DNA of 64,000 nt from Ferroplasma acidarmanus Fer1 (GCF_000152265.2 NC_021592.1:558001-622000); one strand, 5' to 3'; positions 1 through 64,000 are shown, numbered from the stretch's first letter. Notes: a model not told the origin generated them from the sequence alone. Translations and numbers: made by a program.

Positions 1-195
1 AACAACTGGAAAGAATGTAATTACCGGAATTGATTCAAATACTTCAATAAGAATGATATATATATTCTCAAAGAATTTGGATTTAATTGAGGCATATGCC
101 AGAAACCAGCCTGTAAGTATGGAAAGCAGTATGAGCCCGATTACACGTCCTGCTGTGGCAAGCACAGCCAGTATTATTAGTATTATCGCATCCAT
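1..195 (-). CDS. ABC transporter permease, N-terminal part (cut by window edge)
   Basis: Reading leftwards from an ATG at 195, an open frame of 65 codons runs off the window. It is strongly hydrophobic and contains the segment ESIPVITFFPVV, which fits the loop of NitT/TauT-type binding-protein-dependent permeases. A good Shine-Dalgarno (GAGGTG) lies just before the ATG. The gene starts 9 bp after the stop of the ATPase gene at 205-996, so the two should be cotranscribed as an importer for a small anion or organic substrate. The substrate cannot be told, and the rest of the protein lies outside the window. Confidence 0.75.
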   Translation of the reverse strand, partial: MDAIILIILAVLATAGRVIGLILLSILTGWFLAYASIKSKFFENIYIILIEVFESIPVITFFPVV

Positions 196-204
196 AATTA
201 CACC

Positions 205-996
205 TCATTTCTTCTTCCTCGGCGGTGTCAGATAGCTATAAAGCATATCTAAATTTGCATTAAATTCATCACTTCTCGGGCTCCTTGGCCTTTGCATCGT
301 AACCTGTACTTTGCTGATAACAGTTGCGGGTATATTATTCAATATATATATTTCATCTGCAAGTTCCAGAACTTCTGTGAGATTATGAGAAACCATTATA
401 ACCGATTTTAGTGGAGTTTCTCCGCTGAAAAGTATGTTGTATATATCCTGCCTTAGACCTTCAGCGGTAAGTTCATCAAGATGCGCAAATGGCTCATCCA
501 TGAGAAAGACATATGGGTCTGCAGCAAAAGCCCTTGCTATTGCAACCCTCTGGCGCATTCCCCCGCTCATTTCCTTCGGATATAAATCCTCAAAACCATC
601 AAGCCCGACCCTTGACAATGACACTGTGGCTTTCTCTTCCATTTCATCCTTTGTCATATTCTTTGTCTTCATGGAAAGCATGACGTTCTCTTTTGCATCC
701 ATCCATGGAAATGTTACTATAGACTGATGAATCAATGCAACCTCCGGAGTAGGTTCATACAATGGTTTTCCCATTAACCTGACAATGCCTTTATCCGGTT
801 TTAAAAATCCGCCTAATATGCGCAAAAGTGTTGATTTCCCGATTCCCGATGGGCCTATAATAGCAATAAATTTTCCGGGTTCAGCTTCAATATTTATATT
901 TTCAAATACATCATAACCATTGTCGTATGAAAAATATATTCCCTCTGCCTCCAGAATTGAATTCGTTACATTTTCATCCTTAATTCCCATTTCCAT
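205..996 (-). CDS. ABC transporter ATP-binding protein, NitT/TauT (SsuB/TauB-like) family
   Basis: A 263-residue cytoplasmic ATPase that would energise the permease beginning at 195. Walker A is GPSGIGKST (about residues 48-56), followed by a Q-loop (HQSIVTFPW), the signature MSGGMRQR, Walker B VFLMDEP, the D-loop FAHLD and the switch histidine in VSHN. The HQS...FPWM stretch is typical of nitrate/sulfonate/taurine-type ATPases. The chosen ATG has GGTGA about 7 bp upstream. No substrate-binding protein is visible; it may lie beyond the left edge. The family call is firm, the substrate unknown. Confidence 0.9.
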   Translation of the reverse strand: MEMGIKDENVTNSILEAEGIYFSYDNGYDVFENINIEAEPGKFIAIIGPSGIGKSTLLRILGGFLKPDKGIVRLMGKPLYEPTPEVALIHQSIVTFPWMDAKENVMLSMKTKNMTKDEMEEKATVSLSRVGLDGFEDLYPKEMSGGMRQRVAIARAFAADPYVFLMDEPFAHLDELTAEGLRQDIYNILFSGETPLKSVIMVSHNLTEVLELADEIYILNNIPATVISKVQVTMQRPRSPRSDEFNANLDMLYSYLTPPRKKK

Positions 997-1150
997 TATG
1001 ATTCACCCGCTGGTGAAAATACCCCCGATCATAATGGTTATTAATTGAATATTATTTTATTATTAACTCACGAGGCTATCTCCAACTTGGTATTAAAATA
1101 ATATATATAACATTATCCCGTATCAAACTCTGGAAATTATATAATAAAAA

Positions 1151-1651
1151 TCATTGTTTATTTTTAAAGAAATGCCACCATCCGGATTGTTTTTTATCAA
1201 CTTTATTCTTTTTGCCAGATTTAACTCCGTTTACAGGTTCCAGCATTACATCACCGCCAACAAAAATAAAACCAAGGGTGATATTATCTATATTTTTGTT
1301 AACCCAGTCGTTATCCCTGTATTCCCTGAACTTGTCGTTCGAGACTATAAGGCAATTTTTTTCCCGGGCATAATCAAGTATAAATGTATCTGCTTTTATT
1401 CCTGATGGAGAGAGAATTAGCTTTTTGTTTGCAAGCATCCGGTTAAATTTATCTTTTTCGTCTATAATGTACCTGATATTGGCATCACATATTGTTATAA
1501 TTTCTGAGGCTTTTAATTCTTTCAATTTTCTTATAACTTCCAGTATATTGCCGAGCACGGCAGTTTTCTTATCAGAATCTTTATGCCCGTAAAGAGCAAC
1601 ATTGCTCCCATCTATAATTACCGTTGCTCCTGAAATTTTATTTTCAAACAT
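1151..1651 (-). CDS. NYN/PIN-like ribonuclease (Zc3h12a-type domain)
   Basis: A 166-residue soluble protein opening with VIIDGSNVAL, the first acidic strand of Zc3h12a-like NYN nucleases. Further acidic residues follow in TICDANIRYII, IKADTFILDYA and IVSNDKFREY, matching the four-acid metal site of PIN/NYN folds. These enzymes cleave single-stranded RNA. The C-terminus is lysine-rich. The gene is 46 bp downstream of the ferritin-like gene on the same strand but has its own T/A-rich promoter-like stretch and no Shine-Dalgarno, so it may be leaderless. The RNA target is unknown. Confidence 0.65.
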   Translation of the reverse strand: MFENKISGATVIIDGSNVALYGHKDSDKKTAVLGNILEVIRKLKELKASEIITICDANIRYIIDEKDKFNRMLANKKLILSPSGIKADTFILDYAREKNCLIVSNDKFREYRDNDWVNKNIDNITLGFIFVGGDVMLEPVNGVKSGKKNKVDKKQSGWWHFFKNKQ

Positions 1652-1697
1652 AAGTCAACTTAAATGTAAAATAAAATAAATAGGTTTTCTTAAATGT

Positions 1698-1982
1698 TTA
1701 ATCTCCCAGTTCTTTTAATTCTTTTTTAGAGAATAATATTTCCTTTAATTCCCTGTCAAGTTCCGGGTCATTTCTCCTGAGGTATTCCAGCAGCAATGAG
1801 AAATGTTCTTTTTCATCGTCCCTGTTATGCTTTATTACTTCCTTCAATACAGGATCCTTTGATGCATCCAATCTCTCATCATAGAACATTATTGCCTGCA
1901 TTTCCTCTATTAGCGATTGCCTTGCTCTTGACATATCCTTTGTCTTTTCATCCAGATCCTTTCCTACTTCATATACCGGCAT
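1698..1982 (-). CDS. Encapsulated-ferritin-like (EncFtn family) protein
   Basis: A 94-residue, all-helical protein. From EEMQAIMFYDERLDAS through NRDDEKEHFSLLLEYLRRND it follows the two-helix plan of EncFtn proteins, including the E(26/27)...Y34 helix and the DEKEH motif. By alignment from memory with the Rhodospirillum protein, E27, E57 and H60 would be the ferroxidase ligands. EncFtn forms a ring-shaped iron oxidase that normally sits inside an encapsulin shell. Here no encapsulin gene is adjacent, and the C-terminus (ending KELKELGD) shows no obvious shell-targeting tail. A TATA-like stretch sits about 25-30 bp before the ATG, consistent with a near-leaderless transcript. Confidence 0.75.
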   Translation of the reverse strand: MPVYEVGKDLDEKTKDMSRARQSLIEEMQAIMFYDERLDASKDPVLKEVIKHNRDDEKEHFSLLLEYLRRNDPELDRELKEILFSKKELKELGD

Positions 1983-2319
1983 GAAATATACAATCCAATT
2001 TCCAATATAAATTTATTGTATATATAAAAAGAGCCATTCATTTTAATATAAATTTTATAACATAAAATGACTGGAAAATATTGATTATTATGTGCTTTAA
2101 GGTCATTGTTATGAAAATATCAATATATTTGTATCAGAGATTCTAACAGATATAGAATAATTTTTGACAATGGTGTAATGATAAGCATTGATACAATCCA
2201 TATCATACCAGAAATTTCACATATATAATACAGTAACTGCACAGGCAGCAAGGCCAGGGGATTACGGCCGTACAATGGGAGAATTATTATATTTATTAAC
2301 CTAGAATCGATACCATGTT
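1983..2319. other. Intergenic region with two divergent promoters
   Basis: This 337-bp AT-rich stretch separates the ferritin-like gene (minus) from the thioesterase gene (plus). TATA-like runs lie near each end: TATATATA around 2019-2026 for the minus gene and TTATATTTATTAA around 2287-2299 for the plus gene, the latter about 25 bp before the ATG. I see no open frame of note and no convincing RNA gene. Confidence 0.4.
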
Positions 2320-2775
2320 ATGGCAAACAGGATAGAACAGATTATGAAATTTTCGGATGACCTGGAAACACTGAATAAAATGTTTGAACAGAACGAGAAT
2401 TTATTTGCATACTTAGGCATAAAAATAACAAAAATTAGCAAGGGCTATTGCGAACTATCACTTCCATACAGTGAAAAAATAACCCGTGCCGGGAATGTTC
2501 TACATGGTGGCATAATGATGACCGCTGTGGATTATGCAGGCGGAATAACCACGATGACGGTAAACGATGGAATGGACCAGGTAACACAGGAAGTAAAAGT
2601 TAATTTTCTAGCTCCCATGTCAGAGGGGCCGTTTAGAATAGAGGGGAAAGCGATAAAAGCTGGAAGAACGGCAGTCATAGTGGAAATAAAGCTATTTGAC
2701 TCTGAGGGCAAGTTGGGAATAGTGGCTCTTGGAACATGGTATGTGATAAGGGACAGGATAATAAAAAAGAGCTAA
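2320..2775 (+). CDS. PaaI-like hotdog-fold thioesterase
   Basis: A 151-residue protein with the hotdog signature: N-terminal helix, then AGNVLHGGIMMTAVDYAGGITT, where HGG and the acidic residue of the following helix form the usual PaaI-type active site, then EVKVNFLAPMSEGPFRIEGKAIKAGRTAVIVEIKLFDSEG. Such enzymes hydrolyse acyl-CoA thioesters, often aryl-acetyl-CoA. Promoter spacing suggests a leaderless transcript. The following gene starts 51 bp downstream on the same strand and may be cotranscribed. The family is clear; the acyl substrate is not. Confidence 0.85.
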   Translation: MANRIEQIMKFSDDLETLNKMFEQNENLFAYLGIKITKISKGYCELSLPYSEKITRAGNVLHGGIMMTAVDYAGGITTMTVNDGMDQVTQEVKVNFLAPMSEGPFRIEGKAIKAGRTAVIVEIKLFDSEGKLGIVALGTWYVIRDRIIKKS

Positions 2776-2826
2776 TGCTATCAATGCCTAACGCAAAATA
2801 ATTATAGGTATCCCATATATTAATTT

Positions 2827-3201
2827 ATGAAAGGTGTAGAAATAGCATTTCAGACTAACAAAGATGGTGAAAATGACATAGTCACCGCACTGGGGAATCT
2901 AACAGGCAATTATTTCAAAAATGAGGAAAACATGGATATAACATGGAGGATTTTCCACGTAACACTTGATAAGGAAAAATACTACAGGGTTTTATATAAA
3001 GGAGAAAAGATATCTGAACTGCACCCTGAAAACAGGAAAAAAATAAAGGAAAAATTTGATCAATTGAGCAGGACAGATTATAATGCACTCATGGCTCAAT
3101 ATGAAAAAGAATCAAGAAAACAGGGCTTTGAAAAAATCGGAATAAAAGAGCTTACAGAGGAATACGATCTCTGGCAGGACCCGCTCTGGAATTATATTTA
3201 A
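2827..3201 (+). CDS. Hypothetical protein
   Basis: A 124-residue soluble, charged protein that I do not recognise. It has an N-terminal mixed alpha/beta-looking part and a charged helical stretch (ENRKKIKEKFDQLSRTDYNALMAQYEKESRKQGFEK), and ends in an aromatic-rich tail (YDLWQDPLWNYI). It follows the thioesterase gene closely and its stop overlaps by 4 bp the stop of the converging bax1 gene, a compact arrangement that supports a real gene. No catalytic motif is evident. Confidence 0.6.
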   Translation: MKGVEIAFQTNKDGENDIVTALGNLTGNYFKNEENMDITWRIFHVTLDKEKYYRVLYKGEKISELHPENRKKIKEKFDQLSRTDYNALMAQYEKESRKQGFEKIGIKELTEEYDLWQDPLWNYI

Positions 3202-4487
3202 TCATTCTTTGTCACTATAATATCGAGGCCACGCCATTTTAATTTGTAGCCAAGGGCTGGAAGAACCCGTTCAGGTATAAGCCCCTGGCTCTCAACATAA
3301 TCGAACATTTTTTCCGTCTGTGGATATAGCTTCTCCAGTTCTTTCTTGATTGAATCAACTGAATTGTCATCAAGCTCACCATTTAACTTCTTTTTTGCCG
3401 AATATTTTTCCGATAGTATTAATTTCAATGCAGGAAAATCTATGTCTTCGTAGAATGCTATTTCATCCTTCATTTTTTTGTCCTTCTGCCTTAAAATGAA
3501 TATATTTTCCCAGTTTACTTTACCCTTAAGATTCTCCTTTATCTCATTATCCTGTCTGGCGTATGTTTTTCCTGTAATATTTATGTAAACAGTTTTATCC
3601 CCTATTTTCATTACGTAATCCGGAAAATAAACGGTTCCGTTTACTATCAAGGGTTGTGCCTTTTCAACAAAATCGTAATTTATGCTGTCAGTTTTATTGG
3701 ATTCAGGAAGGTAATAGGAAACTGTGTCACTGAGTTTAAGTTTGTATACCTTTACGGTTTTTTCGAATTTGTCTTTGATTTTTATATCTGCCTCTATTGC
3801 CCAGTTTTCCAGCTGGCTTATTTTATGTATTAACATGGCAAATCTTGAACCGTAACGTTCAGGCGATTCAAACATTTCAAGCGGCCCGGTAATTTTAATG
3901 GATTTCAATTTACTTCCATCTATCTGCGCCGTAAACAATAACCCAAGCCGTTTAATTGATGTGATTGTATAGCTCCAGTCTGATGAAGTAGTAATATAGA
4001 GTGTACTGCACCTCATCATTATTGTCTCAACCTGTTCAAGGTTGTAAGCCCTTGCAATTTCAATGTTGCTTGCAGAATACGCCTGATGGAGCACGAGTTC
4101 ACTTTCTTTATCCGCATAAAGCCCGTTGATTATTTCATCCATGCTGAGGCCATATTTTTCTTCCACAGGCTTGAGAATATTCCTTTTTTCATCCTGATTT
4201 ACCGGCGGTATCCTGGCTATTTTAAAAACATCCTCACGCAATGCAGGGGCATCAACATCCACCGGCGGTTCAAAAATAGAATTTCTGAAAAATAGGAGGG
4301 AGAGAGCCCTTATAGTTTTCGTACTTGATGAATTTAGCTCTAATTCCTTAAGTGCCTTCAGTATTGTTTCCCTATTGTTCCCTGTATTTTCATTAAAAAC
4401 AGTTTTCACACTATCTATATAGTCACTGTTTTCATCTGATAAAAATACAGGAAATACAAGCCCTGTTTTAAGTTTACGCACTATCAT
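3198..4487 (-). CDS. bax1: Bax1 nuclease (DUF790), partner of archaeal XPB
   Basis: The frame is open from 4643, but its first 52 codons only shadow the end of the helicase gene; the ATG at 4487 gives a 429-residue protein overlapping the helicase stop by 14 bp. It has the features of the DUF790 family (Bax1, binds archaeal XPB), with a C-terminal restriction-like nuclease region around YFPDYVMKIGDKTVYINITGKT. In other archaea, including Thermoplasma, Bax1 is a structure-specific nuclease that works with XPB, probably in excision repair. The tight overlap with xpb is the strongest support. The exact catalytic residues I infer from family knowledge. Confidence 0.8.
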   Translation of the reverse strand: MIVRKLKTGLVFPVFLSDENSDYIDSVKTVFNENTGNNRETILKALKELELNSSSTKTIRALSLLFFRNSIFEPPVDVDAPALREDVFKIARIPPVNQDEKRNILKPVEEKYGLSMDEIINGLYADKESELVLHQAYSASNIEIARAYNLEQVETIMMRCSTLYITTSSDWSYTITSIKRLGLLFTAQIDGSKLKSIKITGPLEMFESPERYGSRFAMLIHKISQLENWAIEADIKIKDKFEKTVKVYKLKLSDTVSYYLPESNKTDSINYDFVEKAQPLIVNGTVYFPDYVMKIGDKTVYINITGKTYARQDNEIKENLKGKVNWENIFILRQKDKKMKDEIAFYEDIDFPALKLILSEKYSAKKKLNGELDDNSVDSIKKELEKLYPQTEKMFDYVESQGLIPERVLPALGYKLKWRGLDIIVTKND

Positions 4488-5805
4488 TAAGTCCGACGGG
4501 AACACCTTTTCTCCTCCTCCTGGAAGTTCCATACTCCGTTGTGCCGGAGGATACCAGCTCGTATAAATAGCTGGCTTTTCCCTCGGAAGGCCGGAGTATT
4601 CTGCCCAATCTCTGCCTGAACTGCCTTGTGCTGCCAGAACCACTCATTATAATGGCTATAGATGCGTCAGGCACATCAACGCCCTCGTCAAGAATCCTTG
4701 ATGTGGCCAGTACTGTAATTTCACCTGATTTAAACATTTCCAGATATTTTTTACGTTCTTTTCCTGATGTCATGTATGTAAGCGCAGGGACAAGAAATTC
4801 TCTGGATATCAGATATGCAGTGGAGGTATCTTCTGAAAATATTATTATTTTTTCGCCCGCATGCTTGCTCAGCAAATATTTGAGGTACTCCACCTTTCTC
4901 TCTGCGTTGAATGCGATTTCCCTTGATTTTCTCCATGCCATGAGCGCTTCTTTCCCTTCAGCACTCCATGATGACCGGATCAAATCTTCAAAATTCATAT
5001 TCCCGTTGATCTTTATGTCCCTTTTTCTAAGGTAGGATAAAAATATAGTATGGTTTTTCTCATATTCTATTTCGTCTTCATCGGTGAGGTCTATGGGTAT
5101 TCTTACAATTTTATAATTGGAAATAAAATCATTCAGCTCTTCATATCCCAGTTCAAAAACCTTGCCGCCCATATATTTTTCCAGCACCTCATGCAGTTTG
5201 TCATCCCTTTCATATGTTGCTGTAAGACCCAATCTATAGGGCGATGCATAATATTTTGCTATCTGTAAATAGCTTTCCGAAGCCATGTGGTGGACTTCGT
5301 CCGCTATTATAAACTTAAAACGGTTTCCGAGGCTTTCAGCCATTAAATAGGCAGAATCGTAGGTCGATACTGAAATGTCCCTGATTTCTTTTTCGCCGCC
5401 ACCGATTTGCCCCACTTCCACATTTAGAAGATCCCTCAATTTCTCCCTCCACTGGATTATAAGCTCTATTGTCGGTGCCAGAATTATTGTGGGAACTTTA
5501 AGCATGGTAATTGCATATATACCCAGTATAGTCTTTCCCGCTGCGGTCGGGAGAACAATTGTCCCTGAGTAATTATTTCGCTGCCACATCTCAAGTGATT
5601 TTTTCTGGTATGGCCTGAGGTTTATTTCAGAACTAATTTCGAGTTTTTTATCCTTAAAAACATTGTCAATGATTCCCGGCTTCTTTATGATATCTACATA
5701 ACGGTAAGCTAGAGCCCTGTATTTTTTAATTCGTTCATCGTATGAAAATATGCCAGAGTAATTCTCATCAGATATTATACTTCCGGCTTTGAAATATATT
5801 TCCAT
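4474..5805 (-). CDS. xpb: XPB/Ssl2-type DNA helicase
   Basis: A 443-residue superfamily 2 helicase. Motif I is LPTAAGKT (Lys91), motif II DEVHH (169-173), motif III GLTAT (193-197), and motif VI QFRQRLGRILR near the C-terminus. An N-terminal damage-recognition-like part precedes the motor. Just after motif III, where archaeal XPB carries an RED motif, this protein reads RDD (200-202), a conservative change. The product unwinds or remodels DNA in repair together with Bax1, whose gene overlaps its 3' end by 14 bp. Length fits the archaeal family. Confidence 0.88.
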   Translation of the reverse strand: MEIYFKAGSIISDENYSGIFSYDERIKKYRALAYRYVDIIKKPGIIDNVFKDKKLEISSEINLRPYQKKSLEMWQRNNYSGTIVLPTAAGKTILGIYAITMLKVPTIILAPTIELIIQWREKLRDLLNVEVGQIGGGEKEIRDISVSTYDSAYLMAESLGNRFKFIIADEVHHMASESYLQIAKYYASPYRLGLTATYERDDKLHEVLEKYMGGKVFELGYEELNDFISNYKIVRIPIDLTDEDEIEYEKNHTIFLSYLRKRDIKINGNMNFEDLIRSSWSAEGKEALMAWRKSREIAFNAERKVEYLKYLLSKHAGEKIIIFSEDTSTAYLISREFLVPALTYMTSGKERKKYLEMFKSGEITVLATSRILDEGVDVPDASIAIIMSGSGSTRQFRQRLGRILRPSEGKASYLYELVSSGTTEYGTSRRRRKGVPVGLNDSA

Positions 5806-5825
5806 GAATCTATATATGAAATCGT

Positions 5826-6131
5826 TTAATAAGTTTGTCCATTGGATTCCCCAAAAATCTTGTTTCTTGGAGCACCTTCAAGTATGGATTTTCCGTAATC
5901 TGTGGTATCCTTAAAGGCTTTCATCTCTACAAAATCTTTAAAAGCTTCACGTGATTTCCATTCTGTGTAAATCATATATTCACGTGGCGAATCTACTTCC
6001 TGGTATAATTTGCCATCTACAAATCCAGTTTCCGGTTTGCTTTTAAGCAATTCTAAAACATTGTTGAAAGTTTTAACAAAATCATCGTTATGCCCTTCTT
6101 TAACTTTGTAATACAAACCTACATGGATCAT
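5826..6131 (-). CDS. ABM-domain (antibiotic biosynthesis monooxygenase-like) protein
   Basis: A 101-residue single-domain protein of the dimeric alpha/beta-barrel type. It starts with a strand (MIHVGLYYKVKEGH), then a helix (DDFVKTFNNVLELLKSKPETGF), then the YQEVDSPREYMIYTEWKSREAFKDFVE segment that is the family hallmark. Members include small quinol monooxygenases and haem-degrading enzymes, but many have no known reaction. It lies 20 bp after the start of xpb upstream on the same strand as the thermosome gene. Function beyond the fold cannot be assigned. Confidence 0.7.
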   Translation of the reverse strand: MIHVGLYYKVKEGHNDDFVKTFNNVLELLKSKPETGFVDGKLYQEVDSPREYMIYTEWKSREAFKDFVEMKAFKDTTDYGKSILEGAPRNKIFGESNGQTY

Positions 6132-6180
6132 AAAAAGATATGGTTTTACAACTAATAAATATTATGGAAAAATAAAAAAA

Positions 6181-7809
6181 TTAATAGTCTCCGCCTGGAG
6201 GCATTCCGCCTGCTCCGCCAGGTGAACCACCCTTTGATGACTTTGTTGCTATTACGTCATCAATTCTGAGTATCATCACCGCAGCTTCTGTTGATGCTTC
6301 TACTGCCTGCTTCCCTATCCTGATCGGCTCTATGACTCCAGCTTTTTCCATGTCCTCGACATTTCCAGAAAAGACATTCACTCCGAATGTTTTGTGCCCA
6401 TTTGCATGTTCACTCCTTATTTTTATAAGTATGTCTATTGGGTCGAGTCCTGCATTTTCAGCCAGAGCCCTGGGTATTTCCTCAAGTGCGTCTGCGAACT
6501 TTTCTATTGCAAGCTGTTGTCTTCCACCAACTTTAGTAGCGTAGCTTCTAAGATTAAATGCTATTTCTTCAGCAGCGGATCCACCGCCTGTTGTATATGC
6601 CCCATCTTCAACGGCTGCTGCTACTACGTGTAGAGAGTCTGTAATTGACCTTTCAATCTCATCTGCTACATGTTCTGTACCAGCTCTGATTAACAGGCTT
6701 ATTGCCTTTGGATTCTTGCTGCCTGTAACAAAGGTCATGTAGTCGTCGCCAATTTTTCTTTCTTCTACAGCGTCTGCGGCTCCAAGGTCGGATGCTACGA
6801 TTTCTTCCAGTGATGAAACTATTGTAGCACCGGTAGCTTTTGCTATCTTGTCTACATCGCTTTTCTTAACTCTCCTTACAGCATATATGCCGGCTTTTGA
6901 AAGGTAGTGCTGTGCCATATCATCTATGCCTTTCTGGGTAATTACTACATTTGCGCCTGTTGCTTTGATCTTATCAACCATTTCCTTCAGGACATCCTCT
7001 TCCTGGCCCAGGAATTTCTGTATCATTGAAGGGTCATTTATCTGAAGATTTGTATCAAACTCTGGTTTCTTTATTTCAAGAGCAAGATCAAGCAGCGCTA
7101 TTTTCGCATTCTTAACAAGCTTTGGCATGTTAGGGTGTACCTTTTCTTTGTCAAGGATTATACCATCTATAAGTTCAGTCTGATTGATTTCGCCACCGTT
7201 TTTCTTTACAACCTGGAGATTGTCAAAATCAACAAGATATTTGCCATCCCTCTCTTCTGCTATTGTTTTTATTGCATTGTATGAAATAGTTCCCAGAAGT
7301 TCTTTTTCCACAGATGCACTCTTGCTGTTAAGTGAAGTCTTTGCCATTTTTATAAGGATTTCCTTGTCTTTCAGTGTAACTGGTCTGGATATTTCCTCCA
7401 GAACCCTGCTCGCCTGTGCTGCGGCTGTTTTGTACCCCTCTGTAATCACTGTAGGGTGGACATTTTGCTTTACAAGGCTCTGTGCCTGGTCAAGCAATGC
7501 ACCTGCTATTATAACAGCAGTTGTTGTCCCATCGCCTACATAACTGTCCTGGGTCTTTGAGACCTCTACCATCATCTTTGCTGCTGGGTGCTCTACATCC
7601 ATTTCTTTCAGAATGGTGACGCCGTCGTTTGTTATAACTATATCACCTAATGAGTCCACCAGCATTTTATCCATTCCCCTCGGGCCCAGTGTAGACCTGA
7701 TGGATGTGGCAATTGCCTTTGCAGCATCAATATTCTCGAACATTGCATCTTTTCCGCTTTCTCTTTTAGTTCCTTCTTTAAGGATAAATATGGGTTGACC
7801 ACCAATCAT
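6181..7809 (-). CDS. thsA: Thermosome subunit (group II chaperonin)
   Basis: A 542-residue chaperonin subunit, counted from ATG 7809; an upstream in-frame TTG would add three residues. Family marks are the N-terminal [41 protein letters not shown], the nucleotide-binding GDGTTTAVI, the [12 protein letters not shown] segment and a Gly/Pro-rich C-terminal tail. Eight- or nine-membered double rings of such subunits fold proteins in the cytoplasm. A second paralogous subunit is usual in these archaea but is not in the window. The TATA box lies about 32 bp upstream of the ATG, so the mRNA should be almost leaderless. The alpha/beta assignment is uncertain. Confidence 0.95.
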
Positions 7810-7836
7810 GATTATCAAGTAAGTAAAAATAAACTT

Positions 7837-7863
7837 CTATATATAGTTTACTATATTTAGGTT
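7837..7863 (-). promoter_or_regulatory. Thermosome promoter: TATA box and upstream AACCTAA motif
   Basis: Read on the minus strand, CTATATATAG at 7837-7846 is a TATA box centred about 32 bp before the thermosome ATG. AACCTAA lies just upstream at 7857-7863. The same heptamer stands upstream of the TATA box of the proteasome beta gene (12354-12360). The TATA call is good; any regulatory role of the heptamer is a guess. Confidence 0.45.
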
Positions 7864-8053
7864 AATTATATTATATAATTAAAATATATATAAGTATATA
7901 TTTATATGCATAATGCCGGTAGAACTATACACTTGCTGTTTTGAAAATTGAAATTGCAATTTTTAATTTCTTCAAATGGAGTAAAAAGCAAGGCTGCAAT
8001 ACCTTATAACATAGGTATCAGTATATTGCTTAGTTATTTGATAAACAAAGTTT

Positions 8054-8101
8054 TTATATAGAGTTGTTATATAGAGTTGTTATATAACATATATAACAGG
8101 T
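8054..8101 (+). promoter_or_regulatory. Operator/promoter of the GntR-DUF1648 pair
   Basis: Two head-to-tail copies of the 13-bp unit TTATATAGAGTTG lie at 8054-8066 and 8067-8079. They run into a perfect inverted repeat, GTTATATA-aca-TATATAAC, at 8079-8097. The ATG of the GntR gene follows at 8108 with AGGT just before it. The location over the expected promoter and the twofold symmetry suggest autoregulation by the GntR protein. Confidence 0.6.
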
Positions 8102-8107
8102 AGCCAT

Positions 8108-8395
8108 ATGTTTAAAATAACTGTGAGATACAATAGCACAATTCCGGTCTGTGACCAGATATATTCCGGAATGATAGATGAAATAAGATCCGGCAATTTA
8201 TATTATAAAACTAAAATACCATCCACGGAGCAGGTAGCAGGCGTCCTGGGGCTAAATTTGAACGCTGTTGATAGAGCATACGGGCTATTGCTCAAGGACA
8301 GAGTTATCAGGCAATTTAAGAATAAAAAATATGTGATGGCACCTGGAGACACAGACATTAATCCAATGATTAAGAAAAGGAGCAGAAACAAATGA
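8108..8395 (+). CDS. Short GntR-family transcriptional regulator (YtrA-like)
   Basis: A 95-residue DNA-binding protein consisting almost only of a GntR winged helix: a lead-in IPVCDQIYSGMIDEIRSGNLYYKTKIPSTEQVAGVLGLNLNAVDRAYGLLLKDRVI, with the family's typical P-S-x-x-x-x-A spacing. There is no effector domain, as in the YtrA subgroup. It is followed 84 bp later by a DUF1648 membrane protein, the partner commonly seen beside such regulators in bacteria. The operator upstream of its own gene points to autoregulation. Confidence 0.8.
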   Translation: MFKITVRYNSTIPVCDQIYSGMIDEIRSGNLYYKTKIPSTEQVAGVLGLNLNAVDRAYGLLLKDRVIRQFKNKKYVMAPGDTDINPMIKKRSRNK

Positions 8396-8479
8396 TTGTA
8401 TTGAGGCTAGGAATATGAATAATCAGTTATATTTTATAGAATATATATTTGAATGCGGGCTCACAAAGGTGGATGAGAA

Positions 8480-9586
8480 ATGAATGTAGAAGCGTTCAGG
8501 ATTATTGAGCCCGTATGGGTACTTATAATAGGAATTTTAATATCTATAATACCGTATCTGACAGAGAAGTCAATAATATTTGGGGTACGGGTCCCTACAG
8601 ATAAAATAAATTCAGATACAGTCAGAAAAATGAAGAAAATATACGTTTCCATAACTTTTATTTTAACCATTATTTTAACAGTGCTGACATATCTATTGTC
8701 ATCATACCTCCTCGTAATAACTTTCTTCATGCCCCTGTTTATGGTACTGGTTGAATTTATGGTGTATTTGCCGGAACATTATAGCCTGGAAAGGATTAAA
8801 AGAGACGAACAATGGGAATTCAATGCTAGCAGTGTTACAGGAGTTTTCAATGTAGAGGATGGAAAAAAGTTTCCCTGGTTCTTCACACTTCCGGGTATTC
8901 TGGTACTTGTTTCTCTTTTCGTAACAGGCATTCTGGATTATAAAAGTATACCAGAAAGGTTTGCAACACATTATAATGCCAGTGGAATCGCAAATGCCTA
9001 TTCAACAAAATCAATAGAAAGTGTATTTATTCTGGGCTTTATAAGCATAATAATAACAATTATGATGATTCTGATTGCATATGTTATAGCAAGGACTCCA
9101 CTAAAAACCGATAACGCATCCCCACATGGAACTGAAAGGGTTGTAATATATCAGGAGAGAATGGTGTACCTGACTCTTCTAACACCGGTATTTATAAATT
9201 CTAGCCTGCTTATTGGCAGTTTCGGTGAATGGGGCATAATTAAGGAAAATGTTTTTCTAATACTTATCCCGGTATTTTTACTGATTATATTTGTTATTGC
9301 CATATCAGTGAAAACAGGGCAATTAGGCAGCAATATTAAAATTCCTGAAAGTAAAGGGCCGGAAAATACTATTCCGGATAATTCAGTGTCGGATAACAGA
9401 AATGATGATTCATTATGGAAAGCTGGCGTAATATACTGGAATAAAAACGATCCGCGCATAATGGTGCCTAAAAGGTTCGGTGTGGGATATACAATTAACT
9501 TTGCCCATCCTGCTGGCAAAGTTATACTTGTGTTAATAATAGCTATTCCCGTAATAATTGTTATATCGGTACTCTTTCTACATTGA
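8480..9586 (+). CDS. DUF1648/DUF5808-like multispanning membrane protein
   Basis: A 368-residue integral membrane protein with about eight hydrophobic segments. The loop IPERFATHYNASGIANAYSTKS is the signature of DUF1648, the family of SdpI-like and GntR-associated membrane proteins. The C-terminal part (GVIYWNKNDPRIMVPKRFGVGYTINFAHP) resembles DUF5808. A Shine-Dalgarno-like AAAGGTGG precedes the ATG. It is probably transcribed with the GntR gene. In bacteria such proteins are linked to resistance to membrane-active peptides or to signalling; the role here is unknown. Confidence 0.75.
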   Translation: MNVEAFRIIEPVWVLIIGILISIIPYLTEKSIIFGVRVPTDKINSDTVRKMKKIYVSITFILTIILTVLTYLLSSYLLVITFFMPLFMVLVEFMVYLPEHYSLERIKRDEQWEFNASSVTGVFNVEDGKKFPWFFTLPGILVLVSLFVTGILDYKSIPERFATHYNASGIANAYSTKSIESVFILGFISIIITIMMILIAYVIARTPLKTDNASPHGTERVVIYQERMVYLTLLTPVFINSSLLIGSFGEWGIIKENVFLILIPVFLLIIFVIAISVKTGQLGSNIKIPESKGPENTIPDNSVSDNRNDDSLWKAGVIYWNKNDPRIMVPKRFGVGYTINFAHPAGKVILVLIIAIPVIIVISVLFLH

Positions 9587-9953
9587 ATTTGATATAATTT
9601 TTTTAACATTCCAGTAAAAATGGATAGTGCACATGAAATGATGCAGTGTTGAAAATATTCTGTACAGCTTCCATATTACTGTATTTTTCCGGCCGTTTTT
9701 CTGAATTCAAGATTCAGTTTCCGGTTACGTTTACTGTATTCATCATTCTCCAGGATTCTTCATAGAATGCTATGTAGTTAAGTAAGTACTCTTTGCTGTG
9801 GCCTTCACGGTGAGTGTACAAATCTCTTTTCCACCGGTGGTAAATAAATACGGTACATTAGAAACCATGCTGGAAAATAAATTTACAATAATTAAACATT
9901 GATGATAATCATAAAAATACCAATATTTATATAATTATCCAGGATTAATTTAT
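9587..9953. other. Intergenic region, no gene seen
   Basis: The 367 bp between the DUF1648 gene and the formate-dehydrogenase-like gene hold no coding frame that I can support. A short perfect palindrome, CCACCGGTGG, lies near 9831. The last 50 bp are AT-rich and probably carry the promoter of the downstream gene. Confidence 0.3.
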
Positions 9954-11906
9954 ATGAAATCAATATGCCCTTTTTGCGGTGTTGGCTGTGGACTTGAATT
10001 AATGGCTGTAAATAATATTGTTGTTGGCGTAAAACCTGTTCCAGAACATGTAGTAAGCAGGGGGCATTTATGTGGCAAAGGAAGTGTTGCACATGAGGCT
10101 TTGACAGCATGGGATCGTTTATACTATCCATTAAAGAAAGTAAAGGGGGAACTTGAAAGGACGTCATGGGAAGATTCAATAAAATATACTATAGAATCTA
10201 TAAAAAACATACAGAAAAAATATGGCAAAGACTCTGTGGCTTTTTACGGAGGATGCCAGAACTCCCTTGAAGAGGTTTATCTTTTGCAGAAGCTTGCAAG
10301 AGCCCTTGGAACCAATAACGTAGATTCATGTGCAAGGGTTTGTCATGACCCATCAGCGAAGGCGCTTAAGGAAATTGTAGGAGTTGGTGCCGGATCTAAT
10401 TCCGCTACAGAAATCCCGAAGGCAAAAGTTGTTGTGGTAGCAGGAGAATCTGTAACAGATAGCCATCCTGTATTGATACAGTATTTTCTGGAAGCAAAGG
10501 AAAAAGGAACAAAAATAATATTAATAGATCCAAGGAATACAAGGTTTGCAAGCTTTGCAGACCTCCATTTAAAGATAAAGCCCAGAAGTGATATATTTTT
10601 ATTCAATGCGGTTGCCAATTACCTTATCCAGAATAATATGATTAAACCGGATTTTATTGCTGCAAGGACTGAAGGGTATGAAAAATATAAGGAAAATGTT
10701 TCAAAATATACACTTGAACTCGCAGTAGAACAAACAGGGTTAGCTGAAAAAGATATTATAGAATTTGCAAAATACATATCTGAGGATAAGGTTATTTTTT
10801 CATGGGGGCTGGGGCTTACTGAATCTACTGGCACCAAGGGAATTAAATCTTATTTATCTCTCCCATTGTTAACTGGAAATATGGGGAAAGAAGGCGCAGG
10901 GGTAATTGTTTACAGAGGACAAACAAATGTGCAGGGGTCCGGAGACCTCATAAAACCGGATGTGTTTCCTAATGGTGAAATGAATGAGGCAAATAGTGAA
11001 GCATTATCCCGCATATGGGGATTTAAGCCACCAGTAAACAAGGGTTCTTCCATTATAGATACTTTTTATGGTTCCAAAAATATAAAGGCACTGTTTATTA
11101 TGGGATACAACCCGGTAAGGAGCTTGCCGAACAGAAAAAAAGTAAAAGAATTTCTCGGGTCCCTTGAACTTCTTGTGGTGCAGGACATATTTATGACTGA
11201 TACAGCCCGTTACGCCGATATTGTGCTACCTGCAGCGGCATGGGCTGAGAAGGAAGGTTCTGTAGCCAGCCTTGACAGGCTTGTGAAGTGGAGATTTAAA
11301 GCAGTTGATCCGCCAGGAATGGCAAGGCCAGATTATGAAATACTTTCTGACCTGGCAAAGGCTGCCGGGTATAACTTTAATTCAAACCCGAAAGAACTGT
11401 TTGAAGAGCTTAAAACAGCGGCTCCCCTGTATTCCCATCTTAATATAGATGATGTGATGGATTATTCAAAAGATTCAAGATACCCTAACGGTGAATTGCA
11501 CCTTTATGGGGAGAAATTTTCAACAAAATCCGGAAAAGCGCAATTTATTCCTGTGGATTCCGAAAAACATAATGATGGGCTGATACTGGTTACAGGGAGA
11601 ACCGTAACAAGATACAACAGTGATGAGGTTATAAATAGGGTACCCGGTATGCAGGAATACAATCCCACATTATGGGTCAATCCTTCAGATGCAAAAAATC
11701 TCGGAATAGAAAACGAGGATATGGTAAAACTTGCATCAAAGAGCGGTGAACTGGACATAATAGCAAAGATTACAGATGATGTTATACCAGGAGTTGTATT
11801 TACCTATATGCACAATCCCAAAATAAATGATATCGTATCTCCAGAATTTGATGACGAAACTAAAACACCCAAATATAAGTATACGCCCGTAACAGTTACT
11901 AAATAA
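9954..11906 (+). CDS. Molybdopterin oxidoreductase, formate dehydrogenase alpha-like (Cys form)
   Basis: A 650-residue protein of the DMSO reductase superfamily. Cysteines C5, C8, C12 and C40 bind one [4Fe-4S] cluster. The segment DSCARVCHDPSA places Cys130 where E. coli FdhF has selenocysteine, so this is the cysteine form with Mo or W as likely metal. The GHLCGKG and NPVRSLPNRKK segments and a C-terminal molybdopterin-dinucleotide domain (RTVTRYNSDEVINRVPG) follow. No partner subunits are adjacent, so its electron acceptor is unknown. Formate oxidation is the best guess, but other small substrates are possible. Confidence 0.8.
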   Translation: MKSICPFCGVGCGLELMAVNNIVVGVKPVPEHVVSRGHLCGKGSVAHEALTAWDRLYYPLKKVKGELERTSWEDSIKYTIESIKNIQKKYGKDSVAFYGGCQNSLEEVYLLQKLARALGTNNVDSCARVCHDPSAKALKEIVGVGAGSNSATEIPKAKVVVVAGESVTDSHPVLIQYFLEAKEKGTKIILIDPRNTRFASFADLHLKIKPRSDIFLFNAVANYLIQNNMIKPDFIAARTEGYEKYKENVSKYTLELAVEQTGLAEKDIIEFAKYISEDKVIFSWGLGLTESTGTKGIKSYLSLPLLTGNMGKEGAGVIVYRGQTNVQGSGDLIKPDVFPNGEMNEANSEALSRIWGFKPPVNKGSSIIDTFYGSKNIKALFIMGYNPVRSLPNRKKVKEFLGSLELLVVQDIFMTDTARYADIVLPAAAWAEKEGSVASLDRLVKWRFKAVDPPGMARPDYEILSDLAKAAGYNFNSNPKELFEELKTAAPLYSHLNIDDVMDYSKDSRYPNGELHLYGEKFSTKSGKAQFIPVDSEKHNDGLILVTGRTVTRYNSDEVINRVPGMQEYNPTLWVNPSDAKNLGIENEDMVKLASKSGELDIIAKITDDVIPGVVFTYMHNPKINDIVSPEFDDETKTPKYKYTPVTVTK

Positions 11907-12435
11907 AAAAATTCCTGATATATTTTTATATATACCAATTATTATTTCTTCTTTCCCTATTATGATATTTGTTATACACCGTATTTCATATTATATTCCA
12001 CTATTCTTTATTATTGAACGGTATACTCCAGGCTTATGCCCTTATTTAAAAGCCCGGCAATATATTGCAGCATACCAACATAATTCAATACCATTCTCTG
12101 GATGCAAATACTTTCCAGTATATCCTGAATACTTCTGCACAACATTTCCATTTACACGCTTTTCATCAACCATGTTTTAATACTCCTTTCCGTTCTTCGC
12201 CATTGTTTTCACAGGTATTATTGCCCTTATGTATATTAACTGCTGCATACAATATAAATGCTTTAACATCCAGTATTTTCAGTAATAAATACAGTAAAAA
12301 TAATTATTCTTCCAACGGAATATATTGCTAAAGAATAAACCATAAAATATTTAAACCTAAGGTTAATTAAGTGCTGTAGAAAATTTAAATATATTATTTG
12401 TTATTAAGAAAATAATAATTGTTTAGAGGGATTAT
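11907..12435. other. Intergenic region upstream of psmB
   Basis: These 529 bp contain two overlapping plus-strand open frames of 72 and 88 codons. They are rich in His, Tyr, Phe and Ser, lack ribosome sites and match nothing I know, so I do not call them genes. A small palindrome, AACCT-a-AGGTT, lies at 12354-12364. The last 60 bp form the psmB promoter. Confidence 0.4.
12384..12430 (+). promoter_or_regulatory. psmB promoter and ribosome-binding site
   Basis: TTTAAATATA at 12384-12393 is a TATA box preceded by an A-rich BRE-like stretch. GAGGG at 12426-12430 is a Shine-Dalgarno sequence 5 bp before the ATG at 12436. Unlike many neighbours, this gene therefore has a leader of about 20 nt. Confidence 0.5.
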
Positions 12436-13068
12436 ATGGAAGTATTAAAAACTGGAACAACAACACTCGGTATCACAGCAGGCGATTACGTTATTATGGG
12501 AACTGATAGCAGGGCTACCATGGGCAATTTCATTTCAAATAAAAATGCACAGAAATTGTACAAAATAGATACTTATGCAGGCATGACTATTGCTGGCCTG
12601 GTAGGAGATGCACAGGTCCTGGTAAGATACATGAGGGCTGAAATGGAACTTTACAGGGTCCAGAGAAAGATAAATATGCCCATAGAAGCAGCGGCAACAT
12701 TGCTTTCAAACATGCTTAACCAGTCCAAATATTATCCATACATGGTGCAGTTGCTGGTTGGGGGATTTGACAAAAAACCGCATATATTCTCTATAGATGC
12801 TGCGGGAGGATCTGTAGAAGATGAGTACGCAAGTACAGGATCCGGCTCCCCATTCGTTTACGGAGTTCTGGAAGCTGAATACCAGCCTAACATGAAACTT
12901 GACGATGCTATAAACCTTGCAATAAAGGCAATTAGCGTTGCAAAACAGAGGGATTCTGCATCCGGAAATATGCTGCAAATAGGAGTTATAGACCCGGAGA
13001 AGGGATTCAACTATCTTTCAGAGGACGACATACTGTCCAGAATGAAAAAATTAAAACTAACTTTATAA
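12436..13068 (+). CDS. psmB: Proteasome beta subunit (precursor)
   Basis: A 210-residue subunit of the 20S proteasome. A seven-residue propeptide (MEVLKTG) precedes the catalytic Thr8 (Thr1 of the mature chain, TTTLGIT). In mature numbering Asp17 and Lys33 are present, as required for threonine protease activity. [22 protein letters not shown] and [26 protein letters not shown] are nearly as in Thermoplasma; there position 17 is Glu, here the more usual Asp. Beta rings carry the proteolytic sites inside the barrel. The aCPSF1 gene follows after 31 bp, a pairing common in Archaea. Confidence 0.97.
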
Positions 13069-13072
13069 ATTA

Positions 13073-13080
13073 TTTTTTTT
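13073..13080 (+). terminator. Poly-T tract after psmB
   Basis: A run of eight T residues directly follows the psmB stop, before the aCPSF1 Shine-Dalgarno (AAAGGTG). Such tracts serve as intrinsic or aCPSF1-assisted termination signals in Archaea, so the two genes may be only partly cotranscribed. Confidence 0.3.
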
Positions 13081-13099
13081 ACATTAAAGGTGTTAAAAC

Positions 13100-15013
13100 A
13101 TGTCTTTTCGAGATTATCTTAGCGAGGGCAGGTCTATTTTTGATAGGCTTTATCCAGACAACAAGATTACGGAGATTGATTACGAAGGTTCAACAATAGT
13201 TGTATATACGAAGGATCAGAATTTATTTTCACAGCGTGATGACCTTGCAAGGCAGATTGCCCAGGAATTGCGGAGGAGAATAGCTATAAGGCCTGATCCC
13301 AGTATTATGTCTGATGAAAAGGAGGCGGATGCAAAAATTCGTGGAATCATACCATCCGATGCCGGTTTGCAGGACATATATTTTGAGCCCGACACGGGTG
13401 AAGCTGTTATAGAAGTGGATGAGCCCACAATAGCAAATCCGGAAATAATAAAATCCATTAAAGCCGAAACTAACTGGTCACCCAGAATAGTCCGGGCTCC
13501 GCCAATGTATTCAAGGACTGTAAAAGAAGTCAGGGAATATTTGAGGGATGTTAAAAAGGAAAGAAAGGAATTTCTCCATAACCTTGGAATAAAACTTACA
13601 ACGCCCCTGATGCCAGGAGAGACATGGATAAGGATAACGGCACTGGGAGGCCATAGGGAAGTAGGGAGGAGCGCCACACTTATATCAACGAATAATTCAA
13701 AGGTTCTTGTTGACTGTGGCATGATAAACATAAATGACCCTGAACACCCATGGGAAGAAGCACCATATCTTTACGCACCTGAAATTCAACCATTCACATC
13801 GCTGGACGCGGTGGTATTGACACATGCACATCTGGACCACTCTGGATTATTGCCACTATTATTCAAGTATGGGTATACTGGCCCCGTCTATTCCACAGCA
13901 CCCACAAGGGATCTTGCAGCACTGCTGCAGAACGATTATCTGAAAGTATCACACAGCGAAAACCATAAACTGTCATATGAATCAAAACATGTAAGGGAAG
14001 AGCTTAAACATACTATATCGCTTAAATACAACGAAACAGCAGATATAACGCCAGATATAAGGCTGACATTCTACAATGCAGGGCATATACTGGGTTCTGC
14101 TGCCGTGCATCTCCATATAGGGGAAGGCCTGTATAATGTGGTGCTCAGCGGTGACCAGAAATACGAGAAAACATGGCTTTTTAATCCTGCAGTTAACCGT
14201 TTTCCACGTGTTGAGACACTTATGCTTGAATCAACGTATGCGGGAAGAGATGATTATTCCTATACAAGAAATGAAGCCACAAATACATTAATTGATGTTG
14301 TAAACAGGACATTTGACCGTGGTGGTTCTGTCCTTGTCCCGGTTTTCGCTGTAGGGAGAAGCCAGGAGGTAATGCTTGTGCTTGAGGATGCATACAGGAA
14401 TAAAATGATACCCGAGAATACAAAAGTATACCTGGATGGGATGATAATGGAAGCAACAGCTATACATGCAGCTTATCCGGAATTCCTTAACAGGGACCTG
14501 AGGGATCAGATCATGATCAAACGTGAAAATCCATTTCTCAGCCCTATATTCACCAGTGTGGAAACAAGAAAACAGAGGATTGATGTATGTGACTCACCTG
14601 AAAGCAAAGTAATACTTGCAACTGCAGGGATGATGAATGGTGGCCCTGTACTGGAATATTTCAAGACATTGTCAGCAGATTCCAGAAATACACTTGCGTT
14701 TGTAGGTTACCAGGCTGATGGAACACTGGGCAGAAGAATTCAATCAGGTGCATCCAGCATCACACTTTCTGATGGCGGAAAATCCACTAAATTTGACATA
14801 AATATGGCAGTTGAAAACGCAGAGGGTTTCTCAGGGCATTCTACCAAGAGGGAGCTGCTTAATTTCATAGGTGGAATGCAGCCCAGGCCAAACAGGATTC
14901 TTGTCAATCATGGAGATGGAAACAAATGCTATGATTTTGCAAGGTTAATCCATACAAAATTTGGCGTAGAGGCAATATCCATGAAAAATCTTGAAACAAC
15001 AAGGCTATTTTAA
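13100..15013 (+). CDS. aCPSF1/FttA, beta-CASP ribonuclease with KH domains
   Basis: A 637-residue protein: N-terminal KH domains (about residues 1-150), then a metallo-beta-lactamase/beta-CASP nuclease. Metal-binding motifs are THAHLDHSG, the GHILGSAAVH segment, SGDQKY and the C-terminal HSTKRELL and NHGDG motifs. The orthologue is the archaeal transcription termination factor that cleaves RNA 3' ends. The ATG follows a good ribosome site. It lies 31 bp after psmB, a gene order conserved in many archaea. Length matches the family. Confidence 0.93.
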   Translation: MSFRDYLSEGRSIFDRLYPDNKITEIDYEGSTIVVYTKDQNLFSQRDDLARQIAQELRRRIAIRPDPSIMSDEKEADAKIRGIIPSDAGLQDIYFEPDTGEAVIEVDEPTIANPEIIKSIKAETNWSPRIVRAPPMYSRTVKEVREYLRDVKKERKEFLHNLGIKLTTPLMPGETWIRITALGGHREVGRSATLISTNNSKVLVDCGMININDPEHPWEEAPYLYAPEIQPFTSLDAVVLTHAHLDHSGLLPLLFKYGYTGPVYSTAPTRDLAALLQNDYLKVSHSENHKLSYESKHVREELKHTISLKYNETADITPDIRLTFYNAGHILGSAAVHLHIGEGLYNVVLSGDQKYEKTWLFNPAVNRFPRVETLMLESTYAGRDDYSYTRNEATNTLIDVVNRTFDRGGSVLVPVFAVGRSQEVMLVLEDAYRNKMIPENTKVYLDGMIMEATAIHAAYPEFLNRDLRDQIMIKRENPFLSPIFTSVETRKQRIDVCDSPESKVILATAGMMNGGPVLEYFKTLSADSRNTLAFVGYQADGTLGRRIQSGASSITLSDGGKSTKFDINMAVENAEGFSGHSTKRELLNFIGGMQPRPNRILVNHGDGNKCYDFARLIHTKFGVEAISMKNLETTRLF

Positions 15014-15196
15014 TTATTTAATTGAAAACACTGCATTATCAATGTTGCAGTTGAAAATTTTTAAAATTATATATTATTTTCAACATAATTTATATATTTA
15101 TAGATATATGATATATTATTTAATATAGGTTTATATTCATTGGCAAATATTCAATTTAAATACACAAATCTAAATATTTGATTTCCATTGCTATTT

Positions 15197-16576
15197 ATGA
15201 AAAGCAGTCTGAAAAAAGATTCCCTTTCTTTGTCCAATGTTATTTTTCAGGGCGTAGCAGGATCTGCCCCTGCAGGAGCTGCTGTTGCAACTTTAACCGG
15301 ATCCGCAGCATTTGCACTTGGTTCCCTTCCATTGTCAGCAGTAGTAGCATTCATTATAGTATTGATAAATGCGGTAATCATCAATAGGATTTCAAGGCAC
15401 GTTGCAGGTGCTGGCGGCTATTACGCTTACAGCAGGGAAGGAATTGGAAACTTTGCTGGAATATTTACAGGCTGGATGTATATTATGTACCAGATCATGT
15501 CACTGGCCTTTATCGGGCTGAGTGTAGCCATATTCCTTCCAGCCCTCCTTGGAACCGTATTCGGAATTGATATCCCATTCTATTCATGGGTATTGCTTCT
15601 GATTCTCATAATGGGATTCGGGTATTTTGTATCATTCTCTGGAGTGCGGAATTCTGTAAGATACGCTATGGTAATGGCTACAATTGAAGTTGTCGTAGTA
15701 GCAGCTGTAAGCATTATAATAATAACTGCAAAGCCTTCAATAAACACGGTCTCAGTTTTTACACCGGTATACGCTGTACACGGATTTACCGGAGTAATGC
15801 TCGGCGTATTATTTATGTACACTGCATTTTCAGGATTTGGCACTGCAACGCCATTAGGCGAAGAGGCTAAAAACGCAAACGCCGTGATTGGCAGGGGCGT
15901 ACTTATATCTGCAATAGTGCTTGGCTTATTTTTCACCCTGGTTTCCTATGCATTCACAGTAGGATGGGGGCCAACACGCATGCTTACCTACTCTACTGAA
16001 CTGGTCCCAGGCATTATACTAGCAAAAAACTATCTGGGGCTTGCCGGAGCAATAGTTATAACTGTTTTATTTGTTAATAGCTTATTTACAGATTCTGTGG
16101 TGTTTACCAATTCACTTTCCAGGGTTGTTTTTTCAATGAGCCGGGACAATGTACTTCCTGGAATATTGTCCAGTGTCCATTCCCACAGGCAAACTCCACA
16201 TGTTGCTGCAGGAGTTATGGTCATTATTTCATTTATAATAGGCGTTATCTCTGTAATAACACTAGGAGGGTTCAATGCTTTCCTGTTCGCTGGAATCGCC
16301 GCCACATTAAGTGCCCTGCTGGTCCATATGATTGCCAATGCATCACTGGCGGGAATTTTGCATAAAATGAAGCTGAAAATGAACATTGCAATGGATGTTG
16401 TGCTGCCTGCTGTTTCGATAGTAATACTGGCGTTTGTATTTTATGGAAGTTTTATAAGCATTGACAACGTTGTAATAATAGCATCTGTGAGTTTTATAGT
16501 ATGGGCTATTGCGGGCCTTATATACTCCGCAATATCCAGAAAATATCTAATGCACGTGCAAATAAGCCAGAATTAA
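15197..16576 (+). CDS. APC-superfamily amino acid permease
   Basis: A membrane protein of 459 residues from ATG 15197; a TTG three codons earlier is also possible. It has about 12 hydrophobic segments. The N-terminal region SLSNVIFQGVAGSAPAGAAVATLTG and the RHVAGAGGYYAYSREGIGNFAGIFTGWMY segment fit APC-type amino acid/polyamine permeases. TTTAAAT lies about 40 bp upstream of the ATG, suggesting a short leader. It stands alone and converges on the transaldolase operon. The substrate is unknown. Confidence 0.85.
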   Translation: MKSSLKKDSLSLSNVIFQGVAGSAPAGAAVATLTGSAAFALGSLPLSAVVAFIIVLINAVIINRISRHVAGAGGYYAYSREGIGNFAGIFTGWMYIMYQIMSLAFIGLSVAIFLPALLGTVFGIDIPFYSWVLLLILIMGFGYFVSFSGVRNSVRYAMVMATIEVVVVAAVSIIIITAKPSINTVSVFTPVYAVHGFTGVMLGVLFMYTAFSGFGTATPLGEEAKNANAVIGRGVLISAIVLGLFFTLVSYAFTVGWGPTRMLTYSTELVPGIILAKNYLGLAGAIVITVLFVNSLFTDSVVFTNSLSRVVFSMSRDNVLPGILSSVHSHRQTPHVAAGVMVIISFIIGVISVITLGGFNAFLFAGIAATLSALLVHMIANASLAGILHKMKLKMNIAMDVVLPAVSIVILAFVFYGSFISIDNVVIIASVSFIVWAIAGLIYSAISRKYLMHVQISQN

Positions 16577-16615
16577 TTATAAAAATTATTTTATAATATT
16601 AAATATTTATAAAAA

Positions 16616-17287
16616 TTATAGGGGCAATGACCCATCAGGCGAAACTTTTTTCCAGTCATCCAGAAATCTGTTTAACCCTTCATCTGTTTTCGGGTGCATG
16701 GCTAGTTTCTTTATCACATCATATGGAATTGTTACGGCATCTGCACCCATAAGGGCAGCCCTTAGTACGTGCACTGGATTTCTAATTGATGCAACAAGCA
16801 CCTCTGTTTTGTATCCATAATTTGTGTATTCAGTTTTAATCTGGTCTATAATAGCCATGCCATCTTCCCCAATGTCATCCAGCCTTCCAACAAATGGAGA
16901 AACAAATGCAGCCCCATTTTTTGCAGCAAGCAAAGCCTGTATTGCATTGAATATCAGTGTTGTATTGACCTTTATTTCTTTTTCTTTAAGAATCTTCATA
17001 GCTTTCAATCCCTGCAGTGTCATGGGTATTTTTATGACTGCATTGCTTCCCAGCGCATGGAGCTTGAGTGCCTGTTCCACCATATCTTCAGCTTTTTCTG
17101 CAACTACTTCCAGGCTAACAGGGCCGTTAACCTCCCTCAATATTTCTGTTGCTATTGCCTTAAAGCTTTTTCCGCCCTTTGAGGCTTTCATGATCAAAGA
17201 TGGATTTGTTGTAACACCATCAATCAATCCAAATTCATTTGCTTCCTTTATTTCTTCAATGTTTGCTGTATCTATAAATATTTTCAT
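16616..17287 (-). CDS. tal: Transaldolase, small TalC/MipB type
   Basis: A 223-residue TIM-barrel aldolase. It has [29 protein letters not shown] at the N-terminus, the Schiff-base lysine in AVIKIPMT, then [36 protein letters not shown]. Length and motifs match the TalC/fructose-6-phosphate-aldolase group, whose archaeal members act as transaldolases. Its ATG overlaps the transketolase C-subunit stop by 4 bp (ATGA), so the three genes form one operon for sugar-phosphate interconversion, probably to make ribose 5-phosphate and erythrose 4-phosphate. Confidence 0.92.
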
Positions 17288-18240
17288 TTAAAATCACCTT
17301 TAAAGAATCTGTCTGTCTTTTCTACTATATCGTTTACCCCTATATGAAAATAATCGAACAGTTCCATTCCCTTGCCACTCTTTCCAAAAATATCCGGCAT
17401 CCCGATCCTCATAACCGGAACCGGGTACTCTTCAGATGTTACCTCTGCTACACGTGAGCCAAGTCCGTTGTATATGGAATGCTCCTCAGCGGTAACTATT
17501 TTCCCTGTTTCCCGTGCGGCCTTAATTATTGCGGGGCGGTCTAAAGGTTTTATTGATGACATATTGATTACCCTTGCGTCTATTCCCCTGTTTTTTAGCT
17601 GTTCTGCAGCTTTAAGGGCAAATGAAACCATTATGCCATATCCCATAATTGTCACATCAGAGCCATCCCTGAAAGTAACAGATTTCCCTTCTTTGAATTC
17701 ATAATTCTCATCGTTGAGTACGGGGAATTTTTCCCTGGTAAGCCTGACATAATATGGTGATGTTTTCCTGGCTGCGAGGTAATCTATCACACTGACAGTT
17801 TCAATTGAATCTACAGGAACAATAACCTTCATATTTGGCAGCCCGGACATAATGCCAACATCCTCCAGTATCTGGTGTGTTGGGCCATCCTCACCAAGGG
17901 AAATGCCTGAATGTGTTACCACAAAATTAACCGGAGCTTCGTTATAGCATATTGACTGGCGTATCACATTGTATGTATTGCTTAGAAATACTGCAAAGGT
18001 TGAGGCAAATACAGTTTTTCCAGCAAGCGAAAGGCCTGCTGCTGCAGAAACCATGGACTGCTCCGATATACCCATGTTGAAGAACCTTTCAGGGAACTTT
18101 TTCCCGAATACCCCTGTTTTTGTTGACGATGAAAGGTCTGCGTCAAGTACCACAATATCCTTATTTTTTTCACCAAGTGAAGCCAGTTCCTTTCCATAGG
18201 CATCCCTCAAGCTTTCCATCCTATCCATCTTTTCCATCAT
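17284..18240 (-). CDS. Transketolase, C-terminal subunit
   Basis: A 318-residue protein equal to the pyrimidine-binding and C-terminal domains of transketolase. It shows [42 protein letters not shown], where the Glu of ISEQ activates ThDP, and [14 protein letters not shown]. It pairs with the N-terminal subunit encoded directly upstream; the genes overlap by 4 bp, as does the downstream transaldolase. Splitting of transketolase into two chains is usual in Archaea. Confidence 0.92.
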
Positions 18241-19064
18241 TGTGACCCCTCAATTTCCTTTAATGCCTGTACATATTCTTCCTCATTGGCCGGAGGTGAG
18301 CCATGGTATTTCGGGTTATTCTCCATATAACTTACACCTTTGCCTTTAATTGTGTTTGCAACAATAAATAATGGCCTATCCCTTGGTTTCTTTGCATATT
18401 CAAGCGCATTGACAACTTCATCCATATTATTTCCGTTTATTGTTATAACTTCCCATCCAAATGGGGCCACCTTTTCAGCAACATTGCCCAGTGGCATTAT
18501 ATCCTCTGTAAATCCGTCGAGCTGTATCATGTTCCGGTCAAGAATAGCGGTAAGGTTGCCCAGATGGTATTTGGAAGCTGCCATCAAAGATTCCCATATA
18601 TTTCCCTCTTCCATTTCACCATCGCCAAGTATGGCATAAATTTTATTTGTCTTTGAATCAAGCTTGGATGAAAGTGCAAATCCTATCGCAACACCGAGCC
18701 CCTGGCCAAGTGAACCTGTTGAGGATTCTACACCAGGTATTCCCCTGTGTACATGCCCTTCGAGCTTTGAATTTACTTTTCTGAAGCCTTCCAGCAATTC
18801 CACGGGGAAATAGCCACGGAGAGCGAGGGCAGCATACTCGGCAGGGGATGCATGCCCTTTGCTCATTATAAGAATATCCCTATCCGGCTTGTCTGGTTTT
18901 TCAGGGTCTATATTCATTTCCTTAAAATAAAGTGCAGTAATAACATCTGCAATGCTCAAAGAACCCCCTGGATGCCCGCTCTTTGCACTGTAAACCATTT
19001 TTATAATTTCCTTTCTGATTTCCCTTGCAGTTGCGTTAAGGTCATTGATGGTATAGCTTTCCAT
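18237..19064 (-). CDS. Transketolase, N-terminal subunit
   Basis: A 275-residue ThDP-binding subunit. SAKSGHPGGSLSIADVITALYF, MSKGHASPAEYAAL, the ThDP motif GDGEMEEGNIWESLMAASKYHLGNLTAILDRN and a GHD-like end in NTIKGKGVSYMENNPKYHG define the family. It is the first gene of a three-gene operon with the C-subunit and transaldolase, each joined by a 4-bp overlap. A heterotetramer with the C-subunit is expected. Confidence 0.92.
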   Translation of the reverse strand: MESYTINDLNATAREIRKEIIKMVYSAKSGHPGGSLSIADVITALYFKEMNIDPEKPDKPDRDILIMSKGHASPAEYAALALRGYFPVELLEGFRKVNSKLEGHVHRGIPGVESSTGSLGQGLGVAIGFALSSKLDSKTNKIYAILGDGEMEEGNIWESLMAASKYHLGNLTAILDRNMIQLDGFTEDIMPLGNVAEKVAPFGWEVITINGNNMDEVVNALEYAKKPRDRPLFIVANTIKGKGVSYMENNPKYHGSPPANEEEYVQALKEIEGSQ

Positions 19065-19177
19065 TGATTATCATTATTGTATTAACTATAGGCTTAAAAA
19101 TCTTTTTAAATATATAAAGCAACAAATTTTTAGAGGTCAATTCATAAAGTCTATTTATATCAGGGATATTACAAATT

Positions 19178-19690
19178 ATGATAAAAGTTGGCAAAGGGTT
19201 ATATGTTGCAGATACGGCCGTAATAATAGGGAATGTAACAGTAGGTGATAATGTTACAATAATGGATTCCGCAGTTATACGGGCAGACCAGAATTCAATA
19301 AAAATTGGCGATAACAGCAACATTCAGGACAATGCAACGATACATGTTGACCTTGATTGCGAGACAGTAATAGGAAAAAACGTTTCAGTAGGGCATAACG
19401 CTATTGTGCATGGTGCTATTGTAGATGACGATGTCCTGGTAGGTATGGGAGCAATAGTGTTGAATAAGGCGCACCTGAGGCCCGGAACAGTGGTTGCTGC
19501 CGGCACTGTGATACCTGAGAACTTTGAGTCCGATGGGAATTGCATGATAGCAGGAGTGCCTGGAAAGGTTAAAAGGACAGGTGAACAGTATTTTACAATG
19601 GCTCATCTTAATTCTCTTGAATATTTGAAGCTAAACAAAGATTTCAGGGAAGGAAAATACGAAATTATGAAAGGAAATAGGCATGAATAA
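19178..19690 (+). CDS. Gamma-carbonic anhydrase-like left-handed beta-helix protein
   Basis: A 170-residue protein built of hexapeptide repeats (VTVGDNVTIMDSAVIRADQNSIKIGDNSNIQDNATIHVD...). Candidate zinc-binding histidines are in TIHVD and in VGHNAIVHG, at the usual spacing for the Cam/YrdA group. Members are trimers; some have carbonic anhydrase activity, many have none known. A C-terminal helix follows (YLKLNKDFREGKYEIMKG). Its stop overlaps the start of cobS by 8 bp. Confidence 0.8.
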   Translation: MIKVGKGLYVADTAVIIGNVTVGDNVTIMDSAVIRADQNSIKIGDNSNIQDNATIHVDLDCETVIGKNVSVGHNAIVHGAIVDDDVLVGMGAIVLNKAHLRPGTVVAAGTVIPENFESDGNCMIAGVPGKVKRTGEQYFTMAHLNSLEYLKLNKDFREGKYEIMKGNRHE

Positions 19691-20429
19691 ATACGTGGAA
19701 GGGCTAATATCAGCAATTTCTTTTTTCACAATAATACCATTAGGGGGAAACTATAAAATAACCGGCTATACCATGTATTTTTTCACCTTCACGGGGCTTA
19801 TTGTTGGATTGATAGCAGGCATTCCATACCTGGTTCTAAGGCCGTATAATTCCCTTATAGCGTCCACGGTTTCAGTTGCTATTATTATCCTCTTATACGG
19901 ATTCAACCATCTTGATTCCATAATGGACTTTGGTGATTCCATCATGGTAAGGGGCAAAGAGGAAAAACAACGTGTTATAAAGGATAGATATACGGGCTCC
20001 GGCGGCATTGGCATGTTATTTATTATATATATTCCTGCCATCGCATTTCTCACTTATTTTAAGCCGGTTACAGGTTTTTTCATAATTATTGCGGGGGAAA
20101 TGGCATCGAAATACGCCACATTATTTTCCATGTACAGGGCCAAAGCATTCGGTGAAGGACTCGGGAAAATGTTCATTGATAAGGTAAGCGCAAATGCAAT
20201 AGTTTTGAATGTAATCCCTTTGCTGCTTGCATTCGCATTTAATCTCTATAATATAGCAATAATTGCCGCTCTGATATTTTTATCATATTTCATGAGGTCT
20301 GCAATGGAAAAACATTACGGGGGGTTAAATGGTGATCTGGCCGGCAGCATTGGGGAAATATCCCGCCTGCTTTTCTATGCCATAACCTTTGTATTTATAG
20401 CCTTAAAATTAAACCTATTTCTTCTTTAG
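19683..20429 (+). CDS. cobS: Adenosylcobinamide-GDP ribazoletransferase
   Basis: A 248-residue integral membrane enzyme of the CobS family that joins alpha-ribazole phosphate and adenosylcobinamide-GDP in the last stage of cobalamin assembly. The acidic motif FNHLDSIMDFGDSIMVRGKEEKQRVIKDRYTGSGGIG corresponds to the conserved HLDGLADTxDG region with the downstream KDSRxGxxG. About six hydrophobic segments follow. It overlaps the upstream hexapeptide gene. No other cobalamin genes are in the window. Confidence 0.85.
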   Translation: MNKYVEGLISAISFFTIIPLGGNYKITGYTMYFFTFTGLIVGLIAGIPYLVLRPYNSLIASTVSVAIIILLYGFNHLDSIMDFGDSIMVRGKEEKQRVIKDRYTGSGGIGMLFIIYIPAIAFLTYFKPVTGFFIIIAGEMASKYATLFSMYRAKAFGEGLGKMFIDKVSANAIVLNVIPLLLAFAFNLYNIAIIAALIFLSYFMRSAMEKHYGGLNGDLAGSIGEISRLLFYAITFVFIALKLNLFLL

Positions 20430-20798
20430 CTTTATGGAAAGCATCTGGTCATATTTCAGGGTATATTTGATTTTTTTATTCCTTATCTCATGTGCAACTT
20501 TTTCTGTAAGCTCCTCTATTTCCTCTGAAATAATGTTCCTGTAGATTGTCAATTCTTTTCTATCCTGTGGGAATATCATTTTAAACCTTGTATTTTCCCT
20601 TCTGTACCCGAAAGGTTTTTTATTTTTCCTTATCTCTTCCATATTCAATTCCAGCAGGATATCATCAAATTGCTTCTCCTCCTGGTTTAATTTTGATTCA
20701 CTTTCAACGATTTCCCACATATCAGGAAAGTATTTTTCCAGATCCTTCCACTGGAAATTTTCATCAAATATAATATGGCCACTATAATTTTTCACCAT
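20415..20798 (-). CDS. Hypothetical protein
   Basis: A 127-residue protein from ATG 20798 (a TTG two codons upstream is possible) that I do not recognise. It is charged, with an acidic middle (ESESKLNQEEKQFDDILLELNMEEIRKNKK) and a lysine-rich end. It converges on cobS with a 15-bp overlap and is divergent from the ArsR-type gene. No motif suggests a reaction. Confidence 0.55.
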   Translation of the reverse strand: MVKNYSGHIIFDENFQWKDLEKYFPDMWEIVESESKLNQEEKQFDDILLELNMEEIRKNKKPFGYRRENTRFKMIFPQDRKELTIYRNIISEEIEELTEKVAHEIRNKKIKYTLKYDQMLSIKLKKK

Positions 20799-20876
20799 TG
20801 CCAATATATAGATAATACATTAAGTTTTTCTTTGAACTTAGAAATGATTATATTTTATTGTGCTATAGTGTATAGA

Positions 20877-22423
<1,547 letters not shown>

Positions 22424-23056
22424 TTATTCCTCGTCCTTACTTTTGCTGGATATAAGAAATCTGCATGCGCTGTATCCATTTACCTGCCTGTGCGTAGATT
22501 TTACATTTGCATCTAAAACCTGTGAAAACATCTTTGTTTCCATGGAGCATGCAATACCAAAGTTTTTTGAAATAGAAAGTATAGGGCAGTTATACTCTAT
22601 TAACTCAAAATTTCCCTGGGCTCTTTTAACCTCCGGATAATAATCCGCATTTCTCCTGAGTATAGCAAGCTCATTTACCTTTTCATCAAGATTTTTTCCC
22701 CTCATGGCACCGGTATATTCAGATCTAACTTTTGAATACCTGTCCTTTAGAAATTCTTCGAGAAGTTTTTCATTGCCGGTAGTTTTTATAAAATCCATGA
22801 AATCATTTAGCATTGAATCAGAACTGTTTCCCAGCTTATTGTTTGATACTGGCAAAGCATAAAATATAAAAGAAGGCCTTCCTACCTTTTTCTTTACTAT
22901 TTTCCTGGCCACGGCTCCCTGCTGTTCAAGAGCAGAAATATGATTAAGGACTGCCATTTTTGATATGCTCATTTTTTCGGCCAGTTCATCAAGGGTCAGG
23001 CCCGGAAATTCTTTCAATAAAAGTATTATTTTTACCGGTGTTGGATATTCTTCCAT
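22424..23056 (-). CDS. SufR-like winged-helix regulator with cysteine cluster
   Basis: A 210-residue regulator. The N-terminal winged helix (TLDELAEKMSISKMAVLNHISALEQQGAVARK...GRPSFIFY) is like the COG2345/SufR group. The C-terminal part has C157, C170 and C198 in LIEYNCPIL, FGIACSME and GYSACRFLI. SufR-type Fe-S sensors have C-x12-C-x13-C-x14-C; here the first spacing (x12) is exact, the third cysteine position is Asn184, and the last is one residue short. A labile Fe-S cluster is therefore possible. Its stop abuts that of trm56-HD; its targets are unknown. Confidence 0.7.
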   Translation of the reverse strand: MEEYPTPVKIILLLKEFPGLTLDELAEKMSISKMAVLNHISALEQQGAVARKIVKKKVGRPSFIFYALPVSNNKLGNSSDSMLNDFMDFIKTTGNEKLLEEFLKDRYSKVRSEYTGAMRGKNLDEKVNELAILRRNADYYPEVKRAQGNFELIEYNCPILSISKNFGIACSMETKMFSQVLDANVKSTHRQVNGYSACRFLISSKSKDEE

Positions 23057-23153
23057 GGAAATGAATCCAGTTATAATATAAATATATATCTATTTTACTT
23101 TATAAAGTTTATAAATTATTATCCATATATAATATGCTTGCGTATCTAATATT

Positions 23154-23357
23154 ATGGCACCATTAGATCCACGTGATATTGGAATTTATAATGATAGAAA
23201 GAAGTCCGAAATAGATGTGTATATCGATAGGGAATGGAATGGAGACAGATCCTGGCTTTATAAGAAGCATAATTATGAACAGAAACGCCATAGGACACAC
23301 CGTTACTGTATCCGGAAAATATTAGTATCCATAAAATCCATATTCGGGAAAGCCTGA
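23154..23357 (+). CDS. Small hypothetical basic protein
   Basis: A 67-codon frame starting at ATG 23154, rich in Arg, Lys and Tyr, ending in a short hydrophobic-basic tail (RKILVSIKSIFGKA). TATATAATATG lies about 25 bp upstream, which would fit a leaderless gene divergent from the SufR-like regulator. The minus-strand frame over the same bases has no promoter I can see. I do not recognise the product, and the call is weak. Confidence 0.35.
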   Translation: MAPLDPRDIGIYNDRKKSEIDVYIDREWNGDRSWLYKKHNYEQKRHRTHRYCIRKILVSIKSIFGKA

Positions 23358-23493
23358 CTGGGGACATGGAACGTTTCATGCACAATTTATTAGACAGAAT
23401 TTAAATGGGTGTGCTAAATTATGTGGTTTACATTCGACTTATTGAAATTATGTGATATGGGCTACAACATAACTGGAGGCAAAATAAAATATA

Positions 23494-24723
23494 TTATTGC
23501 CCGGAGGTTTTTTTATAAGATGAAATCTTCTTTTTAATGCTTAAATTCATACGCTTTAAGAATGCATTGTTAATTGCTAAATATAATACAGAAACTACGA
23601 GGCTGCTCATGGCAATTAAAAGCCAGAATGTAGCCGTTGCACTTTCGTAATATGATAGCATATACAATCCGACTATTGAACCTGAAAATGAACCAAAGCT
23701 TATGAATAAATTATATATCCCTATGTAAGTTCCCTTCATGTTGTTTGGGGCAATGGAAGTTATTATTGTCTGTGTTGTAGGTGCAACAAAATCTTCACCG
23801 ACAGTCATAATCCCCATGGATAAAAGGAAATAGTCTATGTTTTTTGAAAACATAAGAACTATAAAACCCAGAAAATAGAATAGCATGCCCACTGACCGGA
23901 ACAATACGGGCCTTGTTTCCCTGTTCATTAGTTTGAAAATGGGATACTGCAATAAAACTACGAGAATGCCGTTCAGTGAGTAAATATAAGCCAAATAAAG
24001 TATTGGCAACCCCTCAAAGTCAAATGCATACAGTGTTAATGATGCCCCTCTTTGCCTTAAAACAAAGGCCATGATAATGCCTATAATTATAAATAAAATA
24101 AAAAACCTGTCCTTATATGCCAGTTTGATGTCATTCTTTGTTAAATATTCTATTTTAGACGGGAAATAGGTTTCTTTAACGTTGAAATATAATATTATTA
24201 TTTCTATGAACGTTGCTATACCTGCCATTAGGAATATGTATTGAAAGCCGTAAACAGATAAAATAGCACCGAGTATAGGCCCTATAGCCGCACCGGCATT
24301 TGCCATGACCCTTATTTCAGTATAGCCCGATAATCTCTGCTTCAGGGATGTGACATCAGCTATTGAAGCCTGTATAGCGGGATATTGCAATGCATTTATG
24401 GCAATTGTTGAATAGAACAGCCCTATCAATAACATGACAGGAAGCCTGTAAAGTACGGTAAAATACATAGATATATACAACAATCCTGCGGGGACAGGGA
24501 TTAATATTAAAAATACTCTCCGCCCAATTCTATCGGTCAATATTCCGGAATAATACTGTATTGCAGACATCAATAAAATTGCAACGCCCAAAACTATTCC
24601 AGTTTCTATAAATGATATGTGGTATATAAAAACAAATATTAAAGGCAGGAATATGAAGGAAGATACCCTGCCCGATGCACGTATTAGCCTTGTGAGGCCC
24701 AGATAGAACACCCTTCTATCCAA
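23494..24723 (-). CDS. Major facilitator superfamily transporter
   Basis: A 409-residue membrane protein with about 12 hydrophobic segments. It shows the MFS loop 2-3 motif GILTDRIGRRVF and a TM5-like NAGAAIGPILGAIL segment, as in drug/H+ antiporters. The start is a TTG at 24723: GGGGTG lies 6 bp before it and there is no nearer ATG. Substrate unknown. It stands alone. Confidence 0.8.
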   Translation of the reverse strand: MDRRVFYLGLTRLIRASGRVSSFIFLPLIFVFIYHISFIETGIVLGVAILLMSAIQYYSGILTDRIGRRVFLILIPVPAGLLYISMYFTVLYRLPVMLLIGLFYSTIAINALQYPAIQASIADVTSLKQRLSGYTEIRVMANAGAAIGPILGAILSVYGFQYIFLMAGIATFIEIIILYFNVKETYFPSKIEYLTKNDIKLAYKDRFFILFIIIGIIMAFVLRQRGASLTLYAFDFEGLPILYLAYIYSLNGILVVLLQYPIFKLMNRETRPVLFRSVGMLFYFLGFIVLMFSKNIDYFLLSMGIMTVGEDFVAPTTQTIITSIAPNNMKGTYIGIYNLFISFGSFSGSIVGLYMLSYYESATATFWLLIAMSSLVVSVLYLAINNAFLKRMNLSIKKKISSYKKTSGQ

Positions 24724-25127
24724 TTATTACACCCCGGATTGAATTACATAGTAAATCCTGATGAAATTGCGGGCTACGGGAGAAGTAGAAAGAAACATAT
24801 TATGCTTTATAATTTACCAGTATATTATTTTTTACTTGATTTTTAATATGTGTAAAGGATTGTTTTTCCAGAGGATGGCTAACATATAATTTTTAGTGGA
24901 CATGCCTGCATAAAATCAATAGAAATGGTATATGCCAGAATGTAAGTAATTCCAATCTAAACAAACAGGAAAATTATATGATAGTGTTGAATGGAAGTAC
25001 TTTAATATTAAACTAAAAAACTGTTAGAAATTAAGTGTGACATAGCTTCCGCTCTCCAATTATCAACAAAGATGTGCCAATGTGTTAATTCGATAAAATT
25101 TATATTTTACCCCTGCATGTTTGTCAT
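24724..25127. other. Intergenic region, no gene seen
   Basis: The 404 bp between the MFS gene and the DsrE-like gene hold no convincing frame or RNA. AAATTTATATTTTA around 25096-25109 is a TATA-like stretch about 25 bp before the downstream ATG. Confidence 0.3.
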
Positions 25128-25472
25128 ATGTCTGGAAAATACCTTATAATAATATCTTCTGGTCTTGACCAGAAAGGGAAGATGATTGTTGGGCTAAATT
25201 TTGCAAAGAACATTTACAGGAAAAAACTGGCAGAAGATGTTAAAGTCGTATTCTTTGGGCCAAGCGAAGAGTCTCTGGCAAAGCATGATCCTGATGTTGA
25301 CACCCTCTTAAAAATACTGAGAGATATGAACGTTATACAGATTGCCTGCAGTGGATATGCTGTTGCCAAGAATGTAAGTGAAGATATATCAAAAATAGGA
25401 ATGAAGCTGGAAGACGTTTCTGATACTATTACTAATTTTGCGGATCAGGGTTATAGAATAATAACATTCTGA
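25128..25472 (+). CDS. DsrE-family protein
   Basis: A 114-residue small alpha/beta protein. Its features fit the DsrE/DsrF fold: YLIIISSGLDQKGKMIVGLNFAKNI, then VKVVFFGPSEESLAKHDPDVDTLLKILRDMNVIQIACSGYAVAKNVSEDISKIGMKL. One cysteine (Cys84 in QIACSGYA) sits where sulfur-carrier DsrE proteins have theirs, but a sulfur-transfer role is not proven. The promoter suggests a leaderless transcript. It is monocistronic. Confidence 0.75.
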   Translation: MSGKYLIIISSGLDQKGKMIVGLNFAKNIYRKKLAEDVKVVFFGPSEESLAKHDPDVDTLLKILRDMNVIQIACSGYAVAKNVSEDISKIGMKLEDVSDTITNFADQGYRIITF

Positions 25473-25813
25473 TCTTCAGAGGGCGCAACTTCAGTGGTGC
25501 GGTATCGCTTCCCGTTAAGGAAAATTTTATTTTACGATCCAATCCGCAGGGAAGCCCATGATTTTTGCAGTAAATCAAACCGGGAATGCTAAACAAGGCC
25601 TTTGAAGAAATTCGTGGATAAGCATAACTTAAAAAATAGTAAACTTTTATGAATGGGCTCTTAATTCCAGGGAATATACACTCTAAAAATTTTTTTTTAA
25701 TAACCTGTACACAAATTCCAGCTTCGTTGAATTTGCGTGATGGAGTTAAATGGTACGATATGCGGAGAGAATGCTTTTATAAGAAACTTTTTATTATTGT
25801 TTATTATCTTTAA
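25473..25813. other. Intergenic region with poly-T tract
   Basis: These 341 bp separate the DsrE-like gene from the decayed DUF2283 gene. A T-run near 25690-25700 could end transcription on the plus strand. I see no open frame of note. Confidence 0.3.
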
Positions 25814-26067
25814 ATGATGAAAATTCAATATGATATCGTAGCCGACACTTTATATATATACCTAACTAATTTAAAAATTGTTGACACCATTCCTGATAAT
25901 AAAAATGAGAATATTTTTTTGATGTATCAAAATATGGAAAAATAGTAGGCATAGAAATTTTAAATGCGAGTCTTACGGATCTTAAATCGGTTAAAAATCG
26001 ATTAAAACATTATAAAATAAATATACCGGAACTCAGAATTTTTGGCACAATAAAAACATTGGATTAA
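25814..26067 (+). pseudogene. DUF2283 protein gene with a single-base frameshift
   Basis: The first frame from ATG 25814 reads MMKIQYDIVADTLYIYLTN...VDTIPDN, the start of a DUF2283 protein, and then breaks in a run of seven T at 25914-25920. One added T would restore the frame to FDVSKYGKIVGIEILNAS and on to the stop at 26065. DUF2283 proteins are small and are often encoded beside DUF4258 proteins, as here, which has prompted suggestions of a toxin-antitoxin-like pair. A homopolymer run makes a sequencing error or phase variation as likely as true decay. Confidence 0.65.
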
Positions 26068-26069
26068 AT

Positions 26070-26204
26070 ATGATAATATTATCATCGCACGCATCGGACA
26101 GAATTAAAGAAAGGTCAATAAAAACGAGTGAAATTGAAACAACCATTATTGCTCCGAACAAATCAATAAAGGAAGATTTTGAATTGAACACATGCCTTAA
26201 TTAA
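26070..26204 (+). CDS. DUF4258-like protein, short or truncated
   Basis: A 44-codon frame two bases after the DUF2283 stop. MIILSSHASDRIKERSIKTSEIETTIIAPNKSI matches the start of DUF4258 domains (SxHAxxRxxERxI). Family members are usually 65-90 residues, so the C-terminal strands are missing. Its stop overlaps by 4 bp the stop of the converging vapC gene, suggesting the end was replaced during rearrangement. Activity is doubtful. Confidence 0.5.
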   Translation: MIILSSHASDRIKERSIKTSEIETTIIAPNKSIKEDFELNTCLN

Positions 26205-26584
26205 AGGTCTCTACTCATCCTTACAGTTATCCTGGAACTTGCAACTCTAAATAGTTTTATATCGTCAGTTATTAGGCCATAGCCTTTTTCTATTGCAGAT
26301 ACAAGAAATGACGAATCATAGAATGTTAGGCCCTCCTTCAAGGCAAGGGACAATACAGAAGACCATGTCGGAATAACCTGTTCTATAGAATTAATCAACT
26401 CAAATAAAACTGAACCAATATCTTTTGCTTCTTCCTGTGTTATTGTATTCTTAATATTACTGTTTTTCCATATAACGTTTCCAACTTCATAAACTGCAAG
26501 AGGTATAGTTGCATTATCCATGATTTCCGTATACTTGCCCCGCTGGAACAGGTTAAATATTGAAGAGGTATCTAATATATTCAT
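26201..26584 (-). CDS. vapC: VapC-type PIN-domain toxin
   Basis: A 127-residue PIN nuclease. Asp5 in MNILDTSS, the Glu in AVYEVGNVIW, and the acidic residues in LTFYDSSFLVSAIEKGYGLITDD form the usual metal site. VapC toxins cleave tRNA or rRNA until bound by VapB. The gene overlaps the vapB stop by 4 bp, the usual layout with antitoxin first. It lies just outside the left end of the integrated element. Confidence 0.85.
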   Translation of the reverse strand: MNILDTSSIFNLFQRGKYTEIMDNATIPLAVYEVGNVIWKNSNIKNTITQEEAKDIGSVLFELINSIEQVIPTWSSVLSLALKEGLTFYDSSFLVSAIEKGYGLITDDIKLFRVASSRITVRMSRDL

Positions 26585-26808
26585 CTGTCCCTATCCTCTC
26601 TGATATCTTTTACTAATTCATCCATTTTTAATTTCGATAAAGTGGGTGCTATTTTTTTCATTTTTTCCATCAGTTCGTTATTCCTGTACTTTTTAATTTC
26701 ATAGTGTATGGCTTTTCTAATAAGCTCAGTCGGGTTTATACCAAGTTTTCTTAATTCTTCCCTATCTTCTTCGGTAATTTTCGCGGATAGTGTTGTATAC
26801 TTAGACAT
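26581..26808 (-). CDS. vapB: VapB-type antitoxin
   Basis: A 75-residue protein from ATG 26808 (KYTTLSAKITEEDREELRKLGINPTELIRKAIHYEIKKY), a ribbon-helix-helix-like N-terminal half followed by a charged C-terminal tail that should wrap the toxin. The open frame extends seven codons further upstream, but MSKYTTLS is the natural start. It overlaps vapC by 4 bp. Autorepression would be expected. Confidence 0.78.
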   Translation of the reverse strand: MSKYTTLSAKITEEDREELRKLGINPTELIRKAIHYEIKKYRNNELMEKMKKIAPTLSKLKMDELVKDIREDRDR

Positions 26809-27217
26809 ACGGCAATATATACTACACATATTTATAAATTATTGTAATACGTATATAACTACAACATTTCATCGGATAAAAATAGTCCAGAATAACCATG
26901 CGGCCAAAGCCTGTGTATCATGCATATGACCATATAAAATTGAAGTTGTTTTCTGTTTTGAAGTCTTCTCTGAATGATTGCGATTTTTGTTTTTATCATA
27001 AACAGGTAACTCTGTTTAATCGTATGTTAACTTCAGCAAAAAATTGTAATATTCCCTTCCATTAATGGCCATAAAAACTTAAGCGACCCATTTTCCATTG
27101 TAATAATCTAAAGTAATAGCAAGATTATAGATATATGCCAACCATAAAAACATTCAATGCTTTGAAGTTATACCCCGATAGTACTTAATGAGAAACCAAT
27201 ATAAAAGGAAGATTTGC
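26809..27217. other. Intergenic region left of the element boundary
   Basis: These 409 bp between vapB and the integrase remnant show no supported gene. The right part is the chromosomal or older-element flank next to the 188-bp repeat; it has no similarity to the integrase upstream sequence at 57 kb, so the remnant there is truncated. Confidence 0.35.
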
Positions 27218-27405
27218 GTTCAAATCCTGGTAGGCCATACCCGCATTGAGACCACAACAAGGTATACTCACTTAACACAAAAAGAGGTTGGAGAAGCTGT
27301 AAAAGAAAGTGTTGAGGCCTTATTTCGCCTCAATCGGCAAATGACGGATTTTGAGTGGGAGCAGTTGGGGGCTGACCCTAATGTAGTGGAAGCACTGGGA
27401 TTTGA
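27218..27405 (+). repeat. Left copy of the 188-bp attachment-site repeat
   Basis: This block is repeated directly at 57742-57929 with five mismatches, all in the first 85 bp; the last 100 bp or so are identical. It contains the integrase codons from VQILVGH onward, including the last catalytic His and Tyr, and ends in the 3' third of tRNA-Trp (antisense, stopping in the T-loop at GGGATTTGA). It marks the left border of the integrated element. Confidence 0.9.
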
Positions 27406-27580
27406 GCGTTTTAGTATGATAGCTCCCATTTACCATTACAAACGGAATGTTATGAGGTTTATTCGTTCGGTTAAAAGAAGGTACTTGAAATCATTAATTA
27501 ATATGTTTAATGCCAAGCCTATTAGGCTCATACATGGAAATGACTATTTTTTAAAATATATGGCAAATGTGGAGAGGTAA
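27218..27580 (+). pseudogene. Integrase C-terminal fragment joined to element DNA
   Basis: An open frame holding the last quarter of the tyrosine integrase (VQILVGHTRIETTTRYTHLTQ...GFE), lacking the N-terminal and most catalytic residues. After the att border at 27405 it runs on in frame for 58 codons, RFSMIAPIYHYKRNVMRFIRSVKRRYLKS..., very basic, to a stop at 27578. In the circular form of the element this tail would be joined to the intact integrase at 57010. As it stands here, there is no start with a ribosome site. Confidence 0.75.
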
Positions 27581-27584
27581 TAAC

Positions 27585-27992
27585 ATGGATAAATTATTTT
27601 TTAAAAGTCATACGGAAATGTACATTTCGAGCTATAAGTTATTTAGAGTTCAATTGAGGGAATGCACGAGAGCTGGCAAGTTTAAGAATTTTAACATATT
27701 TACTCTTGAGAGCAATCATGCTAACTTATTAACTGATATTGCAAATAAAATATTGCCCACTTACATAAACAACAAATCAGGAACCGGTGTTAGGATCAAT
27801 ATAGCTAGTGGAAAATACGTATTCTTTGCAACGTTAATTTATATGTACATTCTTACGTTTATTCGTAAGTGCATATGCCAACCGTTTAAACTATTAAGAA
27901 TACGGGGTTTTAAATTTCAATGTACATCGAAATTATTCTACAGGTATTTGCAGAGCCTCTATTTTTTTGTGTTTATTAATATGTATGTTTAA
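27585..27992 (+). CDS. Hypothetical element protein
   Basis: A 135-residue frame from ATG 27585, chosen for the strong GGAGAGGT 6 bp upstream; this overlaps no supported gene and follows the integrase tail frame directly. The N-terminal half is soluble and basic, the C-terminal half has a hydrophobic stretch (YVFFATLIYMYILTFI). I do not recognise it. In the circular element it would lie directly downstream of the integrase and could be cotranscribed with it. Confidence 0.5.
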   Translation: MDKLFFKSHTEMYISSYKLFRVQLRECTRAGKFKNFNIFTLESNHANLLTDIANKILPTYINNKSGTGVRINIASGKYVFFATLIYMYILTFIRKCICQPFKLLRIRGFKFQCTSKLFYRYLQSLYFFVFINMYV

Positions 27993-28066
27993 AATATTTA
28001 TTTTATTTATATTATTTATTATTATAAATTAATTAAAAAGAATAATTAAATTGAAAAGGTGAAAAA

Positions 28067-28777
28067 ATGGACAAAAGATACAGAACTCCGGGTAGACCCT
28101 CTTTAGGAAAAGAGAAAAAGCCATCGAGGCATATAATATCAGATAATGATATAGAGATATTTCTACATGACCATCCTGAAATCAATGCTTCGGAGGTATT
28201 CCAGGATACAATTCATTCAATGATGCCACATGGACCTGATGAAATAAGGCTTGAGGCTTTGAATAAGAGAAAAAGCGAAATAGAAATAGAACTAAATGAG
28301 ATCATGCCGGAAATAAAGAGGCTTAAGGAACGAATCAGCTCTCAGAAGAGAATAAAACTGGAAGCAAACCTTGAATCAGATTATGAAGCATGGTATCTAA
28401 GGAGTTTAGTTCAGAGTGATATATTCAGAATAAGCGAAGTAGTGCCGCTGGACATATATTCTACAATTAAAAGATGGATTGAGGAAGGAAAAATAAAACC
28501 ACATGAAATAATAGAAAAAGAAGATGAAGTTTTTATTTCCAATTCAGCTACTATATTTACCAGACAGAAACTAATTCGGCTGGGATGTTTGAAAGGGATG
28601 AAAGTAATACCCGCAAAAAATAAAGAACATATGTCCCCTATGAAAGAGGAATTTGGGGTTTATGGCAGATACAAAATTTCATTTGATTATGAACTGTTTG
28701 AGAAAGACTTCTTTGCAGGGAAAATATCCGAGGATTTGCCAGTACAGTTTTTAAGGCATATAAGCCAAAATATTTGA
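28067..28777 (+). CDS. Putative DNA-binding element protein with coiled coil
   Basis: A 236-residue protein preceded by AAAAGGTG. The basic N-terminus (RTPGRPSLGKEKKPSRHIISDNDIEIFLHDHPEINASEVFQDTIHSMM) looks like a short AT-hook-like basic patch followed by a ribbon-helix-helix. Residues about 60-97 are a charged coiled coil, and the C-terminal half is mixed. Proteins of this plan occur on archaeal plasmids and integrated elements, where copy control or partition has been proposed. No proof of function in the sequence. Confidence 0.6.
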   Translation: MDKRYRTPGRPSLGKEKKPSRHIISDNDIEIFLHDHPEINASEVFQDTIHSMMPHGPDEIRLEALNKRKSEIEIELNEIMPEIKRLKERISSQKRIKLEANLESDYEAWYLRSLVQSDIFRISEVVPLDIYSTIKRWIEEGKIKPHEIIEKEDEVFISNSATIFTRQKLIRLGCLKGMKVIPAKNKEHMSPMKEEFGVYGRYKISFDYELFEKDFFAGKISEDLPVQFLRHISQNI

Positions 28778-29033
28778 CCCTGATATTAAAAGAGAAATAA
28801 AGAGGCTTATGATTCCTACCGTATTCTAATCTGGAAGCGGAGGAGCAGATAAACTGAACACGGGATAGGTGAAGTACTAATTTAGGAGGTAAACAATAAT
28901 CTCGTGTATATGTGAGAATTAAGATCAAGCAAATTGAATGTAAACATATAACATCTGGCATAATTGATGATTTTGTTATCTCTTGATAGTGCCTGATTCC
29001 GATTTTCAAGAAATTTTATGCTATTCTTTTCTT

Positions 29034-31172
29034 TTATCTGTTTATCCAATGTTTTATTGGGGTAAGGCAAACGGGGCATTTATCGAATGTTGCATAGTGC
29101 CTGGTTCCGCAGTTTTTGCAAGTAATTGTCCTTTTTGAATATGCAAATATACCTATAACACTGCCAACTATCACTGTACTTATTGATATATACAGGCTGT
29201 ATGGCACACTATTAGTATGATAAATTTTATGCATTGAAATATACAGGGTCATATTATCACTTAGGTTTACATTATAGGTTTCTTTTGTGTAACCAGCCTT
29301 ATACATTGTTAAAATATAATGCCCTTTATCCAGTGTGAACGTTGCAACTTTACCATTTTCCGATATATTATTGTCGTTTAACATAACATTCCAATCCGGT
29401 TCAGGAGATTTAATTATCAGTGTATATTCAGGAATTTTAATATTGGGCTTTGTAAACTCCAAAAGTGATGAATTGTATAGAATATCAGTATAATTATAAT
29501 ATGGATTGTTGTATCTAATTTTATAAGTTATATTAGCTGTACTATTTGAATAAATTTTGAATGGCAAAGAAACAGTATTATTTTTATGTACATCTAAGCT
29601 TGAGTTGTAAAGTATAGTTTTATTGTTTTCTACCAGCACGGAAATTCTGGAGGAGTATGCCATTGATTTTATTGACAAATTTAGTGTGTTATTTTGTCCT
29701 GAAATGAGTTTTTTTGGTTTTTCTATTGAATATACTATCATTGGAATCTTTACAGGCACAATTATTTTATCATCTACTATAAATGAGGGCAAGGGAGGTA
29801 AAGAAAAGTTGTACTCAAAATTTCCAATATGCAATTGGTAATCTCCGTAGTATGAAACAGAATTGTTTTTTTGCACATCAAAAATTATAAAATTTTTTAC
29901 ACCGTTATTTACGCCAGCCGCTCCATTATTTATTTTATTTGTCATTGAATTTGATGTTTTATTACCATTATCAGGGATTATAGAAGATTTTAAGTTAAAG
30001 GTAGATACACCATTAGAAAATACAAATTCAGGATTTTCATAGAAGTATACTGTTGAGTTGATACTATAAAACGGCGAATCCCTATATACATAACCGTTAT
30101 AATTTGATGAATATGAATAAAATGTAGAATTGACCAGAAATACCGATTTTTTATAGGGATTTAAAATCTGCTGGTATATATAAAATTTTTTCATATTCGT
30201 GTGGAAATTAGAAGAATAAGAATCAATAGAGCTATTGTAAATTATCATGTTATAATTATTATATCCAAAGTAACTTTCAGTGTCATTGGATCTGATTAAA
30301 ATAGTTATATTATGAATTGAGAGATATCCATCTTCCCCCGCAGCTGTATCATTTGCTTCTGGTATTTTCAAAGAAAAAATATTGGTATCATTAAATTCTG
30401 ATGTATGTATATCTTGTGGTAAACTAATATTAGCTGTATAATTATAATAGCCTGTATAAACAGGAAGAGTTACATTTTTTATAAATTTCCCAAATTCATA
30501 TAGTTCCAATTCTCCTGTACCATTGTTGTCACCACGAATGTACAAATGCAATGATAAATTCCCAGCAAGGGAATTGTTATAAATATCTGTTTCTTTAAAC
30601 GGAATATTGCCATATGTGTCATAAGGATATGATTTTCCAAATAATTTTCCACTTGTAAAACAGACTTGTTTAATAGGGTTTGAATAAAATCTTATATTGC
30701 TATAATTGAATGCCACTTTATCATGATTAAAGTTAAAAATCATATTTGAATTGTTTTGTATAGTTAAATTGTTAAAAGTTAAATTTGAATTTGTCGCTTT
30801 TATCATTCCATTGGAACCAATTGATAAATTATTTATGTTTAATATGCCTTTATTAACAAATATATTTATACTAAAATTTGTGTGTTCTATGCATGAATTG
30901 GTTATATCTAACTTACCGTAATCAAAAATAGTTATATTCCGTTGAAATATGATTAAATTCTCATTAGAGATGGAATAATTGGACGTAATTGTAATATTAT
31001 GGTCCAAATAATATTTTGAGACATTTAAACTTGGATTTTGAATGTTATCAGAACTAGTATGGGAAATATTCACTGGCATCAATACCATAATGAGAGTTAT
31101 AATTAATGTGAGTATAATAAGTCTCTTTTTCACAATGGGTAATAACTTTAACTTATAAAATTTTAATAGCAT
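29034..31172 (-). CDS. Secreted/membrane-anchored surface protein with PEGA-like domain and C-terminal zinc ribbon
   Basis: A 712-residue protein. Residues about 15-38 are a signal or anchor helix (RLIILTLIITLIMVLMPVNI). A long Asn/Ser/Tyr-rich extracellular part with many N-x-S/T sequons follows, looking like beta-helix or beta-sandwich repeats. Near the end, SPEPDWNVMLNDNNI...KGHYILTMYKAGYTKETYNVNLSDNMTLYI resembles a PEGA domain. A transmembrane helix (about 658-680) and a cytoplasmic zinc ribbon CKNC-x10-CPVC (from about 685) end the chain. This layout is typical of Thermoplasmatales surface proteins. It is divergent from the ATPase gene and may act in cell contact. Confidence 0.6.
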   Translation of the reverse strand: MLLKFYKLKLLPIVKKRLIILTLIITLIMVLMPVNISHTSSDNIQNPSLNVSKYYLDHNITITSNYSISNENLIIFQRNITIFDYGKLDITNSCIEHTNFSINIFVNKGILNINNLSIGSNGMIKATNSNLTFNNLTIQNNSNMIFNFNHDKVAFNYSNIRFYSNPIKQVCFTSGKLFGKSYPYDTYGNIPFKETDIYNNSLAGNLSLHLYIRGDNNGTGELELYEFGKFIKNVTLPVYTGYYNYTANISLPQDIHTSEFNDTNIFSLKIPEANDTAAGEDGYLSIHNITILIRSNDTESYFGYNNYNMIIYNSSIDSYSSNFHTNMKKFYIYQQILNPYKKSVFLVNSTFYSYSSNYNGYVYRDSPFYSINSTVYFYENPEFVFSNGVSTFNLKSSIIPDNGNKTSNSMTNKINNGAAGVNNGVKNFIIFDVQKNNSVSYYGDYQLHIGNFEYNFSLPPLPSFIVDDKIIVPVKIPMIVYSIEKPKKLISGQNNTLNLSIKSMAYSSRISVLVENNKTILYNSSLDVHKNNTVSLPFKIYSNSTANITYKIRYNNPYYNYTDILYNSSLLEFTKPNIKIPEYTLIIKSPEPDWNVMLNDNNISENGKVATFTLDKGHYILTMYKAGYTKETYNVNLSDNMTLYISMHKIYHTNSVPYSLYISISTVIVGSVIGIFAYSKRTITCKNCGTRHYATFDKCPVCLTPIKHWINR

Positions 31173-31247
31173 GTTATGAAATTATAGCAAGGAAAATAGT
31201 TCTCATTGAAGTTCCGATAATTTTTTGATTTAGATATCATTTCCCTC

Positions 31248-33011
31248 TTGATGGATAGTAAAGCATTTCACAGAGAATTCGGGCCCAGAAAATTTTCATT
31301 TGTGAAAACATTTAAACTAAGATTGTATATACTTTTTTCAATTATACTTGTTGCAGGCATGTTATTTTACAATTTTAAATATACAGAAATTATAAGCATT
31401 TTTCTGCTATTATTTTCTATTATATTTTTTATAAAAGGTCACCATTCAGGGGCCGTATCATATTCTTCAGTTTTATATAGAAAACAGTATATTGGCAAAG
31501 ATAAAGAGTATAATATAATAAAAATTCCAGTAAGAAGTTTGAATTTTTTAGATTATATAGATTATAAAGTAAACCAGAATGTATTGATTTGCGGAACTAG
31601 CGGTCAGGGGAAAAGTAGGCTAATGCGATATCTGTTATATTTGTCTAAAGAACAGAAATTTATTTTCTCATATAAAGAAAATGACGATTATCTAAAAATG
31701 GGATATAATATTCTTCAAGTAGAAAACGAAATGCCTGATCCATTCATGGATACAGAAGCATTTGTAAATGCATTTTTGATAACGTACCCTATACAGAATA
31801 TGGGTATAATCTCACAGTATATCCCAATATTCTTGCGAGATATTTCAAAGATATCCAAAGATTGGAACGATTTTTTATATAATTTAAATATAAAATTAAA
31901 AAGTTCGAAAGACCAGATACAAAGGTCAGCATATTTATTTATTATTGAGCACTCTAAAGCTTTAATAGGTTCAAATTACAAAAAGAATATAGATCTTGCA
32001 GATGAAAGTATAGTATTTGATTTTTCGCAAGTAAATGAAAGTTCCAAAACGTTTTATTCAGAATTGTTTTTAAGGATACTCTGGAAAAGATTAACCAAAA
32101 ATTCAAAAAAAGTACTAATATGTATAGATGAGGCACATAGGTTACTTTATAATTTTGAAAGGTACCAATCTATATATATCGAAATGTCGAGAGAGATTAG
32201 AGCATTTGGGAAACTTTGGACTAGCACACAAAACTATTCTGATATGCCTAGTTATGTTAGGAACCAATTTGCCACCCAATATATATTCAACACATCTATA
32301 AAGGAGGACTTGGATCAACTTGGAATTATAGACCAAAAATTGAAATGGGCCGTACCAAACATGCCAAAACATTGTTTCACAGATGCACGGTATCCCTGGA
32401 TTTATAAAGTGGTTCCAGAATTTATAATATTTTGGTATCCGCTAGATAGAGATAAAGCTAGAAGTGTTTTAAGCACAGTGAACTATGACGCTGAAGTAAT
32501 AAAAATTTTACATGATAATGTACTTGAAATACCTACTATTGTTGAAATAATTTCCAAAAATTATAGTATTGATGAAAACACAGTCAAAATTAATGTGAAG
32601 AATTCAATATCAACATTGATAAAAAATAAAGAGATCAATAGAGTTTTATATGATTCGACCTATGTGTATTTTGGAAAAACCCTAGATTCTGCTAATTTGT
32701 CCTTATTCCATAAATTCATGGAAAATAAAGTCTTAGAAATATTATCTGAACGCTCTATTAGAGGGAATGTTATTATAGCAAAAAAGGGTCAAAATCTACC
32801 TGACATATCTACAGAAAAATTCAATATAGAAATAGAAACAGGTTTAAAGCACGATATCACAGATTTAAAGAAAAGGACCAATACTGGTGATAAATCTAAT
32901 ATTATTATAATTCCTAACAAAAATTTAATGGAAAAATATAATAAATTACAAAATGTGAGTGTAATTGAGATAAAAGAATTGAAAGCATTCCTAGAGAGGT
33001 ATTACACATAA
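31248..33011 (+). CDS. Membrane-anchored HerA/TraG-like ATPase with C-terminal nuclease-like domain
   Basis: A 587-residue protein. Two transmembrane helices lie at about 25-65. The motor has Walker A CGTSGQGKSRL (about 113-123), Walker B VLICIDEAHR and a downstream SREIRAFGKLWTSTQN segment, as in HerA/FtsK-type coupling ATPases. Beyond a winged-helix-like stretch, the C-terminal part (LPDISTEKFNIEIETGLKHDITDLKKR...SNIIIIPNK) resembles the core of a PD-(D/E)XK fold. It could pump DNA across the membrane during transfer. The convergent small gene overlaps its 3' end by 10 bp. The family is likely, the conjugative role is inference. Confidence 0.65.
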   Translation: MMDSKAFHREFGPRKFSFVKTFKLRLYILFSIILVAGMLFYNFKYTEIISIFLLLFSIIFFIKGHHSGAVSYSSVLYRKQYIGKDKEYNIIKIPVRSLNFLDYIDYKVNQNVLICGTSGQGKSRLMRYLLYLSKEQKFIFSYKENDDYLKMGYNILQVENEMPDPFMDTEAFVNAFLITYPIQNMGIISQYIPIFLRDISKISKDWNDFLYNLNIKLKSSKDQIQRSAYLFIIEHSKALIGSNYKKNIDLADESIVFDFSQVNESSKTFYSELFLRILWKRLTKNSKKVLICIDEAHRLLYNFERYQSIYIEMSREIRAFGKLWTSTQNYSDMPSYVRNQFATQYIFNTSIKEDLDQLGIIDQKLKWAVPNMPKHCFTDARYPWIYKVVPEFIIFWYPLDRDKARSVLSTVNYDAEVIKILHDNVLEIPTIVEIISKNYSIDENTVKINVKNSISTLIKNKEINRVLYDSTYVYFGKTLDSANLSLFHKFMENKVLEILSERSIRGNVIIAKKGQNLPDISTEKFNIEIETGLKHDITDLKKRTNTGDKSNIIIIPNKNLMEKYNKLQNVSVIEIKELKAFLERYYT

Positions 33012-33283
33012 GTTTTATCTTCCATTAAACTCTGTAAAAGTAATTCATTATACCTAATCTCTCTTACAATATGGAAGTATTCTAAAGTCAAAGATATTGC
33101 TGAAACAATTACTATTATCAACACTGTGAACAATATTAATGGGAAAAGACCATAGTTGCTATTATTGTACAAATATAAAAGCAGTAATGAACTCAATAAA
33201 ATTCCAGTAACTAGATAAAATAAAATCTTTTTTAGTTTTTCCAAATTTGTGATTTGGGAATTAACAATTTTAGCTATATCCAT
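33002..33283 (-). CDS. Small two-helix membrane protein, copy 1
   Basis: A 93-residue protein: amphipathic start (MDIAKIVNSQITNLEKLKK), two hydrophobic helices (about 20-41 and 48-70) and a charged helical end (YFHIVREIRYNELLLQSLMEDKT). It is about 80% identical to the product of 33965-34249, so it is a recent paralogue. It overlaps the end of the ATPase gene on the other strand. I do not recognise the family; membrane pore or coupling roles are only guesses. Confidence 0.6.
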   Translation of the reverse strand: MDIAKIVNSQITNLEKLKKILFYLVTGILLSSLLLLYLYNNSNYGLFPLILFTVLIIVIVSAISLTLEYFHIVREIRYNELLLQSLMEDKTYV

Positions 33284-33320
33284 TAAAATCTATTATTTTA
33301 AAATATATTAACATAACGTT
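33002..33320. repeat. Gene-sized direct repeat, left copy
   Basis: This stretch is a diverged direct repeat of 33965-34285, including the small membrane protein gene and about 35 bp upstream (AAAATATATTAA...AACGT...). The copies bracket a 680-bp segment containing the ArdC remnant. It could have arisen by tandem duplication with later insertion, or by recombination between element variants. Confidence 0.65.
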
Positions 33321-33599
33321 GATGCACATCAATTTTGTACTAAAAGGAAAATAAGAATTATGATTGCAGGTAAAATTAAACCAAGCATTTAAATACAAAG
33401 CCTCAATTTTGCCTTTTAACGCTATATAATTACCTTTAACGTATTATTTCCCTTTTCAATGTAAAATCAATTTATAAATGTGTAGAAAATAAAAATATAC
33501 TGTATATTTTTAATAATTTCTAAATTAACTATACAATTCATTAACAATGATACCAGTGGATACACAGCACATTCTAGAGAGTGAGATCTCCAGGAAATA
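33284..33599. other. AT-rich intergenic region, no gene seen
   Basis: These 316 bp hold the promoter of the small membrane gene at the left and the 5' side of the ArdC remnant at the right. In frame with that remnant, a stop codon at 33582-33584 interrupts any longer reading. Confidence 0.3.
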
Positions 33600-33920
33600 G
33601 TGGTTATGAAGATACCTGAAGAATATGAAGATGTACTGCATACTTTAATCCATGAAATGTCCCATGCACGGCTGGATCACCTGAACAGAAAAGATATTCC
33701 CTATGGCATTGGAGAAGCTGAAGCTGAGCTGTCCACATACCTGGTAGGGCAGCATTTCGGGTACCATTTCAAGGACGAATCTGCAGCTTACATGAAAGGG
33801 TGGCTTGATAATGCAAAACAGGAAGGCCACACCCTGAGCAATGAGAATCTGGATAGGGCAATGAACAATGCCAGGCACATAATTCAGGATATAAATGCAC
33901 AGCTGGAAACAAAGAAATAA
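33600..33920 (+). pseudogene. ArdC-like zinc metallopeptidase, C-terminal remnant
   Basis: The 106-codon frame (first Met at 33606) begins almost at the active site: TLIHEMSHARLDH carries HExxH-type zinc ligands, followed by EAEAELSTYLVGQHFGYHF and a C-terminal helix AMNNARHIIQDINAQLE, as in the zincin half of ArdC-type antirestriction proteins. The usual N-terminal single-strand DNA-binding domain is missing and an in-frame stop lies 18 bp upstream. It may be a decayed antirestriction gene, or an active stand-alone zincin. No ribosome site is evident. Confidence 0.6.
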
Positions 33921-33964
33921 TTAAATCATATATTTTTTAATTTAGAATTTAGTTAATGCAAAAA

Positions 33965-34249
33965 TCACTCTGCATAAGTTTTATCTTCTATCAAACTTTG
34001 TAATAGGAATTCATTATATTTAATATCTCTAACGATATGGAAGTTTTCAAAAGTCAAAGATATGGCTGAAACTATCACTATTATCAATCCTGTGAATAGT
34101 ATTAATGGAAAAAGGCCATAGTAACTATTGTTGTATAAATACAAAAGTAGTAATAAGCTCAATAAAATTACTGTAACTAGATAAAATATGATTTGTTTTG
34201 TTTTTTCCAAATGTGTGATTTTTGTATAAACAATTTGGGTAATATCCAT
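33965..34249 (-). CDS. Small two-helix membrane protein, copy 2
   Basis: A 94-residue paralogue of the product of 33002-33283: MDITQIVYTKITHLEKTKQ, two hydrophobic helices, and FHIVRDIKYNEFLLQSLIEDKT. Differences are spread over the chain and are mostly conservative, so both copies have been kept under selection. It lies between the ArdC remnant and the DNA methyltransferase gene. Function unknown. Confidence 0.6.
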   Translation of the reverse strand: MDITQIVYTKITHLEKTKQIIFYLVTVILLSLLLLLYLYNNSYYGLFPLILFTGLIIVIVSAISLTFENFHIVRDIKYNEFLLQSLIEDKTYAE

Positions 34250-34285
34250 AGAATTATATCGATGTAAAATATATTAATCTAACGT
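33965..34285. repeat. Gene-sized direct repeat, right copy
   Basis: Partner of 33002-33320. The coding part and the first 35 bp of upstream sequence (AAAATATATTAAtcTAACGT) are shared, and similarity fades further upstream. Confidence 0.65.
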
Positions 34286-34391
34286 GAATACCCATCAGTT
34301 TTTATAATGCAGAATATTGAGTTCATCATTCTATTTGTTATGGAAATAGAGATGCCCATAAAAGAGATAAGTAAATATCAATTAAAATATT

Positions 34392-35438
34392 ATGCTAACA
34401 ATGAAAACACTACATAAAATCATTTATAGTGATGCAAGAGAAATGAAGGAAGTTAAATCTGAAAGTGTAGATTTAATGATAACCTCCCCACCATATCCTA
34501 TGATAAAGATGTGGGATGATATGTTTTCTGTACAAAATCCAGAAATAGCCGAAGCATTAAGAGAAGAAAATGGAGAAAAAGCATTTGAGTTAATGAATAA
34601 AGAATTAGATAAGGTTTGGAAAGAAGTTTACCGTGTTTTAAAGATAGGCGGGATTGCCTGTATTAATATTGGAGATGCTACAAGAAGTTTGGGCGGCAAG
34701 TTTCAAATTTACACAAATCACGCAAGAATATTGAATTATTGTTTAAGTTTAGGTTTTCATGCTCTACCCGAAATACTCTGGTTAAAAGAGACCAACAAGC
34801 CAGATAAGTTTATGGGTTCTGGAATGTTGCCAGTAGGGGCTTATGTTACATTGGAGCACGAATATATCTTAATATTAAGAAAAGGTTATAAAAGAGAATT
34901 TAAAAGTGCAGAAGAAAAACTAAATCGGCAGAATAGTGCTTTCTTCTGGGAAGAGAGAAATACATGGTTTTCTGATAAATGGAATGATCTCAATGGGGTT
35001 TTTCAGAGGTTAAACCATATAAAAGTTAGGGAGAGGAGTGGGGCTTATCCAATAGAATTGGCTTATAGGTTAATAAATATGTTCTCCGTTCAAGGGGATA
35101 CTATACTGGATCCATTTCTCGGAACAGGAACAACTACATTAGGAGCAATTGCTTCTGCAAGAAATAGTATAGGTTATGAAATTGATGGAAACTTTAAAGA
35201 TATCGTAGAAGAAAGGATTAAAAATATTAAAGATACCTCAAATATCTATATTGATGAGAGATTGTCAAGGCATATAGAATTTATGAAGAAAAGACTTGAA
35301 TTAAAAGGTGAACATAAATATTTTAATAAGAATTATAATTTTCCTGTCGTTACAAACCAGGAAAAAAATATACTTTTCTTGAAATTAAAGGAGATTAGTA
35401 AAACAAACGAGAATATATTTGAGGTTGAGTATAGTTAA
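34392..35438 (+). CDS. Type II DNA methyltransferase (amino-methyltransferase, TSPPY type)
   Basis: A 348-residue enzyme that may start at ATG 34392 or at the second Met three codons on. Motif IV is TSPPYPMI (TSPPY is typical of N4-cytosine enzymes), and motif I DPFLGTGTTTLGAIASARNSIGYEID comes near the C-terminus, so the order is that of the beta class. It transfers a methyl group from SAM to DNA. The facing gene, whose stop overlaps by 4 bp, is a MjaI-type nuclease; M.MjaI is an m4C enzyme for CTAG, so CTAG is the likely site here. Confidence 0.88.
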   Translation: MLTMKTLHKIIYSDAREMKEVKSESVDLMITSPPYPMIKMWDDMFSVQNPEIAEALREENGEKAFELMNKELDKVWKEVYRVLKIGGIACINIGDATRSLGGKFQIYTNHARILNYCLSLGFHALPEILWLKETNKPDKFMGSGMLPVGAYVTLEHEYILILRKGYKREFKSAEEKLNRQNSAFFWEERNTWFSDKWNDLNGVFQRLNHIKVRERSGAYPIELAYRLINMFSVQGDTILDPFLGTGTTTLGAIASARNSIGYEIDGNFKDIVEERIKNIKDTSNIYIDERLSRHIEFMKKRLELKGEHKYFNKNYNFPVVTNQEKNILFLKLKEISKTNENIFEVEYS

Positions 35439-36067
35439 GACAATCTTTTGATTTCGGCTTGTATATCTTCAATTATATCGGGATTTGCAATAACTTTCTT
35501 CTTTGTCTGCTCATCTTTCACAGAAAAGATATAAAATACGGCACCACCATATTTTTGAGTAAACTTTCCATGAGTTATCTTCTGTTGTGTTCTTTCATTT
35601 ATTATCTGGGTAATATATTCATACCCTGTAGGTTTTATTTGTAATCCGATATACTTATCTTTAATCTTGATAAAGAAGTCTACATTATAACCCCTATCCC
35701 AACTATCTGGTGCGGGTTCTATTTTAACTCCTAATATGTCTTGCAATTGCCCATAAATTGTTTCTTTTTCTGAAACATACCCATCAAATGTTCTATTGAT
35801 AACAAGATTAACAACAAAGTCAATACAGTCTTCTTCAGTTATGTCATCAACTTCTGCTCTTATTACTTCTGTAACTTTTACATATAATTTTTCCCCTAAT
35901 TCAATAAGATGGGATTTTGGATATACATTGTTGTAGTAATAATCTTCCCAATCCTTTAATTCTTTAGGAGAACACTTTCTTATTTCTTCAGCAACAGCCC
36001 CAACTTGTTTTTTCTTAGTTAACCCCCAACGCATATTGGCACTGTTTAGAACCCATTCTTTTGGCAT
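35435..36067 (-). CDS. MjaI-family restriction endonuclease
   Basis: A 210-residue protein. WVLNSANMRWGLTKKKQVGAVAEEIRKCSPKELKDWEDYYY at the N-terminus and DSWDRGYNVDFFIKIKDKYIGLQIKPTGYEYI in the middle match my memory of the MjaI restriction enzyme family, the latter giving a plausible D...Q/E-x-K core (VDFF...LQIK). MjaI cuts CTAG. The gene converges with the methyltransferase gene, overlapping by 4 bp. Protection and cutting would make this a complete type II system. The specificity is inferred from the family only. Confidence 0.75.
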   Translation of the reverse strand: MPKEWVLNSANMRWGLTKKKQVGAVAEEIRKCSPKELKDWEDYYYNNVYPKSHLIELGEKLYVKVTEVIRAEVDDITEEDCIDFVVNLVINRTFDGYVSEKETIYGQLQDILGVKIEPAPDSWDRGYNVDFFIKIKDKYIGLQIKPTGYEYITQIINERTQQKITHGKFTQKYGGAVFYIFSVKDEQTKKKVIANPDIIEDIQAEIKRLS

Positions 36068-36342
36068 ATAAAGTTCAGGAGGTCATACCTTAAATTCTTT
36101 TCCTAAAGACCGATATATAAGTAGTTAAACAACACTTCTCTCTCAGGATAAAGCCTACGGCTTCATGTATGGAAATAATAACCACGCCTTGTATATTTAT
36201 GTTCAAAAACATTTATTATGCAACAAAAGATATAGAATTGTTGCATTGTTTTAAATACTCTATTATTTAAAAAATCAAATACAGCAATACAGGAAAAAGT
36301 TTATATTTAAAACCATGCTACAACTTTTAAAGTGGTTGCATA
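36068..36342. other. Intergenic region with an AAGCC-tac-GGCTT hairpin
   Basis: This 275-bp stretch separates the restriction gene from the recombinase gene. At 36151-36163 it holds a perfect 5-bp inverted repeat with a 3-base loop followed by CATGTATGG, reminiscent of IS200/IS605-type end hairpins. The right end holds the promoter of the recombinase gene (TTTATATTTAAAA near 36300). Confidence 0.3.
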
Positions 36343-36960
36343 ATGAATGAAATAGGTTTGAAAAATTCAATGATGAAAATAAAGGATGAATCGGATTTGC
36401 CACAGCATATTACATATAATGAATACCAGAGTCTACTAAATGAGATAATGAATAATCCTTATAGCCATTTTCTTAACAAGAAAATGATTCCATTCCTGAA
36501 AGCCAGGGACATGTTGATGTTAAAATGCATGTGGGAACTGGGTGGAAGAATATCGGATATTTTGAATATAGAAATCAATGATATAGATTTTAAAAATAAA
36601 ATAATAGTTTTGAAGGTTAAGAAAAGGGGCGGCTTCATAAATCGGATTCCGGTATCGGATAACTTGTTATTGGACATATCTAATTTTATGAGAGCGTATC
36701 CTGAAGTCAACGGAAGGTTTTTCAAAATGGATCGGGAGACTGCCTGGAAGAAGGTAAAAGGCTATGGGGATAAAATAGGATTAAAATTACACCCGCACAT
36801 GTTCCGGCATGGATTGGCGATATATTTACTCATGAAAGGTGTTCCAATTCAGATTATCGCAAGGAGATTGGGACACAAGAATGCAATGACCACATTACAC
36901 TACTATGTTGTGATTACGCCAGAGATAGAGAGAGAAGCATTGAAGGGGATATTGCTATGA
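36343..36960 (+). CDS. Tyrosine recombinase (XerA/XerC-like), second recombinase of the element
   Basis: A 205-residue protein made almost only of the catalytic domain. Arg69 (ELGGRISDIL), a lysine near 94-95, His152-x2-Arg155 (PHMFRHG), His178 (LGHKN) and Tyr187/188 (LHYYVV) supply the full active set. The usual N-terminal core-binding domain is reduced to about 50 residues. It differs clearly from the integrase at 57010. It could act on the related repeats at 37303 and 55016. The next small frame overlaps by 4 bp. Confidence 0.82.
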   Translation: MNEIGLKNSMMKIKDESDLPQHITYNEYQSLLNEIMNNPYSHFLNKKMIPFLKARDMLMLKCMWELGGRISDILNIEINDIDFKNKIIVLKVKKRGGFINRIPVSDNLLLDISNFMRAYPEVNGRFFKMDRETAWKKVKGYGDKIGLKLHPHMFRHGLAIYLLMKGVPIQIIARRLGHKNAMTTLHYYVVITPEIEREALKGILL

Positions 36961-37151
36961 AAACAATTGATTTCACAGTATTGTGGCACGTAGTGTATCA
37001 AGGTTATTTATGCTATTTAGCAATAATTATATGTGTCTCTATGGAACATAGCAATAGAAATAGAAAAATGCGTTTTGCCAACTATATTGAAGCTAGTAGT
37101 AGGAAAGATATTGTGGAAGGCTGGAGTTATGCTCATTGGATAAAAAAATAG
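36957..37151 (+). CDS. Small hypothetical protein coupled to the recombinase
   Basis: A 64-codon frame whose ATG overlaps the recombinase stop (ATGA). It has a hydrophobic N-terminal half (VLWHVVYQGYLCYLAIIICVSM) and a charged end. The overlap is the only evidence that it is a gene; I do not recognise it. Confidence 0.35.
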   Translation: MKTIDFTVLWHVVYQGYLCYLAIIICVSMEHSNRNRKMRFANYIEASSRKDIVEGWSYAHWIKK

Positions 37152-37302
37152 GTTTTAAGAGCATATAAAGGGTTGAATCTGTTTTTCTCAGATATTCTAG
37201 CAGATAGATTTGGAATATTACATTTTCATTACAAGTGTATGAATATTTATCTAAAACATGGCTTAAAATATAACAAAATAGAGCTAATTAAAAGAATGTG
37301 CT

Positions 37303-37377
37303 ATTGGTGGTATTTTACATTGAACCATCTATGGCTTAAAATCAAGCCGTTCTAAGGTGTTTTAGAACTATGCTTTT
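37303..37377 (+). repeat. Diverged direct repeat, left copy (pairs with 55016-55092)
   Basis: This 75-bp stretch starts ATTGGTGGTATT and includes TTTTAGAACT. It is about 75% identical, in the same orientation, to 55016-55092. The two copies bracket the AbiV gene and all the metabolic cargo. It overlaps an unconvincing 60-codon frame. Confidence 0.55.
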
Positions 37378-37587
37378 GAGATGAGGGTGTTTGTATCCAG
37401 TTATATTTTCATTTTCAGCACATAGATTAAGAATATATAGGGAAAATACCAATCTGAATGTTATGCCTTTATTTAATTTCCTATAAAGAATTCTTTATAA
37501 ACGTATACATGTTATTGATATGATAATTATGGGTAAAAAAGAAATATCTAATAGGAAAAATCCTGTGGATAGGGTAAGGGCATGGGT

Positions 37588-38331
37588 ATGAGTAACAATA
37601 AAGATCTTAAGGATGTAAAAAAACACGAGTTTACCGAAAACGATTGTAAAATTTGTATGAGAAATGCTGAGAGATTACTCGACGATGCTTTAAATAATGA
37701 TATTTCAATTCAGACTAGAACAGCGCTGATGGAACTGTCGTTTGAAGAAACTGCTAAGTCTATATTCCTGTTTGATTACAAACGGTCAGATGACCATGGA
37801 CAATCATTGGTGGGAGGCAATGTGGAAGAGACTTTAATAAAGATTTTTCAGTCTCATAGGATTAAGATAGAAATAATGAAAAACTTACTTGATGACGGCT
37901 CTAAAAAGATTCTAACACTTGACTTGAACGAATATTCATCTTATATTGGTGGTATCATACAAGATGGCATGTTCGGGGAAAAACGTGATTCGAGGCGTAT
38001 TAAAATAAGTAATGAAAGGAAAATATACTCAAGTGAAGAGCTGTCAAATAGTGTTAAAAAAATGGCTAAGGATATTATAGATACTATGAGTAGTCAAAAC
38101 ATAAAATATTACAATGACTTAAAAAACGAATCTCTGTATGTGGGATTAGACGCCTCAACGGGTCTCCTCCAATCTCCTCCAGTGCCTAAAAACAAGAAGA
38201 TTGTGGGATATATAGCGTTCTTCATAATTACTCAGCTTATATATCAGTGGGATGATTTTGGGGAAAAAAAGAAAGTGAAAAATCTCTTGGAAAAATATAA
38301 GAACCATCTTGGAGAGTACATACAATTATAA
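37588..38331 (+). CDS. AbiV-like abortive infection protein
   Basis: A 247-residue protein from ATG 37588; an in-frame ATG two codons earlier is also possible. The N-terminal half fits the AbiV family, a HEPN-like helical bundle: CKICMRNAERLLDDALNNDISIQTRTALMELSFEETAKSIFLF and, later, IFQSHRIKIEIMKNLL. AbiV of lactococci stops phage growth by blocking translation. The start overlaps (ATGA) the end of a 20-codon open frame beginning at 37529, which may couple translation. It sits near the restriction-modification genes, supporting a defence role. Confidence 0.65.
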   Translation: MSNNKDLKDVKKHEFTENDCKICMRNAERLLDDALNNDISIQTRTALMELSFEETAKSIFLFDYKRSDDHGQSLVGGNVEETLIKIFQSHRIKIEIMKNLLDDGSKKILTLDLNEYSSYIGGIIQDGMFGEKRDSRRIKISNERKIYSSEELSNSVKKMAKDIIDTMSSQNIKYYNDLKNESLYVGLDASTGLLQSPPVPKNKKIVGYIAFFIITQLIYQWDDFGEKKKVKNLLEKYKNHLGEYIQL

Positions 38332-38404
38332 TATTAAATAGTAAATTATCTCGTATTTAAACAATGTAAAATTTAAAAGTAAAGGTACAGGTAGATTTCG
38401 TTTT

Positions 38405-39226
38405 TCATAGAAGTGAGCAGGAGAAACCACATTCAAATTTGTCATTTTGTTTTAACGTTTTTAATCCCATACCGTTATTAAAGCAATTAGGCGCTCCGGT
38501 TAATGGTTCAAATGCCACTGAATTTTGACCAGCATAAGTGCCATTATAAATTTCAAAAAAAGGCATATTATATCTAATTATCTCCATTTTCAAATACTTT
38601 GTGTAGAAATCTACAATACCCCCACCAAAATAGGCATTGTCATATAATTTATTGGGTACATTGCTGATAGTATCAGTTATCCTCTGAGTAGTAATACTCT
38701 TTGTGTTGTATCGTTTTAATTGCACTGCAGCATCATGAAATTCAAATTTCCAATAATCGCTAAAAATAAAATATGGATGAGCTCCACACATAATAGGGCA
38801 GGATTTATCACCAATATTTTTTATACTATAATCAACACTGAATTTTGCATTATCAATCATGTAAATAACATCTATTAATAGCTTTGACGGATAGAAATTT
38901 TCATTTAAAATTACTTGAAAATCAATTTTTTTATCGCTCTTAGTAATAACTTTCCATGTTTGATCGAGTGTTAAACCATGCATACTATTAATTAAATCAC
39001 CTTCATATCCAGCATTTTTTGGCAATAAATACTGCTTTCCATTAAATTTATAAGTTGCTTTTGATACAATATCTGCATATGGTATGAGTATACTTAACCC
39101 ACCGTGCGGTTCTATGTTATCATTAGTTTCTTTTAATATATTTATACCATTAATAATCAGGGATTCAACATATGCGCCCTTTCTAGAAATTAATACTTTA
39201 GAATTATTTTCCAGTAAAGTTATCAA
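38405..39226 (-). CDS. Aldose 1-epimerase (mutarotase) family protein
   Basis: A 273-residue beta-sandwich enzyme. GGLSILIPYADIVS, the conserved HG in SMHGLTLDQTWKV, CGAHPYFIF and the late acidic residue in AGQNSVAFEPLTGAPN fit the galactose mutarotase family (His for general acid, Glu for base). It would interconvert alpha and beta forms of a sugar. It is the last gene of a four-gene minus-strand operon with a permease, an SDR and a SelA-fold PLP enzyme, overlapping the last by 23 bp. The sugar is probably the operon's substrate. Confidence 0.75.
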   Translation of the reverse strand: MITLLENNSKVLISRKGAYVESLIINGINILKETNDNIEPHGGLSILIPYADIVSKATYKFNGKQYLLPKNAGYEGDLINSMHGLTLDQTWKVITKSDKKIDFQVILNENFYPSKLLIDVIYMIDNAKFSVDYSIKNIGDKSCPIMCGAHPYFIFSDYWKFEFHDAAVQLKRYNTKSITTQRITDTISNVPNKLYDNAYFGGGIVDFYTKYLKMEIIRYNMPFFEIYNGTYAGQNSVAFEPLTGAPNCFNNGMGLKTLKQNDKFECGFSCSLL

Positions 39227-40382
39227 TATTATTACCCACTATTTCTCTATCTACAAGCTGTAAAATAGCGTTAGAAATTATCTTCTCCTCACCAGTCCTT
39301 AAACATTGTGGATTAATATATAATTTCCCCTTGTCTACTAAACAATAGATAGCGGGGTTATAGTATTTTAAATTATTTGCTATAACACCTGCATCTACTT
39401 TATTATTGAATTCCACTTCAACGCGGGGTATTGTAACAGGTCTTGGAAAATACCATGGCGGATTTATTTTTTTAATGCGGATTGAAGTATTATTTCCAAG
39501 AATATCTATTATTTCTTTACATTTGGTGTTCATGTCATTCATAAACTCTGATTCATTCAATTTCAGAAACTTATCAACAGCAACTGTTGTGGCTACAATA
39601 TCTTCTTTGCTGACTTTCATTGTTCTTCCTATGAATATCGTATTTCTAGAATTACTAATTTCCTCGCTATGTGGACCTATTTCTTTTGCAATCTCTATAA
39701 TTTCCTTTTTGCCTAACATTAGTCCAGTGTCACTGAAGCTTCCAATAGCTTTTCCACCACTTAATATAACTATATCTGCCCCAGCTTCCAGATACCGTTT
39801 AAAATTATAAATGGGTGGAACTTCTGCAGCAGCGTCAACTATTACAGGTATCCCAAAGCTGTGGGTTATGGAAACGACATCTTCTATTTTTAAACTTTCC
39901 CTTAATGGTTCAAATGCAAAGTAAACAATTGCCACAGTTTTATCTGCAAATTTTTTCAATGCTTTTTTAAAAGATAGTTCTGAAGTATCTTTCGCGGTTC
40001 CAATCTCTTTTATTTTAGCTCCTGTAAGTTTTATAAGATATTTAAATTCGCTAATCTGATTCTTGAATGTCAGGACAAATTTTTCATCTCGTCCCAACTC
40101 CGGTAATTTATATTTTAGTCCAGGTTTTGATTTAACTATGCATGATGCAACAGATAAAACTATTGCAGCAGCGGCACCATTTGTAATATATGCCGATTCA
40201 ACTCCCATACTTTTTGCTATATTGCATCCGGCATCATCTATTAGCTGTTTCATATTAACAAATACCTTGCTTACCTCTTCGATAGATGACAATACTTCGG
40301 GAGAAATCCTATTTCCACCAAGAAATGTAACAGTACCTATTGCATTTATTACTTCTTTTATTTTTAGTTTATCTTCATACAT
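39204..40382 (-). CDS. SelA-fold PLP enzyme, D-glucosaminate dehydratase/ammonia-lyase-like
   Basis: A 392-residue fold-type I PLP protein. ATG 40382 is chosen because AGGTGA lies 5 bp upstream. INAIGTVTFLGGNRISPEV and SKVFVNMKQLIDDAGCNIAK at the N-terminus and the PLP lysine in ILSGGKAIGSFSDTGLMLG (Lys211) match the SelA/DgaE group. SelA itself (Sec synthesis) is unlikely in this setting, since no Sec genes are seen. Members such as D-glucosaminate(-6-phosphate) ammonia-lyase remove water and ammonia from an amino sugar acid. The operon with an SDR and an epimerase supports that reading. The substrate is inferred. Confidence 0.7.
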   Translation of the reverse strand: MYEDKLKIKEVINAIGTVTFLGGNRISPEVLSSIEEVSKVFVNMKQLIDDAGCNIAKSMGVESAYITNGAAAAIVLSVASCIVKSKPGLKYKLPELGRDEKFVLTFKNQISEFKYLIKLTGAKIKEIGTAKDTSELSFKKALKKFADKTVAIVYFAFEPLRESLKIEDVVSITHSFGIPVIVDAAAEVPPIYNFKRYLEAGADIVILSGGKAIGSFSDTGLMLGKKEIIEIAKEIGPHSEEISNSRNTIFIGRTMKVSKEDIVATTVAVDKFLKLNESEFMNDMNTKCKEIIDILGNNTSIRIKKINPPWYFPRPVTIPRVEVEFNNKVDAGVIANNLKYYNPAIYCLVDKGKLYINPQCLRTGEEKIISNAILQLVDREIVGNNIDNFTGK

Positions 40383-40400
40383 TGTAATCACCTGCTTAAT

Positions 40401-41186
40401 TTAGACTAGGTAAAGCCCCCCATCAATAATTATATCTTCTCCGTTAATGTAATTAGATGCAGAAGATAAAAGAAATAAAACTACTGATGCCACTTCATCA
40501 GCAGTTCCTCTCCTCCGTAATATGCTCTCTGAAGAGTATTCCTTTTCTGTTTCTGCAAAACTTCTACCTTTGATTTTGGATTGGGCTTCAATATCAAGGT
40601 CGTTCATCGGAGTTTTTATATTGCCTGGACTTACACTGTTCACGCGAATTTTATATTTTCCAAAATCAGCGGCAAGTGCCTTAGTAAAAGCTAGAGTTGC
40701 TCCTTTAGTAGTAGAATAAAGCGTATGCCCTTCTTCTGTTCTCTGACCTGAGACCGAAGCTATATTAACAATTGATGGGTGTGTTGAATTTTTCAATAAT
40801 TTAGTGCAATATTTCGTCATGTTAAACTCCCCTAAAATATTTGCAGATACTATATTATTAAAATCTTGTAAAGATGAATTTTCTATATCTTTATAAAAAT
40901 AGATTCCTGCATTGTTGACAAGAAAATCTACCCGACTCTCTTTACTGTATATATATTGAAATAAATTCTCCATATCATCACTATTAGAAGTGTAACCAGA
41001 ATATCTTATAACATTTTTGTTAACTGTAAATTTATCATCCAACGTATTTGGAAATTTTGGATCGATAGTATATACCTTACATCCAGAACTTATTAGCTGA
41101 CTTATTATTGCTTTTCCTATACCTTGGAAACCACCACTTACAACCGCAATGGTATCATTGAATTTAAAATTAAAATCATTTGTCAT
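40401..41186 (-). CDS. Short-chain dehydrogenase/reductase
   Basis: A 261-residue Rossmann-fold oxidoreductase. It has the nucleotide-binding motif VSGGFQGIGKAI, NNAGIYF, the catalytic Ser in IVNIASVSGQ and Tyr/Lys in YSTTKGATL, and a C-terminal GEDIIIDGGLYLV. An acidic residue after beta-2 (TIDP) favours NAD(H). It lies 4 bp after the permease stop and 18 bp before the PLP enzyme. In this operon it could oxidise a sugar or amino sugar at C1. Confidence 0.85.
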   Translation of the reverse strand: MTNDFNFKFNDTIAVVSGGFQGIGKAIISQLISSGCKVYTIDPKFPNTLDDKFTVNKNVIRYSGYTSNSDDMENLFQYIYSKESRVDFLVNNAGIYFYKDIENSSLQDFNNIVSANILGEFNMTKYCTKLLKNSTHPSIVNIASVSGQRTEEGHTLYSTTKGATLAFTKALAADFGKYKIRVNSVSPGNIKTPMNDLDIEAQSKIKGRSFAETEKEYSSESILRRRGTADEVASVVLFLLSSASNYINGEDIIIDGGLYLV

Positions 41187-41190
41187 TTTC

Positions 41191-42669
41191 TCACCTCCTC
41201 CCTACAGCTTCCTCATTTTCATCACTTATATCATTCATGGAATAAAGCTCACCTTTTTCATACTTCACAGCTATATAAATGATACTGAAAACTATTAATA
41301 TCACCATAAGCACAAAACCAAATAAATATGGTTCTCCGATCCCAATGTAACCTTCTATGTCTGCATATACAAATAGGCCTCCGGCAATTATAGTAGTTAC
41401 CATTGTCAATAAAATGTTTTTAATAGTAAAAATGCTTGTACCTATTTTATGCAGGAAAAATGGCAACGCCGCATCAGCAATTAAATGCTGTATTATCCAC
41501 ATGAAAGTTGTTAGGGCACCGAATAGGAAAAGTGAATAAAATATACCATTCGCATATCCATATATTGAAACAAGGATTAAGGGCGAAATAATAGATAATA
41601 TAGATGTTATAGCAAGTTCAAAAAGTGCCGCGATGACAGGGGTTTTCCTTGATTTATTTAATGTGGCAAATCTTTTTGGAAAGAAAAATTCATCTCTCGC
41701 CATTGAATATATTAATCTTGCCCCCGACATTCCTCCCACAACACCTGCCCATACTTGACCGGTTAGAGCAATTATTAAGAATATTAAAACACCTATAGAC
41801 CCTATAAATGGCAAGAAAGCTACAACTGCAGGATTCCAATCAGTTGCAAGACTTGAAGAATTGGATAAACCCACAGCAACAACTTCAGCATAAGTTACTA
41901 GCACACTAACAATTGTAAGTAATATTATTGATAGTATCACTGATTTCCAAACAATTCTCTTTGGGGTATGAGATTCCTCGGCAAAATAAAAAGGTGCTCC
42001 GTATCCGGTGAAAAATAAAAATCCACCAGTGATAGCGGCAAGCATAACTCCAGAAATACCAGCAGGTGCTCGAGCTATATTAAATGCCTGAAAAGTATTA
42101 AAAGGGGTTCTAATAATTACGATAAGCGAGTATATAATTACTATTATCACCTGTATAGCAACAACTAGTATTACTGATTTGCCTGACATTTTTATGTTGA
42201 ATACCGTGAATATAAACATAACAAATGTGGCAATTAATGCGATTATAATGTATAAATAAATTGGCAGAGTATAATTATATATGGCAGAAAGAGCTGTAGA
42301 AAGGATATATGAAACAGCAACCACAGATACTACATCCATCATAATAAAGTACCATAAATCGTCATTGCCGTGAATTACCAGCACTTCTACCAAGGCCTTT
42401 TCTGCAAATCCATAATATCCGCCTGCAAAACTAACATATTTTGAAAACAACATAGCTGGAACCGAAACTATTAATATTGCTGCGGCAGCTATTAGAGGAA
42501 CTACAGGTGCAGCAAATCCAGCATACACAACTGCGCTTGCTCCATTAGATACTGCAAATGATAATGGATAAATGGAACCCATAGATAGTGCCACAAGAGT
42601 CCACAATCCAATACTGCCCTTACTTAAATGTGTTGTCTCAGTATTCTGTTTTATTTTTGAATTATCCAT
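41191..42669 (-). CDS. APC-superfamily permease
   Basis: A 492-residue membrane protein with about 12-13 hydrophobic segments. GSIGLWTLVALSMGSIYPLSFAVSNGA and VSFAGGYYGFAEKAL are the family's first helices. As first gene of the operon it probably imports the substrate, which should then carry an amino group, such as an amino sugar or its acid. It follows the HTH_10 regulator gene on the same strand by about 208 bp. Confidence 0.8.
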   Translation of the reverse strand: MDNSKIKQNTETTHLSKGSIGLWTLVALSMGSIYPLSFAVSNGASAVVYAGFAAPVVPLIAAAAILIVSVPAMLFSKYVSFAGGYYGFAEKALVEVLVIHGNDDLWYFIMMDVVSVVAVSYILSTALSAIYNYTLPIYLYIIIALIATFVMFIFTVFNIKMSGKSVILVVAIQVIIVIIYSLIVIIRTPFNTFQAFNIARAPAGISGVMLAAITGGFLFFTGYGAPFYFAEESHTPKRIVWKSVILSIILLTIVSVLVTYAEVVAVGLSNSSSLATDWNPAVVAFLPFIGSIGVLIFLIIALTGQVWAGVVGGMSGARLIYSMARDEFFFPKRFATLNKSRKTPVIAALFELAITSILSIISPLILVSIYGYANGIFYSLFLFGALTTFMWIIQHLIADAALPFFLHKIGTSIFTIKNILLTMVTTIIAGGLFVYADIEGYIGIGEPYLFGFVLMVILIVFSIIYIAVKYEKGELYSMNDISDENEEAVGRR

Positions 42670-42877
42670 ATAATATTAATATTTTCTTAAATATAATACA
42701 AATGGTTAAAAAGTTAATATTTATCTGCACTCAATTATATATTTAATAGTGTTTTTCATATTAAGCAATTGGTAATAGCAAGATTATCTGATGGAATACG
42801 CTGTCGGATTATGGCAAGTAATATAATGTCCCTAATGCAAGCATCATGAAATTTTTGTGTCAAAACATACCACTAAA

Positions 42878-43570
42878 TTACATATTATGGAAGGAATAGT
42901 TGCAATCACTCCCCAGCATAATTTTTTTTTCAGCATCTCTTAAATATTTATCAGCTGCTACTGTCGAAATATCTAACTCCTTTGCTATATCTTTAATATG
43001 ACATTTCTTAGGATTATCAAAAAAACCACAGGACAAAGCGATTTGTATTGTTATTTTCTCTTGCTCAGTAAGCATATACCTAAAGTTAAATGATCTTTCA
43101 TCAATTTTATGTTTTTCTAAATTTGTTATTTTACCAATACTATTTAATATATCTATTATTTGTTTAATATTAGATTCTTCTGGTAATAAAAATGAAATAT
43201 AATCTATCCCACTTTGTGATATTTCTCTGTAATTTATAACCCCCAAAGAGTTAAGCAAACCGTATGGAGAATCTATAGAATGTTCTAAAAACGATATTCT
43301 TAGCATACGACCCTCTAAAAAACTATTTTCCATAGAAACAATAGATGGATTTTTTTTTAAGTTTGAAATTATAAAAGAAACTTTTTTATTGGTGTTAATG
43401 GGATAATAATCTTCAATTGTGAATAAATATTTATTTGACTTCATTGCAATTGACGTAGTTAGAAACAACTTTATATCGTTCAATTTGAACCCAATATCTG
43501 ACATACAATTGTTATGTTTTAGATTTATTTTTAGAGCTATAAGTTCAATTTTATCTTCCTTAATATTCAT
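42878..43570 (-). CDS. HTH_10 (Bat-like) transcriptional regulator
   Basis: A 230-residue protein. The C-terminal segment LTEQEKITIQIALSCGFFDNPKKCHIKDIAKELDISTVAADKYLRDAEKKI is a clear HTH_10 domain, as in archaeal bacterio-opsin activator relatives. The N-terminal 160 residues are probably a ligand- or partner-binding domain. It is encoded upstream of the sugar operon on the same strand and is its most likely regulator. Confidence 0.8.
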   Translation of the reverse strand: MNIKEDKIELIALKINLKHNNCMSDIGFKLNDIKLFLTTSIAMKSNKYLFTIEDYYPINTNKKVSFIISNLKKNPSIVSMENSFLEGRMLRISFLEHSIDSPYGLLNSLGVINYREISQSGIDYISFLLPEESNIKQIIDILNSIGKITNLEKHKIDERSFNFRYMLTEQEKITIQIALSCGFFDNPKKCHIKDIAKELDISTVAADKYLRDAEKKIMLGSDCNYSFHNM

Positions 43571-44127
43571 AAAGTATTATTAATTTTATGCTATTAAAGG
43601 TTTGTGCCCATAATTATATATGTCTATAAAGTATACTATATTAATTAGTGTGTAAAAATAATACGATATCATACTTTGTTACATTTATAATTTTGGCTTA
43701 TATATGAACATACAGATTAACAATTCCAGGAATTTGGTTTGCCTGACAATCTAATAGAAATAAAATGGATATGTTGTAAAAATATGATAATAATGGTTAC
43801 CCATGGAGATAGCAAAACAAAGGATTTTATTAATCTTCCCATATCATTAAAAGGGTCCAAATTTAAAGGTGACATACCAAGGTGTTACTTTCCTAAATTT
43901 TAATCGTTCATTTTAAAATTAATTACGTCAATTTCTATCAATAGATCTCATGAAAGCGTCATGTTCGCATATCGGCTGAAGTGATGTGTTAATTCTCAAT
44001 TGTGAAAAAAATTTGTAATTATAACTGTATCCCATTTAAATCACCTTATCAGTATTTACCTGAATTAATACAGTCCCATACATGTTATCCCCCATTACAT
44101 AAATTTAAAGTTTGTAACTCTACTGGG
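43571..44127. other. Intergenic region between two catabolic clusters
   Basis: These 557 bp hold no supported gene. A 39-codon frame at 43784-43903 (MIIMVTHGDSKTKDF...) could be a gene scrap but matches nothing I know. The left end holds the regulator promoter (TATATGT region near 43615), and the right end the 3' flank of the carbamoylase gene. Confidence 0.35.
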
Positions 44128-45327
44128 CTACAGGTTTTCAACAGTTCTTTTCAATACAGAATATCCGTTAATTAAATCCCGGTCAGATGAGTACTCCTCC
44201 TTTGTATGGCTCCTTCCATTATGTGATGGAATAAATATCATAGCTGTGGGTACCACCCTATTCATGTACTGTGCATCATGCCCTGGCCAGCTGTACAATT
44301 CTTTATATTTCAGGTTGAGCGCTCTGCAGGATTTTATTATCTCCTTTCTCATATCCTCATCAAATAGTGTAGTTTCTGTAGTCCACTGGTTTTTGAAATC
44401 TACCGGTACGCCTTCTTCTGAAGCTATTCTTTCTGATATTTCCTTTGCCATTTTTGAATACTCTTCTGCAGTTTTTTTATCCGGGCTTCTGGTATCAAGG
44501 TTCATTGTTACTTTTCCCGGAATAACATTGTACGCATTGGGGAAATTATTAATTTTCCCTATCGTCATGGTTAATTCCTTCCCTGATGACTTAGCTATAT
44601 CCCTTACAGCTACAGTAAACCTTGATGCAGCTACAAGTGCATCTTTCCTTACCTTCATGGGTGTTGGTCCCGCCTGGTTTGATTCACCGGTAAAGGATAT
44701 ATTGTCCACAACCATTGTTACTATGCCTTTTGGTATTCCTATCTGGTAATTTTCCAGTTCCAGAACAGGACCCTGTTCAATGTGCAATTCTATGTACCGT
44801 GATATGTCCTGGTTTTTAACCCTGTTCTGTTCCTCTCCCATATAGCCTGATTTCTCCAGCGCATCCTCAAATGTAATTCCATCGCTGTCTTTCCGTGAAT
44901 AGGCGAATTCCTTTGTGAATACACCTGTTGAAATCCCTGAGCCAAGAAGTGATGGCTGGAACCTGGCACCCTCTTCGTTGGTAAAATCTATAGCTGTAAT
45001 TTTCCTATTTTTTAATGTGCTTCCCAGGTCTTTTAAAAGCTGCATGCCGGACATTACGCCATAGAAACCATCAAATCTTCCCCCATTGGGTACGGAATCC
45101 ATGTGTGAACCTATAGCTGTATTGTCTTTCCCGGAACCCAGTGTTCCGAATATTAAACCGGCATCATCATGTTTTATATCTGCTTTTACTGCTCTCATTT
45201 CACCCTCAAGGTTTTTCCTGGCCTGTATATCATATTCATTAAGTGCAAGCCTATTCACTCCATTTTCCTCGGCCCATCCCACTGATGTGAGCCTGTGGAA
45301 CATTGTTAAAAAATCTTCATTAACCAT
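44128..45327 (-). CDS. M20-family N-carbamoyl amino acid amidohydrolase / allantoate amidohydrolase
   Basis: A 399-residue binuclear metal hydrolase. Ligands are visible in IGSHMDSVPNGGRFDG (His75, Asp86), FTNEEGARF (Glu118/119), ELHIEQGPVLE (His182) and a C-terminal SHNGRSHT. EQGPVLE and the GRFDGFYGV loop separate the carbamoylase/allantoate/beta-ureidopropionase group from peptidases. It would remove the carbamoyl group from the ring-opened product of the hydantoinase encoded at 50531. It lies 34 bp after the aminotransferase gene. Confidence 0.87.
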   Translation of the reverse strand: MVNEDFLTMFHRLTSVGWAEENGVNRLALNEYDIQARKNLEGEMRAVKADIKHDDAGLIFGTLGSGKDNTAIGSHMDSVPNGGRFDGFYGVMSGMQLLKDLGSTLKNRKITAIDFTNEEGARFQPSLLGSGISTGVFTKEFAYSRKDSDGITFEDALEKSGYMGEEQNRVKNQDISRYIELHIEQGPVLELENYQIGIPKGIVTMVVDNISFTGESNQAGPTPMKVRKDALVAASRFTVAVRDIAKSSGKELTMTIGKINNFPNAYNVIPGKVTMNLDTRSPDKKTAEEYSKMAKEISERIASEEGVPVDFKNQWTTETTLFDEDMRKEIIKSCRALNLKYKELYSWPGHDAQYMNRVVPTAMIFIPSHNGRSHTKEEYSSDRDLINGYSVLKRTVENL

Positions 45328-45361
45328 TATATCACCTCACTAAATCCACTGTAAATGCTTA

Positions 45362-46675
45362 TCATTTGATTTTCACCGCCTTCGAAAATATTTCAACGCC
45401 CCTGTTAAGCAATTCCTCCTCTATATTCAATGCACCCATGAATCTGAATACATTACCATAGTGCCCGCATGTATGCATTAACAATCCATTCTTGAGGAGT
45501 TCATGCTTTAATTCCATCATGTGCTTTGAATTCACTGGCTTTCCGTTATCTACAAGTTCTATGCCTATCATATAGCCCTTTCCGCGCACTTCCCCTATAA
45601 GGTTGGAATCTATTTTATTGAATTTGTTTAACATTTCCTTCCCGCTGGACTTCACTTTGTCGAAATATTTTGGAACCTCATTGATAACAGTTATTCCAGC
45701 AGCCATTGCAAGGGGATTAGCCCTGTATGTTCCAAGATGGAATGGCTTCGGCAATTTTTTGTCATAGTCATCCCTGTAATAAACTAATGATACTGGCAAC
45801 CCCCCGCCTATGCTCTTGCTGACACATACTATATCGGGAGTAATATTTTCATATTCAAATGCCCACATCTTGCCTGTCCTGCCTACCCCACTCTGAACCT
45901 CATCAACAATCATTGTAAGGTCGTATTCAGTACAGAATTCCCTTATGGCCTTTAAAAATCCATCTGGTGGTACTATATAACCGCCTTCTCCCTGTACAGG
46001 TTCAACTATAACAGAATCAGGCCGATCATATCCTGCTTCTCCATCATCCATTATCTTTTTCATTATAGAAATTATATCAGAAACATCATAGTCATACCAT
46101 AATTTATATGGATATGGCACCCTTATTACCTTAAACCCATCGCTGTATACTGCTTCCCTGTATTTTCTCCCGGCAGTAGCAGCAATAATTCCGCCTGATA
46201 CTCCATGGTATGCACCTTCGAATGCAATTGTTGGGGCATTCTTTTTCCTTATTGCATGTGCTATATTGATTGCAGTTTCACATGCATCGGCCCCGCTGAT
46301 TCCAAATATTGTTTTATAATTCCTCATCTCCGGGGGGAAGCTGTTTCTCAATGCTTCAAGAAAATTAATTCTAACTTCTGTAGGTATTTCCAGGGCATGC
46401 CATATGTCATCCACCTGGTTTTTTACTGCTTTTCTTATGTTATCATTAAATCCTAAATTAAGAACACTGATTCCTGATACCCAGTCAATGAAAATATTTC
46501 CATCCAGGTCTTCTATTAATGAGTTTTCAGCCCTCTTAATTGCAATGGGGAAACTATCCGGGTAGATTACTGTGCTGGACTCCATTTCCCTTTGTTTCTG
46601 TAGTAATAATTTGCTCTCCGGTCCCGGTACATCTGTAATAATTTTTGGTAGGTTTTTATAGTTATTTGATGCCAT
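45362..46675 (-). CDS. Class III aminotransferase
   Basis: A 437-residue PLP enzyme of the GABA/beta-alanine/alanine-glyoxylate aminotransferase group. It has GVSGADACETAINIA-like phosphate binding (GISGADACETAI), DEVQSGVGRTGKMWAFE, and the PLP lysine in CVSKSIGGGLPVSLV. It turns an amino acid (omega or alpha) into an oxo acid. Its operon with the carbamoylase suggests it takes the released amino acid onward. It is divergent from an Lrp-type regulator gene. Confidence 0.9.
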   Translation of the reverse strand: MASNNYKNLPKIITDVPGPESKLLLQKQREMESSTVIYPDSFPIAIKRAENSLIEDLDGNIFIDWVSGISVLNLGFNDNIRKAVKNQVDDIWHALEIPTEVRINFLEALRNSFPPEMRNYKTIFGISGADACETAINIAHAIRKKNAPTIAFEGAYHGVSGGIIAATAGRKYREAVYSDGFKVIRVPYPYKLWYDYDVSDIISIMKKIMDDGEAGYDRPDSVIVEPVQGEGGYIVPPDGFLKAIREFCTEYDLTMIVDEVQSGVGRTGKMWAFEYENITPDIVCVSKSIGGGLPVSLVYYRDDYDKKLPKPFHLGTYRANPLAMAAGITVINEVPKYFDKVKSSGKEMLNKFNKIDSNLIGEVRGKGYMIGIELVDNGKPVNSKHMMELKHELLKNGLLMHTCGHYGNVFRFMGALNIEEELLNRGVEIFSKAVKIK

Positions 46676-46837
46676 AAAAAATATAGCTTATCAAATGATA
46701 TAATAATTTCTATGGTGCCTTTACACATGAATTTTAAAGAATACTGTTCTTGATTTAATATATATAATAATGTTAACATCAATATAATTGATAATTTAGT
46801 GAAAATCTTTATTAATACAGTTATTATATATTTATAT

Positions 46838-47290
46838 ATGGATAGTTTTGATTTAAAAATTTTAAAGGAACTTTCTAAAGATTCAAGAAAACCTTTGAGA
46901 GAGATAGGAAAGTCCATAGGAATATATTCACCGTCTGCAATAAGCCGGAGAATAAAAGAAATGCAAAAAGATAAGTTGATAAAGGGTTTTAAGGCAGAAA
47001 TAGATTTTAACAAACTAGGATATAATTTTATCACAGCGACCTTTGTGAGGGCTAAATATGGAATAGAATACCATGATATAGTTGCTGAAAAGATAATGAA
47101 GATCAAAGGGGTAATTGATGTTCTGTTCCTGCTCGGAGACATTGATTTTTACATTCTATGTGCCACAAGGAATAAGGATGATTACGTCAACATATTGGAT
47201 GAACTGGAGAAAATAATGGAAATTGAACGATCAGATACGCACACAGTACTGAATATTTACAAATACCACGATATTTCAAACATTTTTTAA
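46838..47290 (+). CDS. Lrp/AsnC-family transcriptional regulator
   Basis: A 150-residue protein from ATG 46838; the frame upstream lies in the promoter. The N-terminal HTH (DLKILKELSKDSRKPLREIGKSIGIYSPSAISRRIKEMQKDKLIKGFKAEI) is joined to a RAM-type ligand-binding domain (VRAKYGIEYHD...VLFLLGDIDFYILCATRNKDDY). TATATATTTATATATG stands just before the ATG. It is divergent from the aminotransferase-carbamoylase operon and likely senses an amino acid to control it. Confidence 0.88.
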   Translation: MDSFDLKILKELSKDSRKPLREIGKSIGIYSPSAISRRIKEMQKDKLIKGFKAEIDFNKLGYNFITATFVRAKYGIEYHDIVAEKIMKIKGVIDVLFLLGDIDFYILCATRNKDDYVNILDELEKIMEIERSDTHTVLNIYKYHDISNIF

Positions 47291-47440
47291 TATCAAATGC
47301 TTCTATCTACAATTCTCTTATGAAGCGGCTAACTAATTAAAATTTATGGTGTCATGTATGAGTTTAGTGGTTTGAACGTCCTATAAAGCAATAATATCAA
47401 TGGTAAAATATTTGTATAATTATTATACTATAATAATGAT

Positions 47441-48817
47441 ATGAATAAGACACCTGTAAATATCTCTGATAAGGATGCTATAATAGAGGAACTTTAGCGC
47501 GAATTAGAAAATTATAATAAAATTATGGATAAACTACAGAATAAAATTGATTAACTGAAAAATAACAATAATGGAATTAAGAAAGATTTTGAAAAACTGA
47601 AAAAAAGAATTTGATGAATATGAGGTAAGGCATGCTGAAAATGTAGCGTTCAAGAACGCAAGCCATATGAGTAAAAGGGAAAGGTAAAGAAGGAATATAC
47701 GCCTAAGTAAAAGCCGGATGCGGTTAAAGGCCAGAGGGGTTGCCACGGGAAAGCACCCGGCAATATTGACAGGCATATGGATATAATCATGGAACAGTGC
47801 CCTAGCTGTGGGAATAAGCTTGATAAAATAGTGGAAACAGGGAAAGGGGTATAGTAGAAGCTCTATCTGTAATTAAACCAAAAATTATAGAATGTAATAT
47901 TAACAGGTATTACTGCTATAATTGCAAAAAGATAGTTGAGCCGCATATAGATAATGCATTGCCGTTGTATAACTATCATTGCGTACAATGCTGGTAATAG
48001 CATACATGAACACTGTTGATAGATTGCCGGTCAGAAGGGTATTTGAAATAATAGAAAATATATTAAGCATAAGGGTATCAGCAGAGGAAATAATGCATAT
48101 TGTTAAGCAATTGTCAAAATACATTGGCATGGGGACTATAAAAATTTGTAAAAAGAATAAGGCGGGCAGAAGCAATGCATACGAATGAAACAATATAAAA
48201 GTTGGATGGCAAAAATACATACATGTGAGTATTTGTTGCAGAGAGTGAAACATTATATGTTACAAGATCAAGATAACATGATGTGCCTGAAAAGGTTCTG
48301 ATGGAACATAATGGCGTAGATATGCACGATAGACATTTAGTATACATTAAACTTCCAAAGATAACAGACAATATGACCACCGGATTTATAATAAATGATG
48401 CCCGGAAGCTTATACAGTGCAACAAGGAAGAAACTGAATTTATCTACAATAGACCAAATATGTGTACAGTAAAGCCAAAGGAATGCTTTCACAGAAGCCT
48501 CAAGATATTGGAGAATCTGATTTAGAATATTTATATCAGGATTCCTACCAGCTCAATGTGCCATATGAATCTAAGAAATGCCAGGTATTTGTAAACAACC
48601 AACTAAGGTGGAAAAGGGGTGATTTATTCAGATTTGTAATAAGTAGATCCATTGAATCTACAAACAATCGGGCAGTAAGGCAGATAGTTACATACCTAAA
48701 GTATTAGGAAGTTCAAGGTCACAGAAAGGTGCAGATTATTTTACAGGCGTATACAGTGTACTGGAATTCCATAGGAAGGAGGGGGAACTTAAAGATCTGC
48801 GAAATCAGGATAAATGA
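47441..48817 (+). pseudogene. IS66-family transposase, heavily decayed
   Basis: Pieces of a TnpC-like transposase can be read across all three frames: MNKTPVNISDKDAIIEEL with a coiled-coil start, a Zn-ribbon-like RYYCYNCKKIVEPH region, TMLVIAYMNTVDRLPVRRVFEIIENILSIRVSAEEIMHIVKQL, and the end NNRAVRQI...GSSRSQKGADYFTGVYSVLEFHRKEGEL, typical of IS66 C-termini. Stops and shifts are numerous. It separates the two halves of the ureide/hydantoin cluster. Clear terminal repeats are not visible. Confidence 0.75.
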
Positions 48818-49115
48818 AACAACTAAACTTTTACAAGCTATCCATATATAAATATATAATATTTACATTAATAAATATTTGCTGAAATTGTATTTTATTT
48901 TCCTCTAATTGCCAATAATATGCATATTAAAATTGTGATATATAGAATTTAAAGAAAATTATTCTTTGATTTTCGAATATAGGTCTATAAGAGAAATGTT
49001 TATAAAATTCAATAAGTTATATTTTTATGGGAGATAATAAAAGTATTGAAGTATTAAGATTGACAATAGGTAGTAACTTGTATAGTGTTTACCATAGAGC
49101 CCGAAGGTGATGCAA
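48818..49115. other. AT-rich region upstream of the MFS/hydantoinase operon
   Basis: About 300 bp of AT-rich DNA, possibly including the old IS66 right end. GAAGGTGATG just before 49116 is the ribosome site of the MFS gene. Confidence 0.3.
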
Positions 49116-50534
49116 ATGGTAGAAGAAATAAGCATGTATGACATTTCCAGGAAAGAACTTGACAAAATAGAAAAAAGTAATAAAGTTTTTAGTATAATAA
49201 TATTACTTGTTGTTTTTGGTACATTTTTTGATGCTATCGAACAGTATAATGCCGGATATGCAGCCTCAGGAGTTTCCTCAGTATTTCATATAAGTGCATC
49301 TGTAATTTCTACCCAAGTGGAATTTATTACTTTTGGCTTTATGGCAGTTGGGGCAGTGATCGCGGGTTATATGGGTGATAATTTAGGCAGGCGTTTTTTA
49401 TATTCTTTTAATCTTGGAATATATGCAATAGGTGCCCTTATATCGGCTCTTTCAGTCAATTATTCTATGTTCCTTTTTGGCAGAATAGTTGTCGGCCTTG
49501 GACTTGGCGGTGAAGTGGCTATTGGTTTAACATTAATATCCGAGATTATGCCCACAAGAGTTAGAAGTCAACTTACTGGAGCTGTAAATGTTGGTCCGGG
49601 ATTCGGCATATTCGCAGTTGCAATTCTTGCATTAATTTTTATAGGGCCCTATGAACAAATATTTGGGGGTTCAAAGCTAGCGTGGAGATGGTTTTTAGGA
49701 ATATTGATTTTACCAGCATTGCTAATATTGCTTTACAGAAGGTACATACCTGAAACGCCAAGATTTCTCATATCTAAGGGGAGGCAGGATGAAGCTTTCG
49801 CTGTGATTAAAATGCTTTCCGAGAACAAACTAATTCCACTAAAGAAGTTAAAAAACTATTATAAGGTGGACGACCTGAGACAACAATATAACTATATTGG
49901 TCTTAAGCCTATAAACGAAAAGCCCAAAACCAGGGAACTTTTTGCTGGCAAATATGCAAGAAGATCTTTACTTTTATTTATACTGTCCTTTATTACCTTT
50001 GGAACATCCGCATCATTTACTATAATATATCCTGAAATATTTACGTCAGTAGCAACGGCACTGCATCTTAGCAGCACATTCACACTTACAACGATAGTTA
50101 ATTTTGGAACTCTCCTGGGAACATTCACAGCGGTATTCCTAGCTACTAAAAATAGAAAAATATTGATATCTACTTTAGGGATATTAGCTATAATCGGGGC
50201 CGGGCTTACAGTAACATTTCACTCATATGCGTATATAGTGGTAATATCACTGTTTATATTCGCAATTTTTTCGTATGCATCAAATACAACTATATGGCTA
50301 TATTCTCCTGAAATGTATCCTACTAGGATAAGAAATATAGGCACAGGTTTCATTCTGGCAACAAGTCTTGGAGGTGTGGCTATTATGGAAGTTCTGACGT
50401 CTTATGTATACGCATTGTACAATTTAACTGGTATAGGTCTGGTAGCCATAGGGGCCTTTGTAGTATATGTTATACTTGCGTTTTTTATGGCAGATGATAC
50501 GTCTAAAAAGGATCTGGAGGTTGTATCACCATGA
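49116..50534 (+). CDS. MFS metabolite:H+ symporter
   Basis: A 472-residue carrier with about 12 hydrophobic segments. ATG 49116 is chosen for its spacing from GGTGAT; in-frame GTG and ATG codons lie just upstream. MFS marks are GYMGDNLGRRFLYSF, GRIVVGLGLGGEVAIG and the ETPRFLISKGR motif after TM6, as in sugar porter and aromatic acid symporter groups. It overlaps the hydantoinase gene by 4 bp (ATGA), so it probably imports that enzyme's substrate. Confidence 0.85.
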   Translation: MVEEISMYDISRKELDKIEKSNKVFSIIILLVVFGTFFDAIEQYNAGYAASGVSSVFHISASVISTQVEFITFGFMAVGAVIAGYMGDNLGRRFLYSFNLGIYAIGALISALSVNYSMFLFGRIVVGLGLGGEVAIGLTLISEIMPTRVRSQLTGAVNVGPGFGIFAVAILALIFIGPYEQIFGGSKLAWRWFLGILILPALLILLYRRYIPETPRFLISKGRQDEAFAVIKMLSENKLIPLKKLKNYYKVDDLRQQYNYIGLKPINEKPKTRELFAGKYARRSLLLFILSFITFGTSASFTIIYPEIFTSVATALHLSSTFTLTTIVNFGTLLGTFTAVFLATKNRKILISTLGILAIIGAGLTVTFHSYAYIVVISLFIFAIFSYASNTTIWLYSPEMYPTRIRNIGTGFILATSLGGVAIMEVLTSYVYALYNLTGIGLVAIGAFVVYVILAFFMADDTSKKDLEVVSP

Positions 50535-51937
50535 ATTCTAATAATTCTCTAACTATAACAAATGTTAGAATAGTAAGTTCATCAGGAATATCTGACCCCG
50601 CTGATGTTTTCATTAACAATGGAAAAATAGCGGGTATACATCAAACTGGCATAATACATCCAACAGGAAATTTAATAAATGGAAGTGGCCTGCTTGCAAT
50701 GCCAGGATTTATAGATCTTCATTTCCACGCTGGTATGGGTTCCATTAACAGTGTTTATAATGACTTGAAATTAGAATCAAGGGCTGCTGTTGCAGGTGGC
50801 TATACGTACGTTAGGTCCCACCTGATTATAGGTGAAGATGGTAAGTCCGGATATTTGAAAGTTATAGACCATATCATAAAAAACGCTGAGAAAGTTAGTT
50901 ACTCTGATTTTTCGTTTAACCCAATGATAGGTACAATGGATCAGGCTAATGAACTTGAGGAATTAATAAATAAGGGGATAAATGCATATAAAATATACTA
51001 TAATGCCTATCAAGGAGAGGAAGGTAGAAACCTAGGTATATATGTAGATGAGGATATAGATGATATAGTAATAAAAGTGCTTTCCACAGCATCTAAATAT
51101 AGAAAAACTCGTATTATTTTCCATGCTGAAGATAACAGTACGGTGAAATACTGTACAGCTAATGAGAGAGAAAAAAACGGACTTGATGCATTTAGCAGAG
51201 GTAGACCTCCGTTCGCAGAAGCTATTAAAATAGATCATATTGGACATCTGGCATTACATTTTGGCGCTAAGATCCATATAGCACACATTTCATCAATTGA
51301 AGCTTACGAGGCAGTAGAAAGATATAGGAATCTGGGTGTTGACATTACCATTGAAACGGAACCACATTACCTTTTTTATGACGACTCTATGTGGAGACTT
51401 CTTGGAGTTTTTGGGAAGGTAAACCCACCACTCAGAACATCCAGAGACAGCGAATTTTTGATAAAAAAAATATCAGAGAGAAAGATAGATTCCATATCTT
51501 CCGACGTTAATGCACTTAACAGTAAACAAAAAATAAAAAATGCTAACAAATATGGAAATATTTGGGATGCAAGTCCTGGCTTTGACAATATACAAATGAC
51601 CTTACCGCGACTTATAACAAAGTTTGTATCTAGTGGCATTCTAAGTTATGAGACTTTAGTATATATTATGTCAGAAAGGCCTTCTCAAGTGATAGGAGCA
51701 GTAAATAAAGGGTCAATATCTGTTGGTAAGGATGCAGACATAGTACTAGTCGATGATAAAAATTACCACAAAGCCACACCGGAACTTTTAGAAAATGTAC
51801 CAGGTCTTGACTGGAACCCTGAAATAAATAAAGAGTTTACAGGATGGCCGTATAAAATATTTTTGGGTGGTATAGAGGTATATTCCGATTTTAAAATGCA
51901 AGAAAAGAATCAGGGGAAATATGTTTATATTAGGTAA
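50531..51937 (+). CDS. Hydantoinase/dihydropyrimidinase/allantoinase-type cyclic amidohydrolase
   Basis: A 468-residue amidohydrolase. All metal-site residues are present: His64 and His66 (DLHFHAG), Lys154 for carbamylation (NAYKIYY), His198 (IFHAED), His252 (HIAHISS) and Asp325 (SSDVNAL). Such enzymes open cyclic ureides (hydantoins, dihydropyrimidines, allantoin). The gene overlaps the MFS gene and lies 134 bp before the ThDP enzyme gene. With the carbamoylase at 44128 it would free an amino acid. Which ring is used cannot be told from motifs alone. Confidence 0.88.
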   Translation: MNSNNSLTITNVRIVSSSGISDPADVFINNGKIAGIHQTGIIHPTGNLINGSGLLAMPGFIDLHFHAGMGSINSVYNDLKLESRAAVAGGYTYVRSHLIIGEDGKSGYLKVIDHIIKNAEKVSYSDFSFNPMIGTMDQANELEELINKGINAYKIYYNAYQGEEGRNLGIYVDEDIDDIVIKVLSTASKYRKTRIIFHAEDNSTVKYCTANEREKNGLDAFSRGRPPFAEAIKIDHIGHLALHFGAKIHIAHISSIEAYEAVERYRNLGVDITIETEPHYLFYDDSMWRLLGVFGKVNPPLRTSRDSEFLIKKISERKIDSISSDVNALNSKQKIKNANKYGNIWDASPGFDNIQMTLPRLITKFVSSGILSYETLVYIMSERPSQVIGAVNKGSISVGKDADIVLVDDKNYHKATPELLENVPGLDWNPEINKEFTGWPYKIFLGGIEVYSDFKMQEKNQGKYVYIR

Positions 51938-52071
51938 TTTTAGCAATGTCAGCTTCAATTGCGTTAATACATATTATTCGTGTGTTCTATTCCTAATTGA
52001 CATCCATTGTTATGGACAAAATCGGCAGATAATAAAACTAATATTAATAAATCAAATTACAAAATAAAAGA

Positions 52072-53604
52072 ATGATAGCTATGATTGGTTATAAAATTTT
52101 AAACAAAACACTTAAAAATATGAAACTATTTCCTGTTTTTGGAAACCCCGGAACTACAGAAATACCAATGCTGGAAGGCGTGTCCAGTGATGAGTATATT
52201 CTTACTCTTCATGATTCTATTTCTGTGGGTATGGCAGATGGGAGAGCACAGCTCACAAGAAAGCCCTCATTTGTAAATCTACACAGCATTCTTGGCGTTG
52301 GAAACTCCATGGCGTTTATTTATTCCGCATTTGTGCATAGGGTACCGGTTATAATTACCGCAGGTGAACAGGATTCAAGGCATATATTCTATGATCCTCT
52401 GCTCTCCGGAAATATAGGTGACATGATTTCACCCTATGTTAAATACAAATTTGAAGTAAATTCTGCAAATGACATAGAGAAGTCAATTAGAAGGGCATAT
52501 ACCAGTTCAATGGCACCTCCATATTCTCTCTCTTTCCTTGGTTTTCCAATGGATATTATGGGTGAAGAAGGAAAATATTCGGGATTAAATTTGCCTGATA
52601 GCAATTCAAACGTTGTGGATATCAATGCGGTCAAATATATTGCAGAAATGATTAATAGTTCAAAAAACCCTGTTATGGTAACCGGGTATGAACTGGATAT
52701 GTATGGTGGGATAGGGTACGCCAGAGCTTTTGCCAGCAAACTTGGAATTCCAGTATTTGCAGAGCCATTTGCAAGCAGGGCGCCCTTTGACTCTGGCGAT
52801 AAAAATTATGCCGGTGATTTGCCACCTGTTGCAGCTTTAATAAATGACAAACTTTCAGAACATGACCTGATTATTATTGTTGGAGGTGATATTAATCTTT
52901 ATCCCTATAGCAAGGCTGATCTCCTTGAAGGAAAAGAAATAATAAAGATAGGAATGGATATATCAGGAAAAATTGGGGACTCCTATTTCATGAACCCTGC
53001 TGCCTTCCTTCAAAGTGTAATAGAGTACATTAAGCCCAGGAAGCCTTCTGTGATACCGGGTAAACCTGCAATTGATAAAAATTCCCAGATTCAAAGAGTT
53101 ATGCTTAAAATATCAAAAAACTTCGGTGATTATACCATATCAGACGAATCCATATCAGCATCTCCTTTCCTGAGAAACATAGTAGGATATAAACCGGATT
53201 CATATTTCATAGGGAAATCTGGGCAGATTGGCTGGGCTCTTCCTGCTGCTGCGGGCATGGCAACGGTAAAGGATAAGGTATTATGTGTTATAGGTGATGG
53301 TGCATTTATGTACACAAGCCAGACGCTGTGGACAATAAAGAACTATAACCTCCCTGTGAAAATTATAATACTGGACAATCATGGATACGGAATACTCAAA
53401 AAATTCTCTGATGTCAATTATAAAGAAAGCAAGAAATACCTTTCATTTTCCATTGAATTAAAGAAAGTACTGGATTCCTTTAATATAGAATCAAGGGAGA
53501 ACGATGAAACCATGGAAGATATTGAATGGCTCAGGAATATTAAAGGTCCCGCTGCACTTATTGTAAATGTGGATAAACCATATGGATATAATCTGTTCGG
53601 ATAA
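52072..53604 (+). CDS. ThDP-dependent decarboxylase, benzoylformate decarboxylase-like
   Basis: A 510-residue ThDP enzyme. FPVFGNPGTTEIPMLEG, VNLHSILGVGNSMAF (His71 at the place of BFD His70) and GDGAFMYTSQTLWTIKNYNLPVKIIILDNHGYG (GDG 408-410, Asn436) define the BFD-like group. The glutamate that activates the cofactor in most members (Glu47 of BFD) is replaced by Asp48 (LHDSISVGMADG), and BFD's second active-site histidine (His281) has no counterpart near LYPYS. The reaction is probably decarboxylation or carboligation of a 2-oxo acid, but the substrate may differ from benzoylformate. Confidence 0.8.
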   Translation: MIAMIGYKILNKTLKNMKLFPVFGNPGTTEIPMLEGVSSDEYILTLHDSISVGMADGRAQLTRKPSFVNLHSILGVGNSMAFIYSAFVHRVPVIITAGEQDSRHIFYDPLLSGNIGDMISPYVKYKFEVNSANDIEKSIRRAYTSSMAPPYSLSFLGFPMDIMGEEGKYSGLNLPDSNSNVVDINAVKYIAEMINSSKNPVMVTGYELDMYGGIGYARAFASKLGIPVFAEPFASRAPFDSGDKNYAGDLPPVAALINDKLSEHDLIIIVGGDINLYPYSKADLLEGKEIIKIGMDISGKIGDSYFMNPAAFLQSVIEYIKPRKPSVIPGKPAIDKNSQIQRVMLKISKNFGDYTISDESISASPFLRNIVGYKPDSYFIGKSGQIGWALPAAAGMATVKDKVLCVIGDGAFMYTSQTLWTIKNYNLPVKIIILDNHGYGILKKFSDVNYKESKKYLSFSIELKKVLDSFNIESRENDETMEDIEWLRNIKGPAALIVNVDKPYGYNLFG

Positions 53605-54227
53605 GCTTCTCTGTGAGAGCCCAAATTTTCAAATTCATGGAGTACATGATGAGAAACACTTTGAGAGTTACACTGCCGTAGCACTTTTTACATATGTAAA
53701 TTTGGAAAGCGTATTCCGAACTTTTAACAATTTTGTATTTCTTATATTGATTTTGGTGAGTTCCCTCTTGTATAATGATTTTAACTGTATCTCCATTATG
53801 GTGATGATGAGTGAATACGGGGAAATTTCTCTGGCTTTTATCCACAATAATTGGTATGTATTTCTTTTTTCATATTCAAGTACAGGAACTTCGCTGACAA
53901 ATACAAGGTCATGGAGAAAATGCTGTTCTCTCACTTGTAAGGGCAATAGCAGAAAGCATAATGGATGCTATCGGGTAACAATATGTGGCTAAAATTGGCA
54001 TGCAGTATGGGAAAAAATAAGGGGAGAGCTCATGAATTTAGAATAAAATATATGCCCATTTTCTTGCCTTATGTTTATGCAGAGATACGAGGATAGGCAT
54101 AACAAGGGACGCTTGAAACATTTGGCTTTCTGCCAAGATACTGTGATATTAGAATTAAATTTTAGAGAGATTTAATGTTAAAAATAATAAGTTAGAATAC
54201 CAATAAATTATTTTAGTTTCGTTCAAC
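53605..54227. other. Intergenic region with decayed sequence
   Basis: Open frames on both strands here are short and mutually overlapping. One stretch (about 53900-53975) reads QGHGENAVLSLVRAIAESI in one frame and breaks at a stop, which looks like a scrap of a former gene that I cannot name. No RNA is evident. Confidence 0.35.
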
Positions 54228-54818
54228 TTAATATTGATCATCATTTTTGTTAATCCGCTTTATTGTTTCATGTGATATCTTTTCTCGTTTATTGCTTCCT
54301 GGTATTTCATTAACTGATATTCCTGCATTTGTAATTATTGAAATATCCAAATTCCATTCCATTTTAGAACGTGCTTTCCATAACGCAAAAGCATTAGATA
54401 TGTGGCTTTTTGTTTCAGTGATATTCCATTTATTAACATCTTCTAAATGTTTTATAGCTGTCTTGCCATGACCTGTTATCTGCGATCTTCCAAAATGTGT
54501 TGTATCATGGCATGCGGGACAAATGCACATTAACCTTTTTAGTGTTTGCGTCTGCGTTTTATCGTTAAAATCCCATCTTTCATGGCAGTGTAAAGGCATC
54601 TCCTCCGACCCACATATTTCACACTTATATTCAGCACGAGAAATAACTTTATTTCTTATTATTCTCCAATCAGCGTAAGATACTAAAGATCTAACATTAC
54701 TAAACCAGCAGCTTGATGGTATTAAATCAACATATAATGTATTCCCTCCAAAAGTCATATCTTCTTCAGGAAGTTTCCAATCAGAATCGTCAGTTTTTCC
54801 AAAACCTATTAGTTTCAT
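54228..54818 (-). CDS. HNH-type endonuclease-like protein
   Basis: A 196-residue protein with a zinc-ribbon/HNH core: YKCEICGSEEMPLHCHERWDFND, then LMCICPACHDTTHFGRSQI. The two C-x2-C pairs bind structural zinc, and the HCHERW and DTTHFG histidines would be catalytic. The N-terminus and C-terminus are unfamiliar. HNH proteins on mobile elements often cut DNA during homing, packaging or defence. It stands alone near the right end of the element. Confidence 0.7.
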   Translation of the reverse strand: MKLIGFGKTDDSDWKLPEEDMTFGGNTLYVDLIPSSCWFSNVRSLVSYADWRIIRNKVISRAEYKCEICGSEEMPLHCHERWDFNDKTQTQTLKRLMCICPACHDTTHFGRSQITGHGKTAIKHLEDVNKWNITETKSHISNAFALWKARSKMEWNLDISIITNAGISVNEIPGSNKREKISHETIKRINKNDDQY

Positions 54819-55791
54819 TTTTCACACCACTTTAACGTTTATACAAATAATATGGTGGTGTTATTTAATAGTTTGTTAATACAGTTTTTTAAGAATACAC
54901 CATCGATAGGATTTTTTAGTGGTTGTTTAATCCATGAACTATTTCAAATTAAAATAAGCCATTTTAACATATTTATTATATGATATTTAACTTCTAAGAA
55001 AAGTGTTGAAACATGATTGGTGGTATTAATTTACAATGAAGCCGTTATGAATTAAATTCAAGACGTTATGAGGTTTTTTAGAACTGGGCTTTGGCATAAG
55101 GATTTTTTATTTAAGGAAGAGTCAGATGATAACTTAGTATCACATTAAGGTTAACAAATTGATTTGAGATTACCATGTGTAAAAATAGTGTTTTTATGCC
55201 ATATTTAACTGAAAAAGGTATGAATGGTAATTACGCATGGATATTAATTTGAATTAAAATATTGGCATTCTGTCACCGTTTAAGGCATATCAACCATAGG
55301 CAATTTATCATTGGTGTATTAATGTAAAATTAAAAGTGGAAATATATAGCCGATTCTTGACTGTAAGGAAATTCTACCATGAACCATATTCCGATTAAAA
55401 TAATGGCATTCTCGAAGCGTGTGTTCGTATATAATCGGATTATCTTTAACCTGTTTAACCTATAACATGTCTTATAATTTTAAGGTAAAAATTTTAAAGT
55501 ATAATATGTGTTTTTTATTTCCAAATTTTTAATCCGTAAATAATTAAATAATTGTATTCTTATATTTCACTTATATTACAAAAACAGAATTGGAAATATA
55601 TAAATAAGGATACAATATTATTGCTTATGTATTGCAGGGACTTAAACACTTATAGAAGCGCCCCGAACGGACCATTATAGTTTTGGCTCTTTTATCTTGT
55701 TTAAGAATAACTATTTAGTATGGGGCTGATTTTCTGTTGCTTCTTCCGTTTAGTTCACCTCACTGTTTAATACACCTTTAGTTCTCATGAT
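54819..55791. other. Long AT-rich noncoding region
   Basis: These 973 bp are the longest stretch without a gene. They contain the right copy of the diverged repeat (55016-55092) and a shorter pair of near-identical 19-mers around ATTAAAAT(A/T)(T/A)TGGCATTCT at 55253-55271 and 55394-55412. Stops are frequent in all frames. Possibilities are a replication origin of the element, a noncoding RNA or plain decay. Confidence 0.45.
55016..55092 (+). repeat. Diverged direct repeat, right copy (pairs with 37303-37377)
   Basis: Same orientation as the left copy, about 75% identity over 75 bp, with an exact 12-bp start (ATTGGTGGTATT) and a shared TTTTAGAACT. It lies 17.7 kb from its partner, on the far side of the metabolic cargo. 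Confidence 0.55.
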
Positions 55792-56094
55792 TTAGCGGGT
55801 CTCATTTTGGTTAGATTTTCTGAAGTTTTCCATTCTTCTTTCTATATAATCAATGAACTTCTTAATTCCTTCCCTCTTTACTATTATTGTTGTGCCATAA
55901 CCAATATAGTCAAGAGAGTCAAGGAAATCTTTAATTGGAATAATATCAATAGCATTAAAACGAGTAATATTTGTAAATTTTGCATCTATCTCCGTGTAAT
56001 AATATTTGGGGATTTCCTTTTGAAATGAATATATGTCACTTGTAGATGGCATCATTTTAATTGCTTGCTTTACTTTCCAGAGATATGGTTCCAA
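55792..56094 (-). CDS. Hypothetical element protein
   Basis: A 100-residue protein with a basic start (MEPYLWKVKQAIKMMPSTSDIYSFQKEIPKYYYTEIDAKF) and a helical C-terminus (IKKFIDYIERRMENFRKSNQNETR). It follows the winged-helix regulator gene by 35 bp on the same strand, so it is likely in its operon. I do not recognise it. Confidence 0.5.
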   Translation of the reverse strand: MEPYLWKVKQAIKMMPSTSDIYSFQKEIPKYYYTEIDAKFTNITRFNAIDIIPIKDFLDSLDYIGYGTTIIVKREGIKKFIDYIERRMENFRKSNQNETR

Positions 56095-56129
56095 TTAATT
56101 TCTTTGCATCTTTATATTTAATCTCCAAT

Positions 56130-56708
56130 TCAGTTAATCTTCCTTATATTCACCTTTAAAACTTGGTGCTGCACCATAGCCTGGACATCTGGAAGAGACC
56201 AGGCGTATTGTGTATGGACACATTCATAGGTATTGTCAACCTCACACCAGAGCCGTATGATGTTGTTTCCATTTAATTTTACATAGACAAAGACTACACG
56301 GTCATTACCAGATCTATCCCAATTTATTTCATTTATTGCTATATGGTCATCAAGGGCATTTAAGCTGCCGTGTATAGAGAGATTTCTAAATTGGCTATCA
56401 TGGTTAAGAGGAACTTCCTGGATATTTTTTTCACTATAGATTCCCTCAGCTGCTTCTAACATTTCTTTAAGCTTTAGAGCCACTACATGACCACGTTCTG
56501 AAAGGGAATATATAAAGATCTTACGACCCATCATTTGATGTGTGATGTTTATTAAACCTGCTTCTTTCAAAGAATTGCTAAGTTTTTCAATCGTTAAATT
56601 GCTGGGAATAACTTCTAACAATTCATTTTGCTTAACACTTCCACGCTCTGAAAGAAATAGCAACACAGAAATTGCGTGTTTTTGGCTGAGTATTTTACTT
56701 AATTCCAT
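56130..56708 (-). CDS. Winged-helix transcriptional regulator of the element
   Basis: A 192-residue protein. The N-terminal part (ILSQKHAISVLLFLSERGSVKQNELLEVIPSNLTIEKLSNSLKEAGLINITHQMMGRKIFIYSLSERG) is a typical archaeal winged helix, and an unfamiliar C-terminal domain follows. It is divergent from the AbrB-integrase operon. Paired palindromes in the shared promoter region suggest it, or the AbrB-like protein, controls both directions, much like a lysogeny switch. Confidence 0.7.
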   Translation of the reverse strand: MELSKILSQKHAISVLLFLSERGSVKQNELLEVIPSNLTIEKLSNSLKEAGLINITHQMMGRKIFIYSLSERGHVVALKLKEMLEAAEGIYSEKNIQEVPLNHDSQFRNLSIHGSLNALDDHIAINEINWDRSGNDRVVFVYVKLNGNNIIRLWCEVDNTYECVHTQYAWSLPDVQAMVQHQVLKVNIRKIN

Positions 56709-56759
56709 TTATGTATAGTGTAAATGATTTTAATATAAAAATTAGTCTAATAATATTAT

Positions 56760-56815
56760 TTACATTAATGTAAAGTGAAAATATTTAAATATAATTTTGG
56801 ATTACACTATTGTAA
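56760..56815. promoter_or_regulatory. Two operator palindromes around the integrase-operon TATA box
   Basis: TTACA-N4-TGTAA occurs at 56760-56773 and 56802-56815, each followed by AGTG, 42 bp apart (four turns of B-DNA). A TATA-like TTTAAATATAA stands between them. A partial third site (TTACACTAT, read on the minus strand) lies at the start of the divergent regulator gene near 56714-56722. The symmetry and phasing suggest cooperative repression. Confidence 0.65.
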
Positions 56816-56824
56816 AGTGGTAAT

Positions 56825-57013
56825 ATGGAACAGATGTTAAAGGTTGGAAAATGCTATTTAGACAAATCGGGGGCTGCGAGGATATATATTCCCTTAGGGT
56901 TAGTTCAGGCTTTAAAGTGGAATAACTTGGAAGATATAGTTTTAATAAAAAGCGGGAAAATGATTGAAATACAGAGCCAGAAGGATTACGGCATACATGA
57001 GGGAAATCTATGA
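56825..57013 (+). CDS. AbrB/SpoVT-like small DNA-binding protein
   Basis: A 62-residue protein (VGKCYLDKSGAARIYIPLGLVQALKWNNLEDIVLIKSGKMIEIQ) with the swapped-hairpin AbrB plan. It overlaps the integrase start by 4 bp (ATGA), so the two are coupled. It could be a recombination directionality factor or a repressor of the operon; nothing in the sequence decides this. Confidence 0.7.
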   Translation: MEQMLKVGKCYLDKSGAARIYIPLGLVQALKWNNLEDIVLIKSGKMIEIQSQKDYGIHEGNL

Positions 57014-57999
57014 AGCTGAAGTACCCTAAGTTCGTATCATATCTTATCAGCCATGGGGATCAGATATCAACGGCTGAGAGGAGGGAGAGGAGAATAAGGA
57101 TGCTGGAGAATCATATCAATGTAAATGAACCCGATATCGGCGAAATATATTCCTATGTTGAAATGCGCCTGCGATCTGGCCTGAAAAAGAAATCAGTAAG
57201 GCTGGAAATATCAGATCTATCCCACTGGTGCAAATACATTGGAAAACCAATATCAAAAGATGATTTGCCAGTATTAAAGAAAGAGCCAGATCCCGATCCA
57301 TTTATACCGGAGCCTGAGGATATACAGCGGATGAGGGAGTTCTGCATTTCCAGGAAGGATAAGTATACATGGGCAAGAAACCTCTGCATGATGGACATGC
57401 TTATAGCCACCGGGATGAGGGCAGGTGAACTTATACATGCAAACCTGGAAGATTATAAAAATTCTACACTGTACATAAGGTCAGAAAAGGGAGAGAAGGA
57501 CAGAACGGTGCCATTGCCTGGAAAACTTACGTCAGAAGTCGATGAATACATTGAAAAGTACAGGTACCACAGTGATTCCAGGGCATTGTTCACCACCAGA
57601 ACCGGAAGGTACAATTACAACAAATTAAGGCAGCTCATCAAGTATATTGGGGTTCACAGCGGTGTTCCAGATATTCATCCACATAGTTTCAGACACTACT
57701 ACGCCACGACACTGGTACGGCTTGGTGTAGACATACGGCGGGTTCAAATTCTGGTAGGGCATGCCCGCATTGAGACCACAACCAGGTATACTCACTTAAC
57801 ACAAAAAGAGGTTGGGGAAGCTGTAAAAGAAAGTGTTGAGGCCTTATTTCGCCTCAATCGGCAAATGACGGATTTTGAGTGGGAGCAGTTGGGGGCTGAC
57901 CCTAATGTAGTGGAAGCACTGGGATTTGAACCCAGATCTAAGGGTCTCTTCCATGTTTCATCGTTCCAGTCATTCATCATAAATTCAGACGACCTTTAG
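57010..57999 (+). CDS. int: Tyrosine integrase of the element
   Basis: A 329-residue recombinase. An N-terminal SAM-like core-binding part (about 20-85) precedes the catalytic domain with Arg137 (TGMRAGEL), Lys160 (RSEKGEK), His225-x2-Arg228 (HPHSFRHY), His251 (GHARIETTT) and Tyr260. Beyond about residue 300 the frame runs antisense through exon 2 and into the intron of tRNA-Trp. Codons from residue 245 on are repeated at the left border. In the excised circle the frame would instead continue into 27406-27580, giving a chain of 364 residues with a basic tail. Confidence 0.9.
   Translation: MKLKYPKFVSYLISHGDQISTAERRERRIRMLENHINVNEPDIGEIYSYVEMRLRSGLKKKSVRLEISDLSHWCKYIGKPISKDDLPVLKKEPDPDPFIPEPEDIQRMREFCISRKDKYTWARNLCMMDMLIATGMRAGELIHANLEDYKNSTLYIRSEKGEKDRTVPLPGKLTSEVDEYIEKYRYHSDSRALFTTRTGRYNYNKLRQLIKYIGVHSGVPDIHPHSFRHYYATTLVRLGVDIRRVQILVGHARIETTTRYTHLTQKEVGEAVKESVEALFRLNRQMTDFEWEQLGADPNVVEALGFEPRSKGLFHVSSFQSFIINSDDL
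57742..57929 (+). repeat. Right copy of the 188-bp attachment-site repeat
   Basis: Partner of 27218-27405. It lies inside the intact integrase gene and ends in the T-loop of tRNA-Trp (antisense). The crossover most likely falls in the last 100 identical base pairs. Confidence 0.9.
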
Positions 58000-58052
58000 C
58001 TAATCACAAACTGACTGGAGCCCTCTAGGATACCTGACTACCCCATGCTTCC
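57911..58052 (-). tRNA. tRNA-Trp (CCA) with 69-nt intron
   Basis: On the minus strand the acceptor strands GGAAGCA and TGCTTCC pair, with A as discriminator and no encoded CCA. The anticodon stem is GAGGG/CCCTT with loop CU-CCA-G, and the T-arm is CTGGG-TTCAAAT-CCCAG. Exon 1 is 58015-58052, the intron 57946-58014 (after position 37), exon 2 57911-57945; mature length is 73 nt. The intron carries C (GTGATTA), D' (CTGA), C' (ATGATGA) and D-like (ATGA) boxes. The gene is the integration target of the element. Confidence 0.9.
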
Positions 58053-58380
58053 TGATACGTATATTTATTTTTAATATAAATATCTATAGGATAAGCTCGT
58101 GTATGGGCCATTATTTCTGGTGCACTATTATTACTGAATAAGACAGTATACCTGAAAATCCCTTCTGCAATTCACATGAAGGGGGGTGCTAGCTTTAAAG
58201 CATTATCGGAATACTAATGTTGTATTATTTGTAATTGTTGGCAAGCTTCTCACAGAGGCTATGTACTATAAAGTCGCTCTAATCCCTATTTTAATTAGCT
58301 CTCATGTTGAAAAATTTTTCTATAGCATAGATGGCAAATAATTACAATACCGGTATTGCTAAGGTATAATGATAATATGT
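58053..58380. other. Intergenic region upstream of tRNA-Trp
   Basis: About 330 bp with no supported gene. The part next to 58053 should hold the tRNA-Trp promoter (TAAAAATAAATATA-like run at 58068-58082 on the plus strand, T/A-rich on the minus strand). Confidence 0.3.
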
Positions 58381-58430
58381 TTCCTTTAGGAAACAAAAAC
58401 ATATTTTTTATGTTTCTATGTAGAAACATA
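58381..58430 (+). promoter_or_regulatory. Two palindromes before the AAA-ATPase remnant
   Basis: TTTCCT-tt-AGGAAA lies at 58381-58394 and a perfect 9-bp inverted repeat, ATGTTTCTA-tg-TAGAAACAT, at 58411-58430, directly before the ATG of the decayed ATPase. Both share TTTC...GAAA. They look like operators kept after the gene itself decayed. Confidence 0.5.
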
Positions 58431-58592
58431 TGTTAGATAAAGAATCTGTTAAAAGAACGATAACAGAATTAATGAATATCCAGCACCCCGATTTAGTAAA
58501 AAGGGAGATTGATATAGGCATATATAAATAAAATTGTAGTTATAGCAGAGGTGCGCCGCGCAGGAAAAACATATCAGATGTTTAATGGGTAA
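58431..58592 (+). pseudogene. AAA_14/DUF4143-type ATPase, N-terminal remnant
   Basis: The frame from 58431 reads MLDKESVKRTITELMNIQHPDLVKREIDIGIYK and stops; a +1 frame then continues IVVIAEVRRAGKTYQMFNG, the Walker A region (VRRAGKT) of the archaeal AAA_14 ATPase family, and stops again. The remaining roughly 350 residues are gone. It is followed directly by scraps of DUF2283/DUF4258 genes. Confidence 0.65.
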
Positions 58593-58620
58593 AATCTTTA
58601 ATAACATCTGAAGTACCATG

Positions 58621-58760
58621 GAAAATATAAATCAATTAAAATATTATAAAATAAATTTACCGGAGCTCAGAATTCCTAGCACAATAAAAACACTGGATTA
58701 AACATGATAATCTTATCATCACACGCATCAGGGAGTATCAAAATATTTAATACCAAATAG
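58621..58760 (+). pseudogene. DUF2283/DUF4258 gene-pair remnant
   Basis: NQLKYYKINLPELRIPSTIKTLD followed by a stop, then MIILSSHASGSIKIFNTK and a stop, match the end of the DUF2283 frame and start of the DUF4258 frame at 25970-26110. Nucleotide similarity between the two places is also plain. So the same gene pair has left scraps on both outer sides of the element. Confidence 0.6.
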
Positions 58761-59358
58761 ACCTGCAACTTCGCTCTGGAGAGAGCCTAACATAGAAACA
58801 CAGTTCAGCATTGCAAATTATTTTTATTAGAAAATTGACCTTAGGGGCAAAAATAACAATCTTTATCAAGAATTTCTTTCATTGAAATCTATGTCATGAA
58901 ACTTTCGGATAAAGAAATTACAGGGTTTGCAATATTGGTTCTTATTGCATAGAATGTAACCGGGACAAATACGTTGTTTGAAGATACATACAATAAATTA
59001 ACAGACAATAATGAGCATAAAATATAAATAGGAGAAAGACAAACTGTAAGCTGTAATAAATCCGGGTAACTCAAACGGCTGAACTCTTACACCTACCCCG
59101 TATCTTTTTATCTGTATTTCTCATATTTTATTACCTATCTGCTCAAAAGATGTATATCTTCAAATTATTTTATGGTAAAATTCATTGATAACAGGATGGT
59201 TTATATTTACACATAATTTCACAGACAACCGTTTAACTGGATATTTTATCTTGCCGGTACTAACACAAAAATATAAATATTATTTGTCTTATTGTATACA
59301 ATTGATATAATTATTATAGAAAAAAATTATATAACGTTATAGACTACATAACACAAAT
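58761..59358. other. Noncoding region with decayed sequence
   Basis: About 600 bp without a supported gene. The minus-strand frame at 58889-59074 lacks a ribosome site and any known motif. TATAAATATTATTTG near 59272-59286 and the AT-rich run up to 59340 could be the promoter of the zinc-ribbon gene. Confidence 0.3.
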
Positions 59359-59535
59359 ATGAAATCTAAAATTGTTTGCCCGAAATGCAACGAAGAATTT
59401 GATGCGCCTAGATGGGACAAAAAAAGACTCGGGTTTGGTGCGGTACCCCCTGGAGTTGGTTTTATTAAATGCCCATATTGTAAATACAAAGCCCATAGAA
59501 GCGAATTTTCTGTAGCTGAGGATACCGAGGAATAG
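59359..59535 (+). CDS. Small zinc-ribbon protein
   Basis: A 58-residue frame from ATG 59359: MKSKIVCPKCNEEF, a Trp/Gly/Pro-rich linker, FIKCPYCKYKAHRSEF and an acidic tail. Two C-x2-C pairs (7/10 and 38/41) form a zinc ribbon. AT-rich sequence precedes the start and no Shine-Dalgarno is seen, so it may be leaderless. Such proteins act in transcription or as zinc-bound adaptors; the role here is unknown. Confidence 0.65.
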   Translation: MKSKIVCPKCNEEFDAPRWDKKRLGFGAVPPGVGFIKCPYCKYKAHRSEFSVAEDTEE

Positions 59536-59572
59536 ATCTGTGAGCGTTTAGTTTTCCAGGGTAAATATACGT

Positions 59573-59616
59573 ACCAACTACCCACAGCTAAAGTAGTGAG
59601 CTGCCATCGGGTTTCC
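59573..59616 (+). repeat. IS200/IS605-like end remnant, copy 1
   Basis: CAACTACCC-acaGCTAAAG followed by TAGTGAGCTG and GGGTTTCC resembles the hairpin-bearing right ends of TnpB-type elements. A related sequence lies at 60848-60888. No tnpA or tnpB gene remains. Confidence 0.35.
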
Positions 59617-59736
59617 ACAATGGACGAAAAATAACCTGCTACAATAGGCTGGTTGGCAACAGCCCTGTTCCTGATATTTAATGAATCAATAAAATATACC
59701 TTCTCTGCTAATCCACAGAAAATCCCTTTAAATATA

Positions 59737-60150
59737 TCACAATGGATATATTATTTCTATTCCAAATTCTTTAATAGTTCTTTCCTTATTTTTAAAATCT
59801 TTATCAAAGGTGATAAATTTATCCGCATGTATTATAATAGCATTGGCAATATGCAGGCAATCCAGTGTTTTTAATTTTATGGAATTTATTATATCTATTC
59901 CGGTATTTATGCTTCTGTTAAAATCAATATTAACTATTTTTATATCATTTTTTATTAATAGATACTCATCTAATGCGTCTATTTCCTCTTCAATTACACC
60001 GGACCTGGACAAAACACTTTTTATTTCAAGTAGATTTAATTCAGTAATAATTTTATTATCGTAATTTTTCATTAATTTATTGGCTAGATTGTATTTACTG
60101 TCCTTTTTATCAATAAGGGAAATTAAAATATTCGTATCTATGTATTCCAT
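59737..60150 (-). CDS. vapC: VapC-type PIN-domain toxin
   Basis: A 137-residue PIN nuclease: Asp5 in MEYIDTNILISL, Glu in ELNLLEIKSVL, Asp in LKTLDCLHIANAIIIHADKFITFDKDF supply the acidic site. It is not closely similar to the vapC at 26201. The start shares one base with the vapB stop. It lies just right of the tRNA-Trp integration site. Confidence 0.85.
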   Translation of the reverse strand: MEYIDTNILISLIDKKDSKYNLANKLMKNYDNKIITELNLLEIKSVLSRSGVIEEEIDALDEYLLIKNDIKIVNIDFNRSINTGIDIINSIKLKTLDCLHIANAIIIHADKFITFDKDFKNKERTIKEFGIEIIYPL

Positions 60151-60398
60151 TATTCTCTCTCTAAAATTGATTTTTCAGACAACCCTGCTGGCAATTCCGG
60201 CAAGCCTTCCTTTAAATATTTTTCAAGCAATTCCTGTGTTTTTTCCTTTTTTTTAATTACATTATTAACATTATTAATTCCGTGTTCCATTATATAATTT
60301 ATAGCATCTGTCCTGCTGTTTACTATTTTAAATGCTATTAGTTTATTTATAGTATTTAGCATATCTTCTGATAATCTAATACTTACAACTTTATTCAT
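60150..60398 (-). CDS. vapB: VapB-type ribbon-helix-helix antitoxin
   Basis: An 82-residue protein with a clear RHH start (MNKVVSIRLSEDMLNTINKLIAFKIVNSRTDAINYIMEHGI), and a charged tail that should block the toxin. It is encoded first in the pair, ahead of vapC. TATAAATTGTATATATATC-like sequence upstream provides a TATA box. Confidence 0.8.
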   Translation of the reverse strand: MNKVVSIRLSEDMLNTINKLIAFKIVNSRTDAINYIMEHGINNVNNVIKKKEKTQELLEKYLKEGLPELPAGLSEKSILERE

Positions 60399-60609
60399 AT
60401 GATTACATAACTATAAATTGTATATATATCTTTGTAATTAATTACATATTTTGTTTCGTATTACAACATAAAAAGCACTGTCCGGAGGTAGGATTTATAT
60501 TTACATATAATTATGTACACTATCCTGTATTTTTAAAGTGTACATATCACATTATGCATATAATATAAGTAATTATTAATAATATTACCCGTTATACATA
60601 ATATGGATC

Positions 60610-60804
60610 ATGCTAAAAAAAATAAGAACACTAATAAAATTGGTACCTGGAGCTATAATATCTGCACCGGTTTCTTATATTCTTGCACAGGGAAATAACT
60701 TTTTGCAGACTTTCTTAATTGTATATTTCTCAATCTGGTTAATAATTTTCCTAGTGACTGATATAGCTTTATTCTTTATGAGACAGTTTGTAAGACAAAT
60801 ATGA
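60610..60804 (+). CDS. Small two-helix membrane protein
   Basis: A 64-codon frame with two hydrophobic stretches (LVPGAIISAPVSYILAQG and FLIVYFSIWLIIFLVTDIALFFM) and a basic start (MLKKIRTLIK). The composition is that of a real membrane peptide, but there is no ribosome site and no known family. Confidence 0.4.
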   Translation: MLKKIRTLIKLVPGAIISAPVSYILAQGNNFLQTFLIVYFSIWLIIFLVTDIALFFMRQFVRQI

Positions 60805-61069
60805 CAGGACATATGGGATCTGCCAATATAATGTAAGTCCTTCAATGTCAACTACCCCTGGCTAAAGCACGTGGGCTTCCTTGCCACCTGATCGTGAATG
60901 ATGTATTCTGGATTTAATGGAATAACTTTTCTGAGAGAGTTTTATGCCTCACCGATTATATTCCATATCTAAAACATTGGTAAAGTTCATAGGCTTTCCG
61001 CTATGTGGCCCTAAATGGCATAAATGATTTAATGCAGCTTTAATCTTAAAGCCAGTAATACTCATACGT
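60805..61069. other. Intergenic region with IS-like remnant
   Basis: Contains CAACTACCCctGGCTAAAGC...GTGGGCTTCC at 60849-60879, related to the sequence at 59573, in the same orientation. No gene seen. Confidence 0.3.
60848..60888 (+). repeat. IS200/IS605-like end remnant, copy 2
   Basis: Shares CAACTACCC and GCTAAAG with 59573-59616. The second half differs (CACGTGGGCTTCC). Confidence 0.35.
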
Positions 61070-62674
61070 TTATTGCTTATCACTGTCCAGGATACCTGCT
61101 ACGTGCTTCAATATTTCCCTCTCCAGTATAGTTCCTATAAATTTTCCCGATTTGTCAACGACGGCAACTATAGGCGGGTCATATTCCTTGAATATTTTAA
61201 TCAGGTCGGTTGCAGGAGAATCGCAACGTACCTTTGCTGCTGGAACTATTTTTCCCTGGTATACTGATAGTGTCCTTAACTGGTTATGCCCCATGGTAAC
61301 CATATCACTTAGCGTAAGCTGCCCGAGAACCTTCAATTTTGAATTTATTACTATAACAGCCCTTGCATTTAAGTCTGTACACATTTTAAATGCCAGGCTT
61401 ATAGGATTTTTACTATTTACCGACACAGACTGGAAGGAACTTGCTATATCACATGCCTTCAAATTTTTGAATTCAGCGTTTACCATTTCCCAGACATAAT
61501 TTGACTTTTTAGTTTTGACCACCGGTGCCTTAACATTAAACAATGCCGGTATTACCACAGTCAATAACGTTATTGCTATCATGACTGCAGAATAATCATA
61601 CCTGCCAATGAGGGATAATCCAAGAGCAACAACAAGCAAAGCTGCGTCCACGCCCCCGTGCACCGATGTTCCGAAGGCGTTTTTCCATGTATCCACATGC
61701 ATGAACCTTGAGGTTATGGTGCCTGCTATTGGCTTTAATATAATGGCTATTGCAAAAATCAAAAGTCCAAGGGTGATAAGTGGCAGTGTAATCTTAACAA
61801 AATAGAGGCCAAGGCCAATAAAAAACAGGGGTTCAAAAAATCCATATGTAAATGTTGATACTTTTTCGGCAACAAGTGGCCTCTCGTTAATAAACTCTCT
61901 CAGGGAGATTCCTATAAAAAGGGCAATAATAGCTGAGTTAAATCCATATAGCTGCCCGACAAATCCAAGTACAAGGACAAACCCGATTATAACTGCTATT
62001 ACAGTTTCATTGGCTCTGGCACTGAAATCTATCTTCACCAGTAGCCTTGTCAGTACATATCTTGAAAATAATAGTATAAAAACAAGTGATACAACGAGCT
62101 CCATTGCTATTTTGAGAACCAGGTATATGGTAACTACTTTTCCGTAGAGGTCAGCAAGGAATGAAAATAGTATAACTCCGGATATTTCCATTGTTACAAC
62201 CTGCTGGAAAATGCTATTTCCCTCTTCAGTATGATTCAGCCCTGTGTCTGTCAGTAGCCTTGTTAAAGGGCCGGCACTGCTCATTCCTGTTACCAGGCCC
62301 ACAATCAGGGCTATGAGGACACTGTGAAATATGTAGTATACAACAAATGATATTAAACCAAATGGAAGTATGAACTCAATTACGCCGGTCAATATGTTTG
62401 AAGGATTCAGAAGCTTTTTTGTTTCCAGTTCCTTGAATTCCAGGGCACCTCCCGTAAAAAGCAGAAAATTAATTCCAAGGGATATAAATAGGGAAATGTT
62501 TGGAAGTATTGTTATCAGCCCCAGTACTCCCGGGCCTATAATTATTCCAATTATTATTGCCGCAACATATGAAACGATCCTGAATTTTTCGAATAACTCC
62601 TCTCCAAGTTTGGCGAGTAGCAACAATGCACCGATAAATAAAAGTGCAAGAAGTGAGTCGGATAGTCCGTACAT
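61070..62674 (-). CDS. CPA2-family cation:proton antiporter with C-terminal CBS domains
   Basis: A 534-residue protein. Residues 1 to about 375 hold some 12 hydrophobic segments; SYVAAIIIGIIIGPGVLGLI, FLLFTGGALEFKEL (the KefB/NapA-type FxxGxExxxxxL region) and GLVTGMSSAGPLTRLLTDTG fit CPA2. The last 135 residues are two CBS motifs (SVNSKNPISLAFKMCTDLNARAVIVINSKLKVLGQLTLSDMV and CDSPATDLIKIFKEYDPPIVAVVDKSGKFIGTILEREIL), which often bind adenyl nucleotides and gate transport. It likely serves pH or K+/Na+ homeostasis in an acidophile. Confidence 0.85.
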   Translation of the reverse strand: MYGLSDSLLALLFIGALLLLAKLGEELFEKFRIVSYVAAIIIGIIIGPGVLGLITILPNISLFISLGINFLLFTGGALEFKELETKKLLNPSNILTGVIEFILPFGLISFVVYYIFHSVLIALIVGLVTGMSSAGPLTRLLTDTGLNHTEEGNSIFQQVVTMEISGVILFSFLADLYGKVVTIYLVLKIAMELVVSLVFILLFSRYVLTRLLVKIDFSARANETVIAVIIGFVLVLGFVGQLYGFNSAIIALFIGISLREFINERPLVAEKVSTFTYGFFEPLFFIGLGLYFVKITLPLITLGLLIFAIAIILKPIAGTITSRFMHVDTWKNAFGTSVHGGVDAALLVVALGLSLIGRYDYSAVMIAITLLTVVIPALFNVKAPVVKTKKSNYVWEMVNAEFKNLKACDIASSFQSVSVNSKNPISLAFKMCTDLNARAVIVINSKLKVLGQLTLSDMVTMGHNQLRTLSVYQGKIVPAAKVRCDSPATDLIKIFKEYDPPIVAVVDKSGKFIGTILEREILKHVAGILDSDKQ

Positions 62675-62789
62675 TACGGTAAGATGTAGGTGGATTATTT
62701 AATATTTTTGCTAAAATTTGCCTATTTTCTGCTATTTATTTAAAATAATCAAAGAATTTGCTTAAATCATAAAAATAAACCTGAATAAA

Positions 62790-62889
62790 TCCCGGCTTCC
62801 GGATTCGAACCAGAGACCTATGGATGACTGCGTTTTCTGGCAGTATATCACTCTACAGTCCATCGCTCTACCAACTGAGCTAAGCCGGG
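62790..62889 (-). tRNA. tRNA-Tyr (GUA) with 27-nt intron
   Basis: On the minus strand CCCGGCT pairs with AGCCGGG, with A73 as discriminator; the C1-G72 pair is the archaeal tRNA-Tyr identity mark. The anticodon stem is ATGGA/TCCAT with loop CT-GTA-G. A 27-nt intron (62826-62852) follows position 37 and contains its own 5-bp stem (ACTGC/GCAGT), fitting a bulge-helix-bulge substrate. No CCA is encoded. Confidence 0.93.
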
Positions 62890-63104
62890 TAGCAGATAAT
62901 CATTACAACGGATATAAATTTTAACATTTATGCCGGTTATTATATTCTACTTGAATAACTAATGGTGGTATCATTCCACAGTTAAAGCGATGGAATTTTT
63001 CTTCTGTTGAATTAAATATTTTATTTGCTCCGCAACAGCAAAATTTCATTAGATACCTGCTGTTAAGCTATAAATTAATTAACATAATCTATTTATTGGA
63101 TATT

Positions 63105-64000
63105 ATGAAAGTAATAGATGGATTTAAAAATGAAAACTTGCATTTCAGATGGTCTCCGGCAAATATTCCTGTGGAACATGTGTCCCCTGGAGAAACGCTA
63201 ACCATTAAAATTCCGGATTCATCAACAAAGCAGATCCAGAAAGATTTTAATAGTGAGGACCTTAAGAAAATAGACGACTCTAAGGTAGATGCAGCTGTGG
63301 GGCCGGTGTATGTAGATGGGGCTGAAAAAGGAGATACTTTGAAAATAGAAATAAAAAGCATAGAAGTAGGAACATGGGGATGGAGCGCAATAATGAAAGA
63401 CTTTGGTGCCCTGAGCCCGGAGTTTGATGATAGGCTCGTAATATGGGATATAAATAAAACAGAAGCCAGATGCATGAATAAAGGCTTTCTTGACAATGTA
63501 AAGATACCGGTAAACCCTTTCCTTGGCATCATCGGAACTGCTCCTGGAAATGGAGAATTTGGGATGATACCCCCGAGGAATTTTGGCGGGAATATGGACA
63601 ATAAATTTTTAGGTGCCGGTTCTGTACTTTACCTGCCGGTCAATGTAAATGGTGCACTGCTTTCATTTGCCGATCCCCACGCATCCCAGGGCGATGGCGA
63701 GGTTTGCGGGACTGCCATAGAGACATCCTGCACAGCTGTGGTGAAAGTAGATTTGATAAAGGGGAAGGCAATAAAATACCCCCGGATAGAGTCCAGAGGA
63801 AATGCCGGAACTGATTGCATAATCTCTATGGGCATAGAAGATAGTTTAGAAAAATCAGCTAAAGCGGCCATATGGGAAATGATCGGTATACTTTCTGAAT
63901 ATGGTTTCTCCAGAGAAGAAGCATATATCCTCTGCAGCGTGGCAGGGAACCTTAAAATTTCTGAAATGGTGGATATGCCAGACTATGTTGTTTCCATGGA
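63105..64000 (+). CDS. Acetamidase/formamidase family protein (3' end beyond window)
   Basis: An open frame from ATG 63105 runs off the right edge (298 residues seen). SPGETLTIKIPDSS, GPVYVDGAEKGDTLKIEIKSI, PGNGEFGMIPPRNFGGNMDNKFLGAGSVLYLPV and FADPHASQGDGEVCGTAIETSCTAVVKVDL follow the FmdA/AmdA pattern. Such enzymes hydrolyse formamide or short amides to an acid and ammonia. It stands alone after tRNA-Tyr. Formate so produced could feed the FDH-like enzyme encoded at 9954, but the two are not linked. Confidence 0.9.
   Translation, partial: MKVIDGFKNENLHFRWSPANIPVEHVSPGETLTIKIPDSSTKQIQKDFNSEDLKKIDDSKVDAAVGPVYVDGAEKGDTLKIEIKSIEVGTWGWSAIMKDFGALSPEFDDRLVIWDINKTEARCMNKGFLDNVKIPVNPFLGIIGTAPGNGEFGMIPPRNFGGNMDNKFLGAGSVLYLPVNVNGALLSFADPHASQGDGEVCGTAIETSCTAVVKVDLIKGKAIKYPRIESRGNAGTDCIISMGIEDSLEKSAKAAIWEMIGILSEYGFSREEAYILCSVAGNLKISEMVDMPDYVVSM

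Follow-up and report, generated by a model that had tools for sequence, protein, structure and literature searches.

The five-gene cluster at positions 38,405–43,570 of the window (the whole stretch analysed, 64,000 nucleotides of the Ferroplasma acidarmanus Fer1 genome) probably specifies the oxidative breakdown of a 2-amino-2-deoxy-aldose (glucosamine or galactosamine, for example) without phosphorylation. We hold this reading, with fair rather than high confidence, to be the best explanation. For this pathway we infer a substrate, an order of steps, a product and a mode of regulation as follows. The APC permease would import the amino sugar, the epimerase would accelerate the interconversion of its anomers, and an NAD-linked SDR would oxidise C1 to form the lactone or the amino sugar acid. 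In the next step, elimination of the C3 hydroxyl group and loss of ammonia, catalysed by the SelA-fold PLP enzyme, would yield KDG or a stereoisomer, a 2-keto-3-deoxy sugar acid that could enter the non-phosphorylative Entner-Doudoroff route via KDG aldolase and then MOFRL glycerate kinase. The HTH_10 protein would turn the cluster on. Sister clusters outside the window, which have a fold-type III PLP enzyme, provide the strongest support, and together with the kinship of the HTH_10 regulators they make an amino-sugar pathway the best explanation. The comparative evidence supports this predicted pathway better than the window alone does. Against it, the SDR scores above no aldose-dehydrogenase cut-off, the PLP enzyme lacks His163 of DgaE, and RidA is absent from the window genome.

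Gene cluster and proposed pathway

The window belongs to a complete Thermoplasmatales genome of 1,935,211 bp. All five open reading frames of the original prediction were recovered on the minus strand, at the same positions and in the same families (Table 1). The tight operon that it described holds for the permease, SDR, PLP enzyme, and epimerase genes, which are separated by +4, +9, and −23 nt, and with this spacing the four genes resemble a single transcript. The HTH_10 gene lies upstream, as predicted, and the 208 bp that separate it from the permease gene suggest that it may have a promoter of its own. The PLP gene starts with GTG, with an alternative ATG three codons downstream, and the epimerase gene starts with TTG and overlaps the PLP gene by 23 nt. 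The catalytic residues of the epimerase, SDR, and PLP enzyme are intact.

Table 1. Genes of the cluster and adjoining features, with positions in the window.
Feature	Position	Strand	Family match or remark
HTH_10 (Bat-type) transcription regulator, 230 aa	42878..43570	-	PF04967 1.5e-16
APC-superfamily permease, 492 aa	41191..42669	-	PF13520 4.3e-15
SDR oxidoreductase, 261 aa	40401..41186	-	PF13561 8.8e-48
SelA-fold (fold-type I) PLP enzyme, 395 aa	39204..40391	-	PF03841 1.5e-8; TIGR01437 8.9e-52
Aldose 1-epimerase (mutarotase), 273 aa	38405..39226	-	PF01263 9e-25
M20-family carbamoylase/amidase (hydantoinase/carbamoylase family), neighbour	44128..45327	-	TIGR01879 338 bits, above cut-off
MjaI-type restriction endonuclease with N6/N4 methylase, tyrosine integrase, AbiV-family HEPN gene	34392-38331		beside operon

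The best solved relative of the SDR is glucose 1-dehydrogenase 3vtz (1.7e-34), which we take to be from Thermoplasma volcanium; 2zk7/2dtd were also matched. Among NCBIfam models, those of glucose 1-dehydrogenase and aldose dehydrogenase score best without reaching their cut-offs (171.5 against 215 and 162.5 against 341). The catalytic tetrad is present (N116, S144, Y157, and K161), and on this resemblance we propose that the SDR is an NAD-dependent aldose 1-dehydrogenase. The epimerase reaches 88.1 bits with PF01263 (cut-off of 27), and its catalytic residues H83, H150, and E240 are invariant in five relatives. It is 43% identical to the epimerase of a fold-III cluster in G060, a sister genome and the nearest one compared.

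The permease is proposed to be the amino-sugar importer; a sequence search for a solved relative found none. Positions 42355-42400, inside the permease gene, contain a local compensated frameshift relative to the orthologues (KGLGRSAGN in the alternative frame and KGFGPAAGK in the orthologues), caused by a pair of sequencing errors or else by a genuine paired indel. APC permeases usually transport amino acids, and one for a free amino sugar is, to our knowledge, unusual. An amino sugar acid such as D-glucosaminate, which is an amino acid and a natural APC ligand, might instead be imported, in which case the PLP step would come first and the SDR and epimerase would act later on the 2-keto-3-deoxy acid. 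The OngC (PMC9537276) and Salmonella DgaE (PMC9529869) pathways both begin with imported aldonates. However, the closest solved relative of the SDR is an archaeal glucose 1-dehydrogenase, and homologues of GlcNAc kinase and GlcN-6-P deaminase in the fold-III clusters imply free amino sugars inside the cell. We consider import of the acid unlikely and retain the amino sugar as the transported compound.

A comparison with the 117 genomes of the order places the nearest relatives of the HTH_10 protein in two fold-III PLP clusters (44-45% identity) and three DgaE-type clusters (31-33%), and the next best match beyond the PLP clusters has an E-value of 2.4e-13. This distribution suggests that it is probably a cluster-specific regulator. 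A promoter motif common to both cluster types was sought, and only AT-rich words were found.

Entry of the product into the Entner-Doudoroff route, which was part of the original prediction, is consistent with the presence of KDG-aldolase-family and MOFRL glycerate-kinase (PF05161, 9.1e-30) genes in the window genome. The best KDG-aldolase candidate (G000:C1:1702339-1703163, in the window genome) scores 262 bits with its best model, NF040954, below the cut-off of 390. No glycosidase or deacetylase gene adjoins the window cluster.

The PLP enzyme

The best curated family of the PLP enzyme is the DgaE family TIGR01437, with 130.4 bits, which does not reach the cut-off of 600 bits. Its best solved relatives are DgaE (7lc0) and 8t7j; the profile match to 7lc0 covers residues 10-365 of that structure (E = 1.2e-43), at an identity to DgaE of only ~24%. 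The AlphaFold model (pLDDT of 89.4) gave TM-scores of 0.82 with 8t7j (Cap15) and 0.79 with 7lc0. Lys214, the PLP lysine, is conserved, and Lys is also found at this position in all 76 other relatives aligned. The SelA model TIGR00474 yielded 50.1 bits against a cut-off of 267.9, so the enzyme is not recognised as a selenium transferase. Another SelA-family match in the genome was considered as a paralogue and rejected, because the sequence is a serine hydroxymethyltransferase.

The active site differs from that of DgaE. His162 and His163 of DgaE are absent from all five cluster enzymes, which have Glu or Asp followed by a gap in the alignment. Among the residues of the DgaE phosphate site (Arg301, Arg332, and Arg346), which was placed by manual docking (PMC9529869), Arg301 is kept, position 332 is Leu or Tyr, and position 346 is Gln. 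The absence of two of the three Arg residues would fit a non-phosphorylated substrate; most environmental relatives also lack these His and Arg residues, and the Arg loss is not specific to the cluster. Judged from its sequence, the PLP enzyme is therefore DgaE-like and not DgaE. His163 is the proton donor in DgaE, and the H163A mutant releases an enamine (PMC9529869). By analogy with this mutant, the PLP enzyme, which has no such His, may release an enamine, and the presence of RidA in many sister clusters fits this possibility.

A true DgaE, whose substrate would be an amino sugar acid 6-phosphate produced by a kinase encoded elsewhere, in the manner suggested for Natrarchaeobius (PMC12343721), would account for the match to the DgaE model. 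It is the least probable of the readings considered here, given that Arg332, Arg346, and His162/163 are missing from every cluster enzyme and that the operon contains no kinase.

In the PLP tree, the five cluster enzymes form one fully supported clade on a long branch, and the family around it is broad, consisting mostly of proteins from Chloroflexota, Poribacteria, and Latescibacterota. Cap15 (8t7j) is an oxygen- and PLP-dependent monooxygenase-decarboxylase whose substrate is glycyluridine (PMC6384614). With this precedent, and with Cap15 as the top fold match of the predicted model, slightly above DgaE, the window enzyme might convert an amino sugar acid into a shorter carboxamide and CO2. 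However, the tree places Cap15 with DgaE and outside the window clade, and the combination of a deaminase-type fold-III enzyme with RidA in the sister clusters fits the loss of ammonia. We regard a Cap15-type reaction as very unlikely, and we propose, from the family relationships, that the PLP enzyme is a 2-amino-2-deoxyaldonate ammonia-lyase. The substrates of DgaE and Cap15 are both beta-hydroxy-alpha-amino acids on a sugar skeleton. The kinship with these two enzymes and the loss of the phosphate-site Arg residues favour the oxidation and deamination of an amino sugar that was originally predicted, with a putative substrate, step order, and product.

Neighbourhoods of bacterial DgaE-like genes (79 loci) were examined as a guide to the substrate and gave no identification. 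Relatives of the SDR occur at only 13 of these loci, and none of the 79 has a relative of the window permease, epimerase, or regulator nearby. Genes that commonly accompany them, with families assigned partly by eye, encode EF_0837-type amidohydrolases, mandelate-racemase-type enzymes, and ABC transporters. The haloarchaeon Haloferax mucosum has a DgaE-like gene in the vicinity of a GH3 gene and a sugar ABC importer, which favours the proposed pathway.

Distribution and sister clusters

With an E-value threshold of below 1e-80, an orthologue of the PLP enzyme was found in 5 of the 117 genomes of the order, namely the window genome and four Thermoplasma-group genomes that belong to a single other genus, and close orthologues of the SDR occur in exactly the same five. 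No close PLP orthologue was found in further genomes of a 390-genome sample of the phylum. The permease-SDR-PLP-epimerase order recurs in these four Thermoplasma-group genomes, with protein identities to the window of 63-66% (permease), 53-59% (SDR), 37-43% (PLP enzyme), and 38-40% (epimerase), which indicates that the arrangement in the window is not due to chance. In the Thermoplasma-group clusters, the HTH_10 gene, whose product is 31-33% identical to that of the window, follows the epimerase gene.

After this regulator gene, Thermoplasma-group clusters carry a gene for a membrane-anchored penicillin-acylase-family protein (L012 11499-14012 and L015 11181-13673), which could remove the acyl group from an N-acylated substrate extracellularly. 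In G099, a deletion has removed most of the epimerase and the regulator and has fused the front of the epimerase gene to the tail of the penicillin-acylase gene (L014 3596-4099); this cluster is in decay.

The sister genome G060 has no orthologue of the PLP enzyme or SDR. Because of this absence, and because an MjaI-type restriction-modification pair, an integrase, and an AbiV gene lie nearby, the operon appears to be accessory DNA, probably located in a genomic island. On the other side of the operon, a recent duplication occupies positions 44128-47290, where M20 amidase, class-III aminotransferase, and Lrp genes have second copies that are 88-91% identical (91% DNA identity for the M20 amidase). 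The second copies of the M20 amidase and of the aminotransferase and Lrp genes are at genome positions 1752427 and 1514623, and all three genes have orthologues in G060. They were rejected as pathway members because they are duplicate gene copies and are unlinked to the operon in relatives. A dispersed intergenic repeat of ~230 bp, possibly a small mobile element, lies upstream of the HTH_10 gene (43653-43880), and copies with 74-77% identity occur at several sites in the same genome and also in G060 and G061.

G060 contains a second cluster type, which encodes a SIS protein, a BadF-type kinase, an APC permease, an SDR, an aldose epimerase, RidA, and a PLP enzyme of fold type III (PF01168+PF14031) that is unrelated to the fold-I enzyme of the window. 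The best match of the BadF-type kinase is the N-acetylglucosamine kinase NagK-II (2e-26), and the SIS protein matches GlmS and NagB-II, in each case below the equivalog cut-off. The fold-III PLP enzyme occurs in 10 of the 117 genomes, where it is repeatedly accompanied by RidA and by APC, SDR, SIS, and kinase proteins of these types (L153-L156). In G111, also of the Thermoplasmatales, it is part of a large glycan cluster (L157 1817-15911) with GH3, GH42, GH31, and GH20 genes, a ROK kinase, a SIS protein, an EF_0837-type deacetylase, and RidA. Next to the fold-III enzyme, an epimerase is found only in G060 and HTH_10 only in G042 and G043.

OngC of Pseudoalteromonas, a fold-III PLP enzyme of the same type, converts unphosphorylated glucosaminate to KDG by deamination, and a RidA protein is required in its cluster (PMC9537276). 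Both a fold-III (OngC-type) PLP deaminase and RidA are absent from the window genome, where an Ong-type system was accordingly not found. A search of whole genomes for the RidA/YjgF family found no member in the window genome or G097, as against 12 of 14 control genomes, and RidA was rejected as an obligatory partner on the basis of these two genomes.

OngC also deaminates D-Ser and D-Thr (PMC9537276), and D-threonine aldolase and D-serine dehydratase belong to the same fold-III family as the PLP enzymes of the sister clusters. The operon might accordingly serve to break down a simple beta-hydroxy-alpha-amino acid, for example D-serine or D-threonine, which the APC permease would take up, with the SDR and epimerase acting on an unrelated carbonyl compound. 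We consider this improbable because the conserved operon includes a mutarotase with intact catalytic residues and because the relatives cluster with glycosidases and amino-sugar kinases. The location of OngC-family sister clusters beside NagK-II-like, NagB-II-like, GH20, and GH3 genes, together with the shared regulator family, instead strengthens the amino-sugar reading of the original prediction.

The two cluster types have in common the regulator and the classes of transporter, dehydrogenase, and mutarotase, but not the lyase. Both types are present in G098 and in G100; a simple displacement of one PLP enzyme by the other was rejected for this reason, and the two lyases may serve different amino sugars. 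We tentatively suggest, with somewhat less than even confidence, that Thermoplasmatales have a modular, entirely non-phosphorylated oxidative amino-sugar pathway, made up of an APC permease, a mutarotase, an aldose dehydrogenase, and a PLP ammonia-lyase, in which the lyase is drawn from either of two unrelated folds, fold I (SelA-type) or fold III (D-serine-dehydratase-type), under one HTH_10 family.

Significance and comparison with known systems

If the proposed pathway is correct, it would allow archaea that live in acid mine drainage and in hot, acidic soil to draw carbon and nitrogen from amino sugars (of chitin, cell walls, or glycoproteins) by way of the Entner-Doudoroff route that they already possess, without a kinase and without GlcN-6-phosphate. 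One pathway slot would be filled by two unrelated PLP folds, and a function would be assigned to some members of the DgaE-like family, which is large and uncharacterised and is represented in Chloroflexota, Poribacteria, and Latescibacterota. In published growth data, chitin gives no growth stimulation of Oxyplasma, and a search of open papers found no report of amino-sugar growth of Ferroplasma or Thermoplasma. The thermostable orthologues of the Thermoplasma group are convenient for testing the pathway.

The D-glucosaminate pathway of Salmonella (DgaABCDEF) has a homologous SelA-fold enzyme with a conserved PLP lysine, and shares with the proposed pathway the loss of water and ammonia to give a 2-keto-3-deoxy sugar acid that feeds an Entner-Doudoroff route. 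In contrast to Salmonella, the window cluster has no PTS or phosphorylation, uses an APC permease, places an SDR and an epimerase before the lyase, and would be regulated by HTH_10; its PLP enzyme lacks the His pair and two phosphate-site Arg residues. In the ong pathway for oxidised chitin in Pseudoalteromonas (OngB/OngC/OngD/KdgK), unphosphorylated 2-amino-2-deoxygluconate is likewise deaminated to KDG, by a PLP enzyme accompanied by RidA as in the clusters of the relatives. However, OngC is of fold type III, like the PLP enzymes of the sister clusters, whereas the window enzyme is of fold I; moreover, the starting compound of the ong pathway is GlcNAc-1-acid produced extracellularly, and its KDG is phosphorylated. 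The Shewanella N-acetylglucosamine pathway resembles the sister fold-III cluster, which is flanked by homologues of both NagK-II and NagB-II, but it is phosphorylative and non-oxidative, and these enzymes are absent from the window cluster. Cap15 of capuramycin biosynthesis shares the fold family and acts on a sugar-linked beta-hydroxy-alpha-amino acid, but it catalyses an oxygen-dependent decarboxylation in the formation of an antibiotic.

The original prediction knew of no such archaeal operon. This statement has to be qualified, as a 2025 paper (PMC12343721) predicted for Natrarchaeobius a related route that is phosphorylated and includes a DgaE homologue. That GlcNAc route of haloarchaea likewise uses a glucose dehydrogenase followed by the DgaE homologue, with chitinase genes nearby. 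It differs in the proposed phosphorylation of glucosaminate and in its IclR and RutC genes; no APC-SDR-epimerase operon was described, and the route is itself a prediction only. The novelty of the window cluster is limited by this prediction and by the ong pathway, and the proposed pathway is predicted to be a variant of the known oxidative amino-sugar routes.
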